64,000 nt of DNA from a bacterium (GTDB lineage Bacteria > Deinococcota > Deinococci > Deinococcales > Deinococcaceae): NCBI GenBank assembly GCA_021810505.1, contig JAJZIR010000008.1, forward strand, positions 1,471-65,470. The letters are read 5' to 3'. Position 1 is the stretch's first letter, and the number at the start of each line of letters is the position of its first letter. The notes under the pieces were generated by a model. The model was not told where the DNA came from. It worked only from the letters and a program-made list of their open reading frames with translations, and made no database searches. Both the position numbers and the translations under genes were made by a program. Shown one piece after another: positions 1-64,000 of this stretch.

Positions 1-283
1 GCAGAACTTCCGCCAAGAAGTCGCGGACCAGCTCGAGGTAAGGTCCATGCTCCTCGATCTGAGGGGAATGCCCGCTGTTTTCGAAGATCCTTAGCCTGGA
101 TCCTGGAATTTCTCGGGCGATCTCGAGCCGGAAGTTCGGCAGATCACCCTAGCCGGGCAGAACTTCCGCCAAGAAGTCGCGGACCAGCTCGAGGTAAGGT
201 CCATGCTCCTCGATCTGAGGGGAATGCCCGCTGTTTTCGAAGATCCTTAGCCTGGATCCTGGAATTTCTCGGGCGATCTCGAG
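1..283. repeat. 156-bp tandem duplication of a gene 3' end
   Basis: Bases 1-127 and 157-283 appear identical on reading, an offset of 156. The full unit is 128-283; the earlier copy starts left of the window. The repeated stretch encodes the last residues of the hydrolase at 149-1006 on the minus strand, so its 3' end exists twice and only the right copy is joined to the whole gene. It may be a recent tandem duplication or an assembly artefact at a contig edge. Confidence 0.9.
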
Positions 284-1006
284 AGAGCTCTCTACCGGCG
301 TGATCCAGTCGTGCCGCCCTACGGTAACCAGGGTCGGAACTCGGATAGACGAGAGCTGCGGTACCAGGTTGAAATCAGGCTGGTTACGGGAAAAAGCCCA
401 GTTGTGTGTCTGGTAGCGGAAGGGGATCCGCTCCAATTCAGAAGCTCCCTGCGCCGGATCATAGTCGACCCGGTAGAGCGGCTGGATCATGGCGTAGCTG
501 GCACGGAAGTCCTCGTCATCCCGGATCCTGCCACCGAACAACCTATCTAGCGCCGCGCGGTCCATGGGCAGGCCGCTGGCCAGAGCGCGCTCGATGGATA
601 GGTGGTGGTAAGCCGAACTAGCTGCCGTATCGCGCAGGATCAGAGCCAGGAGATGGGCCTGGTGGCGCAGGGCGTATTCGAGAGCGATGTGGCCGCCATA
701 GGAACCGCCCAGCAAGACCATCTGACCTAGGCCTAACTGCTTCCTGAGCTGCTCCAGATCGTCCACCCACTGAGCGTGCGAGTAAGGTGGCTTACCCTCA
801 GAGGCCCCGCAGCCGCGCATGTCATAGGCGACGACCCTATAGGTATCAGCGAGCTCGGCGTAGCTGCGCCAGTCCGAGGCCCGGCTGGACATCCCGGGTC
901 CACCGTGCAGAAGCACGATCGGGACACCGCTACCCGCCTCGGAAGCGTCCAGCACAACGCCATTGATCGAGACCCGCAGGGAGCGCTCTCCAGCTCGAAC
1001 AGCCAT
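149..1006 (-). CDS. Proline iminopeptidase-like alpha/beta hydrolase (family S33)
   Basis: A 285-residue alpha/beta hydrolase that probably removes an N-terminal residue, often proline, from short peptides in the cytoplasm. The oxyanion motif HGGPG lies near residue 35, the nucleophile elbow GGSYGG near 100, the acid in GRHDW and the base in NSGHS near the C-terminus, so the triad looks complete. The start is an ATG one base after the stop of the M19 dipeptidase gene; an in-frame extension further upstream only overlaps that gene and has no family similarity. It is the last gene of the IclR, binding-protein, permease, dipeptidase operon, which fits final trimming of imported peptides. Its 3' end is duplicated. 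The S33 family also includes esterases and other hydrolases, so the substrate is inferred from the motif and context. Confidence 0.85.
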   Translation of the reverse strand: MAVRAGERSLRVSINGVVLDASEAGSGVPIVLLHGGPGMSSRASDWRSYAELADTYRVVAYDMRGCGASEGKPPYSHAQWVDDLEQLRKQLGLGQMVLLGGSYGGHIALEYALRHQAHLLALILRDTAASSAYHHLSIERALASGLPMDRAALDRLFGGRIRDDEDFRASYAMIQPLYRVDYDPAQGASELERIPFRYQTHNWAFSRNQPDFNLVPQLSSIRVPTLVTVGRHDWITPVESSLEIAREIPGSRLRIFENSGHSPQIEEHGPYLELVRDFLAEVLPG

Positions 1007-1007
1007 C

Positions 1008-2216
1008 TCAGCGCGCCCAGATCTGCTTGAGAGCGCGCAGGACATTGCCACCAGCGATCTTGGCGATCTCGCCGTCGCTGTAGCCGCGCTTGACCATCTC
1101 CCCCACAATATTGCGGAAGGCCTCTCCGGGGTTCTCCAGGCCGTCGACGTAGGGAACTTCTTGAAAGGCAGCGTTGCCGTGAGATTGCTTGATCGACAGC
1201 TCGCCCGCCAGGGCGTGGTGCAAGCCGACATGGTCACCGAACAGGGTATCTGGACCCAGCGCTACGTGATCGATCCCCACGAGGTCGATGCAGTAGGCGA
1301 CGTGCTCCAGGAAGGAAGCGATAGAGTGGTCGGAGTGGGCCTTGGTCAAGGTGGTGTGCGGAGCCGCCTCGATACCGATCACTCCTCCGCGCTCGGCACA
1401 GGTCTTGAGCACCGAGTCCGGCTTGAGCCGGTTGGAATCCCATAGCGCCCTAGCCCCAGCGTGGGTGATCAACACCGGTTTCTCGCTGGCGGCGATGGTA
1501 TCCAGAGAGGTCTGGTCTCCGGAGTGGGACACGTCGATCGCCAGGCCCAGCCGGTTCATCCTGCGGACCGCGGCGCGGCCGAACTCGGTCAGACCGCCAT
1601 CTCGGCGCTCGCGCAAACCTGCGCCTAGAGCGTTTCCCTCGCTGTAGGCAATCCCTATGCAGCGCACTCCGAAGCCGTAGAGGATATCTAGGCGGTCCAG
1701 CTCGTTCTCGATCATGGTCGAGGCTTCCAGGGAGGGGATGAACGCAACCTGTTGATGCGCCTTGGCCTTGAGGATGTCATCCGTAGTCAAACCCAAGACC
1801 ACCATGTCCTGGTGGGCGATATCGCTGAGGCGCATCCCTAGATCGAACAGGACGTCGTCCCACTTCCAACCCGCCTTGGAAGTGATCATCGCCGTACCAT
1901 CCATGAGGTTATCGAAGACTGCGTCCAGACCGGACTGGCTCAGGCCCAAATACCCGGTGAAGTCGCGCCCCTGACGGCGAAACTCCCGGAAACGCGAGAG
2001 ATCCTCCGGAGCGACGAATAGGTGCTCGTGCAGGGAGACGATGGGGTGTTGCTCGAAGATGCGGTCTACCCTAGCCACCTGTTCTGGCGAGAGGGCCAGG
2101 TGATACGGCGGGACCCGGCCTACTTCCTTGGCCAAGGGGATCTCTTGGTAATCCACCCCTGCCTCTAGGTACTGGTAGGAGCGGTAGCCTTGGTAGCGTT
2201 TAAGGTTGGATGGCAT
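1008..2216 (-). CDS. Membrane dipeptidase family protein (M19)
   Basis: A 402-residue zinc dipeptidase of the renal dipeptidase family, which cleaves dipeptides, often with a D-residue at the second position. The bridging glutamate lies in IPSLEAST, and two metal histidines lie in DVSHSG and THAGAR; GIDHVALGPD matches the late substrate-binding Asp region. The first metal motif is normally H-x-D but here reads HEH (SLHEHL), a non-standard ligand set. The start is an ATG with AAGGAG six bases upstream. It lies downstream of the permease genes after a 144-base gap and one base from the S33 gene, so the pair probably share an mRNA and degrade imported peptides. A role in using D-residue dipeptides from cell walls is possible but not shown. 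No signal peptide is visible. Confidence 0.85.
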   Translation of the reverse strand: MPSNLKRYQGYRSYQYLEAGVDYQEIPLAKEVGRVPPYHLALSPEQVARVDRIFEQHPIVSLHEHLFVAPEDLSRFREFRRQGRDFTGYLGLSQSGLDAVFDNLMDGTAMITSKAGWKWDDVLFDLGMRLSDIAHQDMVVLGLTTDDILKAKAHQQVAFIPSLEASTMIENELDRLDILYGFGVRCIGIAYSEGNALGAGLRERRDGGLTEFGRAAVRRMNRLGLAIDVSHSGDQTSLDTIAASEKPVLITHAGARALWDSNRLKPDSVLKTCAERGGVIGIEAAPHTTLTKAHSDHSIASFLEHVAYCIDLVGIDHVALGPDTLFGDHVGLHHALAGELSIKQSHGNAAFQEVPYVDGLENPGEAFRNIVGEMVKRGYSDGEIAKIAGGNVLRALKQIWAR

Positions 2217-2360
2217 GGAAACTCCTTGCGTCTAGGTGAGTAGCTCGCGATACTTTCGGCCGCGTGAGGCTGGGCGGCGGACCGGTGCCGCCCGAAGCGC
2301 TCGTCCGGCTGGCCCAGGGCCGCTTAAAACGCCTCCGCAACAGAGGTGCACCGCATCGCC

Positions 2361-3242
2361 TCACCGGATCCTCGGATCCAGAACATCTCTGAGGGCATTG
2401 CCGAGCAGGTTGAAAGCTAGCACCGCCAAGGCGATAGCCAGCCCCGGATAGATGGCCAGCCAGGGGCTAGTCCAGACATAGACCTGGGCGTTCTGGAGCA
2501 TGTTGCCCCAAGAAGCCAGGGGGGGTTGGATCCCCAAACCGAGGAAGCTCAGCGCCGCCTCGGTCAGGATCGACCAACCCACCCCTAGGGTCCCCAACAC
2601 GATGGCGCTGGGGACCACCTGTGGAAGCAGGTGGCGGAAAAATACCCTCGTCCTGGAAGCCCCTAAAGCCTGCGCCGCTTCGATGAACTCGCGTTGGCGC
2701 ATTTTGAGGGACTCGGCGAAGACCACACGGGCCATCTGGCCCCAAAAGCTCAGCCCGACCACGAGGATCACTACCGGCGGGCTGCTGCCGAACACCGCTA
2801 ATTCGGCCAGGATCAAGAAAAAGGCGGGGATGGCCATGAAGGCGTCGACCAGCCGCATCAGAATCGTCTCGACCGCCCCGCGCAGATAGCCGGCCAGGCC
2901 ACCCACCAGCAACCCTGCCACCAGCGCTACCACCATGGAAATCAGCCCGACCGACAAGCTGACCCGGCCCCCATAGAGCATCCGGAGCAGCTCATCGCGG
3001 CCGAGATCATCGGTGCCTAGAGGGTGCAACCAGCTCGGCCCCAGAAGCGCGTGCAGGGGATGGGTAGCGGTAGCGGAGTGGTGGTCGAGCAAGGGGCCTA
3101 AGAAAGAGGCTCCATAGAGCAGGACCAGCAAAGCTAACGAGATCCAACCAGCCGGGCGGCGCAGCAGCAGGGCCAGCACCCCAGGGCGCCCCGGAACCCT
3201 GGCGACCGGGCGCCTTAGCTGTGTCAGGCTACGGCTAGGCAT
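2361..3242 (-). CDS. Peptide-type ABC transporter permease (DppC/OppC-like)
   Basis: A 293-residue inner-membrane permease. A charged N-terminus is followed by one membrane segment (about residues 32-50), an exposed loop with HPLGTDDLGRDELLRMLYG, the OppC-type hallmark, then five membrane segments. The coupling helix region is FIEAAQALGASRTRVFFRHLLP, seen here as two overlapping parts. The ATG start overlaps the end of the preceding permease gene by 8 bases, indicating coupled translation of the two permeases. It should pair with that permease, with the binding protein at 4211-5782 and with ATPases encoded elsewhere. The substrate is inferred to be short peptides from the adjoining M19 and S33 peptidase genes. 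Confidence 0.92.
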   Translation of the reverse strand: MPSRSLTQLRRPVARVPGRPGVLALLLRRPAGWISLALLVLLYGASFLGPLLDHHSATATHPLHALLGPSWLHPLGTDDLGRDELLRMLYGGRVSLSVGLISMVVALVAGLLVGGLAGYLRGAVETILMRLVDAFMAIPAFFLILAELAVFGSSPPVVILVVGLSFWGQMARVVFAESLKMRQREFIEAAQALGASRTRVFFRHLLPQVVPSAIVLGTLGVGWSILTEAALSFLGLGIQPPLASWGNMLQNAQVYVWTSPWLAIYPGLAIALAVLAFNLLGNALRDVLDPRIR

Positions 3243-4182
3243 GGACCACTCTGGGATCGACCAGGCTGTAAAGGAGATCGATGAGGATATTGGTCAGGAT
3301 CACGATGGCGGCAGCCAGTACCGTAGTGGCCATGATGACTGGGTAGTCGCGATTCATCGCCGCCTGAACGGCCAATCTCCCCATTCCAGGCCAAGCGAAC
3401 ACGCTCTCCACGACTACAGAACCGCTGAGCAGCTGCGGAAGGATCAGGCCGAGCATGGCGATAATCGGGATCCAGGCGTTGCGCAGAGCATGGCGCAGGA
3501 GGACGGCGCGTTCCCTGAGCCCCTTGCTGCGGGCAGTACGCACGTAATCAGCCTCCATGACCTCGAGCAGAGCTGAGCGGGCGAAGCGCACCACGTTGGG
3601 GAGTAGCACAAAAGACAGCACCAGCGCTGGCATGAGCAGGTGAACCAGCAAATCGGAGAGGCTCCAGGGAGCACCGACCGTCAGCATCCCCGAAGCAGGC
3701 AGGAAGTGCAGCCTGACCGAGAAGAGCATGATCAGGAGGGTGCCTAGCCAGAACTCTGGCAGGGACATCCCCAGGGTCGAAACCAGACCGACCAGGTGAT
3801 CGATCGGCCGGCCGCGTTTGCGTGCCGACCAGATTCCGAGAGCTACTCCGAAGATGAAGACCAGAAGTAAGGCAGTCCCAGCCAGCAGGGCGGTATGGCG
3901 CAGCCGCTGGGCCAGCAGCGGCGCGACCGGCTCGCCCTGGGAGAGCGAGTTGCCCAAGCGCCCCTGCAGCGCAGCCCCCAGCCAGTTTAGGTAGCGGAGA
4001 AAAATCGGGCGATTCAAACCCAATTGCTGTTCCAGAGCAGCCCGCTGCTGCGCGGTGCTGTTGAGGTTCATCAAGCTAGAGGGCCCGCCCGGCGCCAGGT
4101 TAATCAGGAAGAAGGTGGCCGCGCTGACCAGGAACATCACCAAGATGCCCTGGAGCAGCCGGCGGCTCAAGTACCCCAGCAC
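3235..4182 (-). CDS. Peptide-type ABC transporter permease (DppB/OppB-like)
   Basis: A 315-residue permease with the N-terminal signature of the OppB/DppB family (YLSRRLLQGILVMFLVSA), a first membrane segment at about residues 9-30, a periplasmic domain, and five further segments. The coupling region contains EVMEADYVRTARSKGL, and the C-terminus ends LIDLLYSLVDPRV, both typical. The start is a GTG, 28 bases after the stop of the binding-protein gene. It forms a heterodimer with the DppC-like protein encoded just downstream. No nucleotide-binding subunit gene lies in this operon, which is unusual for this transporter class. Confidence 0.92.
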   Translation of the reverse strand: MLGYLSRRLLQGILVMFLVSAATFFLINLAPGGPSSLMNLNSTAQQRAALEQQLGLNRPIFLRYLNWLGAALQGRLGNSLSQGEPVAPLLAQRLRHTALLAGTALLLVFIFGVALGIWSARKRGRPIDHLVGLVSTLGMSLPEFWLGTLLIMLFSVRLHFLPASGMLTVGAPWSLSDLLVHLLMPALVLSFVLLPNVVRFARSALLEVMEADYVRTARSKGLRERAVLLRHALRNAWIPIIAMLGLILPQLLSGSVVVESVFAWPGMGRLAVQAAMNRDYPVIMATTVLAAAIVILTNILIDLLYSLVDPRVVHA

Positions 4183-4210
4183 GCCAGGCTAGACCGCTGG
4201 CCGCCCGCGC

Positions 4211-5782
4211 TCAACGGACCGTCCAGTTGACCGAGTGCTGAAAAGCCTCGGGGAGGTTGACATCCGACATCCCACCGATCCGCTTGCTCTTCACCACCAG
4301 AATATCCGGATACCACAGATACAGGTAAGGTAGCTGGCTGGCAACAAATTCCTGGACCTTGGCGTAGGCGGCCTTCTCCTGCGCAGGCGTCCGGGCGTCC
4401 TGGCCAGCAGCCAGCAGGGCGTCCAGCTTGGCGCTGCGGTAGTTGGGGATATTGGATCCGGTCACCGCCGCCGAAGAGGCGTAATAGGGGCCGATATCCG
4501 GCGTCGGAGGGGTGCTCCACCACGCCAAGGTGGCCTGATACCGGCGATCGACCACCACCTGCTTGATATAGGTATTCCAATCCGTCACCTTCAGCTGCAC
4601 ATCGATACCGATAGCTTTCCAATAGTTCTGAACCAGCTCCGACATAGGGACCAATTGGCCGAACTGGCCAGTAGGCATGGTGATGGTGAAGGGCTTACCC
4701 CCCTTCTCGAGCCGCCCATTCGGTCCCGGCAACCAGCCAGCTTCGGCCAACAGCTTCTTGGCCAGGGTAGGGTCGTAGGGGTACTGGGCTACCTTGGGGT
4801 CGTAGATAGCCTTCTGCAGCGGTGCGATCGGTCCAGTCGCGACCTGCCCGTATCCCCCCAGCAGCGACTTGATGATAGCGGGGCGGTTGATCGCCAACAG
4901 GAGCGCCCTGCGGACCAAGACGTTGCGGAACCTCGGGTCATTCTGGTTCAGCGCCACCCAGTAGTACAGGTTTTCCTGGGAGCGGATGATCTGTAAATTG
5001 GGATCGCTCTTGAGCGGACCCAGCAGGGCGGTGTTTTGCAGGCTGATCAAGTCGAGTCCGCCCGAGAGCATCTCCGCCACCTGGGTGTTGGCGTTGGGGA
5101 TGATCTTGAACAAGATCGTTCGCACTTGGGGCTTACCCCCCCAGTAGTGATCGTTCCGGCGAAGCTCTACGTAAGATCCAGGAACGAACTTGTCCAGCTG
5201 GTAAGGACCAGTCCCGATCGGGTGCTGTTTGTCAAAGCTGCTCAAAGTCCAGGGATTCTTGACCCCAGCAAAGCTGCTGGCCGGCAGAATTCCCTCGAAG
5301 TAGGCCAGATAGGATGGCAGGGCTGAAAAAGGTGTTTTGAGCAGGAACTGCACTTCGTAGGGGCCCACCGCCTTGACCTGGGATACCGGGGCGTAGTCGC
5401 TCGCGAAATTGGCCCCTAGCTTCTTATTCAGGGCGATGTCATTGAAAGTGAAGACCACGTCTTTAGAAGTAAAGGGGCGGCCGTTCTGCCAAGTCACCCC
5501 TTTGCGCAGGTGAAAAGTCCAGACCAGGCCGTTCTTGGAGACACTCCAGCGCGTGGCCAGGGCTGGGACCGGCTGCAGGTTCGAGCCATAACGCGTGAGA
5601 CCCTCGAAGATCAGCTCGTTGATCAGGTCTGATTCGACCTCAGCGTTAGGGCTCCAGGGGTTGAAGGTGGGATCGGCGTTGGTGGCAAAGGTCAGGGTGC
5701 TGGTGGCCTGCGCGCGCGCTAAGGCGGGGAGTGCCAGCGAGGAGGCGAGTAGGACCAACGGACCCAGCAGTTCTCTCTTCAT
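4211..5782 (-). CDS. ABC transporter substrate-binding protein, family 5 (peptide type)
   Basis: A 523-residue exported solute-binding protein of the DppA/OppA family. Residues 1-24 form a signal peptide ending in ALARAQ with no lipobox cysteine. The mature part begins with TLTFATNADPTFNPWSP, and shows the family landmarks FHLRKGVTWQNGRPFTSKDV and IGTGPYQLDKF. The ATG start has GGAGG upstream and overlaps the stop of the IclR gene as ATGA, so both are translated from one mRNA. It captures the ligand outside the membrane for the two downstream permeases. The downstream peptidase genes suggest peptides as ligand, but the family also binds opines, nickel and oligosaccharides, so the substrate stays open. 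Confidence 0.92.
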   Translation of the reverse strand: MKRELLGPLVLLASSLALPALARAQATSTLTFATNADPTFNPWSPNAEVESDLINELIFEGLTRYGSNLQPVPALATRWSVSKNGLVWTFHLRKGVTWQNGRPFTSKDVVFTFNDIALNKKLGANFASDYAPVSQVKAVGPYEVQFLLKTPFSALPSYLAYFEGILPASSFAGVKNPWTLSSFDKQHPIGTGPYQLDKFVPGSYVELRRNDHYWGGKPQVRTILFKIIPNANTQVAEMLSGGLDLISLQNTALLGPLKSDPNLQIIRSQENLYYWVALNQNDPRFRNVLVRRALLLAINRPAIIKSLLGGYGQVATGPIAPLQKAIYDPKVAQYPYDPTLAKKLLAEAGWLPGPNGRLEKGGKPFTITMPTGQFGQLVPMSELVQNYWKAIGIDVQLKVTDWNTYIKQVVVDRRYQATLAWWSTPPTPDIGPYYASSAAVTGSNIPNYRSAKLDALLAAGQDARTPAQEKAAYAKVQEFVASQLPYLYLWYPDILVVKSKRIGGMSDVNLPEAFQHSVNWTVR

Positions 5783-6600
5783 TCCAAGCCCTCCGAGTAT
5801 TCCGGTGCAGCAGCACTGGGCAAAAAGCCCAAACGCAGGGAGACCGAATGCGCCACCTGAGCCACCTGAGCTCCGAGCGCACCCAGGAACTCGAGTTGCA
5901 AGCGAGTCGCCGGGCCGCCCACGCTGATACCCCCAATCACCTCGCCGTCAGCGCCGAACACCGGGGCCCCGACCCCTCTGGCTGCGGGATCAAAGTCACG
6001 GTCGCTCACGGCGAAGCCTTGGCGCCGAATCTGCGCGAGTTCGGCTAGAAGGCTTATGGGGTCAACTTGGGTGTACTCGCTATACCGAGGTAATTCAGGC
6101 AGCTGGTCGAGGATTCTGTCGCGCTGCTCGGAGGGCAAAAAGGCCAACATCGCCTTGGGGACAGCCCCGGCATGCAAAGGGACTGCCCGGCCGAGGATAG
6201 CGACCAACCTGACCGATTGGGCGCTCTCGCGCCGATCGATGCAGACAGCCAAGTCTCCCTGCCGGGCGAAGAGGTGGACCGTCTCTCCGGTGGAGAGCGC
6301 CAGCCAGTCCAATTCAGAGGAAGCGGCCTGAACGATAGACGGTTCGCTGGAAGCGCCGGCAGCTAAGGTAAAGACCGCCGAGCTGACCGAGTAACGGCCA
6401 TCGGCGGCGTGGTTGAGGAAACCTGCTTGCTCCAGAGTTCTGAGCGAGCGAAAAACTTGATTGCGGTCCAAGTCGAGCGCAGAAGCCAGCTCGGCCATAC
6501 CAAACTGGTGAGGTGGTCTCCCAAAAGCGCGCAAGATCTGCAAGGTCACCAGAGCCGACTGGATCACGTAGCGATCCCGCGGCTCGGCGGGCTCAGCCAC
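5779..6600 (-). CDS. IclR-family transcriptional regulator
   Basis: A 273-residue regulator. Residues 12-70 form the winged helix-turn-helix (ALVTLQILRAFG, then FGMAELASALDLDRNQVFRS), and the rest is the IclR effector domain, with GRAVPLHAGAVPKAMLAF and a C-terminal block near GGISVGGP. It is the first full gene of the peptide-uptake operon and overlaps the binding-protein gene, so it probably senses a ligand or breakdown product and controls its own operon. The GTG start is the only upstream choice, because an in-frame TGA lies two codons before it. It has no Shine-Dalgarno sequence of its own but overlaps the end of a short upstream frame that does, suggesting translational coupling. Confidence 0.92.
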   Translation of the reverse strand: MAEPAEPRDRYVIQSALVTLQILRAFGRPPHQFGMAELASALDLDRNQVFRSLRTLEQAGFLNHAADGRYSVSSAVFTLAAGASSEPSIVQAASSELDWLALSTGETVHLFARQGDLAVCIDRRESAQSVRLVAILGRAVPLHAGAVPKAMLAFLPSEQRDRILDQLPELPRYSEYTQVDPISLLAELAQIRRQGFAVSDRDFDPAARGVGAPVFGADGEVIGGISVGGPATRLQLEFLGALGAQVAQVAHSVSLRLGFLPSAAAPEYSEGLE

Positions 6601-6649
6601 GAATCACCAAGAAATCGCTCTGTTCTACTTGACTTAGACGCTTCCCCAC
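6593..6649 (-). CDS. Candidate 18-residue leader ORF coupled to the IclR gene
   Basis: A GTG at 6649 follows an ideal AGGAGG (6655-6660 on the opposite strand) by five bases, opens an 18-codon frame and stops at a TGA 8 bases inside the IclR gene. The IclR start has no ribosome site of its own. The arrangement therefore looks like a translated leader that feeds ribosomes to the regulator. The peptide VGKRLSQVEQSDFLVIRG has no recognised relatives. It could instead be the relic of an IclR start lost by a frameshift. Confidence 0.5.
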   Translation of the reverse strand: MGKRLSQVEQSDFLVIRG

Positions 6650-6729
6650 TGAATCCTCCTTATTTGGATCAGATAGTCTGGTTTTAGCTCTCTATAAGCC
6701 ATGATTGTTCTATTTTCGTATAAGCCAGT

Positions 6730-6753
6730 TTGATAGAATCAACTAACTTGATT
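6730..6753. promoter_or_regulatory. Candidate operator: overlapping TTGAT/ATCAA dyads upstream of the IclR operon
   Basis: TTGAT-AGA-ATCAA (6730-6742) is a perfect dyad and overlaps a second one, AATCAA-N5-TTGATT (6737-6753). The block sits in an AT-rich patch about 130 bases upstream of the IclR gene, whose family binds short palindromes near its own promoter. A direct repeat TATAAGCCA at 6693-6701 and 6719-6727 lies between the dyads and the gene. Binding is inferred only from position and symmetry. Confidence 0.4.
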
Positions 6754-7045
6754 AGATGATATAACAGGACCAAAGTGGTGTATCGATTGACCTAGACAGC
6801 CGACCGGTAGGCGATGGAGGGCGAGCGCACAGCGGATCGCTTCTCGGCGAGCGGCGCGCGGGGTGCTACCCCCACCGGCGGATGCTGGACGGGCGCCTCC
6901 CCCCGGAGCGCGCGAGTTCCGCGGGAAATCACAGAAACTCGGTTCTCGGAATTTGTGGCGCGGCCAGCACTCCATCGCAGCGTCTTCGCAGCTGGCTGCC
7001 AATCAGGGGAGTCCCGGGAACCTGGCCCGCCACGAGGCGCTGTCT
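6754..7045. other. Gene-free stretch between the two ABC operons
   Basis: After the AT-rich operator patch the sequence becomes GC-rich. No reading frame here has family similarity, no RNA gene fold was recognised and no repeat was seen. It separates the 3' end of the lyase gene from the promoter region of the IclR operon. Confidence 0.5.
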
Positions 7046-7067
7046 GCTGAGCTCAGCCCGAGCTCGG
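7046..7067. terminator. Two abutting palindromes after the lyase gene
   Basis: GCTGAGCTCAGC (7046-7057) is followed directly by CCGAGCTCGG (7058-7067), both perfect palindromes, just beyond the stop of the lyase gene at 7075. They may form an RNA hairpin that ends the second ABC operon; no T tract follows, so an intrinsic terminator is only possible. Confidence 0.35.
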
Positions 7068-7074
7068 AGCGCAG

Positions 7075-8001
7075 TCAGGCAGCCTGCAGGCCGTGCCTAG
7101 TCAGGATGAGCTCCACCGATCGCACCTCCCCGGCATCGAGCCGGCGCTGGGGCCGCGCAGTCAAGTTGGTCTGGATCACTCCGAGAAGCTGCAAAGCGGT
7201 CTTGAAGCCGCCGATACCGGCGGCTCCTGGACTCGTTCTGGGCCTACCGACGGCTGTGATCGCGAAGAGCTGGTAGAGCCGCTCCTGCTCAGCGCGCGCC
7301 ACAACCCAGTTACCCCGCTCCGCCGCGCGCTGCAGGCGGACATACCCCCACGGATCTACGTTGGCCAGACCGGGCACGAGCCCGTGAGCACCCATCAAGA
7401 GCGCTGCGTCAGCAGTCAGCTCAGACCCGGTCAAGACCGAAAATCCTTGCAAAGCACGAGTGCCCAACAGAACGCCACGGAAGTTCGGTTCATCCCCACT
7501 GCTGTCCTTGAGGCCGGCGATAACTTGGTCGTCAGCCAGCTCCATCACCGTCTCTCGCTCCAGCTTGCTGTGCACGGAAACGGGAAGATCATAGGCGACC
7601 AAGGGGAGGGCGAGCGCGGCGTGGACTTGCCGGAAGTGCTCGGCAATCTCCGGCTGGCTCGTCCTGGTGTAGAACGGTGCGGTCAGGACCGCGGCGTCCG
7701 CTCCAGCCCGCTCGGCCATTCGGCCATGACCGATGCAGCGATCCGTGCTGGTGTCTACGATACCGGCCAGGACTGGCAAGCGCCCACCTGATAGGTGCAC
7801 GGCGACCTCAAGGACAGTAGCGCGTTGCCGGGCGTCTAGAAAAGCCACCTCTCCGGTCGAGCCCAGCACGAATAAGCCATCGACCCCGGCTGTAATCAAG
7901 CGCTCAATCACCCGCTCCAGCGAAGGGACATCGACCTCGAAGTCCTCGGTCAGCGGAGTTATCACCGGCGGGATCACGCCGTGAAAGACAATTTTTTCCA
8001 T
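7075..8001 (-). CDS. DHDPS/N-acetylneuraminate lyase family protein
   Basis: A 308-residue class I pyruvate-dependent aldolase or synthase with a TIM barrel. Visible landmarks are the keto-acid motif GSTGEV near residue 47, the catalytic tyrosine in VAYDLP near 137, and the Schiff-base lysine in GLKDSSGD near 165. In sialic acid lyases a G-Y-D-E motif after strand 7 contacts the sugar; here the matching place reads TGSELTAD, so sialic acid is not clearly the substrate. The ATG at 8001 has AAGGGTGG upstream and is preferred over a GTG three codons earlier. It is the last gene of the GntR-controlled ABC operon, so it probably splits an imported 2-keto-3-deoxy sugar acid into pyruvate and an aldose. 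A dihydrodipicolinate synthase role is less likely in this context. Confidence 0.85.
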   Translation of the reverse strand: MEKIVFHGVIPPVITPLTEDFEVDVPSLERVIERLITAGVDGLFVLGSTGEVAFLDARQRATVLEVAVHLSGGRLPVLAGIVDTSTDRCIGHGRMAERAGADAAVLTAPFYTRTSQPEIAEHFRQVHAALALPLVAYDLPVSVHSKLERETVMELADDQVIAGLKDSSGDEPNFRGVLLGTRALQGFSVLTGSELTADAALLMGAHGLVPGLANVDPWGYVRLQRAAERGNWVVARAEQERLYQLFAITAVGRPRTSPGAAGIGGFKTALQLLGVIQTNLTARPQRRLDAGEVRSVELILTRHGLQAA

Positions 8002-8013
8002 GCAGTCCACCCT

Positions 8014-8907
8014 TCATAGGTCAGAGCGGGGGTCTAGGGCATCCCGCAAGCCATCTCCAACGAAATTGACACAGAGCACAGTCAAAGCCAGGGCGATACC
8101 GGCTGGCAGCCATTGCCAAGGGTACTGCTGCAAGACCACGACGCTGCGGGCAGCGTTGATCATGTTTCCCCAGCTAGCGGTCGGCAAGGGAATCCCTAGG
8201 CCGATAAAAGAGAGGCCGGCCTCGAGCAGTATGGCATTGGCCAACTGCAGCGAAGCGAAGACGACGAGCACATCGATCAAGTTGGGGAGGCCGTGGCGCA
8301 AGATGATCCTGGTAGTCCCCGCACCTAAGCCACGGGCAGCAGTGACATAGTCCTGCTCACGGATCTCCAGGAAGCGGGCCCGAACCAGGCGGGCCAGCAG
8401 TGGCCAGGACAGCAAGCCGATGACCAGAGTAGTCGTCAAGATCCCTGGACCGGTGATCGAGGCGACTACCAGAAGCAGCACGATAGGAGGCAAAGTCATA
8501 GCCAAGTCGACGAGGCGCATCAGCGCTGCATCGACCCAGCCCCCCAACACTCCAGCCAGCGACCCAATACAGCTTCCGACTAGCAGCGCGATACCGGTAG
8601 CACCGGCCCCTACCATCAAGGAAACTCGTCCCCCAGCCAGCAGCCTGGCCAAGATATCTCGGCCCACCCCATCGGTACCCAGCCAATGGAGGGGGGAAGG
8701 AGGGCGGTTGATCGCTAGGAGGTGAATTTGATTAGGGCCACTCCGCAAGAGCAACGGCCCTAGGAGCACCGCCAAAACGATGGCCGAGAACATCAGCGCA
8801 CCGCCCACCGCCGCCCGGTGCCGCAGGAAGCGGCGCAGCGCTCGCTTACCTACGCTGTGGCTAGTTTCTCGCCCACTCCGGCTACGGCTCTGGTAAGGAA
8901 GAGCCAA
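8014..8907 (-). CDS. Peptide-type ABC transporter permease (DppC/OppC-like)
   Basis: A 297-residue permease with the OppC layout: a charged N-terminus, one membrane segment at about 36-55, the loop motif HWLGTDGVGRDILARLLAGG, then five more segments, with the coupling region YVTAARGLGAGTTRIILRH. The best start is a TTG with GAGGGG eight bases upstream; no ATG or GTG in frame keeps the N-terminus intact. It follows the DppB-like gene by 10 bases and precedes the lyase gene by 12. It clearly differs in sequence from the DppC-like protein of the first operon, so the two operons are not a recent duplication. Confidence 0.9.
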   Translation of the reverse strand: MALPYQSRSRSGRETSHSVGKRALRRFLRHRAAVGGALMFSAIVLAVLLGPLLLRSGPNQIHLLAINRPPSPLHWLGTDGVGRDILARLLAGGRVSLMVGAGATGIALLVGSCIGSLAGVLGGWVDAALMRLVDLAMTLPPIVLLLVVASITGPGILTTTLVIGLLSWPLLARLVRARFLEIREQDYVTAARGLGAGTTRIILRHGLPNLIDVLVVFASLQLANAILLEAGLSFIGLGIPLPTASWGNMINAARSVVVLQQYPWQWLPAGIALALTVLCVNFVGDGLRDALDPRSDL

Positions 8908-8917
8908 GGCCTACCCC

Positions 8918-9874
8918 TCAGCCGTACTGGATCCGCGGATCCAGCAGGACATAAGTGACGTCAGTGAGCAAGTTGGCACACAGAACCCCCACGCCGATGA
9001 CCAGAGAGATCCCCATGATGACCGGATAGTTGCGAGCGTCCACCGCATCGATGAAGAGCAGACCCATCCCGGGCCATCCAAACACGCTCTCGATAAAAAT
9101 CGCGCCACCTACCGCGCTGCCCACACTGGCACCGATCAGGGTGACCACAGGGACCAGGGCGTTGCGTAGACCGTGCCTGAGGATGACCAACCACTCCGGC
9201 AACCCCTTGGCCCTCGCAGTCCGGACGTAGTCGAGGTTCAGCACTTCCAAGAGAGCTGCTCTGGTGTACCGCATGATGGTAGCGGTGTAGTAGAGCGATA
9301 AGATGACCGCCGGGAGGATCAGGTGCTCCGCGACGTTGCCAGCGGTGAGTGGCTGACCAGGAGTGCGGTAGCCACCAGCAGGGAACCAATGCAGCCGCAC
9401 TGCAAACACGTACATGCCGATTAGGGCAGCCAGGAAAGCGGGAGTGGCGATACCGAGGAAGGCCAGCACGGCGAGGCTGTAATCCAACACCGTATTGCGC
9501 CAGACCGCCGCAATAACACCGCTAGCCGTTCCAACCAACACAGCCAGAAGAATGCCACTCCCCATGAGCAGAAGGGTGGGACCGGCACGCTCGGCGATCA
9601 AGAGCGAGACTGGACGAAAATCAACCGCTGAATATCCAAAGTTGCCGCGCAAGACGTTGCCGAGCCAGGCGAGGTATTGAGTGGTCAGCGGCCCATCCAA
9701 GCCGAGTTGACTCCGCAAGGTGGCCAACTGCTTCTGAGAGATAGCTATGCTCGGATTGATGTAGGCGTCGATCGGGTTCCCAGGGGCCAATCGCAACAGC
9801 AAGAAAATTAACATGCTGATGAGGATCAGCATCCCCGCGCTGATGAGCACCCGCTTGCCGATGTACACGGTCAC
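8918..9874 (-). CDS. Peptide-type ABC transporter permease (DppB/OppB-like)
   Basis: A 318-residue permease starting VTVYIGKRVLISAG with the first membrane segment at about 8-30, LRLAPGNPIDAY after it, the coupling region EVLNLDYVRTARAKGL and the C-terminal LLTDVTYVLLDPR. I chose the GTG at 9874, preceded by GGGGG; a GTG at 9916, directly behind the binding-protein stop, adds 14 residues rich in Gly and Pro that do not look like family sequence. It works with the DppC-like protein downstream. No ATPase gene is in the operon. Confidence 0.9.
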   Translation of the reverse strand: MTVYIGKRVLISAGMLILISMLIFLLLRLAPGNPIDAYINPSIAISQKQLATLRSQLGLDGPLTTQYLAWLGNVLRGNFGYSAVDFRPVSLLIAERAGPTLLLMGSGILLAVLVGTASGVIAAVWRNTVLDYSLAVLAFLGIATPAFLAALIGMYVFAVRLHWFPAGGYRTPGQPLTAGNVAEHLILPAVILSLYYTATIMRYTRAALLEVLNLDYVRTARAKGLPEWLVILRHGLRNALVPVVTLIGASVGSAVGGAIFIESVFGWPGMGLLFIDAVDARNYPVIMGISLVIGVGVLCANLLTDVTYVLLDPRIQYG

Positions 9875-9916
9875 GTGCACCCCCGGTGGGAGGGCTTTAG
9901 CCCCCCCACCCCCCAC

Positions 9917-11530
9917 TCAGCGACTCAAACTCCAATCCTGCGGCATGGCAGCGTAGGCACCGCCCCCCGGAGACGGGGTCCAGACAAAGTTCTTGACCGA
10001 GGTCGAGACTACCCCGTAGCGGGTGGCGACCCACATCGGCGCCCAAGGCAACTGACGGTTCACCTCGGCGCATACTTGGCGGTATAGGTGAGTCTGAGCA
10101 GATAGAGCCGTAGTACTTCCAGCTTCTGTGAACAGCTTGGTCAGCTCGGGAATGTTCACGTGTAGGAAGTTCGCCCCCCTAGGAGGGAAATTATTAGCAC
10201 TAAGACCTACGGCGACACTGGAAGGGTCAGGGCCATCTTGCAGCCCAGCAAAGACGATCGGAAACTTCCTCCAGTCGGGATGGGAAGCCAAAATAATGGA
10301 ATTGTAGGTAGCGACGTCGACCTGGCGTGGGGCAATGTCGATACCCACTTGGGCGAGCATGGCCTGCATCGCCGACAGGACGTTGGCGGTAAGTTGATCG
10401 TCGTAGTAGGTAAGTACCGGAATCGGTTTGCTGCCGTTGAGTTGGCTCCAACCCGCTTGCGCCAACAACTCCTTGGCCTTGGTCGGATCATAGGGATAGG
10501 AATTCAGGCTGCTGCCGAGTAGTGCCGGAGCTACGTAAGGACAATCCGCCAAGGTAGCTGCTCCCCCATACAGGCTATCTACGATCTGCTTGCGATCGAT
10601 GGCATACATGAACGCTTCGCGGACCAGCCGGCTCTTGAACATCGGCGCCCGAGCGTTGAACCCCAAGTAATTGACCACGTAGGAGGGCCCAGCGATAACT
10701 CGGAACTTGGGGTCGTGCGCGAAGGTCGAGACGTTGTCGGGGTTGACGTAGGTGAACTGGATCGACCCTGCCTTCAGCGCTTCGGCGGCGCTGGCCACCG
10801 TTTTGAAGTAGCGATTGACTAGGCCGCTCAGCTTAGGCTTCCCTCCCCAGTACTCCGGAAAAGCTTTGAGCTGCACGTACTGTCCTGGAACATACTTGAC
10901 GAACTGGAAAGGGCCGGTACCGATCGGATGGGTATACCACCAATTGCTCTGGGCCAGCTGACTGGGCGGAATGGAAGCCAAGAGGTGCTGAGGCAGGATC
11001 ATCAGCTTGGTCAGAAGGTCTAGGAAGTTAACATCCGGTCTGGAAAAACGCACGGTGACTGTATCTTTCCCAACCACCGAGATGCTCTGCAGATCAGAGA
11101 GGCGCCCGGAAAAAATGCTGCCGGTCGCTGGGTTGCTGGCCAATTCCAAGGTGAATTTTACATCTTGCGCAGTGAGCGGTTCGCCGTCCTGCCACAGAAC
11201 ACCGGGGCGCAGGTGAAAGGTGTAGCTGCGCCCCCCTTGAGCAGTGGTCCAGTTCTTGGCTAAGGCACCGACGAAGTGGGTGAACCCTGGGTTATATAAG
11301 ACCAGGGTCTCAAAGTACGTGTTGTACCAGGTAAAGCCTGCCGTGGCCGTCAGCGGGTCGAACTTTCCAGGCAATCCGCCCGGACCCACGTCGAAGCCAC
11401 CTATCAACACCTGGCCGGCAGGCAAAGCGGAAGCGGCAGCTGTTCCCAGCAGAGCCGGAGGGGTCATCATGGCTAACGTCACCAAGCCCGCCCTCCTCCA
11501 CCTTGAGGTCCTCTTCCTATCTACGCGCAT
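9917..11530 (-). CDS. ABC transporter substrate-binding protein, family 5
   Basis: A 537-residue exported binding protein. An Arg-rich start (MRVDRKRTSRWRRAG) precedes a hydrophobic core ending near TAAASALPAG, a twin-arginine-free Sec-type signal. Family landmarks are FHLRPGVLWQDGEPLTAQDV and IGTGPFQFVKYVPGQYV. The ATG start has AGGAG six bases upstream. The operon context of a sugar-acid lyase and an epimerase-like gene suggests a sugar acid rather than a peptide; peptide-class transporters that carry sialic acid are known (the Sat system of Haemophilus). That match is inference, and oligopeptides or oligosaccharides remain possible. Confidence 0.9.
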   Translation of the reverse strand: MRVDRKRTSRWRRAGLVTLAMMTPPALLGTAAASALPAGQVLIGGFDVGPGGLPGKFDPLTATAGFTWYNTYFETLVLYNPGFTHFVGALAKNWTTAQGGRSYTFHLRPGVLWQDGEPLTAQDVKFTLELASNPATGSIFSGRLSDLQSISVVGKDTVTVRFSRPDVNFLDLLTKLMILPQHLLASIPPSQLAQSNWWYTHPIGTGPFQFVKYVPGQYVQLKAFPEYWGGKPKLSGLVNRYFKTVASAAEALKAGSIQFTYVNPDNVSTFAHDPKFRVIAGPSYVVNYLGFNARAPMFKSRLVREAFMYAIDRKQIVDSLYGGAATLADCPYVAPALLGSSLNSYPYDPTKAKELLAQAGWSQLNGSKPIPVLTYYDDQLTANVLSAMQAMLAQVGIDIAPRQVDVATYNSIILASHPDWRKFPIVFAGLQDGPDPSSVAVGLSANNFPPRGANFLHVNIPELTKLFTEAGSTTALSAQTHLYRQVCAEVNRQLPWAPMWVATRYGVVSTSVKNFVWTPSPGGGAYAAMPQDWSLSR

Positions 11531-11609
11531 GTCCGCTCCTCTCCGGCCTTTCTGGCTCTCCGAATCGGCACCTGCTGTCTCCTGGCCACACCCCTGTTGG
11601 CCTTTTCGG

Positions 11610-12341
11610 TCAGGGCGGCACCCCCTTGAGCCGGAGACGAGCCAGCCGGACCTGGATTCCTGCGTAGTGACGGTCGAGCGCTTCCCTAGCCGCCACTATG
11701 TCGTGCTTCCTCACCGCTTCGAGGATGCTGGCGTGATCTAAGTAGGTGCTGAGCGGCTCCGAGCCCCCTAGGTCGGCGTACTCGACCGCTTTATGGAAGG
11801 TGAGCCAGAAAGCGTCCAGGATCTTGAGCAGGACACGGTTCCCAACGTTTTGATGCAATAGGCGGTGGAAGGCGCGGTCTTCTTCGGGGAATTCGCTGGG
11901 CAGAGCGGCCTTCCTGGCAATCGCAGATAGGACCTGCTCTAGCTCAGCGATCCGCTCATCGGTCATGGCCGCAATAGCCTGGCTGATCATGCCAGTTTCT
12001 AGGACTCTGCGGACCTCTAGCAGCTCTTCAAGCTCTTCCAGGTCGAAGAGCAAGCCATAGGGGAGGTTCTCTACCAGCGGCTCCAAAAAAGACTCTCTGA
12101 GAAACAGGCCGCTACCACGGCGCACCTCGATCAGACCGATGGATTCCAAAGCCTTGACCGCTTCGCGTATCGAATTGCGCCCAGCACCGAGCTGGCGAGC
12201 CAATTCCCCTTCTGACGGGAGGGGGTCTCCGGGGCGAAGGCTGTTACGCAGGATGTAGTCGTGGATAGCCTCTTGGAGGAGCTGGTGCAGCTTGGGACGC
12301 AAGATAGGTTGGAATTTAACTTGCTCTCTCGATTGCGCCAT
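11610..12341 (-). CDS. GntR-family (FadR subfamily) transcriptional regulator
   Basis: A 243-residue repressor-type regulator. Residues 15-80 form the GntR winged helix (LRPGDPLPSEGELARQLG, then SIREAVKALESIGLIEVRRG), and residues 90-235 form an all-helical FCD effector domain, where EVRRVLE and the histidines near HRLLH and DHASI would bind metal and ligand. It heads the second ABC operon and diverges from the epimerase-like gene across 127 bases that contain a perfect palindrome on its own -10 box, so autoregulation and control of both units is likely. The ligand is unknown; this subfamily usually senses carboxylic acids or sugar acids. Confidence 0.92.
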   Translation of the reverse strand: MAQSREQVKFQPILRPKLHQLLQEAIHDYILRNSLRPGDPLPSEGELARQLGAGRNSIREAVKALESIGLIEVRRGSGLFLRESFLEPLVENLPYGLLFDLEELEELLEVRRVLETGMISQAIAAMTDERIAELEQVLSAIARKAALPSEFPEEDRAFHRLLHQNVGNRVLLKILDAFWLTFHKAVEYADLGGSEPLSTYLDHASILEAVRKHDIVAAREALDRHYAGIQVRLARLRLKGVPP

Positions 12342-12372
12342 ACCGAACTCCGATCTCTCCTAGATTTTGATG

Positions 12373-12384
12373 TAGGATATCCTA
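12373..12384. promoter_or_regulatory. Probable GntR operator, palindrome TAGGATATCCTA
   Basis: A perfect 12-bp palindrome in the region between the divergent GntR and epimerase-like genes. It covers the -10 box of the GntR-operon promoter and lies between a weaker -35/-10 pair (TTGATG, 17 bases, TAGATC) facing the other gene, so one bound repressor could block both directions. Family FadR-type operators are short palindromes of this size; binding is inferred. Confidence 0.6.
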
Positions 12385-12402
12385 TATGTTAGATCTTGTC
12401 AA
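12374..12402 (-). promoter_or_regulatory. Promoter of the GntR/ABC operon
   Basis: On the minus strand a perfect -35 TTGACA (12397-12402) is followed by exactly 17 bases and the -10 TATCCT (12374-12379). The -10 is inside the palindrome TAGGATATCCTA. The GntR start codon is about 30 bases downstream with its own GGAG. Confidence 0.7.
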
Positions 12403-12468
12403 TCGAGCCAAAGGTGAAGCCCTATCACCCAGCCATTCGGCCGAAGAGGTATCCGAGATGGTGAGATC

Positions 12469-13671
12469 GTGAGCAGCCAACCGCCTCTAGCGAGTCAGCC
12501 CGGCCGGGCCAGTCTGGCCGGGCTGTACCGCCGCGGCCTTCTCGAAGATACCCTCCCCTTCTGGATACGGCACGGCGTCGATACCCAGTACGGCGGTTTT
12601 CACTTCTCAGTCGATCGGGACGGCAGGTTAGTGGATAGCGATAAAAGCGTCTGGCTGCAAGCGCGCTTTATCTGGCTGCTCTGCACCCTCTATCACAGCG
12701 TGAAGCCGAGCCGAGAGTGGCTCACGCTAGCCAGAGACGGCTTGCACTTTTTACGTACTCATGGTTTTGACAAAGACGGGCGCATGTTCTTTCAGCTGAC
12801 TAGAGAGGGTGAGCCGATCCGCAAACGGCGCTACGTCTTCAGCGAGATGTTCACGACCATGGCCTTAGCCGCCTACGCCAGAGCCGCGGGAGACGAGGAG
12901 GCGCGCGACCAAGCAACCTCTCTGTTCAGGTTAGTTCTGCACTACCTGACTACGCCGGAGCTGTTACCGCCCAAGTTCACCCAGATCAGGCCATACAAGG
13001 CCCTGGCAGTCCCCATGATGCTCATCGCCACTGCGCAGACCCTGCGCAGTGTCAGCGAAGATCAGGATCTGTGCAATCTTTGGATTGATCGTTCCATAGA
13101 AGAGATCTCCAGGGATTTCATGCACCCAGAATTCGCCGCAGTTCTAGAGAATGTCGGGCTAAATGGGGAATTCCATGACCACTTTGACGGCCGCCTGCTC
13201 ACACCCGGGCATGCGATCGAGGCTGCCTGGTTCATCCTGGCCGAGGCGGAGTACCGAGGGGCGCAAGAGCTGGTGCGGCTAGGTACCAAGATCCTGGACT
13301 GGATGTGGGATTGGGGTTGGGATACGGCTCAAGGAGGTCTTTTCTACTTCCGGGATGTCAAAGGTTATCCAGTTCAGGAGTACTGGGCTGATATGAAGTT
13401 CTGGTGGCCCCACACCGAGGCGATTATCGCCACGCTGTTGGCCTATCAACAGACTGGCAACCCTAAGTATGCCGAGTGGCACCAACAAGTCCACAGCTGG
13501 GCCTACGCGCACTTCCCAGATACGCAGTACGGAGAGTGGTTCGGCTATGCTCACCGAGACGGCAGCCTAGCCTCCAGCGCCAAGGGCAATCTTTGGAAAG
13601 GAGCTTTCCACGTCCCCAGAATGCAGTTGACCTGTTGGCGGGCTCTGGAGGGCGGTCGGCTCCTAGGGTAA
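12469..13671 (+). CDS. N-acylglucosamine 2-epimerase family protein (AGE)
   Basis: A 400-residue (alpha/alpha)6-barrel epimerase. Family landmarks are QYGGFHFSVDRDG near residue 40, RYVFSEMFTTMALAAYA near 125, the histidine motif PGHAIEAAW near 247, KFWWPHTEAI near 310 and GNLWKGAFHVPRM near the C-terminus; the His residues of the last three are the expected catalytic and binding groups. Enzymes of this family interconvert N-acetylglucosamine and N-acetylmannosamine, or isomerise mannose, cellobiose or sulfoquinovose. The GTG start was chosen because an upstream ATG runs into a stop after four codons. It diverges from the GntR regulator and probably belongs to its regulon. With the lyase at 7075-8001 it would fit an N-acetyl or keto-sugar acid pathway, but no kinase, deacetylase or deaminase is present. 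Confidence 0.85.
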   Translation: MSSQPPLASQPGRASLAGLYRRGLLEDTLPFWIRHGVDTQYGGFHFSVDRDGRLVDSDKSVWLQARFIWLLCTLYHSVKPSREWLTLARDGLHFLRTHGFDKDGRMFFQLTREGEPIRKRRYVFSEMFTTMALAAYARAAGDEEARDQATSLFRLVLHYLTTPELLPPKFTQIRPYKALAVPMMLIATAQTLRSVSEDQDLCNLWIDRSIEEISRDFMHPEFAAVLENVGLNGEFHDHFDGRLLTPGHAIEAAWFILAEAEYRGAQELVRLGTKILDWMWDWGWDTAQGGLFYFRDVKGYPVQEYWADMKFWWPHTEAIIATLLAYQQTGNPKYAEWHQQVHSWAYAHFPDTQYGEWFGYAHRDGSLASSAKGNLWKGAFHVPRMQLTCWRALEGGRLLG

Positions 13672-13684
13672 CTGCCGCCCGAAG

Positions 13685-14518
13685 CTATTGGCTGAGCAGC
13701 TCCTCGCTGGCTGACCACAGCCGAGCTGCAGCGGCATCGTCCTGAGCTTGCCTGGAAGGCGCGGCCGGCTTCTCCTTCACGAAGTAGAGGCCGCTGACAT
13801 CCGCTACCTGAGGGCTGCTAGCCAAATAGACCGTCGTCCTAGCTCCTTGCACCGGATCCAGCATGAAGGGACGGATCAGGCGCAAGGCCAGCTTCAGGGC
13901 CCCATTGGTCCCCCGGTCGAACAGGCTGGTCGCAACTGCACCCGGGTGCAGGGCGTTGGACGTCGCCTTAGTTCCAGCCAACCGGCGGGCCAGCTCTCTG
14001 CTGAACAACAGGTTTGCCAGCTTGGACTGGCCGTAGGCGGTGAAACCGCTGTAGCGCTTGGCTAGCTGCAGGTCGTCCCAGTGCATCCGGGCACCCACAT
14101 GGGCCGCCGAAGAGACGGTCACCACCCGACCAGCCGGCGCGGCGGTGATCAGGTCCAGGAGAAGGTGGGTGAGCAGGAAGGGAGCTAGGTGGTTGAGCGC
14201 GAAGGTGGCTTCTAAACTGTCCTCGGTCACAGTTCTGGACGAGAAGAAAGAGCCGGCGTTATTGATCAGGACGTCTAACTCACCGTAACGCTCCCGGTAT
14301 TCTGCAGCCAGGCGGCGCACCGAGGCCATCCGCTGCAAGTCGGCGAGCAAGTACTCGACCGCCTCGGGCTGGCCCCTGCTCAGCTCGGCCGCCACCCGTT
14401 GTGTCTTCACTGGGTCCCTGCCGACGATGACGACGGCCATCCCCTGGGCGGCCAGGGCCCTGGCCGCCTCCAGACCGATCCCCGAAGTAGCTCCTGTGAT
14501 GAGCACGCGACGCGCCAT
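13685..14518 (-). CDS. Short-chain dehydrogenase/reductase (retinol dehydrogenase-like)
   Basis: A 277-residue NAD(P)-dependent oxidoreductase. The nucleotide motif TGATSGIG is at residues 9-16, NNAG near 87, the active-site serine in VTVSSAAH near 140 and the YxxxK pair in YGQSKLANL near 165. It resembles the retinol dehydrogenase-like branch, whose substrates vary. The ATG at 14518 is preferred because a TATAGT -10 box lies exactly six bases before it, which would give a leaderless mRNA; the upstream in-frame extension is not conserved-looking. It converges with the epimerase gene with 13 bases between the stops. Confidence 0.85.
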   Translation of the reverse strand: MARRVLITGATSGIGLEAARALAAQGMAVVIVGRDPVKTQRVAAELSRGQPEAVEYLLADLQRMASVRRLAAEYRERYGELDVLINNAGSFFSSRTVTEDSLEATFALNHLAPFLLTHLLLDLITAAPAGRVVTVSSAAHVGARMHWDDLQLAKRYSGFTAYGQSKLANLLFSRELARRLAGTKATSNALHPGAVATSLFDRGTNGALKLALRLIRPFMLDPVQGARTTVYLASSPQVADVSGLYFVKEKPAAPSRQAQDDAAAARLWSASEELLSQ

Positions 14519-14524
14519 ACCCTG

Positions 14525-14530
14525 ACTATA
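14525..14530 (-). promoter_or_regulatory. -10 box TATAGT for leaderless SDR mRNA
   Basis: TATAGT lies six bases before the ATG of the SDR gene on the minus strand and there is no Shine-Dalgarno sequence, so transcription should begin at or next to the start codon. It decides the start. Confidence 0.6.
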
Positions 14531-14629
14531 AGCGTAATCGGGGGCTGGGAGCGGCCGGGAGAGGGGACCGTGCATGCCCCGATCCACTGCTCCGGTCCCC
14601 GGCGATCTGCCAGGTGGTCTCGCCGGCGT

Positions 14630-15706
<1,077 letters not shown>

Positions 15707-15729
15707 ACCCCAGTTTGACACGCCGGCGC

Positions 15730-16998
15730 TCAGGCGCCCCTGGGGCGGCCGAGCGCCGCCACATCCCCCAAAAGAGCCGCCGCGGCCCGCTCGCCGCTCT
15801 CCAGGGCTCCCTGCAGACCGCTCATACTGGTGATCTCCCCAGCCACCCACACCCCGGTCCGCCCGCTGACCAAGCTAGGGAGCTGAGCAGCGTAGCCGGG
15901 CGGCTGGGCGAACTGGGCGTGGGGGATCCGCTCGATCTGCAGCAGCTCCAATTCGGCGATCTGTAGCGGCTTATACCACCACTCCAGCTCCCAGCGCAGC
16001 GCGGTGTCGATCTCGGGATCGCTCAGAGCGCTCTCGCCCAGCAGGGTCAAGCTGAGCAGGTGGCGGCCCTGGGGAGCGCATCCCGGATTCACATTGCTGA
16101 CCCACAGGGCGTGGTTGATCAAGCCCTCCCGGGCATTCAGGATCAGCCGGTCGGTAGCTTCCAGCTTCTTGGGGGAGGTGTAGTAGACCGAGATGCAGGG
16201 CAGGGAAGGCACGGGGAGCTGAATACCCAGCAGCCTAGCCAGCTCCGGAGGGTCGGTAGCCAAGACCACCTCCTGCGCCCGCCAATCGCCCTGTGGGGTG
16301 CGCAAGATCCCCGGAGATCCGCCCTCCAACGCCTCCACTTTGGCCCCCAGCCGCAGGTCGAGACCGTCCGCTAGCTGCAGCGCCACCTGACCCATTCCGC
16401 GCCGGGGCAGGGCGACCTTCCCCTCAGCCATCAGGCGGAAATAGTAAAGAAATAGGCGAGCGCTGACCTGCAGGTCTCTGCGCAGGAAGATACCTCCAAG
16501 AAAAGGGCCGAGGAATGCTGCTAAAGCGCCTTCCGAGAAGCCATATCCCCTGAGAAAATCCAAGGTGGGTTGGTCCTCGCCTTGCAGCAGGCGGTAGGCC
16601 GGTCCGACCAACAGCTGGTTGCGCAGCCGCAGGATCAGGAGCTTATCCTTGGGGGTCAAGTAGTGAGCGCGCAGGGTGGGTAGCCGGTCGGCCGGCCGCC
16701 TGAGCGGGTCACCCAGCACCGCGTCACCGCGTGGACCGCGCAGCAGCACCCCAGGCGGTAGTTCGACCAGATCTAGGGCTCGGAGATCCAGGTTACGCCG
16801 CACCGCTGGATAGGCGGTGAATAGCACCTGGAAACCAGCGTCCAGCAGGTAACCATCCACCTCACGGGTCTTGACCCGCCCGCCCAGCTGGGCAGCAGCT
16901 TCCAAGACAACCACCTGGCGGCCGCCCTGAGCCAGCGCTCGGGCGGCAGTCAGCCCGGCCAGACCTGCCCCGACCACCACCACCTGGGCCTCGTTCAC
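15730..16998 (-). CDS. FAD-dependent amine oxidase/phytoene desaturase-like oxidoreductase
   Basis: A 422-residue flavoprotein. The N-terminal dinucleotide fold reads VVVVGAGLAGLTAARAL followed by LEAAAQLGGRVKT, the extended motif of the monoamine oxidase, protoporphyrinogen oxidase and carotenoid desaturase group. A C-terminal FAD contact is VWVAGEITSMSGLQGALESG, seen as two parts. The GTG at 16998 is chosen because TATGAT lies six bases upstream, a leaderless promoter; the in-frame extension further upstream overlaps the divergent HD gene's region. The substrate is not known; carotenoid or amine oxidation are both possible. It shares a direction with the M29 gene and may be co-transcribed. 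Confidence 0.85.
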   Translation of the reverse strand: MNEAQVVVVGAGLAGLTAARALAQGGRQVVVLEAAAQLGGRVKTREVDGYLLDAGFQVLFTAYPAVRRNLDLRALDLVELPPGVLLRGPRGDAVLGDPLRRPADRLPTLRAHYLTPKDKLLILRLRNQLLVGPAYRLLQGEDQPTLDFLRGYGFSEGALAAFLGPFLGGIFLRRDLQVSARLFLYYFRLMAEGKVALPRRGMGQVALQLADGLDLRLGAKVEALEGGSPGILRTPQGDWRAQEVVLATDPPELARLLGIQLPVPSLPCISVYYTSPKKLEATDRLILNAREGLINHALWVSNVNPGCAPQGRHLLSLTLLGESALSDPEIDTALRWELEWWYKPLQIAELELLQIERIPHAQFAQPPGYAAQLPSLVSGRTGVWVAGEITSMSGLQGALESGERAAAALLGDVAALGRPRGA

Positions 16999-17004
16999 TG
17001 CCCC

Positions 17005-17010
17005 ATCATA
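17005..17010 (-). promoter_or_regulatory. -10 box TATGAT for leaderless flavoprotein mRNA
   Basis: TATGAT is six bases before the GTG of the flavin oxidoreductase gene, with no ribosome site between. The opposite-strand HD gene has GATGAT six bases before its own GTG, so the two divergent genes both appear leaderless. Confidence 0.6.
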
Positions 17011-17061
17011 CCCCCGTAGGCGGCACAGCCCTTTCTCACCGTCAGAGACGATGATCGCAGC

Positions 17062-17715
17062 GTGGGGAACCTCGAGGAGTTGATCCAGCGCGCCGAGCGT
17101 TTCGTCGAGCAGGACGCCGCACAGGACGCCACCGGACACGACTACTGGCACAGCGACCGGGTGCGCCAGATCTCCGCCTACCTAGCCGAGCAAGTCGGCG
17201 CCGACCGGTCGCTGTGCGAGCTAGCTGCGCTGCTTCACGACGTGGCCGACTGGAAGCGCACCGGAGAGGAAGACCCCTGCTGGGCGCTGCGGCCCTGGCT
17301 CGAAGCGCAGGGGGCGGGGGCCGATCTGACCGGGGCGATCATCGCCATCGTCAAGGAGGTGTCCTTCAAAGGGGCGGGGGTACCCACCGTACCCCCCACT
17401 CTGGAAGGTAAGGTAGTGCAGGATGCCGACCGTTTGGACGCCCTGGGAGCCATCGGGATCGCCCGCACCTTCGCCTACGGTGGGGCCCAGGGGCGAGCGC
17501 TCTACGACCCCAGGCAGCATCCGGTCCTGCACGGTGACTTCGTCAGCTACCGATCGAGCCAATCCAGCAGCTTGCACCACTTCTACGAAAAGATGCTGTT
17601 GCTCAGGGACCGCATGCACACCGAACCGGCCAGGAAGATCGCCGAGCGCCGCCACCGCTTCCTGGAGCAGTTCTTGGACCAATTCTTCCTGGAGTGGAAC
17701 GTTCAGCTGGACTGA
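17062..17715 (+). CDS. HD-domain phosphohydrolase (COG1418-like)
   Basis: A 217-residue HD-superfamily protein. Metal ligands fall in HDYWHSDRV near residue 28, LLHDVADWK near 59 and [13 protein letters not shown] near 120, the classic H...HD...D pattern. Related proteins cleave phosphate esters or nucleotides, but the substrate of this branch is unknown. The GTG start has a GATGAT box six bases upstream. Its 3' end overlaps the converging cysS gene by 13 bases, so the two transcripts are antisense there. Confidence 0.8.
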
Positions 17716-19169
17716 GCCAGTTTCCAGCGCGAACCGCCCTGGCCATCCTCCACGGTGACGCCCAAGGCCTCCAGGCGGGCACGCAGCCGATCGGATTCGG
17801 CCCACTGGCGGCGCTCCCGGTAAGCAGTGCGCTGCTCCAAGATCAAGTCGAGCAGCCCGGAGACCAGCTCCTCGCCGGCGCGGCCTTGGGTTTCAGCGAA
17901 CAGGCCAAAAACCTCTTCGCCTAGTTGCCGGAAGGTTCGGGCAGCCGCAGCTAGCTCGGCGGGCTGCGGCTGCCCCTGCAGGGCCGAGGCCACCTCGCGG
18001 GCTAGGCCGAACAGGGCGGCTAACGCCTCCGGGGTATTGAAGTCGTCGTTCATGGCCCGCTCGAAGTCGGCGCGGCAACGAGCCGCCGCCTGAGCCAGCC
18101 ACTCTTCGCCGGAGGGCTCGGGAAGGGAGTCCCCCAGGCGGCGCAGCAGCTCCTGGTAAACGCCGCGGAGGCGCGCGTAGGCCTGAGCGGCGGCGGACAG
18201 GGCCACCTCATTGAATTCGGCTACCGAACGGTAATGGCTCTGCAACAGCAGCAGGCGCACGGCCATGGGATCGTGCCTGGAGAGCAGCTCTTTCAGGGTC
18301 ACAAAATTTCCGCGCGACTTGCTCATCTTCTCGCCGCCGACGGTCAGCAGGTTGGCGTGCATCCAGTAGCGGGCGAAGGGGTGGCCAGCCGCTTCGGCCT
18401 GGGCGATCTCGGCTTCGTGGTGGGGAAACTGCAGGTCCAGTCCCCCGCCGTGGATATCGAAGCCGTCGCCGAGGTACTTCAGGCTCATCGCCGAGCACTC
18501 GATGTGCCAACCGGGGAAGCCCACCCCCCAGGGGCTGTCCCAGCGCATCAGGTGGGAGGGCTCAGCCCTCTTCCAGAGAGCGAAGTCGCGGGGATCCTCC
18601 TTCTCTCCTCGGACTTCCTCTCTGGTCCCCGAGGTCAGCTCGTCGATGTCGCGGTGGCTGAGCTGGCCGTAGGCGGGCCAGCTGGCTACCCGGAAGTAGA
18701 CGCTGCCCGCAGCTTGGTAGGCGTGCCCGCGGGCGATCAGCTCGGAGATCAAGGCGATCTGCTCGGGGATATGGCCGGTAGCCCTGGGGCTGACGCTGGG
18801 ACGGCGCAGGTTCAGCCTGGCCATATCGTCGGCGTAGGACCAGAAATACTTGTCGGCCACCTCCATGGGTTCGAGCTGCTCCAGCCTGGCCCTGGCTCCG
18901 ATCCGATCGTGGCCCTCGTCGCTGGTCTCATCGGTGATGTGGCCGACGTCGGTGATGTTGGAGACCATCCGGACCTGGTAGCCGGCGTACTCGAAGTAGC
19001 GGCGGATGATGTCGAAAGCGATCTGGGTCTTGGCGTGGCCCAGGTGGGCGTCGCTATAGACCGTGGGGCCGCAGACATAGAGGCCCACCCGCCCCGGCAC
19101 GGACGGCAGGAAGCGCACCTTCTCTCGCTGCTTGGTGTCGTAGAGGTGGATCTCGAAACGGTCTGCCAT
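17703..19169 (-). CDS. cysS: Cysteine-tRNA ligase
   Basis: A 488-residue class I aminoacyl-tRNA synthetase that charges tRNA-Cys. The zinc and HIGH regions read [17 protein letters not shown] near residues 32-48; further zinc ligands lie in [10 protein letters not shown] and [10 protein letters not shown]; the KMSKS loop is [10 protein letters not shown] near 275. The C-terminal part is the helical anticodon-binding DALR domain and the length is normal for the family. The ATG start has GAGGAG upstream, so this mRNA is led rather than leaderless. The 3' end overlaps the HD gene on the other strand. Confidence 0.97.
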
Positions 19170-19251
19170 GAGGTCTCCTCAGGGGGCGATGCAGCCTACC
19201 CCCTTACGATTCTAAGGTGAGGAAGCCGGTCTCAGGGTATGCTGCCCCTTC

Positions 19252-20460
19252 GTGCCCCCCTCCGCTCCCCCGCCCGGGCCCCGGCTGCGCGATCTCCCGC
19301 ACTGGACCGCTTGGAACGTCGCGGTGGCGCTGAGCCGAATCCAGCCGGCCATGGCCGACTTAGGGCTGCTGCTAGCTGGCCAGGCCGCCACCGGTTCCCT
19401 GGCTGGCGGAGGCGTCCTGGTCGGGGCCTACACCCTGACCAGGACGCTCTGCGGACCGCTAGCCGCCAGCTGGATGGCGAAGCGGCTCCACCGCCGGCTG
19501 CAGGGCGGGCTGCTGTTCTCGGCGCTGGGGCTCCTCGCTCTGGCCGCCGCAGTCCTAGAGCACCTCAGCCTGCCTTGGCTGGTCGGCTTGACCCTGCTCG
19601 CCGGCCTGTTGCCGGGCGGGGTGTCGGGAGGGCTGTTCTCGATGCTGGGCGATCTGGTCCCAGAAAGGCTGAGGGGACGCGCTCTGTCCATCGACGCCAC
19701 CCTGGTCGAGCTGGTCTGGTTGAGCGCACCGCTCCTGGTCACCGCCTCGCTGGGCTGGCTAGGAGCGCCCGGACCGGTCGCGCTCATGGCTATCAGCGCT
19801 CTGCTCTGCGCGGCAGCGATCCGCTCGCTGCCCGACAAGGCCGCTCTCCGGCCAGTCAGCCGGGGCCAGGGGCGGGCGCTCAAGCTGCTGAGGCAGCTGT
19901 GGCCGGCCCTGCTGATCAGCTTCTCTTCGGCCCTGGCGATGGGGATGATGACCGTCTGCCTACCGGCACAGCTGCAGGCCGACGGGACCTCGGTCTTGCT
20001 GGCTGGGCCGCTGCTGAGCCTGTTCTCGCTGGCCAGCGGGGTGGGCGGGGCGCTGTTCAGCGGGCTAGGGCAGCGCTGGCAGGGCAGCGTCCTGGGCAGA
20101 GTCGCTGCCCTGCTCGGAGCGCTCGGGCTCGGCCCGCTGGCCATGAGCCTGGCGCACAGCCCGCTGGCTGACGGAGCTGTCCTGATCCTTTTTGGAAGCA
20201 CCATCGCCCCGCTGAACGGCCTGTCGGCGACGGCGCTGATGCAGTGGAGCGGGGAAAGCGAGCGGGCGCTGGCCTACGCGCTGAGCTCGGCCTGCTTCGG
20301 TCTGGGCTACGGCGGAGCCGGCCTGCTGCTGGCCAAGCTGCTGGGCCAGTGGGGCGCTGGCGGCCTGCTGGGTCTGGCCGGAGCGGTAGCTCTGGCCAGC
20401 GTCCCGGTCTGCTTGCTGGACCGCCGCTCCGGGCTTCTAAAGGCGCTGGGACGCGGCTGA
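19252..20460 (+). CDS. MFS transporter
   Basis: A 402-residue integral membrane protein with about twelve hydrophobic segments, rich in Leu, Ala and Gly, and an MFS loop 2-3 motif region around ASWMAKRLHRRLQGG. The centre loop near residues 200-212 is charged. The GTG start is supported by a TATGCT box eight bases upstream and a hydrophilic Pro-rich N-terminus. No substrate can be read from the sequence; drug or metabolite efflux is common in this superfamily. The gene stands alone, diverging from cysS and converging on the glycosylase gene. Confidence 0.85.
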   Translation: MPPSAPPPGPRLRDLPHWTAWNVAVALSRIQPAMADLGLLLAGQAATGSLAGGGVLVGAYTLTRTLCGPLAASWMAKRLHRRLQGGLLFSALGLLALAAAVLEHLSLPWLVGLTLLAGLLPGGVSGGLFSMLGDLVPERLRGRALSIDATLVELVWLSAPLLVTASLGWLGAPGPVALMAISALLCAAAIRSLPDKAALRPVSRGQGRALKLLRQLWPALLISFSSALAMGMMTVCLPAQLQADGTSVLLAGPLLSLFSLASGVGGALFSGLGQRWQGSVLGRVAALLGALGLGPLAMSLAHSPLADGAVLILFGSTIAPLNGLSATALMQWSGESERALAYALSSACFGLGYGGAGLLLAKLLGQWGAGGLLGLAGAVALASVPVCLLDRRSGLLKALGRG

Positions 20461-20783
20461 CCGCTGCGCGAAGCCCAGAGAGTCCTCCCAACCCTCCGCT
20501 CAGAAAGCGGCCCCGGGAACAGCCGGGGAGCTCAAGTCTCAGCCGATGCCACCGACCTGCCCGGGGACCGAGGCCGCAGGCTGGACCGCCCCGCCGCGAC
20601 CGATCGCCCACGGAGGATGTGATGGGGCCCACCGAGGTTTAGCTCCAGCCTCACGGCTTCCCAATGGAGCCCTGGAGCCAGCGCCTAGCAGCGCCCGAAG
20701 GTGGTTTTCGAGGGAGCTGCGCGCAACCTAACCCCGCCTGGCTGGCGAAATCCAGCTGCCCAGCGCGATAGACCTTCCTGACC
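20461..20783. terminator. Intergenic stretch with two adjoining hairpins between convergent genes
   Basis: CCGCT-cagaa-AGCGG (20496-20510) and CCCCGG-gaacag-CCGGGG (20511-20528) directly adjoin each other about 35 bases after the MFS stop, a plausible terminator although no T tract follows. The remaining 250 bases before the glycosylase stop show no gene, repeat or RNA that I recognise. Confidence 0.45.
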
Positions 20784-21419
20784 TCAGAGCGCTCGCGCTG
20801 GCACTTCGCAGTCCAAAGAGCGCCAGAGATACCAGGTAGCTAGGCTGCAAAAAGGAGACCAGCGCTCGCTCAGGTAGTCCCCCGGCTCGGCCCCCAAGCG
20901 GTTGAGCGCCCTGCGCAGGCCGCCGTCCCCCAGAGGCAGGATATTCGGCCTACTCAGGGCGAAAATGAGAAACATATCAGCAGTCCACGGGCCGATCCCC
21001 TTCCTGGCCGTGAGGGCGCTGCGCACCTCGGCGTCCTTCGCCTGGGAGAGCGCCGAGAGGTCCAGTGCGCCTGAGGCCACGTCCCGGAGCAGCTTAGAAA
21101 CTGTCCCAGCCTTCACCTCCGAGAGGCCCAGAAAGCGCCAGCTCTGCAGGTCTAGCGCGGCCAGGGAGGTGAGGTCACCCCCTGCTCTCTCGGCGATCCG
21201 GTCCCAAATCGCCCCAGCCGCGCGCATGGAGAGCTGCTGGCCGACGATCTGCCTGAGCAAGATCTCGAGGGAGGTCCCAGGGCGCCGCAAGCTGGCTGGA
21301 CAAGGAAAGCGGGCAATCCAGGGTACCAACAGGGGATCCAGACCGAGCCGAGCAATCGCTCGCTCTGGTAAGAAATCTTTGGGCGGTTTCTGGTCTACTT
21401 TTTTACTATAAGGCAGCAT
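20784..21419 (-). CDS. AlkA-like DNA-3-methyladenine glycosylase
   Basis: A 211-residue HhH-GPD glycosylase that excises alkylated bases from DNA. The core starts EILLRQIVGQQLSMRAAG near residue 50; the helix-hairpin-helix reads ARKGIGPWTADMFL near 148, followed by the catalytic aspartate region ILPLGDGGLRRAL. It lacks the N-terminal domain of E. coli AlkA, as do the short AlkA-2 type enzymes of Deinococcus. The ATG at 21419 is the best start, but it lies between a perfect -35 and a -10 box, so the transcript may begin inside the frame and translation further in; no good internal start was found. Upstream, 21420-21650 holds no gene. Confidence 0.85.
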   Translation of the reverse strand: MLPYSKKVDQKPPKDFLPERAIARLGLDPLLVPWIARFPCPASLRRPGTSLEILLRQIVGQQLSMRAAGAIWDRIAERAGGDLTSLAALDLQSWRFLGLSEVKAGTVSKLLRDVASGALDLSALSQAKDAEVRSALTARKGIGPWTADMFLIFALSRPNILPLGDGGLRRALNRLGAEPGDYLSERWSPFCSLATWYLWRSLDCEVPARAL

Positions 21420-21433
21420 ACAGCGGCTGTCAA
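21405..21433 (-). promoter_or_regulatory. Consensus promoter overlapping the glycosylase start
   Basis: On the minus strand TTGACA (21428-21433), 17 bases, then TATAGT (21405-21410). The spacer holds the palindrome ACAGC-G-GCTGT (21420-21430) and the ATG of the annotated start. A promoter whose -10 lies inside the reading frame is unexpected; see findings. Confidence 0.6.
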
Positions 21434-21650
21434 GGCGATACAGGAAGCGACCCCCGCGAGAGGACCCAATGCCCAGAAACCGGCCAGTAACTCCGCTGTA
21501 CGCCCGAAGAATCCCCCGCAGCAGGAAAGCGCCGGCAGCCAAAACCCCTCTGCCGGGTGCGCTGCCCCAGGCGCGGCTCCTACAGGCCACAGCCCAGAGC
21601 AGCCGAACCACTCTGTCAGAGCGTCGCGCAGCCCAGCCAGCAGGTCGGCC

Positions 21651-23690
21651 TCAAGCCGGTCCTTGCAGGTGGGCCAGCGCAAAGGCCAGCAAGTCGGCCA
21701 TCTCGGCCACCTGCATGGAAACCGGCTTGCCGGCGCCGTGGCCGGCCCTAGTCTGGATGCGGATCAGGACTGGCCGCGCACAGCCCTGCGCCGCCTGCAG
21801 GGCGGCGGCAAACTTGTAGGAATGCGCCGGGACCACCCGGTCATCATGGTCCCCGGTCGCGATCAAGGTTGCTGGGTAGCAGGTACCTCTCCGGAGGTTA
21901 TGCAGGGGTGAGTAAGCGCGCAGGGCCCCGAACATAGCCGGATCATCCGGCGAGCCGTAGTCGGAGATCCAAGCCCAACCGATGGTGAAGCGGTGGAAGC
22001 GCAGCATGTCCAGGACACCCACCCTGGGCAAGGCGACCCCGAACAGCTCGGGGCGCTGGGTCATCGCCGCCCCGACCAGCAGGCCGCCGTTGGAAGCGCC
22101 CGTGATGGCCAGGCGGCTGGGGGTGGTGACCCCCTGGTCGGTCAGCCACTCGGCGCAGGCGATGAAGTCATCGAAGACATTCTGCTTGCGCTCCAGGGTC
22201 CCGGCCCGATACCACTCCTCGCCGTACTCGCTGCCGCCGCGCAGGCAGGCCTGGACGTAGACCCCTCCCTGCTCGGCCCAGGCCAGCATGCTGGCCGAAA
22301 AAGTCGGCGTCACCGCGATACCGAACCCACCATACCCGTAGAGCAGCGTGGGGGCTGGACCGGGCCGCAAATCCCTGCGGTGCATCAGGAACACCGGGAG
22401 CCTGGTGCCGTCGGGCGAGGTCACCAGCACCTGGCGGACGCTGAAGTCAGCCGGATCGAAGGATAGGCCGGCAGGCAGCTGCACTTCCAGCGAGCCCTGG
22501 TGGTGGCGGTAGCGGTAAACCACCTCAGGGCTGGTCAGGCTGGTGCTGCCGAAGAGCAGCTCGTCCTCACCGTACTCGCCCCACCAAGCGGTCAGCGTGC
22601 TCAGGGGAGGGAAATCGACAGGGGTGATTTGGCCACCCTGCAGGCTGCAGCGAGCTAGGCGGTACTGGCCGTGGTGCAGGTAGGCGAGGACCAGCCCGTC
22701 CCCAGAGAGCAGCGCCCTCTCGAGCACCTCGCCGCCCTCTGCAACCACCGGCTGCAGCGAGCTCCCCGAGCTGGTCAAGTCCAAGGACACCACCCTTCCC
22801 AGCGGCGCCTGTTGGGAAGTTCTCAGGTAAAGCTGGTCTCCCACGCTGCCGAGCACCTCGTACAGGGCCCCGAAGGCGTCGATCCTGGGACCGAAGCGGC
22901 CCAGGCCGTCAGCCAAGCGGTTGACCCAGATCTGAGTTTCACGGAAAGTCCCGCGAGTCACGGTGACAAAGAGGTAACGGCCGTCCTGACTGAACTGAGG
23001 GTGAAAACCCCACTCCGGGTGCTCGGGCCGCTCCAAAAGAACCTGATCCAGCGCCGGGTCCTCTCCGAGGCGGTGCAGGACCAGCTGCTGGCCATAGTTA
23101 GCCTGGCTGAGTACCGCGCCGGCCTCGGGAGCCTGGTAGCGACCGTACAGGAAGCCGCTGCCGTCGGGGAGCCAGGCTGCCTGGCTAAATTTGCTCCAGG
23201 GCACGCTATCAGCCAGATCTTCACCGCTAGCTACATCGCGAACCCGCCAGGTCAACCAATCGGAACCAGCCTGGCTGAGCGCATAGGCCAGCAGGCGCCC
23301 GTCCCTGCTCACGCTCCAGGTAGCGAGGGCCACGGTACCGTCAGACGAGAGCAGGTTGGGGTCGAGCAGAACCCTACCGGGATCTCCCAGAGAAGCGCAG
23401 ACGTACAGGACATTCTGATCCTGAAGGCCAGAGTTGCGCAGCTCGAAATAGCGGCCGCCCCGCTTGATCGGGGATGAGCGGCGCGGGTAGTTCCAGAGCT
23501 GGCCGAGGCGGTGGCGCAGCGGATCACGGGCAGTCAATCCGGAAAGCTCGGAAGAGGTCAGGGCGTTCTGGGCGGCCACCCAGCGCTCCACCTCCTCGCC
23601 TCTGCGCTCTAGCCACTGATAGGGATCCGGCACGCGCTGTTCAGGGTCGGCGTAATCCTCTCCACATCGGGTCTCGGGGTAGATCGGCAT
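21651..23690 (-). CDS. Prolyl oligopeptidase (family S9A)
   Basis: A 679-residue serine peptidase that cleaves after proline in peptides up to about 30 residues, in the cytoplasm. The N-terminal 420 residues form a seven-bladed propeller; the C-terminal catalytic domain carries the nucleophile in [16 protein letters not shown], the acid in [19 protein letters not shown] (read in two parts) and the histidine in RAGHGAGKP. Residues [15 protein letters not shown] are the oxyanion region. The length is close to the family norm. The ATG has TAGCAT six bases upstream, a leaderless signal. Confidence 0.95.
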
Positions 23691-23696
23691 GGGGCC

Positions 23697-23702
23697 ATGC
23701 TA
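23697..23702 (-). promoter_or_regulatory. -10 box TAGCAT for leaderless S9 peptidase mRNA
   Basis: TAGCAT lies six bases before the ATG of the prolyl oligopeptidase gene with no Shine-Dalgarno sequence between them. Confidence 0.55.
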
Positions 23703-23837
23703 GCGGAAGCGCGCGGCGCGGGCTGGATGTCCGCCCAATCGCCACTTTCCAACCCCACACGCGTAGGCAGGAAGTCAGGGGGTCCCGAACTTAGGCTAGC
23801 ATATGGCTTTGGCTGATTGACTAGAGTATAAGGACCT

Positions 23838-24008
23838 ATGCGCTACGCGTCAAGAGCATGCAGGAAAGACTGGCCTTGTCGCCCCGGAGAGCCCGCCCCC
23901 GCCCTGAATTTCCGACAAACCGGCCACGCCATAGCGCTCTGCTGGGGCCTGGGATCGCTGCACGGGGTCCCTTCGCGGGGCAACACCCCGCTTCCCACGA
24001 GGAGGTAG
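23838..24008 (+). CDS. Possible 56-residue leader ORF upstream of the small membrane protein gene
   Basis: An ATG five bases after TATAAG opens a 56-codon frame, basic and Cys-containing, which ends in a TAG embedded in the Shine-Dalgarno of the next gene. No family resemblance was recognised. The frame includes a GCGGGG-caaca-CCCCGC hairpin (23975-23991) just before the ribosome site. It may be a leader that couples to the downstream gene, or a chance frame in the 5' untranslated region. Bases 23703-23837 hold nothing else I recognise. Confidence 0.25.
   Translation: MRYASRACRKDWPCRPGEPAPALNFRQTGHAIALCWGLGSLHGVPSRGNTPLPTRR
23975..23991 (+). promoter_or_regulatory. Hairpin eight bases before a strong ribosome site
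   Basis: GCGGGG-caaca-CCCCGC could form in the mRNA immediately ahead of GAGGAGG (23999-24005). It could control access to the start of the gene at 24011; no ligand-binding fold was recognised. Confidence 0.35.
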
Positions 24009-24010
24009 CT

Positions 24011-24493
24011 ATGGCCCTCATCAGCGACTTGGTCCTGTTCGCAGCGCTGGTCTACTTCATCGTGCGGCAAGTCACGCCGAGAAGGCCATCTAGAGCGAGA
24101 TTCTACGTTTTGCCGCTGATCGCTCTGGTGGTCGCCTACCTAGAGCTGCCCAAACCAGTACCGGCCGATCAGGTTTGGAACGCCCTGATCAGCGTAGCCC
24201 TCTCGGTAGTTTTCGGCGTGGCACAGGCACGATTCACCCGGCTCTATCAGTCCGGCGGCATCTGGGTCATGCAGGGCGACTGGCGTTATCCAGTCAGCTG
24301 GGCGGTGTTGATCGCCCTACATGCTGTCACCGACGCGGCTTTCCAGGCGGCCTCGTCTGCAAACCAACACGGCGTCCCCTTCACCCCCTGGATCGTGGCC
24401 TTGGAAGTGGCAGTAGCCTGGGGAACCCGGTCGCTGGTGCTGCATCGCCGCTACCCACAGCTCGCAACCGTGCTGGCCGAAAGAGCCAGTTAG
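24011..24493 (+). CDS. Small integral membrane protein (possibly DUF1453/CcdC-like)
   Basis: A 160-residue protein with four or five hydrophobic segments (about 3-20, 33-50, 58-75, 92-110 and 123-140) and short basic loops. The layout, with RARFYVLPLIALVVAYLEL after the first loop and IWVMQGDWRYPVSWAVLIA in the middle, recalls DUF1453/CcdC proteins, some of which are tied to cytochrome c maturation, but the match is from general shape only. The ATG has an ideal GAGGAGG five bases upstream. A strong hairpin follows the stop. It stands alone. Confidence 0.6.
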   Translation: MALISDLVLFAALVYFIVRQVTPRRPSRARFYVLPLIALVVAYLELPKPVPADQVWNALISVALSVVFGVAQARFTRLYQSGGIWVMQGDWRYPVSWAVLIALHAVTDAAFQAASSANQHGVPFTPWIVALEVAVAWGTRSLVLHRRYPQLATVLAERAS

Positions 24494-24526
24494 CCGTTCA
24501 AGCTGGCCTTCGGCCCAGCACCTGTA

Positions 24527-24551
24527 CCTGCGGCCAGATTGGCCGCAGGTG
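24527..24551 (+). terminator. Perfect 10-bp stem-loop after the membrane protein gene
   Basis: ACCTGCGGCC-agatt-GGCCGCAGGT begins 33 bases after the stop codon. No T tract follows, but the stem is very stable and the next 1.2 kb hold no gene, so it probably ends or protects the transcript. Confidence 0.6.
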
Positions 24552-25774
24552 ACCCTAGCTACACGCCCCCAGGCAGCCGGCTCAGCGCACCACCTACCGC
24601 GGATACCCGAACAGATCCCCCGAGGCAGGCGCGGCCATCCCGCAAGAGGATCTCGGGCGCAGGAGCATAGGGCAGCTGCGTGCTAGTTCAGGAGAGTGCA
24701 GACTCTCTTCCCTGAAGCAGCTGGATATCGGGGCAGCCGTCCCCCACGTACCGCGCCGGAGCTGCGGGGCCAGTAGTCCTAGCGCGCAACCAGCGAGCGA
24801 GGCTCGCAGGGGCTCGGTACGAGATTTCGGAAAGGAATTTTGCGCAGAGCAGCTAGCTGCCTCAGCTCGACGCTGCGGTGCGGATGACCGCGCCGCAGCG
24901 TCCTTAAGGGACAGCGATGAGCCAGCCGCGCTCAGCCGCCTGACCAGCCCGCTGCCCGAAAGGGCTTCTGGACCTCACCAGCGGGCTCTAGGCCCTGGGT
25001 TCCAGCGCGGGCGGGCCCCCAGGGACCGCCCAACCCGATCGGCCTAGCTCCCGGAAGCCGCAAGCCGAGCGGAAGTTCCTCGCTTCTGCGTGTGGGTAGG
25101 AAGTGGGTGCAGCACCGCCCCCCAAGCAAAGCCCATAACCAAGCTCGCGGTCCGGGATCCGTTGGAAGTCAAGCCGCGCAGCGCGAGATAGGCCGCGCTG
25201 ATGAAGTTCTTCTCGGCGCGGTAGCCGCGTACCCCGGGTTCGGCGGGCTGCAGCAGGCCGCTCGGACCCTTCCAGCTCCGTGAGTGGTAGGGCTACCGAA
25301 CTAGCACAAGATACCGTTCCAACCGTTCACGGTGGCATCAGCGGCCTTGACTATGAGCGGTAATCCGCTCGCCCCCGCTCACTCCGTCCAGCCCTTCGGC
25401 GCAGAAGCTCCCTGATGAGGGCTCCGGGCAGTTTATCCAACCGTGCTCAGGGTTCTTCCCAGCGCCCACTTGCTGCCTCTGGGGCCAAAGGAGTGGTCGG
25501 GTATGGTCTCTCGGGGCGGCGCGCCAGCCTCTCGCTGCAACCCAAGTCCGACGACATGGCTATAGCCGACTTGGCCGTCGCGCCCACCGGACCCTGCTCT
25601 CTCCGGGAGGCCCCCGGGCAGGGGCTGGGATCGCCCGAAACGAGCTCCGCTGGGAGAAATGGCAAGGTTGAGACTGGGCAGCGAGCGAGGGTCACACCCG
25701 GATCGGTGGTGCGCGCACAGCGGGTGACTGCACCGCTAACCTGATATCCCGAATCAGGATCCTGCAGGCGGCCT
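24552..25774. other. 1.2-kb gene-free region with strong hairpins
   Basis: No reading frame in this stretch carries family similarity and base use is not codon-like. It holds a 34-base hairpin at 24869-24902 (GACGCTGCGG, a T.G wobble, GCGG, loop ATGA, then the complements, 15 paired positions), a bulged one at 24687-24716 (TTCAGG outer arms, GAGAGT inner arm), and GGGCGG/CCGCCC near 25010-25030. The minus strand around 25100-25250 reads as a short protein-like run (RGYRAEKNFISAAYLAL) that may be the relic of a lost gene. Conserved motifs of RNase P RNA and tmRNA were looked for and not found. Confidence 0.5.
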
Positions 25775-26740
25775 CTACTGCGCAAGCCTCAGGTATGGGA
25801 CGTCGCGGCTGATCGGCGTAAAACCCACTCTGTAATACAGGTCGCGGGCTGCAGGGTGGGCCGCAGCCCCGAGGCAGGCCACCAGCGCGGTGTCCGCGCC
25901 AGCCTCGCGGGCCCTGTGCATCCCATACCACATGAGCGCCGTGGCGAGGCCTTGCCGGCGGTGCGTCCGATGCGTTCCCACCGGTTCAAATTCAGCGGTG
26001 CGGCTGATGGGGTCGAGCCAGATGATGGCGGTGGCAGCCAGCGTGCCATCGGGGGCTTCGACCAGCAGGTGTAGATCAGCGCGATAGGGCCAGGTGGCCT
26101 GCACGCCAGCCATGCCCGTCGCCGGGAACGACGAGGGGTACCACGCGTCGATGTGCGCGCGGGTCGCAGCCTCCGGTCCGACGTCAGCCGCGGAACAGAA
26201 CCGAAAGCCGGTCGGCAAGGCGGGATCCGATAAATTGGCGAGCGAGCGGCGGTTGCATTGGTGCCAGTCGCCGCCGTCACCAGCCCCTTCCGCATCGAGG
26301 CTGTAGCCGTATGCGGGCAGCCGGACCAGCATGGCCGCGTCTGCATCCTGCGGGATGACGTACCGGTCGATGTCCCCCGCCTGCCCGGCGTACCAGTCCA
26401 GGATTTCGTCCAACAGCTCGGGGTGGTCCGGATGGACTTGCCACGTCAGATTGGCACTGTGGAATGCACCGACAGACCCGTCGGTCCGGATCACCGAGAA
26501 TGGGAGCTGGACCCAAGCCCAAGCGTCCAAACAGCCACTGCCGTCGCCGCGGGACCACAGCCGGTGGCGCCAGGTATAGCCGATCGCCTCCCGGTCCTTG
26601 CCGAAGTTCCAGGCAAGTTCCCCGACCGTGGCGCCACCTACCAGAATCTCGGGGCATAGGAGGGTGACTTCTTGAGCCAAGCCTTGCATCAGCCGCAACT
26701 GCACAGGCCCAAGCTCGCTCGGATTGGCGGCCTTACTCAA
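25775..26740 (-). CDS. GNAT-family N-acetyltransferase
   Basis: A 321-residue protein whose C-terminal 130 residues form an acetyl-CoA-binding GNAT fold: motif A reads EPVGTHRTHRRQGLATALM near residue 265, followed by HRAREAGADTALVACLG and the YYRVGF strand near 305. The N-terminal 180 residues look like a second, degenerate GNAT domain, a common arrangement. The substrate is unknown. The TTG start overlaps the stop of the short helicase-like stub upstream (TTGA), and an AAGGGA lies before it. The gene sits in the accessory stretch between 24.5 and 29.5 kb, so it may have been acquired. Confidence 0.8.
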   Translation of the reverse strand: MSKAANPSELGPVQLRLMQGLAQEVTLLCPEILVGGATVGELAWNFGKDREAIGYTWRHRLWSRGDGSGCLDAWAWVQLPFSVIRTDGSVGAFHSANLTWQVHPDHPELLDEILDWYAGQAGDIDRYVIPQDADAAMLVRLPAYGYSLDAEGAGDGGDWHQCNRRSLANLSDPALPTGFRFCSAADVGPEAATRAHIDAWYPSSFPATGMAGVQATWPYRADLHLLVEAPDGTLAATAIIWLDPISRTAEFEPVGTHRTHRRQGLATALMWYGMHRAREAGADTALVACLGAAAHPAARDLYYRVGFTPISRDVPYLRLAQ

Positions 26741-26835
26741 GGTGTCCCTTCCCTACTTGAGTTGATGCGCGCGAAGCTGAGCGAGAAAACCTTGTAATCG
26801 CCGATCAACCGGTCGCGAAACTCGAAGATGTCCAT
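26737..26835 (-). pseudogene. Probable N-terminal stub of a large DEAD/DEAH-box helicase gene
   Basis: A 32-codon frame with a GGAGG ribosome site. Its first residues, MDIFEFRDRLIGDYKVFSLS, resemble the conserved opening of large DEAD/DEAH (DUF1998-type) helicases, roughly FxLRDRLIxDYxxYxxSFxxI, as I remember it. The similarity ends after about 27 residues and a stop follows just before the GNAT start. A deletion that removed the helicase body is the simplest reading. A perfect TATAAT lies at 26879-26884 upstream on the same strand. It could also be an unrelated small peptide. Confidence 0.4.
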
Positions 26836-27203
26836 GCTCTCAATCCTCCAGCGAGGCCGGTCACAGTGCCTGGGCGGCATTATAAGGCAAGGCGGAAGGC
26901 CGTCTCCAGGATGGGAGCAAGGTATCCGGGTGCAGCAGCGCAGCTCTTGGCTGCCGGGTATTTTCCCGTACTGGAGTTCCAACCCATCGGTGGGGACGGA
27001 AGCAGTAGCCCGCCACCGCGGGTCGCCGGTTCGGGCGCTCGGGTTGGGTAAGGCAGGGCGGTGTATTCCGGTGGGCAGCGCCTACTGCTGGGCGCAGCGG
27101 CTGGCCAGGAACCAGTAGGTCTGGCGGGTAAGGGAGGTGCAGTTCTGAGTCCGGCTCAGCCCTCTTCTCACGTATTCCCTACACTTCTTATGAGTAGTTC
27201 TTC
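26836..27203. other. Gene-free stretch before the GloVer gene
   Basis: Apart from the minus-strand TATAAT at 26879-26884 nothing was recognised here: no gene with family features, no RNA, no repeat. It is the upstream region of both the helicase stub and the GloVer-repeat gene. Confidence 0.45.
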
Positions 27204-27209
27204 TAGTTT
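27204..27209 (+). promoter_or_regulatory. -10 box TAGTTT for the GloVer gene
   Basis: TAGTTT lies five bases before the ATG at 27215 with no Shine-Dalgarno sequence, the same leaderless arrangement as intact genes in this window. It supports 27215 as the original start even though the frame is interrupted. Confidence 0.5.
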
Positions 27210-27214
27210 ACGCT

Positions 27215-28798
27215 ATGAAAACCAGCTTAGCCAGCTGTTTGGCTGGAGCTGCCCTGATCCTGGTCGGATGCAGCTAGGGGGGAGCCCCCGCTCCCAACCA
27301 CCAGAGCAGTTCGGCCCTGTCCTTGAGCGGAGCTGCGGCCCTCTCGGTCCAGCAGGGGAGCAGCGGGAAGGAGACCCTCAGCTTGAGCAGCCAGAGCTTG
27401 AGCGGGACCGTGCAGCTGAGCTACCGAGTCAGCGAGGGAGGGGCCGCGCTCCCTAGCTCGGCTTTCAGCTTCAGCCCTAGCAGCGTGACCCTCTCCGCTG
27501 GGAAGGCTGTGCAGGTTCCCTTGACCGTAAAGACTCCTTCCAGCCTGGCCGGCCACGATCAGGTGCAGGTGACCGCTAGCTTATCGGGGGCGAGCGCTTC
27601 AGCGACCTTCCCCCTCACGGTGACCGGGGAGCAGGTGATCTACAGCTTTCAGGGCGGGAGTGACGGCGCCAACCCCGAGGCCGCCCTGGTCCTCGGCAGC
27701 AACGGGGACCTGTACGGGACGACGGAGCTTGGTGGCGCTTCTAGTAAAGGCACTGTCTTCCAGCTCTCGCCTCCCGCTTCCCCTGGGAGCAGCTGGACCG
27801 AGACGGTGCTGCACAACTTTGGGAGTGGGAGTGACGGCGCTGATCCCAAAGCCTCTCTGGTCCTCGGCAGCAACGGGGACCTGTATGGGACGACGGAGCG
27901 TGGCGGCACTTCTAATCTTGGTACCGTCTTCCAGCTCTCACCCTCTACCACTGGGAACGGCTGGACCGAGACGGTGCTGTACAGATTTAAGGGTGGGACA
28001 ACCGACGGCGCCCTCCCCTACGCCCCCCTGATCTTCGGCAGCAACAGGGAGCTATACGGGACGACGGCGTATGACGGCGCTTCTGGTGGCGGCACCGTCT
28101 TCCAGCTCTCGCCTCCGGCCTCCCCTGGGAGCAGCTGGACCGAGACGGTGCTGCACAACTTTGGGAGTGGGAGTGACGGCGCTAATCCCTTTGCTCCCCT
28201 GATCCTCGGCAGCAACGGGGACCTGTACGGGACGACGGCGTATGGCGGCGGCACTTCTAATGACGGCACCGTCTTCCAGCTCGCACCCTCTACCACTGGG
28301 AACGGCTGGACCGAGACGGTGCTGTACAGATTTAAGGGTGGGACAACCGACGGCGCCCTCCCCTACGCCCCCCTGATCTTCGGCAGCGGGGACCTGTACG
28401 GGACGACGTATGGTGGCGGCACTTCTAGTGTCGGCACCGTCTTCCAGCTCGCACCCTCTACCACTGGAGGTAGCTGGACCGAGACGGTGCTGTACAGCTT
28501 TAAGGGTGGGACGACCGACGGCGCCAACCCCGCTGCCGCCCTGATCCTCGGCAGCGGGGACCTGTACGGGACGACGTATGGTGGCGGCACTTCTAGTGTC
28601 GGCACCGTCTTCCAGCTCGCACCTTCTACCACTGGAGGTAGCTGGACCGAGACGGTGCTGCACAGCTTTGGAGGTACCGGTGACGGCGCTCATCCCTTTG
28701 CTCCCCTGATCCTCGGCAGCAACGGGGACCTGTACGGGACGACGGCGTATGGCGGCGGCACTTCTAATGACGGCACCGTCTTCAAGATTGTCCTCTGA
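27215..28798 (+). pseudogene. GloVer-repeat lipoprotein with an in-frame amber codon after the lipobox
   Basis: From the ATG the frame reads MKTSLASCLAGAALILVGCS, a lipoprotein signal with lipobox LVGC, then TAG at 27275-27277, then continues in the same frame for over 500 codons. The part after the stop has a linker, a beta-rich domain (about 27300-27630, with LSSQSLSGTVQLSYRVSEGG) and seven tandem GloVer-type repeats (YGTT, GTVFQL, WTETVL landmarks). A single CAG-to-TAG change would explain the break, and GCSQGGAP would be a normal lipoprotein junction. Either the gene is dead, the amber codon is read through, translation restarts at the TTG at 27323 without a signal peptide, or the base is a sequencing error. 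GloVer proteins are cell-surface or secreted with no known reaction. Confidence 0.7.
27634..28798 (+). repeat. Seven tandem GloVer protein repeats, about 170-190 bp each
   Basis: Each unit has the pattern GDLYGTT, a Gly-rich turn, GTVFQL, a Ser/Pro linker, WTETVLYxFKGG, then LIxG. Two central units (about 28385-28555 and 28555-28690) are nearly identical in DNA, and two longer blocks (27900-28080 and 28235-28385) also match closely, which indicates recent duplication or gene conversion inside the gene. Confidence 0.85.
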
Positions 28799-29027
28799 TC
28801 TGGCTGACCCGGCCGGACACCAGTAGGGTAAGGACTCGGATAGAGTGGCCGGGAGCGTGGGTTTGAATTGAGTGCGCAGGAGGGACCTCCGGCCGCCTTC
28901 GGTGCCAGGTGCCCACCGTGGTGCGTTGGAGTTGCGCGCGCTGGGACTCCCGGGGTCAGGGACCGGGAGCCGGACCGCCGGGGAGTTCCTGCGGGGAGCT
29001 AGGTCTAGACCGGTGTGGTGCTCTTGC

Positions 29028-29136
29028 AACTTCAGGAGTGGGAGTGACAGCGCTGAGCCCGTTGCTCCCCTGACCCTCGGCAGCAATAGGGAGCGGCGAT
29101 TCCGGTGGCGGCACCGCCTTCAAGATCGTTCTCTGA
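29028..29136 (+). pseudogene. Decayed remnant of a second GloVer repeat gene
   Basis: The DNA again encodes the repeat landmarks: NFRSGSDSAEPVAPLTLGSN at the start, and in a shifted frame SGGGTAFKIVL with a stop at 29134-29136, matching the last repeat of the intact gene. A deletion and a frameshift around 29090 break it. It lies 230 bases after the main gene, so a tandem copy was probably lost. Confidence 0.7.
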
Positions 29137-29165
29137 TCCAGCTCAAGATCGTTCTCTGATCCAGC
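29120..29165 (+). repeat. 23-bp exact tandem repeat at the end of the GloVer remnant
   Basis: The 23 bases 29120-29142 are repeated at 29143-29165. The unit covers the codons for the last residues and stop of the remnant, so slippage or end-duplication happened after it decayed. Confidence 0.85.
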
Positions 29166-29469
29166 TGGGGAAAGCTGCCCGGCGTTTCATATTGGGTAAC
29201 CCAGATCTAGCTTATCCAAGACCAGAGGTACCACTCTGGTGGCGACTCCGGGTGGCGGAATCTCCTGGAAGGTAGGGCGAAGCTGGTACGCCCAGACAGT
29301 TTTCAGGTCCTGATTCTTCAGCAACCCTGGCAGGTGTCTCCTTCGCTTGCTTTACGGGTCACCGCCGTTCTTGGATCAGAGCTAGCGGGTTTTTTGAGGT
29401 TGGACCGGGAATTCTCTTCTCCTTCGGGGACAGCATCCACGGCTTCGTTGATGGCTTCATCGAGCGGGG
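29166..29469. other. Gene-free stretch before the second M29 gene
   Basis: No gene or RNA recognised. One clear hairpin, ACCAGAG-gtacca-CTCTGGT (29221-29240), and a GGGTTTTTT run near 29388-29396 without a convincing stem before it. Confidence 0.45.
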
Positions 29470-29475
29470 TAGACT
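29470..29475 (+). promoter_or_regulatory. -10 box TAGACT for the M29 gene
   Basis: TAGACT lies seven bases before the ATG of the aminopeptidase gene. The same hexamer precedes purB and the M24 peptidase gene in this window at six bases. Confidence 0.5.
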
Positions 29476-29482
29476 GGAGAGC

Positions 29483-30700
29483 ATGCCCAGCGAAACTCAG
29501 CTATCGCGCTACGCCGAGGTAGCCATCCGCACCGGTGTCAACTTGCAGCCAGGCCAGGCGCTGCTGATCCTAGCCCCTCTGGAGACTTTTCCTCTGGTGC
29601 GCGCACTCACCGAGGAGGCCTACCGGGCAGGCGCCAGCCTGGTCAGGGCTCTCTATGAGGACCAGAACGCCCTGCTCATCCGCATCCAGGAGAGCGATCC
29701 CGCTTACCTAGACCGGGTAGCTGCCTGGGAGATAGCAGGTCTCGAACGGGCTCTGCAGGAAGGGGCCGCCTTGCTCTCGGTGGTCGCTCCGGATCCGGAC
29801 TTGTTGGCCAGTGTCGACCCGGCTAGGCTGGCTACTGTCCAGCGAGCTGGAGCTCTCGCCGGTTTGCCAGTCGGCAAAATCATCAGCGGGATGCGCATCA
29901 ACTGGTCCGTCATCGCCGCCTCCACCGCCCGCTGGGCTCAGAAAATCTACCCCGGAGATCCGAACGGCGAGGAGCGGCTGTGGCAGACCCTCTTCCGGCT
30001 GACCAGGACCGATCAGCCCGACCCGGTAGCCAGCTGGAGAACGCACCTAGACCGCTTGGGAGAGATCACCAGCTACCTCAACGCCCGCAGCTACCAGGCC
30101 CTGCGGCTGCGCGGTCCGGGAACCGATTTGCAGGTCGGGCTGCCGACCGGCCACCGCTGGCTAGGTGGCAGCACCCGCTGCGCCAACGGGGTCGAGACCG
30201 TGCCCAACCTGCCCACCGAGGAGGTCTTCACTGCCCCGGATCGGGGGAGGGTGGAAGGCAGCGCGCGCAGCACTAAAACCCTGATGCTGAATGGGCAGCC
30301 CATTGAAGGCTTAGAGGTACGCTTCAGGGAGGGCCAGGCCCTGGAAGTCCGGGCCCAGCGCGGCGAGGAACTGATCCGCAGCTGGATCGCCACCGACCCC
30401 GGCGCCTGCCGCTTGGGCGAAGTGGCGCTGGTGAGTGTGGATAGTCCGGTCTACACCGAAAAAACCCTATTCCTCAACACGCTTCTAGACGAAAATGCCG
30501 CCTGCCACCTGGCTTTCGGCCGCTGCTACCCACCTTGCTTGCCTGCAGCTTCCAACGACCAGGATCTAGAGGCTGCAGGGGGTAACCTCAGCAGCGTCCA
30601 CACCGACTGGATGGTGGGTTCCGAGGAGCTCTCGGTGTTCGGAGTCGGCACTGACGGCAAAGAGGAGCCGCTTCTCGGAAGCGGCTCCTGGGTAATCTGA
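29483..30700 (+). CDS. Aminopeptidase, family M29
   Basis: A 405-residue metallo-aminopeptidase, second of two in this window. Metal-site regions are LPTEEVFTAPDRG near 243, LGEVALVSVDSPVY near 310, ACHLAFGRCYPPC near 337 and SSVHTDWMVGSEEL near 372, where the HTD pair supplies ligands. It is about 45 residues longer than the member at 14630-15706 and clearly diverged, so the two probably differ in specificity. The product removes N-terminal residues from cytoplasmic peptides. The ATG at 29483 has the TAGACT box. The 3' end of the frame contains a strong hairpin that may end the transcript before the tRNA gene on the other strand. Confidence 0.92.
   Translation: MPSETQLSRYAEVAIRTGVNLQPGQALLILAPLETFPLVRALTEEAYRAGASLVRALYEDQNALLIRIQESDPAYLDRVAAWEIAGLERALQEGAALLSVVAPDPDLLASVDPARLATVQRAGALAGLPVGKIISGMRINWSVIAASTARWAQKIYPGDPNGEERLWQTLFRLTRTDQPDPVASWRTHLDRLGEITSYLNARSYQALRLRGPGTDLQVGLPTGHRWLGGSTRCANGVETVPNLPTEEVFTAPDRGRVEGSARSTKTLMLNGQPIEGLEVRFREGQALEVRAQRGEELIRSWIATDPGACRLGEVALVSVDSPVYTEKTLFLNTLLDENAACHLAFGRCYPPCLPAASNDQDLEAAGGNLSSVHTDWMVGSEELSVFGVGTDGKEEPLLGSGSWVI
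30663..30689 (+). terminator. 11-bp stem-loop overlapping the end of the M29 gene
   Basis: AGGAGCCGCTT-ctcgg-AAGCGGCTCCT is perfect and ends 11 bases before the stop is complete. It lies between convergent transcripts (M29 plus, tRNA-Arg minus) and probably stops both; no T tract follows. Confidence 0.6.
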
Positions 30701-30704
30701 CTTG

Positions 30705-30781
30705 TGGTGCGCCCGACAGGAATCGAACCTGTGGCCTAGGGCTTAGGAGTCCCCCGCTCTATCCAACTGAGCTACGGGCGC
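30705..30781 (-). tRNA. tRNA-Arg, anticodon CCT
   Basis: Read on the minus strand, a complete 77-base cloverleaf with encoded CCA: acceptor GCGCCCG/CGGGCGC, D arm GCTC/GAGC, anticodon loop CTCCTAA (anticodon CCT, reads AGG), T arm ACAGG/CCTGT with TTCGATT. The anticodon stem GGGGA/GCCCT has an A.G mismatch next to the loop and a G.T pair at its far end, so it is weaker than usual. Confidence 0.95.
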
Positions 30782-30797
30782 AAGCTCAGGGAGTATA

Positions 30798-31484
30798 TCA
30801 CCCCCCGGCCTGAAGCGCCGCCTGACCCACGGCAGTCATCAGGTCAATCCGGCCGGCCTCGGCCAGGGCAGCGTCGCGGATCCGGCAGGAATCGCAGCGG
30901 CCGCAGGGCTCCGCTCCTCCCAAGTAGCAGCTCCAAGTCAGCTCGATGGGGACGCCTAATTCCAGGGCGGCTTGCACGATCTCAACCTTGTGCATGCGCT
31001 GCAGCGGGGCGATTAACCTAGGCCCCCTACCCTCCAGGCCAGCTCGGGTAGCCAGGTCCGCCAGCCTGGAGTAGGCCTCTAGGTACTCCGGCCGGCAATC
31101 CGGGTAGCCGGAGTAGTCGACCGAGTTGATCCCGAGCACGATCTGATCGGCACCGACCGCCTCAGCCAGCGATAGGGCCAAGGCGATGAATACGGTGTTG
31201 CGCCCAGGCACATAGGTGGGCGGGATCCCCTCGGACAACCCCCCCGTCGGAACAGCCACCCCTGGGTCGGTCAGCGCCGAACCCCCCCAGTCGGAGAGCG
31301 AGACCCGGGCTAGGTGGTAGATGAAGCCGAAGTGCGCAGACAGGGTGGCGGCCCGCTCCAGCTCCACCCTGTGGCGCTGGCCATAGTCCAGTGCCAGCGC
31401 GTGCACCACCTCCCCTCCCCCGGTCGCCAGCAGAGCAGCGGTGATGGAGTCTAGCCCTCCCGAGAGCAAAGCGACCGCGGCCAT
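30798..31484 (-). CDS. queC: 7-cyano-7-deazaguanine synthase
   Basis: A 228-residue PP-loop ATPase that converts 7-carboxy-7-deazaguanine to preQ0, using ATP and ammonia, in queuosine synthesis. The P-loop is LLSGGLDS at residues 6-13; the zinc site is [15 protein letters not shown] near 187-201; [20 protein letters not shown] is the conserved helix region, read in two parts. The ATG overlaps the queE stop as TGATG. It is last in the operon queF, queD, queE, queC, all overlapping, so the proteins are made in a coupled way. Confidence 0.96.
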
Positions 31485-32194
31485 CAGTAGCCCAACTCCG
31501 GGTTACCGCCCAGCGGGACCAGATCCTTGACGCTGGCGGGATCTAGGAGGTCGGCCTGGTAGAACTTATGCGCCTGCAAGCCCAGCCGCAGACGGGGATT
31601 ATGCTTGACCGCCTCCACCATGTAGGCCAGCAGGGCTCTGTCGCCGTCGCGCATCCGGCTCCACTCCGGGTTGAGGAAGATGGGAGCGCTAGCCGAGAGG
31701 CCGTCTAAGGTGGCCAAGCCCGCCTGGATGTCTTCGGAGTCGTGCACGATCAACTTGACCTCGTCGGCCCTGGCCACCACCTCCGGCAGCGGCCAAGTGC
31801 CCTGGGGCTTGGGCGAGAGGGTCACCCAGTCCACCTGACCGCGCAGAGCAGCCATGCCGCTGGTCTCCAGGTGTACCAGCCGCCCCAGGCGGCGCAGGGC
31901 AGCGCACAGCGGATCCAGGTCAAACAGGATCGGTTCGCCGCCGGTCAAGACCACCAAGGCCTCTGGGGGGCTCTGGCCGGCTGCCAGCTCAGCCAGCTCG
32001 GCAGCCCTCAGCAACCGTACTCGCTCAGGGCGGTAGTCCGGGTGCCAGGTACCGGCGCTGTCGCACCACCAGCAACCCTGCGGGCAGCCGTATAGCCGGA
32101 TGAAAAAAGCAGCCCGGCCCTGGTGCAGGCCCTCTCCCTGGACGCTGTAGAAGGTCTCGTGGACCGGATAGGCCAACTCACTCCCAGTAGGCAC
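31484..32194 (-). CDS. queE: 7-carboxy-7-deazaguanine synthase
   Basis: A 236-residue radical SAM enzyme that rearranges 6-carboxytetrahydropterin to 7-carboxy-7-deazaguanine. The cluster motif is CPQGCWWCD near residue 37, C-x3-C-x2-C, and the SAM-binding GGE motif is [11 protein letters not shown] near 84. N-terminal [22 protein letters not shown] is a family hallmark, read in two parts. The start is a GTG that lies 17 bases inside the end of queD, again indicating coupling. The length and motifs are intact. Confidence 0.95.
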
Positions 32195-32585
32195 AGCAGC
32201 TCTCTTCGGTCTCCCAGACGGTCACGGTGAGCTTGAAGTCGTCTCCGCTGTCGCCTGGGGGCAAGGCCGAACGCAACCTGCGCAGGGTTTCAGCGTGCAG
32301 GTAAGACGCGATCTGCTCGGCGGTCGTCCCCGCTAGACCGGGCTGCTCGTTGAGCAGCTGGTGGTCCAATCCCCCTTGGTCACGGTCTCTCTTAGCCCAG
32401 CGCAGGGTCTTGAAGTCAGCTACCATCTCCGGCTTGGGCAGGTGGGCGCTGGGCCGCAACCGGGCCGCCTCCAGCTCCAGCCGCACCCGGTAACCGTGAC
32501 CGTGCAGGCGGCCGCAGGGACCGTCGTAATCGTCGATCCGGTGGGCCGCGTCGAAGCGGAATTCGGTGGCCAACCGCCAGGGCAT
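32178..32585 (-). CDS. queD: 6-carboxytetrahydropterin synthase
   Basis: A 135-residue T-fold enzyme that turns dihydroneopterin triphosphate into 6-carboxytetrahydropterin. Zinc histidines are in FDAAHR near 14 and CGRLHGHGY near 26; the active-site Cys is the one before GRLHGHG, and LDHQLLNE and VWETEES complete the pocket. The ATG at 32585 overlaps the queF stop (TGATG) and is preferred to a TTG one codon earlier. Second gene of the queuosine operon. The GTP cyclohydrolase that makes the precursor (folE) is not in the window. Confidence 0.96.
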   Translation of the reverse strand: MPWRLATEFRFDAAHRIDDYDGPCGRLHGHGYRVRLELEAARLRPSAHLPKPEMVADFKTLRWAKRDRDQGGLDHQLLNEQPGLAGTTAEQIASYLHAETLRRLRSALPPGDSGDDFKLTVTVWETEESCCAYWE

Positions 32586-33019
32586 CAAGGCCTCGCGTAC
32601 TGCGCGGTCACGACGGTGTGCAGCCCGCCGCGCAGGCCGTAATCGCAGCGCACAGTCATGGTGAGAGGATCGAGCAGAGCCACCAAGTCAGCCAGCACCC
32701 GGCGGGTGGCGTGCTCGTGGTAGATACCGACCAAGCGGTAGCTGGTCAGGTAATACTTGAGGCTCTTGAGCTCCACGCAGCGCTCCGAGGGCAGGTAACG
32801 GATCTCTAGCTCCCCGAAGTCAGGGAGGCCGCTCCAGGGACAGACCGGACTGAACTCGTCAGTCCGGATCACGACCTCGATGGGCTGGCCAGGGTAGCTG
32901 TGCGCATCTTCGCGGGCGACTGGGAAAGTGTCCAGTACAGCTACATCGATGGCATCCAGCCCGCGCACGTCGTAGCGGCGGGCCATCCCCTCCGCCCGCT
33001 TTTCCTGCAAGTCAGTCAT
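32585..33019 (-). CDS. queF: NADPH-dependent 7-cyano-7-deazaguanine reductase
   Basis: A 144-residue single-domain (type I) QueF that reduces preQ0 to preQ1. The nucleophilic cysteine lies in FSPVCPWSGLPDFGELEI near residue 55, and ELKSLKYYLTSYR near 78 binds NADPH; the Asp and His of the active site follow in the conserved IYHEHATRRVLADL run. The ATG at 33019 has GAGGA upstream; a longer frame reaches into the gene before it and is unlikely. First gene of the que operon, 49 bases after the siroheme decarboxylase gene, so the two may share an mRNA. No riboswitch of the preQ1 class was recognised in that gap. Confidence 0.95.
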   Translation of the reverse strand: MTDLQEKRAEGMARRYDVRGLDAIDVAVLDTFPVAREDAHSYPGQPIEVVIRTDEFSPVCPWSGLPDFGELEIRYLPSERCVELKSLKYYLTSYRLVGIYHEHATRRVLADLVALLDPLTMTVRCDYGLRGGLHTVVTAQYARP

Positions 33020-33068
33020 GGCATCCTCGCTGCACGGCCCGGTCTGGCCGGGGAGATCAGCATACACT

Positions 33069-34097
33069 TCAGCGCAGGCCGTGGGCCCGCTCCCAGGCCT
33101 CGAACTCGGGGATAAAATATTCTAGGCGCACCTTCTTGTATTCCTTGGTGCTGTAGAGCACCTCGTGGGGGATATCCGGGGCTACCTCCGCAGCGATGGC
33201 GCCGATCTTGCCCAAAGCCTCCTCCTTGCTGCGGCCGTGTACCATGGTGAAGATGGTATAAGGCCACTCGGGGTAAGTCGGGCGCAGGTAGCAGTGGGAG
33301 ACCGCCCGGAACTCAGCCATCTTCTGGCCCAAGTCGGCTACCTGGTCCTGCGGCACCGCCCAAACTCCCATGGCGTTGTAGCGGAAGCCAGCCGACTGGT
33401 GGTGGAATACCGCGCTGATCCGGCGCAGCGCACCGGCACGCCGCATGCGCTCGGCATGGGCGGCCAGCTGATCCACGCTCAGGCCCAAAGCCTCTGAAGC
33501 CTCCTGGAAGGGACGCTGGACAAGCGGCAGGTCCTTTTGAAATTCCAAGACAAAGCGGCGGTCCAACTCGCTGACTTGATAGTCAGGATTGCGCTGCTCT
33601 TGCTGGTAAGCGGGCTTGCTCTTGGCATTGAGGGCCAGCTGGCCGGTCATATCGAATTCCACACCGATCTTGAACAGGTGCAGAGTCGGCATCAGCCGGG
33701 TCACCTGGGCTCCGGAGAGCTGGTGGAGCAGGTCGACGTGGGCAGAGAGGTCGCTCTCCGGTGGCACGGCGATGGTGTACCACAGGTTGAAGCGGTGGTT
33801 GCGGCGGTAGTTGTGGCTGACCCCGGGGTGAGCGCTGATCACCCCGGCCACCTCGTCCAGCTTGTCCGGGTCGGCGATCACCGCCACCAAGCTGGACTGG
33901 TAGCCTAATGTCCGGGTATCGAAGATCGCTGAGATCTGCCGGAGCACCCCAGCCTGCTTCTCGGCTTGCAGCTGGGCCAAGACCTCCTCTTCGGCTAGGC
34001 CCAACTGCGCGCCGATCGCAGCGTAGGGGCGCTCCACGATGGGGATGTCCCCCTGGATCCGGTTGAGCAGGGCCTCTCGGGGCGGGGCAGTGGTCAT
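33069..34097 (-). CDS. Fused siroheme decarboxylase (AhbA-AhbB-like)
   Basis: A 342-residue protein made of two Lrp/AsnC-like halves. Residues 1-165 resemble one subunit, with the signature GVSHNYRRNHRFNLWYTI near 100, and residues 180-342 resemble the other, with VSHCYLRPTYPEWPYTIF near 270. In known systems AhbA and AhbB are separate chains that together remove carboxyl groups from siroheme to give 12,18-didecarboxysiroheme, on the way to heme b (alternative route) or heme d1. Here both halves sit in one chain with a linker near 165-180. The ATG at 34097 is chosen over a GTG five codons earlier because TAGCCT lies five bases upstream. A HemQ-type protein at 58532-59302 represents the other heme route, so the role may be d1 heme. 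Confidence 0.85.
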   Translation of the reverse strand: MTTAPPREALLNRIQGDIPIVERPYAAIGAQLGLAEEEVLAQLQAEKQAGVLRQISAIFDTRTLGYQSSLVAVIADPDKLDEVAGVISAHPGVSHNYRRNHRFNLWYTIAVPPESDLSAHVDLLHQLSGAQVTRLMPTLHLFKIGVEFDMTGQLALNAKSKPAYQQEQRNPDYQVSELDRRFVLEFQKDLPLVQRPFQEASEALGLSVDQLAAHAERMRRAGALRRISAVFHHQSAGFRYNAMGVWAVPQDQVADLGQKMAEFRAVSHCYLRPTYPEWPYTIFTMVHGRSKEEALGKIGAIAAEVAPDIPHEVLYSTKEYKKVRLEYFIPEFEAWERAHGLR

Positions 34098-34102
34098 GGG
34101 TG

Positions 34103-34108
34103 AGGCTA
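34103..34108 (-). promoter_or_regulatory. -10 box TAGCCT before the siroheme decarboxylase gene
   Basis: TAGCCT lies five bases before the chosen ATG, with no ribosome site. It probably also drives the que operon downstream, because the genes run 33069 to 30798 without a clear terminator. Confidence 0.5.
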
Positions 34109-34159
34109 CCACGCCGGAGCGAGACAGACGTCCCTAGCCAGGTGCCCCGAGCGAGCGGC

Positions 34160-34540
34160 TCAGGGAGCGATATCCAGCACCGCCACCGCCTCGATCTCCA
34201 CCGCTGCACCCCTCGGGAGGGCAGCCACCTGGACGGTGCTGCGAGCCGGGAAGGGCGGCTGAAAGTGGCGGGCGTAGGCGGCGTTGACCTCGGCGAAGTT
34301 CGAGAGGTCGGTCACGAAGATGGTGGTCTTGACGATCTGGCCCCAGCGACCCCCAGCCGCTTCCAGGACAGCGCGCAAGTTGACCACGACCTGGTCGATC
34401 TGGGCAGAGATGCCCTCTACCAGCTGGCCCTGGGGGTTCAGGGGAATCTGCCCGCTCAGGTAAAGCGTCTGGCCGGTCAGCACGGCTTGGCTGTAGGGGC
34501 CTATGGCCGCCGGAGCTGCTGAAGTTTGAATGGGCTTCAT
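34160..34540 (-). CDS. ridA: RidA-family reactive imine/enamine deaminase
   Basis: A 126-residue trimeric enzyme that hydrolyses reactive enamine and imine intermediates from amino-acid breakdown to keto acids. Family features are GPYSQAVLTGQTLYLSGQIP near 14-33 and the binding arginine in ARSTVQVAALPRGA near 103, followed by EIEAVAV. Length is normal. The ATG has CAGACT six bases upstream, so the mRNA is probably leaderless. Divergent from the aquaporin gene. It fits the peptide-rich diet that the transport genes suggest. Confidence 0.95.
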   Translation of the reverse strand: MKPIQTSAAPAAIGPYSQAVLTGQTLYLSGQIPLNPQGQLVEGISAQIDQVVVNLRAVLEAAGGRWGQIVKTTIFVTDLSNFAEVNAAYARHFQPPFPARSTVQVAALPRGAAVEIEAVAVLDIAP

Positions 34541-34639
34541 GCCCCCAGTCTGACACAGGGAGGTGGCCGTAGACGCCGGCAGGCAGGAAGACTATCCTGG
34601 ACACGCGAAGGAATGGATCGGCCAACCCTCGGAGGAGCT

Positions 34640-35269
34640 ATGCGGAAGCTGGTGACCGAATTTATCGGAACGTTCTTTTTGGTCTTCACCGTGGGGATGA
34701 CCGTGCTCAGCCCCGGGGCGGGTCAGTTCGCCCCGCTGGCGATCGGCTCGGTGCTGGCGATCATGATCTTCGCCGGCGGGCATATCTCCGGGGGCCACTA
34801 CAACCCGGCGGTCACGCTGGGGGTCTGGCTGCGCGGTAAGGCCAGCGCCAGCGAGGCGGTGGGTTACTGGATCGCGCAGCTCCTGGCCGGCACAGTGGCT
34901 GCCCTGATCGTCACAGCGCTCAAGCCCGGGTTGCCTGGAACGGCCCTGGAAGCCCAGATGGCGATCGGTGCCGGTTTGGTCGCCGAATTCATCTTCACCT
35001 TCGCGCTGGTTTTCACCGTCCTGAATGTCGCGACCGCCAAAGGCACCGAGGGCAACTCCTTCTACGGTTGGGCGATCGGTTTCACGGTAATGACCGGGGC
35101 CTACGCGGTAGGCGGCGTCTCCGGCGGCTCCTTCAACCCAGCGGTCACCCTGGGGGGCTCCATCCTGCACATCTTCGCGTGGGGGGACATCTGGGTCTAC
35201 CTGCTGGGCGAGCTGCTGGCCGGAGCCGCCGCCGCCGCGGTCTTCCGCTATCTCCATCCAGGCGAGTAG
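34640..35269 (+). CDS. Aquaporin (MIP family)
   Basis: A 209-residue six-helix channel for water or small neutral solutes. The two NPA loops are GGHYNPAVTL near residue 53 and GGSFNPAVTLG near 165. The first helix opens with TEFIGTFFLVFTVGMTV. The ATG has GGAGGAG upstream. The short length and the narrow-filter context suggest a water channel of the AqpZ type, but glycerol passage cannot be excluded from sequence. It stands alone between divergent ridA and a convergent phosphatase gene. Confidence 0.94.
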   Translation: MRKLVTEFIGTFFLVFTVGMTVLSPGAGQFAPLAIGSVLAIMIFAGGHISGGHYNPAVTLGVWLRGKASASEAVGYWIAQLLAGTVAALIVTALKPGLPGTALEAQMAIGAGLVAEFIFTFALVFTVLNVATAKGTEGNSFYGWAIGFTVMTGAYAVGGVSGGSFNPAVTLGGSILHIFAWGDIWVYLLGELLAGAAAAAVFRYLHPGE

Positions 35270-35277
35270 CTCGCCGG

Positions 35278-35293
35278 CAGGCGTGTCCGCCTG
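35278..35293. terminator. Hairpin between convergent aquaporin and phosphatase genes
   Basis: CAGGCG-tgtc-CGCCTG starts 9 bases after the aquaporin stop; outer bases (GCTC and GAGC) can lengthen it. It could stop transcripts from both sides. Confidence 0.55.
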
Positions 35294-35312
35294 AGCTAGG
35301 GTGCCGGATCCC

Positions 35313-36305
35313 TCAGCGGCGGGTACGCCTGCGGATCAGCAACCGCCACAGCAAGAGCAGGATCAGGAGTGCGATTCCGGCCAGCTCAGAGAACTCCTCG
35401 TCCGGCCCGCGCAGGAGCAGAGCGAAGAGCATGGCATATAGGACCAGCAGGGTGGCGTAGCTCCAAGCCCGCTCGCTGCGGCTGGGCGGCGGGGTAGACC
35501 TCCGCCAAGAGCGCAGGGGCTGCGGGCTCTCCCCCTTCCAATCCGGCAGGGTGATGGCCAAGGAGGGCCTGGGCTCGCCGCCCAGAGCGACCACCGCCAC
35601 GGTGACGTTGTCCTGGGGAGAGCGCTCTAAGGCCGAGCGCAGCAAAGCCCGGGCTGCCTGCTCGGGGGGGGCTTGGTCAGCCACCGCCAGCTCGGCTTCC
35701 TCCAACACCGAAGTCAGCCCATCGCTGCACAGGATCAGGCGGTCGAAGGGTCTGAGCAGGACGCCCTTCAGGTCGATCTTGAGCTGCGGGAAGCCGCCGG
35801 CCGCGTTAGACACCACGTGGCGCCACTGGTGGAGTCGCAACTCCTGGGTGGCTAGCAGGCCCAGGCGGTGCTGCTCGGCTACCCAAGAGTGGTCCCTGGT
35901 CAGGGGAGTAAGAGCCCCCCCGCGCAGCAGGTAGGCCCTAGCGTCGCCGGCGCTGGCGATCAGGGCCACGTTTCCCTCCAGCGCAACGACGACTAGGGTA
36001 GCCCCCATACCGCGGTGTCCCGCCTGGCGCGAGGCCTGGAAAACCTCCAAGTTGGCCTGCTCCAGCGCGGTCAACAGGCGATCCTGCAGCCGCCCAGAAG
36101 AGGCAGCGAAGCGGGCCAGCAGGCTCTCCACCAGCAGGCGGCTGGCGACGTCTCCGGCCTGGTGCCCGCCCATACCGTCAGCGACAGCGATGAGCGCGCC
36201 GGAAGCAGCGAGGTAGGAGCCAGCGAAATCCTCGTTGCGCTCGCGGCTAGGCCCTCCGTCGCTGGCGATCCCCACCGCCAGGCCGGCTTGGACCGAGTTG
36301 GTCAC
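35313..36305 (-). CDS. PP2C-type Ser/Thr phosphatase with C-terminal membrane anchor
   Basis: A 330-residue protein. Residues 10-240 form a PP2C metal-dependent phosphatase: RERNEDF near 22, ADGMGGHQAGD near 43, SAGDARAYLL near 118, LCSDGLTSVLEE near 195 and SPQDNVTVAVV near 233 carry the metal ligands. A Pro/Ser-rich linker leads to two hydrophobic segments at about 283-299 and 310-325 and a basic tail, so the catalytic domain is held at the inner face of the membrane. The GTG has TATACT six bases upstream. It is the likely counterpart of the kinase at 37235-38053, with signal peptidase I between them. Confidence 0.92.
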   Translation of the reverse strand: MTNSVQAGLAVGIASDGGPSRERNEDFAGSYLAASGALIAVADGMGGHQAGDVASRLLVESLLARFAASSGRLQDRLLTALEQANLEVFQASRQAGHRGMGATLVVVALEGNVALIASAGDARAYLLRGGALTPLTRDHSWVAEQHRLGLLATQELRLHQWRHVVSNAAGGFPQLKIDLKGVLLRPFDRLILCSDGLTSVLEEAELAVADQAPPEQAARALLRSALERSPQDNVTVAVVALGGEPRPSLAITLPDWKGESPQPLRSWRRSTPPPSRSERAWSYATLLVLYAMLFALLLRGPDEEFSELAGIALLILLLLWRLLIRRRTRR

Positions 36306-36311
36306 AAGGCC

Positions 36312-36317
36312 AGTATA
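36312..36317 (-). promoter_or_regulatory. -10 box TATACT for the phosphatase gene
   Basis: TATACT exactly six bases before the GTG of the PP2C gene; no Shine-Dalgarno sequence. One of the clearest leaderless signals in the window. Confidence 0.6.
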
Positions 36318-36330
36318 GGACGCAGGGCGC

Positions 36331-37116
36331 TCAATAGCCTACCTGCCCGGCGATCTTGGCGAAGGCCGGAGGCGGGTCTAGGAAGCGCATGTTGAATTGC
36401 AGGGGCCCGCTCAGCTTGGGCGGCCCATCCACGCTGGAACAGGGCCAAGTGGCGGTTTTCTGGCGCACGAAGGGCCAGACCACCATCACCGCTCGGCCGG
36501 CGATGTTGTCCAGGGGAACCAAGCCGAACAGCCTGGAGTCCTCGCTGCCTTGGGCAGTGCGGTTGTCGCCCATGACGAAGTAGTCTCCCTGGGGGATGGT
36601 GATGGTCTTGCCCAGAGGGACGATGCCCAAGGGGGTGATCTGGTTATGGATATGGTTGGCCAGAACGCTGCTCTGATCCCAGCAACCCTGGGCTCGCCAG
36701 TAATTCGTCGTAAAGCTCTGGTTGAGCTTGTGCCCGTCGATGTACACGTGCCCACGGCTGATCCGGAGGGTATCTCCCGGCACCCCGATGATGCGCTTGA
36801 TAAAGTAAGGCCGGTAGTTCCAGAGGCCGAGGAAGCTGTGCTGATCCTGGGCTCCGGCTGGCGGCTTGAGCACCACGATGTCTCCCCTGTGAAAACGGCC
36901 GATGCCCAGGCGGTGCAGCCAGGTCTCGTATTTGGGGACGATCACCCGCTCACCGGTACGCAGGTTGGGCATCATGCTGTACCCGTCGACCCCCACCAGG
37001 GTGAAACCGAAGGTGGTGACCAATACCGCGAAGACCAGGGCTTCGCCGTAGGGGCGGATGATCTCGCGCCACCACCGTTCCATGGGGGGCATCGGCGAGG
37101 TGCTGTCTCTGCGCAT
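36331..37116 (-). CDS. lepB: Signal peptidase I
   Basis: A 261-residue membrane protease that removes signal peptides from exported proteins. One membrane segment (about 28-44) precedes the catalytic serine in GVDGYSMMPNL near 50; the lysine is in YFIKRIIGVPGDTLRI near 105, and the box E motif is GDNRTAQGSEDSRLFG near 190. The ATG has GAGGAG upstream; earlier in-frame codons lie in the repeat region and give no family sequence. The gene sits between a phosphatase and a kinase gene, in divergent arrangement with the kinase. Confidence 0.95.
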   Translation of the reverse strand: MRRDSTSPMPPMERWWREIIRPYGEALVFAVLVTTFGFTLVGVDGYSMMPNLRTGERVIVPKYETWLHRLGIGRFHRGDIVVLKPPAGAQDQHSFLGLWNYRPYFIKRIIGVPGDTLRISRGHVYIDGHKLNQSFTTNYWRAQGCWDQSSVLANHIHNQITPLGIVPLGKTITIPQGDYFVMGDNRTAQGSEDSRLFGLVPLDNIAGRAVMVVWPFVRQKTATWPCSSVDGPPKLSGPLQFNMRFLDPPPAFAKIAGQVGY

Positions 37117-37178
37117 ATCCACTCTCCTCGCGGCCCCGCTTGCTCCCCGGCCGCTTACAACCCGCCCAGGATACCAAC

Positions 37179-37224
37179 TGGCAGGCAGCAGCTGGTAGAG
37201 TTGGCAGGCAGCAGCTGGTATAGT
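37179..37224. repeat. 23-bp tandem repeat in the lepB-kinase gap
   Basis: 37179-37201 and 37202-37224 are the same 23 bases with one difference, so the ends read TAGAGT and TATAGT; the second is the -10 box of the kinase gene. Part of the unit also forms an inverted repeat with the bases before it (TACCAACTG at 37173-37181 against CAGCTGGTA at 37189-37197, one mismatch). It may be a duplicated promoter element or a regulator site. Confidence 0.8.
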
Positions 37225-37234
37225 CGCAACAGGC

Positions 37235-38053
37235 ATGTCCCTGATCGGGGATCTGGTGTTCAGCCGCTACCGCATCGTCAGGCCCGTCGGCCGCGGCGCC
37301 AGCTGCGTGGTTTTTTTGGCGGTGGACCCAGAGGGTGCTCCATTTGCGCTCAAGGTCTTCCCCCCTCGGCTCAGCCAGCGGGGCCGGCGCGAGTTCGCGC
37401 TGGCCAAGAACCTGCGCCACCCCCACATCAACAAGGTCCTGGAACAGACCGTCATCGATGGCCAGGTCGCGCTCCTGATCGACTTTATACCCGGACGCAT
37501 GCTCAGCCAGGCCTTCTCCAACCCCGCCGGGGTACCGGTAGCCAGTTCCCGGAACCCCGAGCGGCGCCGGGCTTTTCTGAGCAGCCTAGACCAGCTGGGG
37601 AGCGCCCTGGAATACCTGCACGCCAACGGGATCGTTCACAGGGACCTCAAGCCAGCCAACGTGCTGCGGCGTGAGGACGGTTTCACCGTTCTGGTCGACT
37701 TCGATCTCTCTGGGCCGACCGGAGAGCGCTTCAGGAGCTCCCTGATGGTAGGGACTCTGGCCTACATGTCTCCGGAGCAGCTGCGCGGGGAGCCGGCCGA
37801 AGCGGCCAGCGACCTCTACAGCCTGGGGGTGCTGCTCTACTGGGGTCTCAGCGGCGAGCTCCCCTTCTACGGAACGGCCGAGGAGGTGGCGGCCCAGCAG
37901 GATTTGGGCCTCCACCAGGGCCCTGGGGAGCGAGCCGGTTTCCCCGATCCCCTAGACGCCCTGGCGCTGCAGCTGCTGCGGCGCAATCCGTCCGAGCGGC
38001 CAGAAGGCGCCACCGAGGTCCGGATCCGGCTGCGCTCGGGCGTGGTACCCTGA
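37235..38053 (+). CDS. Ser/Thr protein kinase (Hanks type), soluble
   Basis: A 272-residue kinase domain without membrane segment or sensor. The glycine loop is VGRGASCVVF near 18, the ATP lysine is in FALKVF near 40, the catalytic loop HRDLKPANVL near 133 and the activation-segment anchor YMSPEQL near 175. The metal motif reads DFDLSG instead of DFG, an unusual change that some active kinases tolerate. The ATG lies ten bases after TATAGT. It probably phosphorylates Ser/Thr proteins in the cytoplasm, with the nearby PP2C phosphatase reversing it. Targets are not evident; the interposed signal peptidase gene may only be a neighbour. Confidence 0.92.
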   Translation: MSLIGDLVFSRYRIVRPVGRGASCVVFLAVDPEGAPFALKVFPPRLSQRGRREFALAKNLRHPHINKVLEQTVIDGQVALLIDFIPGRMLSQAFSNPAGVPVASSRNPERRRAFLSSLDQLGSALEYLHANGIVHRDLKPANVLRREDGFTVLVDFDLSGPTGERFRSSLMVGTLAYMSPEQLRGEPAEAASDLYSLGVLLYWGLSGELPFYGTAEEVAAQQDLGLHQGPGERAGFPDPLDALALQLLRRNPSERPEGATEVRIRLRSGVVP

Positions 38054-38097
38054 GCCATGCTGGACCGACCCGCGTATTCCCAGAATCGAGCTGGGCT

Positions 38098-38904
38098 TTG
38101 GGCTTGATCTCCGCAGCCATCCTGCCGCACGGCACCGGACTGCTGCCCGGTCGCGGCGAAAGTGGAAACGGTTTCCGGGCGGCCCGGACCGCGGCCCTGC
38201 AGGTCTGCGCAGACCTGGCGGAGAGCCGGCCCGAGCTGTTGGTATTGGCTTGGCCGCACGGCCTCCGGCCTGAGGGTTTCAGCGCCGCGGTCACCGCCGA
38301 GAGCGCGGGTGGGCGCCAGGGTGACCTAGAAGTCGAGGTCACCCTGGACCGGGATTTCGCCCGGAGGTGGGCGGCTGCTTGCCGGGAGCAGGGCTGGGCA
38401 GTTTACGGGGTAGGGATCGGCACCGATCAGGGGCCGCTAGCGCGCCTGGAACTGGACTGGGGCGCCTTCGTGCCGCTCTACCTGCTCAGCGAGGTCCTGA
38501 AGCCGCTCCCCCGGGTCGTGCTGGTCGCACCTAGGCGAGACGGCGCCCTGCGCGAGCTCATCGCAACCGGCCGGGTTCTAGCCGAAGTCAGCCGGGAGCA
38601 GCGGGTCGCCCTGATCGCCAGCGCCGACCAGGCCCACGCCCACCGCCAGGACGGGCCCTACGGCTTCCACCCAGCAGCGGCCTGGTACGACAGCGCCGTG
38701 GAGCGGCTGGTCCGGGACGGAAAGCTATCCAGCCTAGCCGACTTGGACTTGGAGCGGGTCCACCTGGCTAGGCCGGACAGCCTTTGGCAGATGCTGCTGC
38801 TGGCCGGCGCGATCGGCGACATCCGGCCGCTGCGCTGCCACTACACGGCTCCCAGCTATTTCGGCCTGCTCAGCGCCAGCTTCTTCCGGAAGGAGGCGAG
38901 TTGA
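38098..38904 (+). CDS. LigB/MEMO-like class III extradiol dioxygenase family protein
   Basis: A 268-residue protein of the class III extradiol dioxygenase superfamily, with the metal-site regions SAAILPHGTGLLPG at the N-terminus, WPHGLRPEGF near 53 and SADQAHAHRQDGPYGFHPA near 183, where the histidines would hold a non-haem iron. The family includes aromatic ring-cleaving enzymes and the MEMO-like proteins found with AMMECR1 and radical SAM partners; none of those partners is here. The TTG at 38098 gives the full family N-terminus; a second TTG two codons on is equally possible. It may follow the kinase on one transcript, 44 bases downstream. Function unknown. Confidence 0.65.
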   Translation: MGLISAAILPHGTGLLPGRGESGNGFRAARTAALQVCADLAESRPELLVLAWPHGLRPEGFSAAVTAESAGGRQGDLEVEVTLDRDFARRWAAACREQGWAVYGVGIGTDQGPLARLELDWGAFVPLYLLSEVLKPLPRVVLVAPRRDGALRELIATGRVLAEVSREQRVALIASADQAHAHRQDGPYGFHPAAAWYDSAVERLVRDGKLSSLADLDLERVHLARPDSLWQMLLLAGAIGDIRPLRCHYTAPSYFGLLSASFFRKEAS

Positions 38905-38941
38905 CAGCCTGACCAACGGCTGCTAACCTGGCCTAGCCCTC

Positions 38942-39047
<106 letters not shown>

Positions 39048-39061
39048 CGGTCACCACACCT

Positions 39062-39091
39062 TTGACGTCTGTCCCGGGCAGCTTGTAGCAT
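39062..39091 (+). promoter_or_regulatory. Promoter of the small lipoprotein gene
   Basis: TTGACG (39062-39067), 18 bases, TAGCAT (39086-39091), then six bases and the ATG at 39098. This is the clearest full -35/-10 example of a leaderless promoter here. Confidence 0.65.
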
Positions 39092-39097
39092 GCAGCT

Positions 39098-39475
39098 ATG
39101 CCTCACCCCCGGCGGCTTGCCCTGCTCGCGCTGGCCAGCTTAGCGCTGGGCGGCTGCAGCTTAGAGAGTGGCGCCCAGACCACACCGCTGGCTCTTCCGG
39201 GTGGCTTGGTGGCTTTGATCGACTATCCGGGTGCGCAGCAGCTCCACCGATCGGCCCGAGGCTACGGCACCCTGGACTTCCAAGTCAGCCACGCCGACCT
39301 GCGGCGGGTCTTCGATCTCTATGACGCCCAGCTATTGGCCCTGGGGTGGGTGAGGACCGAACGGGTCTTCATCGGCGACCGGGCCTTCGCCCACTACACC
39401 AGGAAAGGACGGGTCCTGGTCCTGGAGGTGACCCACCCTGCACTGGACAGTTACCGCGTCGCGTTTCTCCCGTAG
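39098..39475 (+). CDS. Small lipoprotein of unknown function
   Basis: A 125-residue exported lipoprotein. Residues 1-19 are a signal with the lipobox LGGC; the mature part has a short Ser/Gly linker and a 90-residue alpha/beta domain (DFQVSHADLRRVFDLYDAQL, then LGWVRTERVFIG, then HYTRKGRVLVLEV). No named family was recognised; small lipoproteins with this split are common in Deinococcota. Its 3' end overlaps the start region of the next exported protein by about 38 bases. The ATG is fixed by the leaderless promoter at 39062-39091. Confidence 0.8.
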   Translation: MPHPRRLALLALASLALGGCSLESGAQTTPLALPGGLVALIDYPGAQQLHRSARGYGTLDFQVSHADLRRVFDLYDAQLLALGWVRTERVFIGDRAFAHYTRKGRVLVLEVTHPALDSYRVAFLP

Positions 39476-40352
39476 CGCCCTCGCCACCCTGGGCCTACTG
39501 CTCGCGGGCGCCCGGGCGGCTGACCTGCGGGTCAGCCTGGCCCAGACCAGCCATACCAGCTTCCGGCTGGGCGTACACGGCATCCCGCTCCCGAGCGGTT
39601 TTTCCGGCCTGATCTCGGCCGGTGATCAGAGCTTCAGCGCCGGGCTGGGAAAGTCCTTCCAGCTGGGACCGGCCGGTTTCCTGAGCGCCTCGGGAAGGCT
39701 CTGGCTGGGAGTTCAGGGGGGTGGATTGATCGACCTGTTCGCCCAGGGGGTCTTGGGCGGCGCGGCCGGGCGGCTCCGGCTGGAAGCCTGGAACGCCCCC
39801 CTGGACCACTTCTCTCCCCTAGCCACCTTGGACTCCTCCGCTCTGAGCCGGGGCGCTGCCAGCACGCTGCCCAGCGGCCAGCAGCTGCACCTGGTCACCA
39901 CCTTCCGCGCCGGCAGGGCGCTGCTGCTGCGGGTGGGGAGCCGGGCCGGGGCGCAGTCCTCGCTCTCGGCAGCGCTGATCCTGCCGAGAGGAGCCGGTCG
40001 CTACCAGATCGGCACCCTGTTAGCCCAGAGCACCGCCGGGGCGATGTTGGCGCTTACCTTAGGGGGTGAGCTGGCTCTCAGCCCGAGCTGGACCCTGCAG
40101 GCGCTGGGGCTGCTGGGCTCTAACCGAGCCGGCCTGGTCGGCGGCGGCGCGCTCAAGGTCAGCTGGCAAGGGGGCGGCGCGCTCAGGAAGCTGAGCGCCT
40201 TCCTGAGCGCCACCCCTTGGGAGCCGAACAGCCTGCCTCTGCGCTACGGGGCAGCAGCCACCTGGCAGCTCAGCTCCGACCAGTTGGCGCTGCGCTTAGC
40301 AGCTGGCTCAGGGCAGGCCGGAGCGGAGCTCCAAGGCCGCCTGCCGCTCTGA
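39438..40352 (+). CDS. Exported beta-rich protein, apparently with a CTG start
   Basis: A 304-residue protein if begun at the CTG at 39438. Its N-terminus, LHWTVTASRFSRSALATLGL followed by LLAGARAAD, is a good signal peptide, and the rest is alternating hydrophobic and polar strands (DLRVSLAQTSHTSFRLGVHG, WLGVQGGGLIDLFAQGVLGG, LRLAAGSGQAGAEL), as in outer-membrane barrels or barrel-like proteins. No ATG, GTG or TTG occurs in frame between an upstream TGA and 39726; a TTG at 39726 would give a 208-residue protein without a signal. Either a rare CTG start, coupled to the overlapping lipoprotein gene, or a frameshift is needed. It precedes polA, convergent. Confidence 0.6.
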   Translation: MHWTVTASRFSRSALATLGLLLAGARAADLRVSLAQTSHTSFRLGVHGIPLPSGFSGLISAGDQSFSAGLGKSFQLGPAGFLSASGRLWLGVQGGGLIDLFAQGVLGGAAGRLRLEAWNAPLDHFSPLATLDSSALSRGAASTLPSGQQLHLVTTFRAGRALLLRVGSRAGAQSSLSAALILPRGAGRYQIGTLLAQSTAGAMLALTLGGELALSPSWTLQALGLLGSNRAGLVGGGALKVSWQGGGALRKLSAFLSATPWEPNSLPLRYGAAATWQLSSDQLALRLAAGSGQAGAELQGRLPL

Positions 40353-40360
40353 GACCCACC

Positions 40361-42865
40361 TCACTTGGCCTCGAACCAGCTGGCGCCTCGGCCGACTTCC
40401 ACCGCTAGGGGCACCGCCAGCTCCATGGCTCCCTCCATGGCCGAGACCAGGAGGGACTCGGCTTCCCCCTGGCGGTCCAGAGGCGCCTCGATCAGCAGCT
40501 CGTCGTGAACCTGCAGCAGCAGGAAACCGCCCAGCGCCCTCAGCGCAGGATCCAGGCGAACCATGGCGCGCTTGATGATGTCGGCGGCGGTCCCCTGAAC
40601 CGGCATGTTGTAGGCTACCCGCTCGGCGGCCTCGCGCAGGACGGCGTTGGGGCTGGCCAGTTCCGGCACGTAGCGGCGCCGACCCAGCAGGGTCTCGGCG
40701 TACCCGGTCTGGCGGCAACGCTCCAAGGTCTCTTGGATATAGCGGTGAATACCGGGAAAGATGGCAAAGTAGCGGTCGATGAACGCCTGAGCCTCCCTGC
40801 GCCCGATGTGCAGCTCCCCGGAGAGCCGGTGGGCGCTCATCCCGTAGATGATCCCGAAGTTGACGGTCTTGGCCGCCCGGCGCTGCTCCGCGGTCACCGC
40901 CTCCTCGGAGACGCCGAACAGCTCGCTGGCGGTCCTCCGGTGGATATCGGCGCCGGAGGCGAAAGCGCCCTGCAGCTGGGCGTCTCCGGTGATGTGGGCC
41001 AGGACCCGCAGCTCGATCTGGCTGTAGTCTGCGCAGATCAGGAGCATCCCCGGCGAAGCCAAGAAGCCCTTGCGGATCTCGCGGCCCAGCTCGGTGCGGA
41101 TGGGGATGTTCTGCAGATTGGGATTGACCGAGCTGAGGCGGCCGGTCGCTACCGCGGTCTGGTTGTAAGAGGTGTGCAGCCGGCCGCTGCGCGGGTTCAC
41201 CAAGCTGGGCAGGGGATCCAGGTAGGTCCCCTTGAGTTTGCTGAGCTCACGGTGATCCAGAAGCAGCGGGACGATCGGGTGATCGTCCCGGAGCGCCTCC
41301 AACACCGCCGCCGCGGTGGAGCGCTTGTTGGTCAGGCGGGTTCTCTTGCCGCTAGCGAGCCGCAGCTCATCGTACAGTACCCGCTCCAGCTGGTCGCGGC
41401 TGGCCACGTTGAAGGGATGGCCGGCCGCGGCAAAGATCTGCTCCTCCAGGGCAGCCAAGCGCTGCGCGGCCACCTCGCTCAGGGCGCGCAAGTAGGCGGT
41501 GTCCAGCAGGATCCCCCTAGCTTCCATCCCGGCCAGAACCTCGGAGAGCGGGAGCTCGACGTCGCGGTAGAGGCTGGCCAGAGGCCCCTGGAGCCTGGGG
41601 CGCAGCGCCAGGTCCAGCTGCTCGGCGACCTGAGCGCGCAGCGGGGGTGCGTCCGGCCAGGCGCGGTCTAGGTGTCGCCTGACCGCCCCTTCCGGTGTCC
41701 CATCGGAAGAGTCGAGCAGGTAAGCCATCAAGAGGGGGTCTTCCCCGCTGCTGACCGCGCAATCTTCCTGTTTGAGCCGGCCAGCCAGGCTCTTGGCCGC
41801 CACCGCGTTCAGCGCGCCGCGCAGCAACCAGGCCTGGCCTGGAGGGGGCTGGTAGAGGCTGCGCCCATCCCAAGCCCCCAGCTCCAAGCCTCCTTCTGGG
41901 CCCAGGCGGTAACCGTAGTAGTGCGCGCCGGCAGGCGGCTCGGGGAGCTCTAGGACTTCCGGATCGGCAGGGACCTGGGCGCCGCCTTGGGAAAGAGGCT
42001 GCAGAAAAGCTTCCAGCTCAGCCGACAGACCGCTGAACTCCAAACTGTGCAGAGCAGACATCAGCTCGGGGAGCTGAGGGCGCAGGCTGCGCAGCTCTCC
42101 CCAGTCCATGGGGAGGTCCAGATCGGTGACGATCTTGCTCAGGCGGCGGCTGAGCAAGATCTGCTCTAGGCTGGCCTGGAGCAGGCGGGCGGTCTTGGGG
42201 GGTTCCAGCGTACCTCTCTGCAGGACGTCTAGGATAGCGTCCAGGCTGCCGTAGCGGGCCAGCAGCGCCGCAGCCCCGACAGGACCGATACCCTTGGCCC
42301 CAGGGATGTTGTCGCTGGAGTCGCCGGTCAAGGCGCGATAGTCCACCCACTGATCGACGCGCACGCCGTATTTATCCAAGACCTCTTGGGGACCGATGCG
42401 CTCGCCGGAAGCCCCTAACACCCAGATGCGCTCGCCGAGCAGCTGGTAGCTGTCGCGGTCCGAAGTGAGGATCGCCACGTCGAAGCCCCGTTCGGCGGCC
42501 TGCAGCGCCAGGCTGCCGATCACGTCGTCGGCCTCGTACCCGGGTAGCTCCAGGCGGATTAAGCCGATCAGATCGACCAGAGCGCGGATCCAGTCGATCT
42601 GCTGGGGAAGATCCGGGGGCGTAGCCGCCCGGCCGCCCTTGTAGTCTGCGTACTCTAGGTGCCGAAAGCTGGGAGCCGGGGGATCGAAGACGACCACCGG
42701 GGCAGCGCCCTCCTTGAGCAGGCGCAGCACCATGCGCAGGAATCCGAAGACCGCTTGTACCGGCTCTCCCCGGCTCGTGGTCAATGCCCGGATAGCGAAG
42801 TAGCTGCGGAAGGCCAGGGCGTGCCCGTCGATCAGCGTGATCCTCTCCACCGGAGCGGATGCCAT
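40361..42865 (-). CDS. polA: DNA polymerase I, Thermus-like
   Basis: An 834-residue family A polymerase. Residues 1-290 are the 5' nuclease (VFDPPAPSFRH, LTSDRDSYQLL, ALTGDSSDNIPGAKGIGP); residues 290-420 match the inactive 3'-5' exonuclease domain of Thermus and show no DxE pair; residues 420-834 are the polymerase, with TGRLSSVNPNLQNIP, DYSQIELRVLAH, RRAAKTVNFGIIYGMSAHRL (read in two parts) and QVHDELLIEAP. The enzyme fills gaps and removes primers but should not proofread. The ATG at 42865 is fixed by TACACT six bases upstream; an earlier in-frame extension lies in the divergent menG region. The length and the sequence are the best phylum marker here. Confidence 0.97.
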   Translation of the reverse strand: MASAPVERITLIDGHALAFRSYFAIRALTTSRGEPVQAVFGFLRMVLRLLKEGAAPVVVFDPPAPSFRHLEYADYKGGRAATPPDLPQQIDWIRALVDLIGLIRLELPGYEADDVIGSLALQAAERGFDVAILTSDRDSYQLLGERIWVLGASGERIGPQEVLDKYGVRVDQWVDYRALTGDSSDNIPGAKGIGPVGAAALLARYGSLDAILDVLQRGTLEPPKTARLLQASLEQILLSRRLSKIVTDLDLPMDWGELRSLRPQLPELMSALHSLEFSGLSAELEAFLQPLSQGGAQVPADPEVLELPEPPAGAHYYGYRLGPEGGLELGAWDGRSLYQPPPGQAWLLRGALNAVAAKSLAGRLKQEDCAVSSGEDPLLMAYLLDSSDGTPEGAVRRHLDRAWPDAPPLRAQVAEQLDLALRPRLQGPLASLYRDVELPLSEVLAGMEARGILLDTAYLRALSEVAAQRLAALEEQIFAAAGHPFNVASRDQLERVLYDELRLASGKRTRLTNKRSTAAAVLEALRDDHPIVPLLLDHRELSKLKGTYLDPLPSLVNPRSGRLHTSYNQTAVATGRLSSVNPNLQNIPIRTELGREIRKGFLASPGMLLICADYSQIELRVLAHITGDAQLQGAFASGADIHRRTASELFGVSEEAVTAEQRRAAKTVNFGIIYGMSAHRLSGELHIGRREAQAFIDRYFAIFPGIHRYIQETLERCRQTGYAETLLGRRRYVPELASPNAVLREAAERVAYNMPVQGTAADIIKRAMVRLDPALRALGGFLLLQVHDELLIEAPLDRQGEAESLLVSAMEGAMELAVPLAVEVGRGASWFEAK

Positions 42866-42871
42866 GCCGTC

Positions 42872-42877
42872 AGTGTA
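42872..42877 (-). promoter_or_regulatory. -10 box TACACT for polA
   Basis: TACACT lies six bases before the polA ATG. The divergent menG start has CATGAT six bases upstream on the other strand (42910-42915), so both genes look leaderless and share a 56-base gap. Confidence 0.55.
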
Positions 42878-42921
42878 CCCGCTCACAGGGCAGAGCAGCT
42901 GCTCCGTGGCATGATGGTCCC

Positions 42922-43641
42922 ATGTTGCCATCGCCCGGAGAAGACGCCGACAAGGCCGGGCCGGTAAGGGCCATGTTCAGCCAGATCGCCGGCAGCTACG
43001 ACGCGCTCAACCGGCTCTTCACCGCTGGTATCGACCTGCTCTGGCGCAGGGAGGCAGCGTTGGAAGTGCTGTCCTGTGGGCCTAAGGAGGTGCTCGACCT
43101 GGCCACCGGCACCGGCGACCTAGCCCTCGCCCTGGCGCGGCTAGCCCCCGAGCTGGAGATCACCGCCTGCGATTTCACCGAGGCGATGCTGGAGCGGGCC
43201 AGGCACAAAGCCGAGCGGGCCGGGCTAGCGGTCCACTTCCTACAAGGCGACGCTCTGGCGCTACCCTTCGGGGAAAACCGCTTCGACGCGGTGTGCTGCG
43301 CCTTCGGTTTCCGCAACTTCGCCGACTTCGGGGCGGCGCTGTCCGAGATCCTGCGGGTGCTGAAGCCCCAGGGCAAGCTGGTCATCTTGGAGCTCAGCCC
43401 GCCCGGGCGGTCGCTGACCAGCCTGCTCTACCGAGCGTACTTCGAGCAGCTGCTGCCGGTGCTGGGCGAGCGGCTGAGCGGCCAGGCCGCCTACCGCTAC
43501 CTACCCGCCTCGGTGGCCGCCTTCCCCAGCCCAGAGGCTCTAGCCCAGCGGATGCGCAGCTGCGGCTTTCAAGCCCGCTACCGCAGGCTCAGCGGCGGTA
43601 TCGCCGCACTGCACGTCGGGGTCAAGCCGGAGGTGGCGTGA
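42922..43641 (+). CDS. menG: Demethylmenaquinone/ubiquinone-biosynthesis methyltransferase
   Basis: A 239-residue SAM-dependent methyltransferase that adds the last methyl group to menaquinone. The N-terminus AMFSQIAGSYDALNRLFTAG and the SAM motif EVLDLATGTGDLALALARL, near 60, are hallmarks of the UbiE/MenG family; FGFRNFADFGAALSEILRVL and KLVILELSPPG follow. The quinone type is taken to be menaquinone from the phylum. The start is the ATG at 42922. Its GTGA overlap with the next gene begins a coupled run menG, gidA-like, trmB, priA. Confidence 0.93.
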   Translation: MLPSPGEDADKAGPVRAMFSQIAGSYDALNRLFTAGIDLLWRREAALEVLSCGPKEVLDLATGTGDLALALARLAPELEITACDFTEAMLERARHKAERAGLAVHFLQGDALALPFGENRFDAVCCAFGFRNFADFGAALSEILRVLKPQGKLVILELSPPGRSLTSLLYRAYFEQLLPVLGERLSGQAAYRYLPASVAAFPSPEALAQRMRSCGFQARYRRLSGGIAALHVGVKPEVA

Positions 43642-44309
43642 AGGTCAGGTTAGCGATCGTCGGTGCCGGCCTGACCGGCTGCGAGCTGGCGCTGCAGCTG
43701 GCAGCCAGGGGGGTAGAGGCGCTGCTGATCACACCCGACTCGGCTACCATCGCCAGGCAGCACGACCACAAACCCGCGATCCTGCCGCTGGACAGCCGCC
43801 TGGTCCAGTTCCCGCTGATGGACCGGAGCGGGGCAGCCAGGGCAGCCATCTCGGCCACCCCGGCGATCACCCTGCTCGAAGACTGGGTCTGTGGCCTGGA
43901 TCCTGGACCGCCCATCGCGCTGCACACCCGCTCAGGCCAGGTCATCCAGGCGGAGCAGGCGGTACTGGCGGTGGGGAGCTTTCTCGGGGCAGTGCTGCAC
44001 CAAGACGGGGAGCACCGCTCCCAGGGGCGCGAGGGGGAACCCAGCGACGACCAGCTGCTGCTCAGGCTCTCGGCGCTGGGGGTCCCGCTGGAGCGGCACC
44101 ACGCCAGCCGACCAGCCGGACCGTCTTGGCACGCCTACCTGGTAGAGTACTGGCGCATCAAGCCGGCCGGCCTGGATGGCTACCGGGTACGAGCGGTCCC
44201 GGGCCTGTGGGCCGCTGGCGCCTGCCGAGGTGCCGAACGCTACTGGGACGCGGTCGACGAGGGCCGGGAGCTGGCCGAGCTGCTGGCTAGTTCCCGGGAG
44301 CTGGCTTGA
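43638..44309 (+). CDS. Short GidA/MnmG-related flavoprotein
   Basis: A 223-residue protein with a GidA-type FAD-binding N-terminus: RLAIVGAGLTGCELALQLAA at residues 4-23, and a second FAD contact near AVLAVGSFLGAVLH (about 115). It has neither the tRNA-binding insertion nor the C-terminal helical domain of MnmG or TrmFO. Thermus has a similar small GidA-related protein of known structure and unknown job. The GTG start overlaps the menG stop (GTGA). It lies between a quinone and a tRNA methyltransferase gene, so either a redox or a tRNA-related role is possible. Confidence 0.8.
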   Translation: MKVRLAIVGAGLTGCELALQLAARGVEALLITPDSATIARQHDHKPAILPLDSRLVQFPLMDRSGAARAAISATPAITLLEDWVCGLDPGPPIALHTRSGQVIQAEQAVLAVGSFLGAVLHQDGEHRSQGREGEPSDDQLLLRLSALGVPLERHHASRPAGPSWHAYLVEYWRIKPAGLDGYRVRAVPGLWAAGACRGAERYWDAVDEGRELAELLASSRELA

Positions 44310-45250
44310 TCCTGAGGCTCGGCCAGCTCCCGGCCGGACCGGACCAGCAGGCCCTCTGGCCCCAGCTCCCGCCTGCGCCCTGGCACTTAGAGATCGGCTT
44401 CGGGGATGGGCGTTTCTGGCAAGCCCACCGCCTAGAGCTCGGCCCCACCAACTACTTGGGGGTGGAGCTGAGCGGAGCCAGCTTGTTGCGGGCGCACAGG
44501 CGGCTGGCCCGAGTGGAACGGGTCCTCCTGGTGCAGGCCTCGGCCCGCAGCCTGCTGGCTCTGGCCGTGCGTCCGGGAGCGCTGCAGCGCATCTACGTCA
44601 ATTTCCCAGATCCCTGGCCCAAGCGCCACCACCTCCGCCACCGGCTGCTGCAGCGCGATTTCTTCACCCTGGCCGCCAGCCGGCTGGCCCAGGGAGGAGA
44701 GCTGTGGCTGAGCACCGATCACCCGGAGTATTTCACCTTCGCCCTGGGAGAAGCCCAGGCCAGCGGCTGCTTTGCCGCCCGCTGCGTGCCGGCGCCGGAA
44801 GCGGCTTCCCAGACCAAGTACGCCGCCAAGTGGCGCGCGCTGGGGCGGACGCTACAGCACGCTCGCCTGCGCCGGCTGCCCGGGTCCTACCCGGCCCCGG
44901 CACCCCATCCCGAAGGAGCCGCCGTGCCCCACAGCAAAGTCCGTCTCCCCTCCCCGCTGCGCTTGCCCGAGAGCAAGCAGGTCTACCGCTCCGGCCGGAG
45001 CGTCCTCATCCTGCTGGGCTGCTTCGGGAACGCGGAGGGCAGCGCATTCCGGTTGTTTTTCCGCAGCAGCGAACCCGATCTGGAACAAGACCTGTTGGTC
45101 AAGTTGGAGGCCAGAGAGGGCGGGACCTGGCTGGTCAGCCTGGACACCTTCGGAAGCCCGCTCATCACCCCTCTGGCCCACCAGGCGGTGGCCAGGGCCA
45201 CCGAACTGCTGCTGGCCGCTGGGGGGGAGCTGCTGCTGGCCGCCTACTGA
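44306..45250 (+). CDS. trmB: tRNA (guanine-N7)-methyltransferase with extra C-terminal domain
   Basis: A 314-residue enzyme that methylates G46 of tRNA. The first 200 residues are the TrmB fold: LEIGFGDGRFW near 28, YVNFPDPWPKRHHLRHRLL near 97 and TKYAAKWRALGR near 172. The last 110 residues are an added domain (SKVRLPSPLRLPESKQVYRS, then LLVKLEAREGGTWLVSLDTF) found in relatives from the phylum, perhaps for tRNA contact in thermophilic enzymes. TTG start overlaps the stop of the previous gene (TTGA), so translation is coupled. Confidence 0.93.
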   Translation: MILRLGQLPAGPDQQALWPQLPPAPWHLEIGFGDGRFWQAHRLELGPTNYLGVELSGASLLRAHRRLARVERVLLVQASARSLLALAVRPGALQRIYVNFPDPWPKRHHLRHRLLQRDFFTLAASRLAQGGELWLSTDHPEYFTFALGEAQASGCFAARCVPAPEAASQTKYAAKWRALGRTLQHARLRRLPGSYPAPAPHPEGAAVPHSKVRLPSPLRLPESKQVYRSGRSVLILLGCFGNAEGSAFRLFFRSSEPDLEQDLLVKLEAREGGTWLVSLDTFGSPLITPLAHQAVARATELLLAAGGELLLAAY

Positions 45251-47488
45251 ATGTGGTCGGTCGCTTTTCCCGCCCCGCTGCCGGCCATGGACTACCTGGG
45301 CAGCGGGGCGGCTCCACTGGGTTGCCGGGTGCTGGTGCCTTGGCAGGGCGGGGTGCGGGTCGGCTTGGTGGTCGCCGAGGCCCAGACTGTGCGCGGCCAC
45401 CTGCTCAAAGAGGCCATCGCTACCTTGGACCAGCAGCCCTGGGTGAGCCCAGCGGCCTGCCGGGCGCTGATCCGCCAGGCCGACCGGTCAGCTACCCCGG
45501 TGGGCCTGCTGCTGAGCGACCTGGTCGGCAGCGGCTTGGCGCCGGAGCTCGACCACCAGGTCCGCAGAGTGCCCAGCAGCGATCTGCGCGCTTTCGGCGA
45601 GGCGGCCGAGCGGGTTACCGAAGTGTGGACGGCGGCCTCTTCGCACCCTCAGGAGCTGCTCGACCAGCTCAGGCGCCAGGGCCTGCTGCTCGAGCGGGCC
45701 AGCGCGCTGCCGCCCAGCGCGTGGGTCTACGCCGCTTGCGGGTGCCTGCAGGGCGGCTCGGCCAAGCAGAGGCAGGCCGCCGAAGTGCTGAGCACCGCAG
45801 GCCCCTTCGCCACCCTGCAGGAATGGTCCGAGGCTGCTCAGGTGGGCACCAGCGTCCTGCAGCGGCTGCTGGCCCAGGGAGTGGCCAGGCGGATCCGCCG
45901 CCCTAAGCGATTGGCCCAGGAGGCTGTGCCCAGCAGCGGGGTAGCGCCCAGGGGCGGGCCCTGGGAAGACCCCTCGGTCCAGCGCCTACACGGGGGGAAG
46001 GCCAGGGAGAGGCTCGGCGCAGTGGCCAAAGTCCTGCAGGGCGCCCTGGAGCGGGGGCAGAGCGCCTTGGTGCTCTGCCCGGACCACGCCAGCTTGCAGC
46101 GGCACCTGGCCGCCTTCGGTTTCCTAGGTCCCCTGCACTTCTCCGGGCGGCTGGACGCCGAGCTGCGCGAGCAGCTCTGGGCGGCTTGCCGCGAGGGGGG
46201 TCCTCGGTTGGCCGTCGGGAGCTACGCCGCGCTGTGCCTGCCCTTGCCGGAGCTGAGCCTGATCGCCGTCGAGGACGAAGGCAACGACAGCTACGCGCTC
46301 AAAGTGGGCAGCCAGCCCTTTTTGCCTGACCTAGCGGCCACCCTGGCCGAGGAGTTGGGTGCCAGGCTGCTGCTCTTCGGAGACATTCCGGCCAGCGAGA
46401 GCCTGCTTCGGCCCGGAATCACCCTGCCGCCGCCGCGCAGCCGCCTGCATGTGGTGGCGCTGGGTCAGGAGGCAGCTACCTACCCGGTCGGCCCGCTGTC
46501 GCTGCCAGCTCACCGGCTACCCAGGGACAGCTGGCCGCTCAGCAGCGCGCTCTTAAACGGCTTACATCAGGTGGTGGAGCGGCAGCGGCAAGCGGTGGTG
46601 CTGGCACCCCGGCGCGGCTACAGCGCCCTGATCCGCTGCAGCCGCTGCGGCCACAGCCCCAGCTGCCCGCACTGCCAGGTGCCGCTGCGGCTGCACGCCG
46701 AGCAGCACCTGCTCAGCTGCGCCCAGTGCGGGCACCGCCAGGAAGCCCCCAGCCTCTGCCCGGAGTGCGGGGCGAGCCAGTGGGCGCCGCACGGCCCGGG
46801 CACCGAGTGGATCCGCCAAGCGCTGGCGCGGCAGTTCCCGGACGTCCCGATCTGGCAGCGCGACGCCGACCACCGAGAGCCGCTCACCGAGCTGGCCTCG
46901 GGGCACAGCGGGTTGCTGGTGGCCACCCAGAGCGTGCTGCAGAGCGAGGCTCCCCCTGACCTAGCCCTGATCGCCATCAGCTTAGCGGACAGCTGGCTGG
47001 GCTGGCCGGACTTTCGGGCCTCGGAGCGCTTCCACCGCCTGTTGCGGCAGGCAGCCTGTTGGCACCCCGAGCGGGCTCCTTTATTGGTGGTGCAGACCTA
47101 CAGCCCGGAGCACCCCGCGCTGCGCAGCCTGGCCGAAGGCGAGGACGTCGCCGCCTACCTGCTGGCCGAACACCCCAGCCGCAAGGCCTTGGGCTATCCC
47201 CCCTTCGGGGCGCTGGCCTTGATCGAGGTCTCGGGGCGCAGCCAAGAGCTAGCCCTGGCCAGGGCCCAGCAGGCAGCGGCGGCTCTCCTGGAGGCTGGCG
47301 CCCTGCCGGCGCAGATCCGCGGACCTTCGGCTGGCATCCCGCCCAGGAGGGCCGGGCTGTACCGGGAGCTGCTGCTGCTGCGAGCGAAGAACCCAGAGGA
47401 GTTAGCCAAGTTGCTGCCCAAGTTACGGCAGCTGAGTGGGCCGCTGCCCCGGGTCGCTATCAACCCTAGGCGCTTCCTGGCCGATTGA
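45251..47488 (+). CDS. priA: Primosomal protein N' with degenerate helicase motifs
   Basis: A 745-residue PriA homologue, which reloads replication at collapsed forks. The zinc modules are intact: CSRCGHSPSCPHC and CAQCGHRQEAPSLCPECG near residues 460-500. The 3'-DNA-binding domain is at the N-terminus. But the Walker A place (GVTGSGKTEVY in E. coli) reads HGGKARERLGA, the DEEH box reads EDEGNDSY and the SAT motif GDIPAS, so ATP binding and unwinding are probably lost. Deinococcus radiodurans PriA is reported as a pseudohelicase and this looks like the same state. The ATG abuts the trmB stop (TGAATG). Last gene of the menG operon. Confidence 0.92.
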   Translation: MWSVAFPAPLPAMDYLGSGAAPLGCRVLVPWQGGVRVGLVVAEAQTVRGHLLKEAIATLDQQPWVSPAACRALIRQADRSATPVGLLLSDLVGSGLAPELDHQVRRVPSSDLRAFGEAAERVTEVWTAASSHPQELLDQLRRQGLLLERASALPPSAWVYAACGCLQGGSAKQRQAAEVLSTAGPFATLQEWSEAAQVGTSVLQRLLAQGVARRIRRPKRLAQEAVPSSGVAPRGGPWEDPSVQRLHGGKARERLGAVAKVLQGALERGQSALVLCPDHASLQRHLAAFGFLGPLHFSGRLDAELREQLWAACREGGPRLAVGSYAALCLPLPELSLIAVEDEGNDSYALKVGSQPFLPDLAATLAEELGARLLLFGDIPASESLLRPGITLPPPRSRLHVVALGQEAATYPVGPLSLPAHRLPRDSWPLSSALLNGLHQVVERQRQAVVLAPRRGYSALIRCSRCGHSPSCPHCQVPLRLHAEQHLLSCAQCGHRQEAPSLCPECGASQWAPHGPGTEWIRQALARQFPDVPIWQRDADHREPLTELASGHSGLLVATQSVLQSEAPPDLALIAISLADSWLGWPDFRASERFHRLLRQAACWHPERAPLLVVQTYSPEHPALRSLAEGEDVAAYLLAEHPSRKALGYPPFGALALIEVSGRSQELALARAQQAAAALLEAGALPAQIRGPSAGIPPRRAGLYRELLLLRAKNPEELAKLLPKLRQLSGPLPRVAINPRRFLAD

Positions 47489-47537
47489 TTTCCCGCATCC
47501 GACCGGCCCGGCGGGACAAATGGCCGGAGGGGCTGGC

Positions 47538-47543
47538 TAGAAT
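47538..47543 (+). promoter_or_regulatory. -10 box TAGAAT for an MFS gene
   Basis: TAGAAT exactly six bases before the GTG of the transporter gene; no ribosome site between. Confidence 0.55.
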
Positions 47544-47549
47544 GCACTG

Positions 47550-48761
47550 GTGTTCCGGCGCGGCGATCCCCGGCTGATCCTGTTCCTGACTATCTTCGTG
47601 GCCATCTTGGGGCTGTCGGTCCTGTTCCCAGTTCTGGCTCCCCTGTCGGTGGCGCTGGGGCTGAGGCCCGACCAGGTGGGTTGGTTCAGCACGATCTACA
47701 GCTTGATGCAGGTGCTGACCGCGCCGATCTGGGGCCGGCGCAGCGAGCGGGTCGGGCGCAAACCGGTGTTGATCACCGGCTTGCTGGGTTACGGGATCTC
47801 CTTCGCTGCCTTTGGGGTTTTCGCCCATCTGGGACTCCATCACCTGCTCAGCGGCCTGCCCCTGTTCGCGCTGCTGCTGCTGGCCAGGGGCATCGGCGGC
47901 TCGCTGTCCAGCGCTACCCTACCCACCGCCCAGGCCTACATGGCCGATCTCAGCGACGCCGGCGGCCGCAGCGCGGCGATGGGGATGATCGGAGCTGCTT
48001 TCGGCCTAGGGATCGTCTTCGGCCCGGCTCTGGGCGGGCTGCTCTCCGAGCTGGGCCTGCTGGCCCCGATCTACTTCTCGGCCGGCCTGGCCCTGCTGGT
48101 CGCCCTGTTCGCCTGGAAAAAACTCAAGGAGTCCAGGCCCCAGGGGGCTGCCACCAGAGCCGATTACCGCCCAGCCCTGCGCTTTGCGGTATGGACTTTC
48201 CTGATCACCGCCGCCCTCTACACCCTGGCCAGCGTGGGGATGGAGCAGACCATCGGCTTCTACATCCAGGATCAGCTGGGCTTGCGCGGCACCGCTGCGG
48301 TCCAGAACATCGCGGTGATCCTCTCGATCTTCGGCTTCTCGGGAGCGGCCATCCAGGGCGGTGCTATCCGCCCGCTGAGCCGCCGTTTCGGGCAAATCAA
48401 GCTGATCTGGGCCGGCCTGCTGATCATGGCGGCGGGGATGTTCGCGGTACCGGCCACCCACAGCTTCCTGGCGATTACCTCAGCGCTGATCCTGATCGCG
48501 GTCGGCTCCTCTCTGATCGCTCCCAACCTGACCGCCGCCATCTCGCTGCAGGTGGGCCCAGACCTCCAAGGTACCGTGGCCGGAATGTCCAGCAGCGCGC
48601 TCGGGCTGGGCCGGATGTTGGGGCCGGTGATCGGAACCACACTGTTCCAGACCGTGTCGCAGGGTAGTCCCTACCTGTTCTCCGGGGGATTGCTGTTAGC
48701 TCTCCTGCTGTTCTCGCTGCTCAGCGCTCCCGCACTCACCCTGAGGGCCAGCCACAACTGA
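47550..48761 (+). CDS. MFS transporter
   Basis: A 403-residue carrier with twelve hydrophobic segments. The loop 2-3 signature is GRRSERVGRKPVLI near residue 64, the classic G-x-x-x-D/E-R-x-G-R-K/R form, and the second half shows RPLSRRFGQIKLIW at the matching loop. This points to a proton-driven drug or sugar carrier of the DHA group, with the substrate unknown. The GTG start has a TAGAAT box six bases upstream. It follows priA by 61 bases with its own promoter. Confidence 0.9.
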   Translation: MFRRGDPRLILFLTIFVAILGLSVLFPVLAPLSVALGLRPDQVGWFSTIYSLMQVLTAPIWGRRSERVGRKPVLITGLLGYGISFAAFGVFAHLGLHHLLSGLPLFALLLLARGIGGSLSSATLPTAQAYMADLSDAGGRSAAMGMIGAAFGLGIVFGPALGGLLSELGLLAPIYFSAGLALLVALFAWKKLKESRPQGAATRADYRPALRFAVWTFLITAALYTLASVGMEQTIGFYIQDQLGLRGTAAVQNIAVILSIFGFSGAAIQGGAIRPLSRRFGQIKLIWAGLLIMAAGMFAVPATHSFLAITSALILIAVGSSLIAPNLTAAISLQVGPDLQGTVAGMSSSALGLGRMLGPVIGTTLFQTVSQGSPYLFSGGLLLALLLFSLLSAPALTLRASHN

Positions 48762-48771
48762 AGGGCCGCGG

Positions 48772-48777
48772 TAGACT
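48772..48777 (+). promoter_or_regulatory. -10 box TAGACT for purB
   Basis: TAGACT six bases before the GTG of purB, in the 22-base gap after the MFS stop. Confidence 0.55.
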
Positions 48778-48783
48778 GCCCCG

Positions 48784-50088
48784 GTGATCGAGCGCTATCA
48801 GACCGAGGAGATGCGGGCGCTGTGGAGTGAGGCCGAGCGCTATCGCTGCTGGTGGGCGGTCGAGCTGGCCGCCGTGGAAGCCTGGAGCGAGCTCGGAACG
48901 GTACCCCGGGAAGCCGCCGGCGAGCTAGATCGCCGGTCCCGAGAGCAGCCGTTGGATCAGGCTTTCGCCGATCGGGTATCCCAGATCGAAGCGGTCACCC
49001 GCCACGACATCGTGGCCTTCACCACCGCGCTGAGCGAGCGCTACGGGGAAGCTGCCCGCTTCGTGCACTTGGGGCTCACCTCCACCGACGTAGTCGACAC
49101 TGCGCTGAACCTGCAGCTCAGCCGGGCGCTGCAGCTGATCGAGCTGGCCGCGGGCGAGCTGCGAGGGACCTGCTTAGAGTTGGCGGTCCGCTACCGCCAA
49201 CTCCCCTGCATCGGCCGTACCCACGGCATCCACGCCGAGCCGATGGTCTTCGGCCTGAAGTTCCTGAATTGGGCCGACGCCCTGGAGCGTGACCTGGCCA
49301 GGCTGCTGAGGGCCAGGTCCGGCATCGAGGTGGTGATGCTCTCCGGCTCGGTGGGAACCTACGCCCACGTCGATCCCGGGGTCGAGCGGTTGGTCGCGGC
49401 CAAGCTGGGCTGGGCGGCGGCCAAGGTGACCAACCAGACCTTGCCCCGCGACCTGCACGCCGAGGTCCTAGCGGCCTTGGCGCTGCTGGGAACCAGCTTA
49501 GAGCGGATCGCCCTGGAAATCCGACATCTGCAGCGCAGCGAGGTCCGGGAGGTCCTAGAGCCCTTCGATCCCGGCCAGACCGGCTCCTCGAGCATGCCCC
49601 ACAAGAAGAACCCCATCGGCTCAGAGAATGTGACCGGTCTGAGTCGGCTGCTGCGATCCAACCTCCAGGCCGCCTTGGAGGACGTGGCGCTTTGGCACGA
49701 GCGCGACATCAGCCACTCCTCCGTCGAGCGGGTGGTCCTGCCCGACTCCACCACCTTGGCCCACTTCGCAACCAGGCGGATGCAGGGGATCCTAGCTCGG
49801 CTGCGCGTCGATGAGCAGCGGGTCCAGCGTAACCTGGATCAGCTGGGCGGTCTGGTCTTCAGCCAGCGGGTCCTTCACCTGCTGATCGAGGCCGGGTTGC
49901 GCCGGGAGCAGGCCTACGGCATCGTGCAGCGGGCCAGCCTGCGCTGCTGGGAAACCGGGGAGCCCCTCCTGGAGCTGCTCACCTCCGATCCGGAGTTACC
50001 CATCAGCAGGGAACAGCTAGCTACCGCCTTCGACCTGAGCTGGTATCTACACTCGGTGCCAGCCATCTATGCCCGCTTCGGCCTCTGA
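48784..50088 (+). CDS. purB: Adenylosuccinate lyase
   Basis: A 434-residue fumarase-superfamily lyase for two steps of purine synthesis: SAICAR to AICAR, and adenylosuccinate to AMP, both releasing fumarate. The superfamily signature is [16 protein letters not shown] near residue 265; the catalytic His region is [11 protein letters not shown] near 143, and [14 protein letters not shown] near 85 is typical of PurB. The length matches. The GTG start is set by TAGACT. Other purine genes are not in the window. Confidence 0.96.
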
Positions 50089-50121
50089 GCGCCCCGGCAG
50101 CGCCCGTGTCAGACTAGCGGC

Positions 50122-50577
50122 GTGAAAGCGATCCAGGAGCGTTACCCCGAGGAGTTCGCCCACTGCTTCGGCTGCGGGACCGCGAACCCTTTCGGCCACC
50201 ATATCCGCACCTACCGAGACGGCGGGGAGACCCGCACCGACTTCAACCCGCAGGACTTCCACACCGCCCTGCCCGGCTTCGTCTATGGGGGGCTGATCGC
50301 CTCCCTGATCGACTGCCACTCGACTGGCAGCGCAGCGATCTTCGCCGCGCTGGCCAGAGACCTACCGGAAGACGCCCCGGCGCCCCGCTTCGTCACCGCC
50401 CAGCTGCAGGTCGACTACCACAAGCCCACTCCGCTAGGGCCGCTGCAGCTGCGCGGCAGCCAGCTAGAGATCTCCGGCCGCAAGGTGGTCGTGTCCACCC
50501 AGCTCTACGCCCAAGGCCAGCGCTGCGCCAGCGGCCGGGTAGTCTGCGTGGAACTGCCGCCCGATTGGGGCAAGTAG
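50122..50577 (+). CDS. PaaI-like hotdog thioesterase
   Basis: A 151-residue hotdog-fold protein. The N-terminal CFGCG (near 15) and the helix GGLIASLIDCHSTGSAAI near 61 with the catalytic Asp are typical of the acyl-CoA thioesterases related to PaaI; TAQLQVDYHKPTPLG follows. The substrate acyl-CoA is unknown. The GTG start has CAGACT six bases upstream. A hairpin-rich region follows its stop. Confidence 0.82.
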   Translation: MKAIQERYPEEFAHCFGCGTANPFGHHIRTYRDGGETRTDFNPQDFHTALPGFVYGGLIASLIDCHSTGSAAIFAALARDLPEDAPAPRFVTAQLQVDYHKPTPLGPLQLRGSQLEISGRKVVVSTQLYAQGQRCASGRVVCVELPPDWGK

Positions 50578-50585
50578 CCCTGGGA

Positions 50586-50723
50586 AGCGGGCTAGCTGGC
50601 CCGCTGCTGGCCGCGGCTCTGTGGGGCTAACCCCGGTGCTCACCAGAGCGCTGGTGCCAGCCAGCTCGCCCGAGACCCTGCGGATCTCCCGCAGCGGTAT
50701 CGCCTCCTCGCTACCGCTGCGGG
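50586..50723. terminator. Three hairpins between convergent thioesterase and reductase genes
   Basis: AGCGGGC-tagctg-GCCCGCT (50586-50605), CACCAG-agcg-CTGGTG (50641-50656) and the 12-bp stem CCCGCAGCGGTA/TACCGCTGCGGG (50688-50723) lie in the 271-base gap. They probably end transcripts from both sides. No gene was seen in the gap. Confidence 0.6.
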
Positions 50724-50848
50724 TTCAGCCGTTCAGCTGGGCACTGCTCGGGAAGCGTCCCCGCAGGCGACCTGTTGGGCGGCTCGCTGATCCTCATCCG
50801 GTGCCGCCCTTCTAGGCCGCCGCAAACCAGCTGTCCGCCGAGCAACGC

Positions 50849-51859
50849 TCAGCGGCGAGCCAACCTGGGGTCGCGCTCCCTGGGGAGGTCGTACCAGAGA
50901 CCGTCTAAGCTGGTCAGAACTTCAGCAGGCAGGTCGATGTCGCTGGCCGCCAGGCTGGCCGCCAACTGCTCGGGCTTGCTGGCTCCCACGATGGCCGAGC
51001 TCAGCCCCGGCTGGGCCAAGACCCAGGCCACGGCTAGCTCGACCATACCCAAGCCAGCCTCCCTGGCCAGCCCGGCCATACGGTCTACCGCCGAGAAGAC
51101 CGCCTGATTCCAGTAGCGCCTGCGATACATCTCGCCGCTGCCGTGGCCCAAGGTGAAACGCCCTTCAGCAACCTCCTGGTCGAAGCGGTAGCGGCCGCTC
51201 AGCATGCCGCCGGCTAAGGGGTTGTAGGCGATCACTCCCACCCCATGCTGGCGGCAGAGCGGTAACAGCTCGTCTTCGATCATCCGGAAGATCAGGTTAT
51301 AGCGGGGCTGGACCGAGTCGAAGCGGGCTAGGCAGCGCAGATCGCTGGCCCACAGCGCCCCCGCCAGCATCCAGGCCGAGAAGTTGGAGCAGCCGATGTA
51401 GCGCACCATCCCCCGGCGGACCAGCTCGGTGAGCGCCTCCAAGGTCTCCTCGATCGGCGTCTCCGGGTCGGGGGAGTGGACTTGATAGAGGTCGATGTGG
51501 TCGGTCCCCAAGCGGCGCAGGCTGGCTTCCACCGCCTGCATCAGGTGGTAGCGGCTGAGGCCTTGATCGTTGGAGCCCTCCCCCATCCGGCCGGCCGCCT
51601 TGGTCGCTAGCACCACCTTATCTCGCAGGCCGCGCTCTCTGAGCCAGGCCCCCACGATCTCCTCGGTACGGCCGACCCGCTCCAAACCCCCACCCAGGGG
51701 GTAGACGTCGGCGGTGTCGAGGAAGTTCACCCCGCCCTCCCAGGCGCGATCCAAGATGGCAAACGAGGTCGGCTGGTCGCACTGGTTCCCGAAGGTCATG
51801 GTGCCGAGGCAGATCTCGCTGACTTTGAGGCCGGTCCGGCCCAGGTGCCTTGTCTTCAT
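50849..51859 (-). CDS. Aldo/keto reductase
   Basis: A 336-residue NADPH-dependent TIM-barrel reductase. Active-site residues are visible: Asp and Tyr in [12 protein letters not shown] near 48, Lys in VVLATKAAG near 82 and His in DLYQVHSPD near 122; the C-terminal cofactor site is [13 protein letters not shown]. It belongs to the branch related to potassium-channel beta subunits and YajO-type reductases; the substrate is a small aldehyde or ketone not known here. The ATG has GAGGGG upstream. Separated from the fusion gene by 19 bases on the same strand, so possibly co-transcribed with it. Confidence 0.92.
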
Positions 51860-51878
51860 GGGTTCCCCCTCAGAGATC

Positions 51879-54257
51879 TCAGGCGGCCATCCGGGTGGCG
51901 CGGAGGGCCTGACAGGTCTCGGTCAGCATCTCGGCCTGGTAGCGCACGGGATCTCCGCTGCCAGGATAGCGCGGTCCCGGGTGGCGTTCCGCTGCCCGGA
52001 GCACGAAGCTCTCCCCTACCCGCTCGAGCAGGCCGTCTCGGCAGAGCCGAACTAGGGCCCGATCTAAGCGGCGCCGGCTGGGGTTGCGGGCGTCGCCCAT
52101 CCGCACAGCTGCCTGCGGCAGGGCACTCAGAGCAGCCTGCAGTCCCTGCCAAGCCTGCTCGGCGGTGAAAGGGCCGCCGCACCCCACCAGCCAGCTGCAG
52201 AGCAGCTGGCTCAAGGTGACCGGCCGCCCCGCGCGCAGCCGCAGCTCCAGCTCGGAGCGATCAGGGACGGGCTCTAGGTGCTCAAAATAGCCGTAGAGAG
52301 CCAGCCGCCGCCTGGCCAAGGGGTCGTAGGCTAGATGTACCACCCAGAGCTCTTGGGCTGCAGGAAGAAGGCGGTCCAGGGCCAGCCGCAGGCGGTGCAT
52401 CCGGCCGTCGACCGAATAGCGCCCCTCGGGGGTGAGGAACAGCAGAGCGCCGCCAGCGAAGGCCGCCTCGATGGCGGCCAGCTGCTTCGAGATCCTGGGG
52501 AGGGTATCCTCCAGCAATTGGCGGCGGGCGCCCTCACGGAAGTCCACCAGCGTGACGTTCTGCCGAGCGGCTCGGAGCCAGCGCGCGGCGGTGAGCTGGC
52601 TCAAGCGCAGATCGGCGGGCAGGCCCAAACGCTCCAGCGCACTCGGCACCAAGACGTCACCGAGGGGAGCATCCCCCGCCCATTCCAGCAGGCGGCCGGC
52701 TTGGGAGATGAGCGACGGGGCCAGCGGCTCGTTCTCGATGGGCCAAACCCCCATGAGCCCGAATAGGCCGCGCAGGCCGACGCGGGCGATCGGCGGCCGC
52801 ATCCAGGCTGGGGAGCGGGTGGCTAGGAACCCCGGTTCGAAGATCCTTTCAGAGGCGACGAACTGCACACCCGGCCCGCCCAGTCCAGCTAGACCCAGCC
52901 AGGCCGGGAGGACCGTCCCCTCCAAGTCATGCTGGTGGTTGGCTATGACCAGCGCCGGGCGCCCGCTCGGGCGGGGCAAAGGCCCCTCCAGCTCGATGTG
53001 GTAGCTGAGCTTCAGGTAGACCCACAGGCCAGCCGCGATCAGCAGCTTGAGCGCGCGGGGTTTGGGCGGCCTACCTACCTGATAGACCACGGCAGCGCTG
53101 ATCAGGAAACACACCCCAGCTAGGCCGAACAGCCAGCGGTAACCCACGGCGTAGCCGAGGCCGAAGGCCAGCTCGCGCAGCAGCAGCCAGCCGCCAATAG
53201 CTGGCGCCAGGGCGCTGGGCAGCGCCGAGGCGATATCCCAGATCCCCAAGTCCCGGGCCAAGTTGTCTTGGCCCGGGAGGGTGTCGATGGCCAGCGCCCA
53301 GTCGGTGGAGATGAAAGCGCCGTAACCTAGACCGAACAGCACCCCGAACAGGAAAATCCAGCTGCTCTGGTCCAAGAAGGCAAAGCCCAGCGCCGCGCCG
53401 GCCATCGGGAGGGCAGCGACCGAGACCAAGGTGGCGCGCTTGGTCCGGTCTGACCAGCTGCTCACCAAAATGCTGGAGGCCACCGCGCCAGCCAGGGCCA
53501 ACACCCCCACCGCGGCAGTGCCGGCCGAGGGGCTGGGGGCGTGCTGGACATTTTTAAAGAAGTACAGGATGAAGGTCATCAGCAAGTTCATCCCCAACAT
53601 CACCAGCATCCTGGCCGCGAAGGTCAAAGCGAAATCGCGCCGGCTGCGCACCCTGACCCGATTCCGTCCCGGCGGAAGATGGGGGCTCTCCCCCACCCCC
53701 AGGGTGCAGGCTGCACCGATCGGGATCACCACCACCATCAGCTCCAAGACGCTCTGGGGGCCCAACAGGCCAGCCAAGGCGAGGCCGCAGATGGTCCCCA
53801 GCAGGTTGGCGACACCCCGGTAGCCAGCCAGCTGGCCGCGCTGTTCCGGCAAAACCGCTTCCGACCAGAAAGCCTGGTAAGCCGCGTTGCTGACGCTCTG
53901 GGCCAGCATAGCCAGCAGGAAGCCTAGGGTCAGCTGGCCGATGTTGCGGGCCAGGACCATCACCAGCAAACCGACCACGTTGGCCAGCGCTGCGGAGCGC
54001 AGTAGGGTTCCCCGGCGCTGGCCGCGGCGCACCAAGCGGTCGGAGAACTGGCCGGCAAATGGCGGGAGCAGGATCGCTACCACCGCCCCCAGGGTAGCTA
54101 GTTTGGCTAACTCGGCGGTATGCCCCCCCCTCTGCAAATCGAGGATGGCGCTAGGCAAGACGATGGTGAGCAGAGCCGAGGTCTCGACGTTCTGAGCGAA
54201 ACCGTAAGCGTGCAGCCAGATCAGGTCAGAGGCCCGGAACGTCTCGCGGTGTTGCAT
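51879..54257 (-). CDS. MFS transporter fused to an acyltransferase-like domain
   Basis: A 792-residue protein. Residues 1-400 form about twelve membrane segments of the MFS type (QFSDRLVRRGQRRGTL near 70); residues 410-690 are a PlsC-like acyltransferase-type domain with VIANHQHDLEGTV near 445 and the glycerol-phosphate-site motif FLTPEGRYS near 600; the tail (about 700-790) is helical. In enterobacteria the lysophospholipid carrier LplT and the acyltransferase Aas act together, so a fusion of import and re-acylation is plausible. The usual catalytic HX4D reads NHQHD, so the catalytic acid is not placed clearly and activity is uncertain. The ATG has GAGGAGG upstream. Confidence 0.8.
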   Translation of the reverse strand: MQHRETFRASDLIWLHAYGFAQNVETSALLTIVLPSAILDLQRGGHTAELAKLATLGAVVAILLPPFAGQFSDRLVRRGQRRGTLLRSAALANVVGLLVMVLARNIGQLTLGFLLAMLAQSVSNAAYQAFWSEAVLPEQRGQLAGYRGVANLLGTICGLALAGLLGPQSVLELMVVVIPIGAACTLGVGESPHLPPGRNRVRVRSRRDFALTFAARMLVMLGMNLLMTFILYFFKNVQHAPSPSAGTAAVGVLALAGAVASSILVSSWSDRTKRATLVSVAALPMAGAALGFAFLDQSSWIFLFGVLFGLGYGAFISTDWALAIDTLPGQDNLARDLGIWDIASALPSALAPAIGGWLLLRELAFGLGYAVGYRWLFGLAGVCFLISAAVVYQVGRPPKPRALKLLIAAGLWVYLKLSYHIELEGPLPRPSGRPALVIANHQHDLEGTVLPAWLGLAGLGGPGVQFVASERIFEPGFLATRSPAWMRPPIARVGLRGLFGLMGVWPIENEPLAPSLISQAGRLLEWAGDAPLGDVLVPSALERLGLPADLRLSQLTAARWLRAARQNVTLVDFREGARRQLLEDTLPRISKQLAAIEAAFAGGALLFLTPEGRYSVDGRMHRLRLALDRLLPAAQELWVVHLAYDPLARRRLALYGYFEHLEPVPDRSELELRLRAGRPVTLSQLLCSWLVGCGGPFTAEQAWQGLQAALSALPQAAVRMGDARNPSRRRLDRALVRLCRDGLLERVGESFVLRAAERHPGPRYPGSGDPVRYQAEMLTETCQALRATRMAA

Positions 54258-54713
54258 CACTTCCTCCTCGGAGGCCGGGAAGGTCACCCGTCTGGACGTA
54301 CGATATGCCCGGCGCGCGCGCCATCAATGGGCGCCGTATCACCTTTCACATCTTCTGCGCCACCTATCCGCGGCGTACGGCCGCAAAGGAGGCGACCTCG
54401 CTGCGGCCGGAGCTACCCGGAAGGAGGGGGCGGGTGCAACCGCCGCGATCGGGTGGGGCGAGACCTGGCAGCCGGCGCTGCTGGCGCGGGTATCCGCCCG
54501 GGACGGCGCTTTCCAGAGAGCCGCCCTCCCACACATGTGGCTCACGCCCTACACACCGCTCGGGGTGTTCGGCCTGAGGCCCAAGGGGTTCCGGGGGTGC
54601 CAGCAACAGGCCAGGGTACCGGCCCGCGGCCACCTGCCGGGCGCCGGTCCGATGTCGCGCCGGGTTAGAGCAAGCGAGCGACCCGGCAGCCGAGCTCCGC
54701 GATCAGCTGCCGA
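54258..54713. other. Gene-free stretch between the fusion gene and ndk
   Basis: On the minus strand a weak promoter for the fusion gene can be drawn: TTGATG, 16 bases, TATCGT (near 54303-54333). The remaining 350 bases, about 54335-54713, hold no gene with family features, no RNA and no repeat that I recognise. Confidence 0.45.
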
Positions 54714-55139
54714 TCAGGCTGGACCGGCGAGCAGCTCCCCCGGCGCAAAGAACAGGGCGATCTCGCGCTCGGCGTCCTCTGGACTGGCCGAACCGTGGAC
54801 GACATTTTCGGTCACGGCGGTGGCGAACATGGAGCGGATAGTTCCAGGCTGGGCTTTGGCCGGATCGGTAGCGCCCATCAGGGTACGGACGGTAGCGATG
54901 GCATCCGTACCGGCCAGGACCATGGCCACCACCGGCCCACCGGTCATGAAGGCGAGCAGCGGCTCGAAGAAGGCCTTGCCCTGGTGCTCGGCGTAGTGCC
55001 GCTCGGCCAGTTCCCTAGAGATCCGCATCAACTTGAGGCCGAGCAGGCGATAGCCTTTTCTCAGAAAGATGGCCAGGATATCGGCGGTGAGCCCACGGCG
55101 CACCCCATCGGGCTTGATCATCACAAAGGTCCGTTCCAC
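54714..55139 (-). CDS. ndk: Nucleoside-diphosphate kinase
   Basis: A 141-residue enzyme that transfers phosphate between nucleoside tri- and diphosphates. The start ERTFVMIKPDGVRRGLTADI and the active-site histidine in NVVHGSASPEDAEREIALFF near 115 are family hallmarks. The GTG start gives the normal N-terminus. Divergent from the RodZ-like gene, with a 57-base gap. Confidence 0.96.
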   Translation of the reverse strand: MERTFVMIKPDGVRRGLTADILAIFLRKGYRLLGLKLMRISRELAERHYAEHQGKAFFEPLLAFMTGGPVVAMVLAGTDAIATVRTLMGATDPAKAQPGTIRSMFATAVTENVVHGSASPEDAEREIALFFAPGELLAGPA

Positions 55140-55196
55140 GTCTGCTCAGCCTAGCGTAATCCCGAGCTAGCCTGTGGCTGCTAAGGTATGTAGGGA

Positions 55197-56183
55197 ATGG
55201 CGAGTCAGGCGAGGGCAGCTGGCGACGAACCGGCCGAATTCGGCAAGACCCTGCGGCAGGCGCGGGAGCGGGCCGGGCTGTCCCTCCAAGAGCTGGCCAG
55301 GCGCACCAGCGTGCGCAGCGACTACCTGCGGGCCTTAGAGGAAACCGACCCCCGAGGGCTGCCTGAGCGCATCCTGGCCAGGGGATACCTGGGGGCCGCC
55401 GCCAAGGAGCTGGGGATCGACCCGGAGCCGCTCTTGACCCAGTACGATGCCTGCTTCCCCGCAGCGCACGCGGTGCCCCGACCGGCCCGCGCCGATCCGG
55501 AGGTGCTATTCCGGATCGTCACCATCAGCTTGTCCGCCCTGATCATAGCCGCTTTGATCGGCTGGTGGATCTACGCTGCCCTCCAGAACCGCCCAGTCCG
55601 AACCGCCCGGCAAGCCAGCGCCGCAGCTCCAGCAGCTCCCCCGAGCAGAACGGTCCTGCTCAGCGTCAACAGCGTCCCGAGTGGGGCAGCGGTATACCTG
55701 GACAACAGCTACTTGGGCAAGACACCCGTGTCCGACTTCCCGATCATCGCCAGGTCGAAGGCAGTGCTGAAGTTCGTCCGGTCCGGAGATGAGGTCCTTC
55801 AGGAGACAGCGACTCTGGACTCCAACACCTCCCTGACCGCCGACCTGGTCAAATTACCGAAAACGCCCTCTGCGGCGGTCAAGACCGCGCCCGTGCGCAG
55901 CAGGGCCGAGGCTACCACCGCGGCCAGTGCGGCCACCCAGAGCGCAGCTCCCCCAGCCGGCACAGAGGTATCCTTCGACTTCACCGGCAGCTCCTGGATC
56001 CGGATCCGCAGCGGCCAGAAAGTGCTCTATGAGGGAATCCCGGCCGTGGGAACCGTCCTGCGCTTCCCGGGTCCGCTGCACGCCCGCATCGGCTCAGCTG
56101 GGAACGTGCGAGTCCGGGTGGGATCCGGAAAAGCCAAGACCTTGGGCGGCGTCGGCAGCGTGGTGAGCGCCAATTTTCCTTGA
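55197..56183 (+). CDS. RodZ-like membrane protein with HTH and PEGA domains
   Basis: A 328-residue protein. Residues 14-80 form a RodZ-type helix-turn-helix (TLRQARERAGLSLQELARRT), residues 103-122 are a single membrane helix (ISLSALIIAALIGWWIYAAL), residues 150-210 form a PEGA-like domain (VNSVPSGAAVYLDNSYLGKT), an Ala/Ser/Pro linker follows, and the C-terminal 75 residues match the DUF4115 RodZ domain (FTGSSWIRIRSGQKVLYEG). RodZ links MreB to the cell-shape machinery. The extra PEGA domain, which binds glycan or envelope in other proteins, is not usual for RodZ. No MreB gene is near. Confidence 0.8.
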   Translation: MASQARAAGDEPAEFGKTLRQARERAGLSLQELARRTSVRSDYLRALEETDPRGLPERILARGYLGAAAKELGIDPEPLLTQYDACFPAAHAVPRPARADPEVLFRIVTISLSALIIAALIGWWIYAALQNRPVRTARQASAAAPAAPPSRTVLLSVNSVPSGAAVYLDNSYLGKTPVSDFPIIARSKAVLKFVRSGDEVLQETATLDSNTSLTADLVKLPKTPSAAVKTAPVRSRAEATTAASAATQSAAPPAGTEVSFDFTGSSWIRIRSGQKVLYEGIPAVGTVLRFPGPLHARIGSAGNVRVRVGSGKAKTLGGVGSVVSANFP

Positions 56184-56191
56184 AAGTGTGC

Positions 56192-56197
56192 TAGCCT
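56192..56197 (+). promoter_or_regulatory. -10 box TAGCCT for the AI-2E family gene
   Basis: TAGCCT six bases before the GTG at 56204 in the short gap after the RodZ-like gene; the same hexamer precedes the siroheme decarboxylase gene at five bases. Confidence 0.5.
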
Positions 56198-56203
56198 GAA
56201 CCC

Positions 56204-57439
56204 GTGCCGGGAAACGCCTTCCTGATTCTGTGGCGCAACCCCTATCTGCGGGTGCTGGTCTACCTGATCCTGCTCTGGGCAGCCTATCGGCTGGTCAGGG
56301 ACCTGTTGAGTGCCCTCGAGATCGGGCTGTCGGCTTATACCATCGCCTACCTGTTCAATCCGATGCTCAGCTGGCTGTCCAGCCACCGCATCAAGCGGCA
56401 GTTCGGCATCCTGTTCATCTTCATCGTGCTCTTGGGGCTAGCCTCGCTAGCCTCCTATCTGCTGGTCAATGTGTTCAGCCAGCTGGTAGTCCTGTTCAAG
56501 CAGCTCCCCGCTCTCTTCTCGGCCATCAACCAGTTCATTCAACACTCCATCATCTGGCTGGATGGCCTGCAACGCCTGCCGGCGCTCAAGTCCTACTCGA
56601 CCCAGATCACCCAGGCTCTACAGAATGGGATCAGCCAGCTCTCCAAGAGCGCGGTCTCGCTGGCCGAGCAGGCCTTGGGGAGCAGTGGCTCGCTGCTGGG
56701 GGGCATCTACAGCTTTGCCAACGGCCTGGTCCAAGTGATCGTCGCCCTGATCTTGAGCGGCTACCTGATGGCGGATTATCAGAGGGTCAATCGGACTCTG
56801 CTGCGGCTGTTCCCGAGGCGAGCCCAGCCGCTCGTCGCCGAGCTGGCTGGCCACGTCAACCGTGCCGTCGGCGGTTACCTGAGGGGACAACTGCTGATCG
56901 CTTTGTCCATCGGCGTCCTTACCACCATTGGCCTAGCGATTCTAGGAATTCCGCTGGCGCTGGGGCTAGGATTTCTGGCCGGCGCCTTCAACATCGTTCC
57001 CTACCTCGGCGCTTTCATCGCTGTGACTCCAGCCATCTTGTTGGCATTGCCGCTGGGCTGGACCAAAGTCTTGGGGGTGATCGCCATCTTCATCGCGGTC
57101 AACCAGCTCGAGGGCCACCTGTTCGCCCCGGTGATCCTGAGCCGCACCACCGACCTGCACCCGGCCACAGTGCTGATCAGCATCCTGGTAGGCGCGGAGC
57201 TGCTGGGCTTGTTGGGGGTCTTCCTGGCAGTACCGGCCGGGGCGCTGATCAAGCTGCTGCTGGAATCCTACTATTTCCGCAGCAAGGCCTACGCAGCCAC
57301 CTCGATCCTGAGCGGCCCAGATCCGCCAGCAGACGAGGTAAGCGGCGCAGCAGAGGCTAGCCCCGACCCACCTCACCGGAGCGAAGAGGAGGGCCCTATG
57401 TCGGGCCCCGCGAGCAAGGCGGTGACCAGACCCAAGTAA
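56204..57439 (+). CDS. AI-2E/PerM family membrane transporter
   Basis: A 411-residue integral membrane protein with seven or eight hydrophobic segments and a central soluble loop (about 95-170), the layout of the AI-2E/PerM family; members export quorum signals, or exchange ions in the related halophile proteins. Landmarks are LPALFSAINQFIQHS and the conserved GIPLALGLGFLAGAFNIVPYL near 250, read in two parts, and VNQLEGHLFAPVILSR near 300. The C-terminal tail (about 365-411) is charged and disordered. The GTG start has a TAGCCT box six bases upstream. Substrate unknown. Confidence 0.85.
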   Translation: MPGNAFLILWRNPYLRVLVYLILLWAAYRLVRDLLSALEIGLSAYTIAYLFNPMLSWLSSHRIKRQFGILFIFIVLLGLASLASYLLVNVFSQLVVLFKQLPALFSAINQFIQHSIIWLDGLQRLPALKSYSTQITQALQNGISQLSKSAVSLAEQALGSSGSLLGGIYSFANGLVQVIVALILSGYLMADYQRVNRTLLRLFPRRAQPLVAELAGHVNRAVGGYLRGQLLIALSIGVLTTIGLAILGIPLALGLGFLAGAFNIVPYLGAFIAVTPAILLALPLGWTKVLGVIAIFIAVNQLEGHLFAPVILSRTTDLHPATVLISILVGAELLGLLGVFLAVPAGALIKLLLESYYFRSKAYAATSILSGPDPPADEVSGAAEASPDPPHRSEEEGPMSGPASKAVTRPK

Positions 57440-57521
57440 GCAGGCAGCTGCCGCTGCCCCAGCCCGCCGAGGGGCAATTGGCCCGAGGTAGCGTCTTCAG
57501 GCGCCGTATAGTGCTCTCGCC

Positions 57522-58535
57522 ATGGAATACCGCAGATTGCTCGGAACCGATCTGACCGTCAGCGCCCTGGGGTTCGGTGTCTGGACGGTAGGAACTGATT
57601 GGTGGGGGGTACGCGAGCCCGCCGAAGGTATGCGCCTGCTGCAGCTGGCCTTCGACCTGGGAGTCACCTTCTTCGATACCGCCGACACCTACGGGAGCGG
57701 ACAGGCCGAGAGCCTTCTGCAGAAGGCTCTCGGCCAGAGCCGGGATCAACTGGTCATCGGGAGCAAGTTCGGCTACGACATCTACCAGTACCCCGAGCGG
57801 CCGAGCCAGCGGGAACGGCCTCAGGATTGGAGCCCCACCTACCTGCGCAGGGCCGTAGAAGGCAGCTTGGAGCGCCTGAAAACTGACCGGATCGACCTCT
57901 ATCAGCTGCACAACCCCAGGCGCGACGCTATTCTGCGCGACGATCTGTTCGCCGAGCTGGAAGCCCTGAAGGGGGAGGGCTTGATCCTGGCCTACGGGAC
58001 GGCGCTGGGTCCAGCCCTCGACCTGCGCCAGATCGAGGAGGCAATCCTGAGCATCCAGGTACGCAAGGCGCCGCCCCAGATCATCTACAACCTGCTCGAG
58101 CAGGTGCTGGGGGAGCAGGTCCTACCGGTCGCCGAAGCGGAAAAGGTCGGTGTTCTGGTGCGGGTCCCGCATGCCTCGGGGCTCTTGGAAGGCACCTTGG
58201 ACCAGCAGACCCAATTCGCACCGGGCGACCACCGCTCCTGGAGGATAACCACCAGCGAGCGCCGGAAGGCCTGGCTGGAAGACGGGCTGAAGAAAGTCGA
58301 ACAGCTGGCTTTCTTAGAGGAGCAGCGCCCGCTGATCCAGGCCGCGATCCAGTTCTGCCTGTCTCAACCGGCCATCGCCAGCGTCTTGCCCAATATCTAC
58401 GACCAGCAGGGCCTGGAGAGGATGGCCGGAGCCTTCGCCGCCCCGCCGCTCAGCCGAGAGGAGCTGGCAGAGATCCAGAGGCTCTACCGGAGCAATTTCG
58501 GCTTGGAAGCTGCGCCCACCGGGGGAGCTCAGTGA
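57522..58535 (+). CDS. Aldo/keto reductase
   Basis: A 337-residue NADPH-dependent reductase. The active-site Asp and Tyr lie in [15 protein letters not shown] near 44-58, Lys in [10 protein letters not shown] near 82 and His in [11 protein letters not shown] near 128. It belongs to the same superfamily as the gene at 50849 but is only distantly similar. The ATG follows TATAGT by nine bases. Its stop overlaps the HemQ start (GTGA), so both proteins are probably made from one mRNA; the functional link to heme synthesis is unknown. Confidence 0.92.
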
Positions 58536-59302
58536 GCCAAGAGGTGCCCGGACACGGACGGATGGTCGATTTGGACCCCAGCGGTCAGGTGACCCAGAAA
58601 GAGCCGGATCGCCACCCCAGACAGTTCCTCAATTACGCCTTCTTCAAGCTCGACCCAGCTTTCCGGCGGCTGAGCCCTCAGGTCAAAGCCGAGGCCAAGG
58701 CTGAGCTGGCCCGCAGCTGCCAGAGCTGGCTGGATGCTCCCAAAGAACGCGGGCGGATCCTGCGCAGTTACTCCCTGGTGGGAACCCGAGGAGACGCCGA
58801 TCTGATGCTGTGGCGGATCGCCTTCAGCTTGGAGGACTTCAATGCCGCCCAGGCTGCGCTGAACCGGACCGTCCTGGGCGGCTACCTCAGCCAACCCTAT
58901 TCCCTACTCTCCTTGCAGAAGCGCTCGCAGTACGTCAACCGCATCGAGGGGAGCGGGCACGGACTGGAGATCCTGCCCGGACAGGGCAAGTACCTGTTCG
59001 TCTATCCCTTCATCAAGACCCGGCCCTGGTACGGGCTCTCCCCCCACGCTCGGCAGGGGATGATGGATGAGCATATCTTGGCTTCGGGGCCCTTCAAGGG
59101 AGTACGGCTGAACACCTCGTATTCCTACGGGATCGACGATCAGGAGTTCGTGGTCGCTTTCGACAGCGACTATCCACAGGAATTCGTCGATCTGGTGGGG
59201 CGGCTCCGCTACACCGAAGCCAGCGGCTATACCTTACGCGACACGCCGATGTTCAGCTGCCTGCGCAAGGAGCTGAGCGAGGCCTTGGACGATCTCGCCT
59301 GA
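58532..59302 (+). CDS. hemQ: HemQ-type coproheme decarboxylase (chlorite dismutase family)
   Basis: A 256-residue chlorite dismutase-family protein. In Gram-positive bacteria and Deinococcota these are HemQ enzymes that decarboxylate coproheme to heme b. The proximal histidine lies in [10 protein letters not shown] near 177, and the tyrosine used in catalysis is in [13 protein letters not shown] near 160; true chlorite dismutases have a distal Arg in place of the glutamine-rich pocket, which cannot be settled here. The GTG start overlaps the reductase stop. With the siroheme decarboxylase at 33069-34097 the cell holds genes for both heme branches. Confidence 0.88.
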
Positions 59303-59330
59303 ATCCCGGGCACCAGCCGGCCAGAAGCGA

Positions 59331-59359
59331 GGCGCCCGGGCGCCCTCCCGGATCCGGGA
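59331..59359. terminator. Two palindromes between convergent hemQ and the A-type carrier gene
   Basis: GGCGCCCGGGCGCC (59331-59344) and TCCCGGATCCGGGA (59346-59359) are perfect palindromes in the 77-base gap between convergent genes and probably end both transcripts. No T tracts. Confidence 0.55.
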
Positions 59360-59379
59360 AGGTCAGGAATTGGAGGCCT

Positions 59380-59763
59380 TCACCCTCCCGAGCAGCTCCC
59401 CTCCCCGGGGGCTGTCCCGTCGGTTCTGAAGCTGTGACCGCAGCCACAGGAGGAGGTGGCGTTGGGGTTATTGACCGAAAAGCCCCCACCGAGCATGTTC
59501 TCTAGGTAGTCGATCTGGCTGCCCGCCAGCAGCGGATAGCTCATCTTGTCGACGACCATACGCACTCCGCGGTCCTCGACCACGGTATCCCCGTCCAGCT
59601 GGCGGTCATCGACAGCCATCCCGTACTGGTAGCCGCTGCAGCCACCGCTCTTCACGAAGACCCGGATCGCTGCGCCGGGCTGGCCCCCTGCAGCCAGGAT
59701 CTCCCTGGCCTTGGCGGCTCCGGCCTCGGTGATGGTCAGTGGCTTGGTGGCGGTCAATTCCAT
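59380..59763 (-). CDS. A-type iron-sulfur carrier (HesB/IscA/ErpA family)
   Basis: A 127-residue carrier that receives Fe-S clusters and passes them to target enzymes. The three cysteines are in [10 protein letters not shown] near 40 and SSCGCGHSF near 106, and the fold begins [16 protein letters not shown]. The C-terminal tail ([14 protein letters not shown]) adds another cysteine and looks disordered. The ATG has TAACCT six bases upstream. Target enzymes in this window could include QueE. Confidence 0.93.
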
Positions 59764-59769
59764 GGCGTG

Positions 59770-59775
59770 AGGTTA
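59770..59775 (-). promoter_or_regulatory. -10 box TAACCT for the A-type carrier gene
   Basis: TAACCT exactly six bases before the ATG, with no ribosome site. The divergent M24 gene has its own -10 box in the same 85-base gap. Confidence 0.5.
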
Positions 59776-59836
59776 CCACGCTACCGGCCCGAGCATGGTG
59801 AAGCGCGGATCTATTGGGCGGAATCCCGGCAGGCCC

Positions 59837-59842
59837 TAGACT
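59837..59842 (+). promoter_or_regulatory. -10 box TAGACT for the M24 peptidase gene
   Basis: TAGACT exactly six bases before the ATG at 59849. Confidence 0.55.
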
Positions 59843-59848
59843 TGGGGC

Positions 59849-61060
59849 ATGCCCCTCCCCGATCTGCTCGAGCGAGCCCGCCAAGCGGTGCGCGCCCATG
59901 GCCTACCCGGTTGGCTGATGTACGACTTCCTGGGTATCAATCCGCTCGTCAAGATGCTGCTCGAGATCCCGGAGCAAGCCCACCTGAGCCGGCGCTTCTT
60001 CATCTGGATCCCGGCCGATGGCGAACCCTGCATCCTGCACAACGTGATCGAGGGCGGCACCTGGGAACAGCTGGCCGCAGGCACCCGCCGCATCGGTTTC
60101 GCCGGCGGGGAGCAGCTGCGCGCCGGGCTCAGGCAGCTACTGGCCGGTGTCTCCGAGGTCGCCATGGAGTACAGCCCCCTGGGCGAAGTCCCTTACGTAT
60201 CCAGGGTCGACGCCGGGACGGTGGAGCTGCTGCGCAGCCTGGGGGTCGAGCCGGTCAGCAGCGCCGAGCTGATCCAAGACCTGCTGGTCTGGAACGAGAG
60301 CGACCTCCAAGCCCACCTGGCCGCCGCTGAGGCTCTGGCGGAGGGCCTGCGTTCCAGCTTGAGCTGGGCACACCGCCAGCTGGCCGAGGGGCTCCAAGTC
60401 AGCGAGGCCGCCCTGCAGGGGGTATTGACTGCCCGAATCCGGGAGTCTGGGATGACCGAAGGCCACCCCCCCATCGTGGCCTTCGGGGCTCACGCCGCTG
60501 ACCCGCACTACAGCGGCGCCGCGGGAGCGGCCCTGGAACTCGGCCAATGCGTCCTGATCGACCTGTGGTGCTGCGTCCCCGGCCAGGTCCAAGCCGACAT
60601 GACCTGGATGGCCGTCTGGGGCCCCGCCAGCCCCCGCCTGCAGCAGATCTGGGAGCTGGTCGCCGAGGTGCGGGACGCGGCGATCTCCCGGATCGAGCAG
60701 GAGGGGAGTGCGCTCCAGGGTTGGCAGCTGGACCGGCAAGCTAGGGACCGCTTCGCTGCGACCGGCCTGGAACAGGCTTTCACCCACCGGTTGGGGCACA
60801 ACCTGCACAGGGATGTCCACGGGCCGGGAGCCAATCTGGACGATCTCGAAGCCCACGACCTGCGCAAGCTGCACCCGAGGCTGGCCTACACCGTGGAGCC
60901 GGGGCTCTACCTACCGGAAGAGGGCGTCGGGGTGCGCAGCGAGGTGGACGTCTATATGGACCCCGCCGGCCCCCGGGTGACCACCAGGCGGCAACGGCGG
61001 CTGATCGACTTGGCGGCAGCGGGCTGGGAAGGCGAGCTAGTTGAAGCTGGGCTGGGTTGA
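59849..61060 (+). CDS. Xaa-Pro aminopeptidase-like protein (family M24)
   Basis: A 403-residue pita-bread metallopeptidase. Metal ligands fall in LIDLWCCVPGQVQADMTW near 245-262 (two Asp), RLGHNLHRDVHGPG near 318 (His), YTVEPGLYLPEEG near 350 (Glu) and GVRSEVDVYMDP near 363 (Glu), so the dinuclear site looks complete. The N-terminal 150 residues form the creatinase-like domain. It probably removes a residue before proline in peptides. The ATG has a TAGACT box six bases upstream. One of six peptidases in the window. Confidence 0.92.
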   Translation: MPLPDLLERARQAVRAHGLPGWLMYDFLGINPLVKMLLEIPEQAHLSRRFFIWIPADGEPCILHNVIEGGTWEQLAAGTRRIGFAGGEQLRAGLRQLLAGVSEVAMEYSPLGEVPYVSRVDAGTVELLRSLGVEPVSSAELIQDLLVWNESDLQAHLAAAEALAEGLRSSLSWAHRQLAEGLQVSEAALQGVLTARIRESGMTEGHPPIVAFGAHAADPHYSGAAGAALELGQCVLIDLWCCVPGQVQADMTWMAVWGPASPRLQQIWELVAEVRDAAISRIEQEGSALQGWQLDRQARDRFAATGLEQAFTHRLGHNLHRDVHGPGANLDDLEAHDLRKLHPRLAYTVEPGLYLPEEGVGVRSEVDVYMDPAGPRVTTRRQRRLIDLAAAGWEGELVEAGLG

Positions 61061-61122
61061 AGCTGGCCGCTCTGGGCAGTACGTCACCAAGCGGGGCGAG
61101 CTGAGGGGCTAAGCTCAGTGGC

Positions 61123-61809
61123 ATGGACCTCTCGGGCAGAGTGGTGGTGGTGACCGGAGCAGGCGGCGCACTGGCTGGATCGGTCAATTCTAGGCTGCAC
61201 GCGGCTGGGGCCGAGCTCTTGCTGGTCGACCGGCCCGGAGCAGCCGAAGCCGCTGCCCAGAGGGTTCCGGGGAGCCGGGCTCTGGCGTTGGACCTCACCG
61301 ACCCGGCGAGCGCAGAAGCGCTGCGGGCGCAGGCTGGCGGTGCCTACGCCTTGATTCATACCGTGGGCACCTTCTCGGCCCAGCCCGCCCACCAGGCCAG
61401 CACCAGGGAGCTGCGCCGGCTCTTCGCGGTGAACTTCGACACGCTGTTCCACGCCACCACCGCCCTGCTCCCTGGCATGCTGGCCCGGGGGGAAGGCGTC
61501 ATCTTGGGGATCAGCGCCGGCCAGGCGCTGCGCGGGGAGGGGCCGGGGGCCGCCCTCTACACCGCCTCCAAGGCGGCGGTCGCCGCCTTTCTCAGGTCAG
61601 TCGACGCCGAGTGTTCGGGAGGAGTGAGCGCCGCGGTGCTTTATCCGGTCGGCACCCTGGATACCCCGGCCAACCGCAGCGCCATGCCGGACGCCGATCC
61701 AGCCGGCTGGATCGACCCGGAGGAAGTCGCTGCCAGCGCTCTACACCTGCTCACCAGGGGACCTAGAGGGCGGCTGCGCGAGATCAGCGTCTACCCCGCT
61801 AAGCCCTGA
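61123..61809 (+). CDS. Short-chain dehydrogenase/reductase
   Basis: A 228-residue NAD(P)-dependent reductase. The nucleotide motif is VVTGAGGALAGS at 8-19; the usual NNAG is replaced by IHTVGTFS near 88; the serine and YxxxK are in ISAGQAL and LYTASKAAVAAF near 140-155. A TAAGCT box lies seven bases before the ATG. It is followed by the acyltransferase gene after 8 bases, in a run of three co-directed genes. Substrate unknown. Confidence 0.85.
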   Translation: MDLSGRVVVVTGAGGALAGSVNSRLHAAGAELLLVDRPGAAEAAAQRVPGSRALALDLTDPASAEALRAQAGGAYALIHTVGTFSAQPAHQASTRELRRLFAVNFDTLFHATTALLPGMLARGEGVILGISAGQALRGEGPGAALYTASKAAVAAFLRSVDAECSGGVSAAVLYPVGTLDTPANRSAMPDADPAGWIDPEEVAASALHLLTRGPRGRLREISVYPAKP

Positions 61810-61817
61810 GGAGACTT

Positions 61818-62723
61818 ATGCCCTGGCTGCACCCCATCCCCATCCCCGCGGCAGCCCAAGACGCCTTCGGTAGCTGGCTGGGCGAGCTGCGCGAGCGGCT
61901 CTCCGATCCAACCGAGCAGCGGGCCCTGCTGGTCCGCGATCTTCTGGCCCAGCTGCACTTCGGCGAGAGCTACACCGACCTGGAAGCCAGGGCCCCCCTG
62001 CTGGCGCTGCAGCTCGATCCGCGCAACGTCACATTGGAAGCCGAGCACTACCAGGCCACCGATCCCTCCCGCTTCGCCGCCGCCAAACCGCTGCTCTGGC
62101 TGTGGAAGGGCCTAGACCGCAGCCCAGCCGGGCAGAACGCCGCCTTCGCTATCCCGCTGCGGCGCTTGCTGGCAGAATTCCTGTTCAAGCGGGTAGGCAA
62201 GAACTTCAAGGCCTGGGAAGGGGTCGAGTTCAGCGTGGGCTACAACCTCGAGGTCGGCGACGACGTGGTGATTCACCGCCACGTCTTGCTGGACGATATC
62301 GGCGGCCTAAGCCTAGGAGACGGGGTCAGCGTCAGCGATTACGCCAACATCTACAGCCACACCCACTCGGTCTTAGATGCCGCCGACGTCACCCTGCTGC
62401 CCACCCGGCTGGGGAGAGGCGTGCGGGTGGCCTACCACGCCACCGTCCTGGCCGGCAGCCTGATCAGCGACGACGCCATGGTGGCAGCGGGGGCGGTAGT
62501 CACCCGCGGGGTGCCTCCGCACGGGATCGCTATGGGCGTCCCGGCTCGCACCACGCGCTACAAGCTGCGCCCAGCCTGCGGAGCGAGCTACGCGGTCGAC
62601 TCGCGGCGCGACCGGGTCGCCGCCTCCAAGGGCAACCCCGACTTCCCGGAGCCCACCGGCCAGGAGACCGAGCCGGCCTCCCAGATGGGCACACCGGGCG
62701 AGCTGAAGAGCCGGTGCGGCTGA
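61818..62723 (+). CDS. Left-handed beta-helix (hexapeptide) acyltransferase
   Basis: A 301-residue acyltransferase of the serine acetyltransferase/maltose acetyltransferase superfamily. Hexapeptide repeats begin near 125 (VEFSVGYNLEVGDDVVIHRH, with turns through GVRVAYHATVLAGSLISDDA and AMVAAGAVVTRGV), and the loop ANIYSHTHSV near 175 holds the catalytic histidine. The N-terminal 110 residues are helical and specific. The C-terminal 40 residues are polar and disordered. The ATG has GAGGAG upstream. Serine or sugar acceptors are both possible. Confidence 0.85.
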   Translation: MPWLHPIPIPAAAQDAFGSWLGELRERLSDPTEQRALLVRDLLAQLHFGESYTDLEARAPLLALQLDPRNVTLEAEHYQATDPSRFAAAKPLLWLWKGLDRSPAGQNAAFAIPLRRLLAEFLFKRVGKNFKAWEGVEFSVGYNLEVGDDVVIHRHVLLDDIGGLSLGDGVSVSDYANIYSHTHSVLDAADVTLLPTRLGRGVRVAYHATVLAGSLISDDAMVAAGAVVTRGVPPHGIAMGVPARTTRYKLRPACGASYAVDSRRDRVAASKGNPDFPEPTGQETEPASQMGTPGELKSRCG

Positions 62724-63247
62724 GCGCCGGCAGGGTCCGGGAAGACTGCTGGAACCAGCTGCTGTCCGCCCGAGTGGTGGGTTATCCCCTGCCTCCGCAC
62801 GGCCGCTACCCCAACTTCCACGGCAGCGCCGAAGCAGCCCGGCAGCTGATGGGCTGGCCAGCGCTGCAGCGGGCCAGAGAGGTGCTGGTAGGGAGCGAGC
62901 TGGTGCTGCGGCCGCTCCGGCGGCAGCTGCTGCAGCTGGGGGCGCTGCTGTGGATTCCCGACCCCAAGCGGGGCGGCTACCTGCGCAGCGAGGGCTCGGG
63001 GGCGCGGGGCAGCCAGAGCTGGCAGGCTCAGCTGGGGCGGCCGGAAGTGGCGGTGCTGGCCTCGGTGGCGGCCAGCCGGCAGGGCGAGCGGCTCTCCAAG
63101 GGTTTCGGCTGGGGGGCGGAGGGGGCAGGCGGCTGCCCCCAAGCTACGCTGGTCCACCCCCTCACGCTCTTCGCCCAGCTGCCCTGCCCACCCGACTCGA
63201 CCCTGGCAGCGCTGGCCACACCGGAGGAGCTGCTCGAATTCGGCTGA
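62714..63247 (+). CDS. 5-formyltetrahydrofolate cyclo-ligase-like protein
   Basis: A 177-residue protein of the YqgN/MTHFS superfamily, which closes 5-formyltetrahydrofolate to methenyltetrahydrofolate in known members. Visible are YPLPPHGRYPNFHGSAEAAR near 27, VLVGSELVLRPLRRQLL near 60 and the GERLSKGFGWGAEG loop near 128 that resembles the substrate loop (GxRLGxGxGYYD), although the final YYD is absent. So a true cyclo-ligase activity is doubtful. The GTG start lies 10 bases inside the end of the acyltransferase gene; the frame continues upstream but only as a shadow of that gene. Convergent with clpA. Confidence 0.8.
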   Translation: MRLSAGRVREDCWNQLLSARVVGYPLPPHGRYPNFHGSAEAARQLMGWPALQRAREVLVGSELVLRPLRRQLLQLGALLWIPDPKRGGYLRSEGSGARGSQSWQAQLGRPEVAVLASVAASRQGERLSKGFGWGAEGAGGCPQATLVHPLTLFAQLPCPPDSTLAALATPEELLEFG

Positions 63248-63248
63248 A

Positions 63249-64000
63249 TCAGGCTGGGTGTAGCTCCGGCCCCTGCTCTCCCAACGTGGCCAGGACCCGC
63301 CGGCGGCGCGCGCTTCCGGCGAGGATCAGCTCGGCCAGAGGCAAGCTCAGGCGCTGCTCGATCAGCCGGGCCAGCGGGCGGGCGCCGTAGCGGGCGTCGC
63401 TTCCCTGTTCCCCGAGCCAGGCCCGCAGCTCGGAGCTGACCTGCAGCAGGACCCCGCGCCGCTCAGCCCTTCGGGCTAGCTCGGACAGCTGCCGGTCCAC
63501 CACCTGGGCTAGCGCCTGAGGGGACAGCTCGGAGAAGAGCACCGTGGCGTCCAGGCGGTTGCGGAACTCCGGGCTGAACGTCCGCTCCACCGCTTCACCC
63601 TGCCGGCCGGAAGCGAGCTCGGATCCCCGGACAAACCCGAGCGGCGGCCGCGCCGCCTCGGCCGCCCCCAGGTTGGAGGTGAGGATCAGCAGCACGCCGC
63701 GGAAGTCGACCTGCCGCCCCTGGGAGTCGGTCAGGCGCCCGTAGTCCATCACCTGCAGCAAGACGTTCCAGAGGTCCGGGTGGGCCTTCTCGATCTCATC
63801 GAGCAGCAGGACAGCCTGGGGGCTGCGGAACACCGCGTCGGTGAGCAGGCCGCCCTGCTCGTGGCCGACGTAACCGGGGGGCGCCCCGATCAGCCGGGCC
63901 ACCGCGTGGCGCTCTTGGTACTCCGACATGTCGAAGCGCAGCAGCGGGAGGCCGAGCTGGCCAGCCAACTGTTTGGCCAGCTCGGTCTTTCCCACCCCGG
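63249..64000 (-). CDS. clpA: ClpA-type ATP-dependent protease subunit, C-terminal part
   Basis: The last 250 residues of a Clp/Hsp100 ATPase; the gene begins beyond the window end. Seen are the second Walker A (GVGKTELAKQ, at the edge), FDMSEYQERHAVARLIGAPP, GYVGHEQGGLLTDAV, the Walker B VLLLDEIEKAHPD and the Arg-finger region FSPEFRNRLDATVLF, then the small D2 domain ending RYGARPLARLIEQRL. The GHEQGGLLTDAV loop is of the ClpA type, which feeds proteins to ClpP. No ClpP gene is in the window. Confidence 0.9.
   Translation of the reverse strand, partial: GVGKTELAKQLAGQLGLPLLRFDMSEYQERHAVARLIGAPPGYVGHEQGGLLTDAVFRSPQAVLLLDEIEKAHPDLWNVLLQVMDYGRLTDSQGRQVDFRGVLLILTSNLGAAEAARPPLGFVRGSELASGRQGEAVERTFSPEFRNRLDATVLFSELSPQALAQVVDRQLSELARRAERRGVLLQVSSELRAWLGEQGSDARYGARPLARLIEQRLSLPLAELILAGSARRRRVLATLGEQGPELHPA

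Follow-up and report, generated by a model that had tools for sequence, protein, structure and literature searches.

The DNA analysed here is a stretch of 64,000 nucleotides (the window), which carries a gene for a lipoprotein of the GloVer family at 27215-28798 on the forward strand. We call this gene, which lies on contig C2, copy A. From the ATG at 27215 to position 27274 it encodes a lipoprotein signal, MKTSLASCLAGAALILVGCS, with the lipobox LVGC, as seen by translation and by comparison with its paralogues. An in-frame TAG (27275-27277) stands directly behind this signal and is the single internal stop of the frame, which reads MKTSLASCLAGAALILVGCS, stop, and then GGAPAPNHQ and onwards. 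On the same strand, 506 open codons follow (27278-28795) before a TGA (28796-28798) closes the GloVer frame. Translation, profile search and a structural model place in these codons a region read as an Ig-like sandwich (about 27320-27646) and then seven GloVer repeats (about 27647-28795). The start, the LVGCS signal, the TAG and the more than 500 open codons had been described in the initial annotation, and translation confirms them all. A bacterial lipoprotein has a signal peptide with the lipobox [LVI][ASTVI][GAS]C and, behind it, a mature chain. Copy A does have MKTSLASCLAGAALILVGC, but its chain ends one residue past the lipobox cysteine; the paralogue chains run on. The annotation had also credited the gene with a good promoter. 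Upstream of copy A, a sigma-70 consensus scan found none, but the 5' flank is kept between copy A and two paralogues (B and C, below), so that some promoter is plausible. A restart of translation behind the TAG was considered and rejected: the earliest possible start is a TTG at 27323, which has no signal peptide.

What would the frame behind the stop encode? Against TIGR03803, the GloVer family model, the body of copy A scores 265.6 bits in seven stretches, well above the curated cut-off of 44 bits. An AlphaFold2 model of the post-stop body, built with 16 sequences, is confident (pLDDT 88.5, pTM 0.87). Residues 15-123 of this model form an all-beta domain, which we read as an Ig-like sandwich, and repeated strands in seven units come after it. 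In the PDB the model resembles mainly beta-propellers and folds akin to them, and no match exceeds a TM-score of about 0.5 over the query. From the repeats together with the model, we predict that the seven repeats of copy A form a seven-blade beta-propeller. The protein shares with other TIGR03803 proteins the seven repeats over the family model, with their YGTT..GG....GTVF core. It differs from them in that a lipoprotein signal and the putative Ig-like domain precede the propeller, and in that the copy of the window and one on contig C8 have an in-frame TAG after the lipobox. In a contig scan, distant relatives appeared in metagenome-assembled genomes of Acidobacteriota, Verrucomicrobiota, Proteobacteria and Bacteroidota, and a few plasmids carry relatives too; the protein had no match in any of 40 related genomes, and an exact-pattern scan of viral contigs for the gene found nothing. 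This genome probably gained its GloVer family by horizontal transfer, with multiplication of the gene afterwards. A literature search on GloVer gave no usable paper.

In fact, copy A is one of eight GloVer loci (A-H) that are spread over five contigs of the genome (G000; 2.31 Mb in 26 contigs, 97.85% complete). The RpoB of this genome is matched best by polymerase chains of the Thermus type (885 bits, against 718 for the next group), which probably places the lineage in the Deinococcota. Copy B (C8:331.8k), with seven repeats, shares both the signal and the TAG of copy A. At the position of the stop, copies C (C23, four repeats), D (C22, seven repeats, open frame) and G (C17:44.4k, at least six repeats and an N gap) have CAG, and copy E (C17:90.4k, seven repeats, open frame) has CAA. 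Copies F (C8:337.4k, two repeats) and H (C17:73.5k, four repeats) have lost their 5' ends. Thus, the four other paralogues whose 5' end is intact all have a glutamine codon at the position, and a CAG to TAG change is likely to have been the original event; the one-base change proposed in the initial annotation is supported by the CAG of C, D and G and the CAA of E. A sense codon at this position in intact homologues is what marks a nonsense pseudogene, and C, D, G and E supply it. Copies D and E look intact and G is probably intact too, its integrity being uncertain because about 100 N lie within it (stretch L091, G000:C17:40500-46500); the assembly probably broke at repeats inside this copy. 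By contrast with these copies, every one of the five members of a young sub-family carries a lesion, namely the stop in A and B, the presence of only four of seven blades in C, and the loss of the 5' end in F and H. Two further observations concern the surroundings of these loci: a DUF3800 gene lies between an SBP_bac_5 gene and the truncated copy F (L088:10599-11336), and a long, internally repeated open stretch lies just before copy H (L092, about C17:71.5-73.0k).

Could the UAG be read as a sense codon? A genome that recodes UAG should have a CUA tRNA, should rarely or never use TAG as a stop and should have lost RF1. The suppressor tRNA that the initial annotation had suggested looking for was not found in this assembly: none of the 44 tRNA places typed (97.85% completeness) has a CUA anticodon. 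RF1 is present as a PrfA-like protein whose 387 bits fall slightly short of the equivalog cut-off, together with a second release factor of 249 bits. Of 52 long open reading frames of the window, a set chosen by length and not a curated gene set, 9 have TAG as their stop. We therefore rejected a recoded TAG or a suppressor tRNA. A related explanation is that readthrough is programmed or suppressed, with UAG read at some rate so that the stop sets a low level of the full-length lipoprotein. It gains from the frame being open after the stop in both A and B, from glutamine being the paralogue residue and from the presence of near-cognate glutamine tRNAs (CUG and UUG anticodons), which are the usual misreaders of UAG; ordinary misreading by them would yield trace product only. 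The same tRNA set, RF1 and everyday use of TAG as a stop weigh against this explanation, as does the recent history of the surrounding DNA (below), in the light of which the openness of the frame needs no selection, and we give it a very slim chance.

This history becomes apparent when A and B are aligned. A block of 726 bp (27073-27798, forward strand), which holds the 5' flank, the signal, the TAG, the Ig-like region and the first repeat, is base for base identical to copy B on contig C8. The two copies differ at 0 of 726 positions within the block, as against 194 of 987 (about 20%) beyond it (Fisher p = 5e-51), and so sharp an edge argues that the block was shared recently. The unlike divergence of block and body also implies that the TAG and the body behind it had not travelled together for long. 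Beyond the block, most pieces of copy A are closest to C or H and not to B, and its 3' end with the downstream flank (28780-29001, forward strand) is 89% like H, 86% like C and only partly like B. Copy A thus looks like a chimera, B-like in its 5' part and C/H-like in its 3' part, and the bodies and the stop would have separate histories. Downstream of the TGA, at 29027-29141 on the forward strand, sequence comparison reveals a decayed fragment of a further GloVer repeat, a trace of an older or longer copy.

Upstream, two remnants suggest that the locus of the window derives from a B-like locus. The first (26762-26910, reverse strand) is the 5' end of a helicase gene of the DEAD-box/MrfA type, 92% identical over 149 bp to the gene beside copy B; that gene is intact and encodes 1737 aa with DEAD, Helicase_C and MrfA Zn-binding domains (L088:8-5221). 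The second is a 95-bp stretch (25559-25653, forward strand) that matches, at 89% identity, the sequence immediately upstream of the block in B and is displaced by 1.4 kb; it sits in about 1.3 kb (24494-25774) that has no open reading frame of at least 150 codons. The helicase remnant has diverged by 8% and the block not at all, so that the last transfer of the block may have gone in either direction.

An exact repeat of this size also raises the question of whether the TAG is real. A sequencing or assembly artefact would mean either a wrong base or a single consensus written into both repeat copies, and exact repeats of 726 bp can indeed receive one shared consensus, in an assembly of 26 contigs in which a GloVer copy is interrupted by one or more N gaps. 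The TAG is nevertheless found at two loci with unique flanks, and copy C, which is 89% alike over 128 bp here, was kept apart with CAG. A base error was set aside as the main reading since the second locus, copy B on C8, has the identical TAG, and an artefact has scarcely any chance of being the explanation: the codon is in all likelihood a real stop. An artefact in both copies is unlikely; it is possible that only one real copy has the TAG, which would give one stop-bearing copy and leave the interpretation as a pseudogene unchanged.

Does the open frame behind the stop bear witness to its use? Beyond the block, dN/dS between A and B is 0.74, and most pairs in the young group, whether or not they include a stop-bearing copy, lie at 0.60-0.76 (C-F 0.61, C-H 0.76); A-H, at 0.38, is an exception inside the group. 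For C, D, E and G compared with one another, the value is 0.29-0.34 in most pairs. These values fit a relaxed constraint in the young group, although small counts and the shuffling of the copies make the test weak. As a proof of translation dN/dS was discarded, because the A-B value resembles those of C-F and C-H and so has no power. The open frame fared no better as a proof that UAG is read, given that the stop arrived in at least one of the two frames only after most of their shaping was over. Since the block was shared recently, an open frame needs no selection and argues only weakly for use; the TAG-bearing 5' block met its separately evolved bodies too short a time ago for decay to show.

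The initial annotation had gone further and proposed that the neat position of the TAG would make it a switch between a 20-residue lipopeptide and the full surface protein if the codon is suppressed or phase-varied. The position is mildly unusual, though judged after the fact: of the single-base steps that could turn a codon of copy A into a stop, about 2% fall in codons 20-23, and codon 21 is the earliest at which a transition can do so. The switch itself finds no support in a genome in which no UAG-reading tRNA was found, RF1 is present and the window uses TAG routinely as a stop, or in a sub-family full of lesions.

A switch could also operate at the level of DNA, in a recombinational on/off or cassette system in which A and B are silent stores. 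Conversion with CAG copies, C in particular, would then switch on the frame or shuffle modules of the propeller into a copy that is expressed. A, B and C do have exact tracts of 584, 216 and 86 bp in common within their open reading frames, modules are shuffled in frame, and the promoterless, 5'-truncated F and H recall the silent copies of the Mycoplasma vsa and M. synoviae systems (PMC4534519). The family likewise resembles Borrelia vls, Anaplasma msp2 and Mycoplasma vsa (PMC4534519) in being a repeat-rich family of lipoproteins or surface proteins with full and promoterless copies and segmental exchange, but differs from them in having no single expression site, cassette array or sign of switching. 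Silent cassettes are defined by one expression site and a set of donors, whereas the eight copies here are scattered over five contigs with no array around one site. In at least four of them the 5' end is intact and the codon open, and C, the supposed expressed partner, has no more than four blades. The analysis showed neither a dedicated recombination sequence nor, in this single assembly, any sign of switching. We judge such a system improbable, and give only a slim chance to the more specific proposal that the lipoprotein family is phase-varied, with 5' TAG and CAG blocks moving between loci by gene conversion and so deciding whether a lipid stub or a seven-blade surface propeller is made.

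To explain these results we propose, as by far the most probable interpretation, that A and B are two recently inactivated GloVer duplicates across which the stop was spread by recombination, and not a controlled switch. A single CAG to TAG change would have arisen once in a 5' segment comprising the 5' flank, the signal peptide, the Ig-like domain and the first blade. Recombination between repeat-rich copies would then have put this segment at two loci, before seven-blade bodies that had evolved separately. We infer the order, date and direction of these events; for the spread itself, the evidence is the exact block found at two loci together with the chimeric 3' part. Copy A would be transcribed, to judge by its retained 5' flank, and its translation would initiate at the ATG at 27215, as the paralogues suggest, and terminate at 27275, as expected by the standard code. 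The product would be the 20-residue signal peptide, leaving a lipidated stub of at most two residues (Cys-Ser). The propeller would be made only by ordinary low-level readthrough, and the surface propeller and its function would be lost.

Several features speak against decay. The bodies of A and B are open over more than 500 codons and are predicted to be complete seven-blade propellers, with a confidently modelled fold; the 5' flank is retained and the TAG stands exactly after the lipobox in both copies. Values of dN/dS are below 1, and the mixed values of the young group, A-H among them, do not set A and B apart from C. Feng et al. 2022 (cited in PMC11078800) reportedly found low protein amounts from some bacterial pseudogenes. 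A and B resemble duplicated premature-stop pseudogenes as defined in PMC11078800 in that the 5' flank is retained and there is little decay apart from one nonsense change; the difference is that here one stop is found at two loci through recombinational sharing of the 5' block.

Were the switching true, it would provide a simple conversion-driven on/off mechanism, and to our knowledge none is known in this lineage. In our best reading, the case is instead one of genes decaying in the ordinary way, within a family whose copies are rich in repeats. A stop that seems meaningful, being perfectly placed, present in two copies and followed by an open frame, can come from one nonsense change and recombination between paralogues. 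Thus, where the surrounding DNA was shared recently, an intact downstream frame is no proof of recoding.
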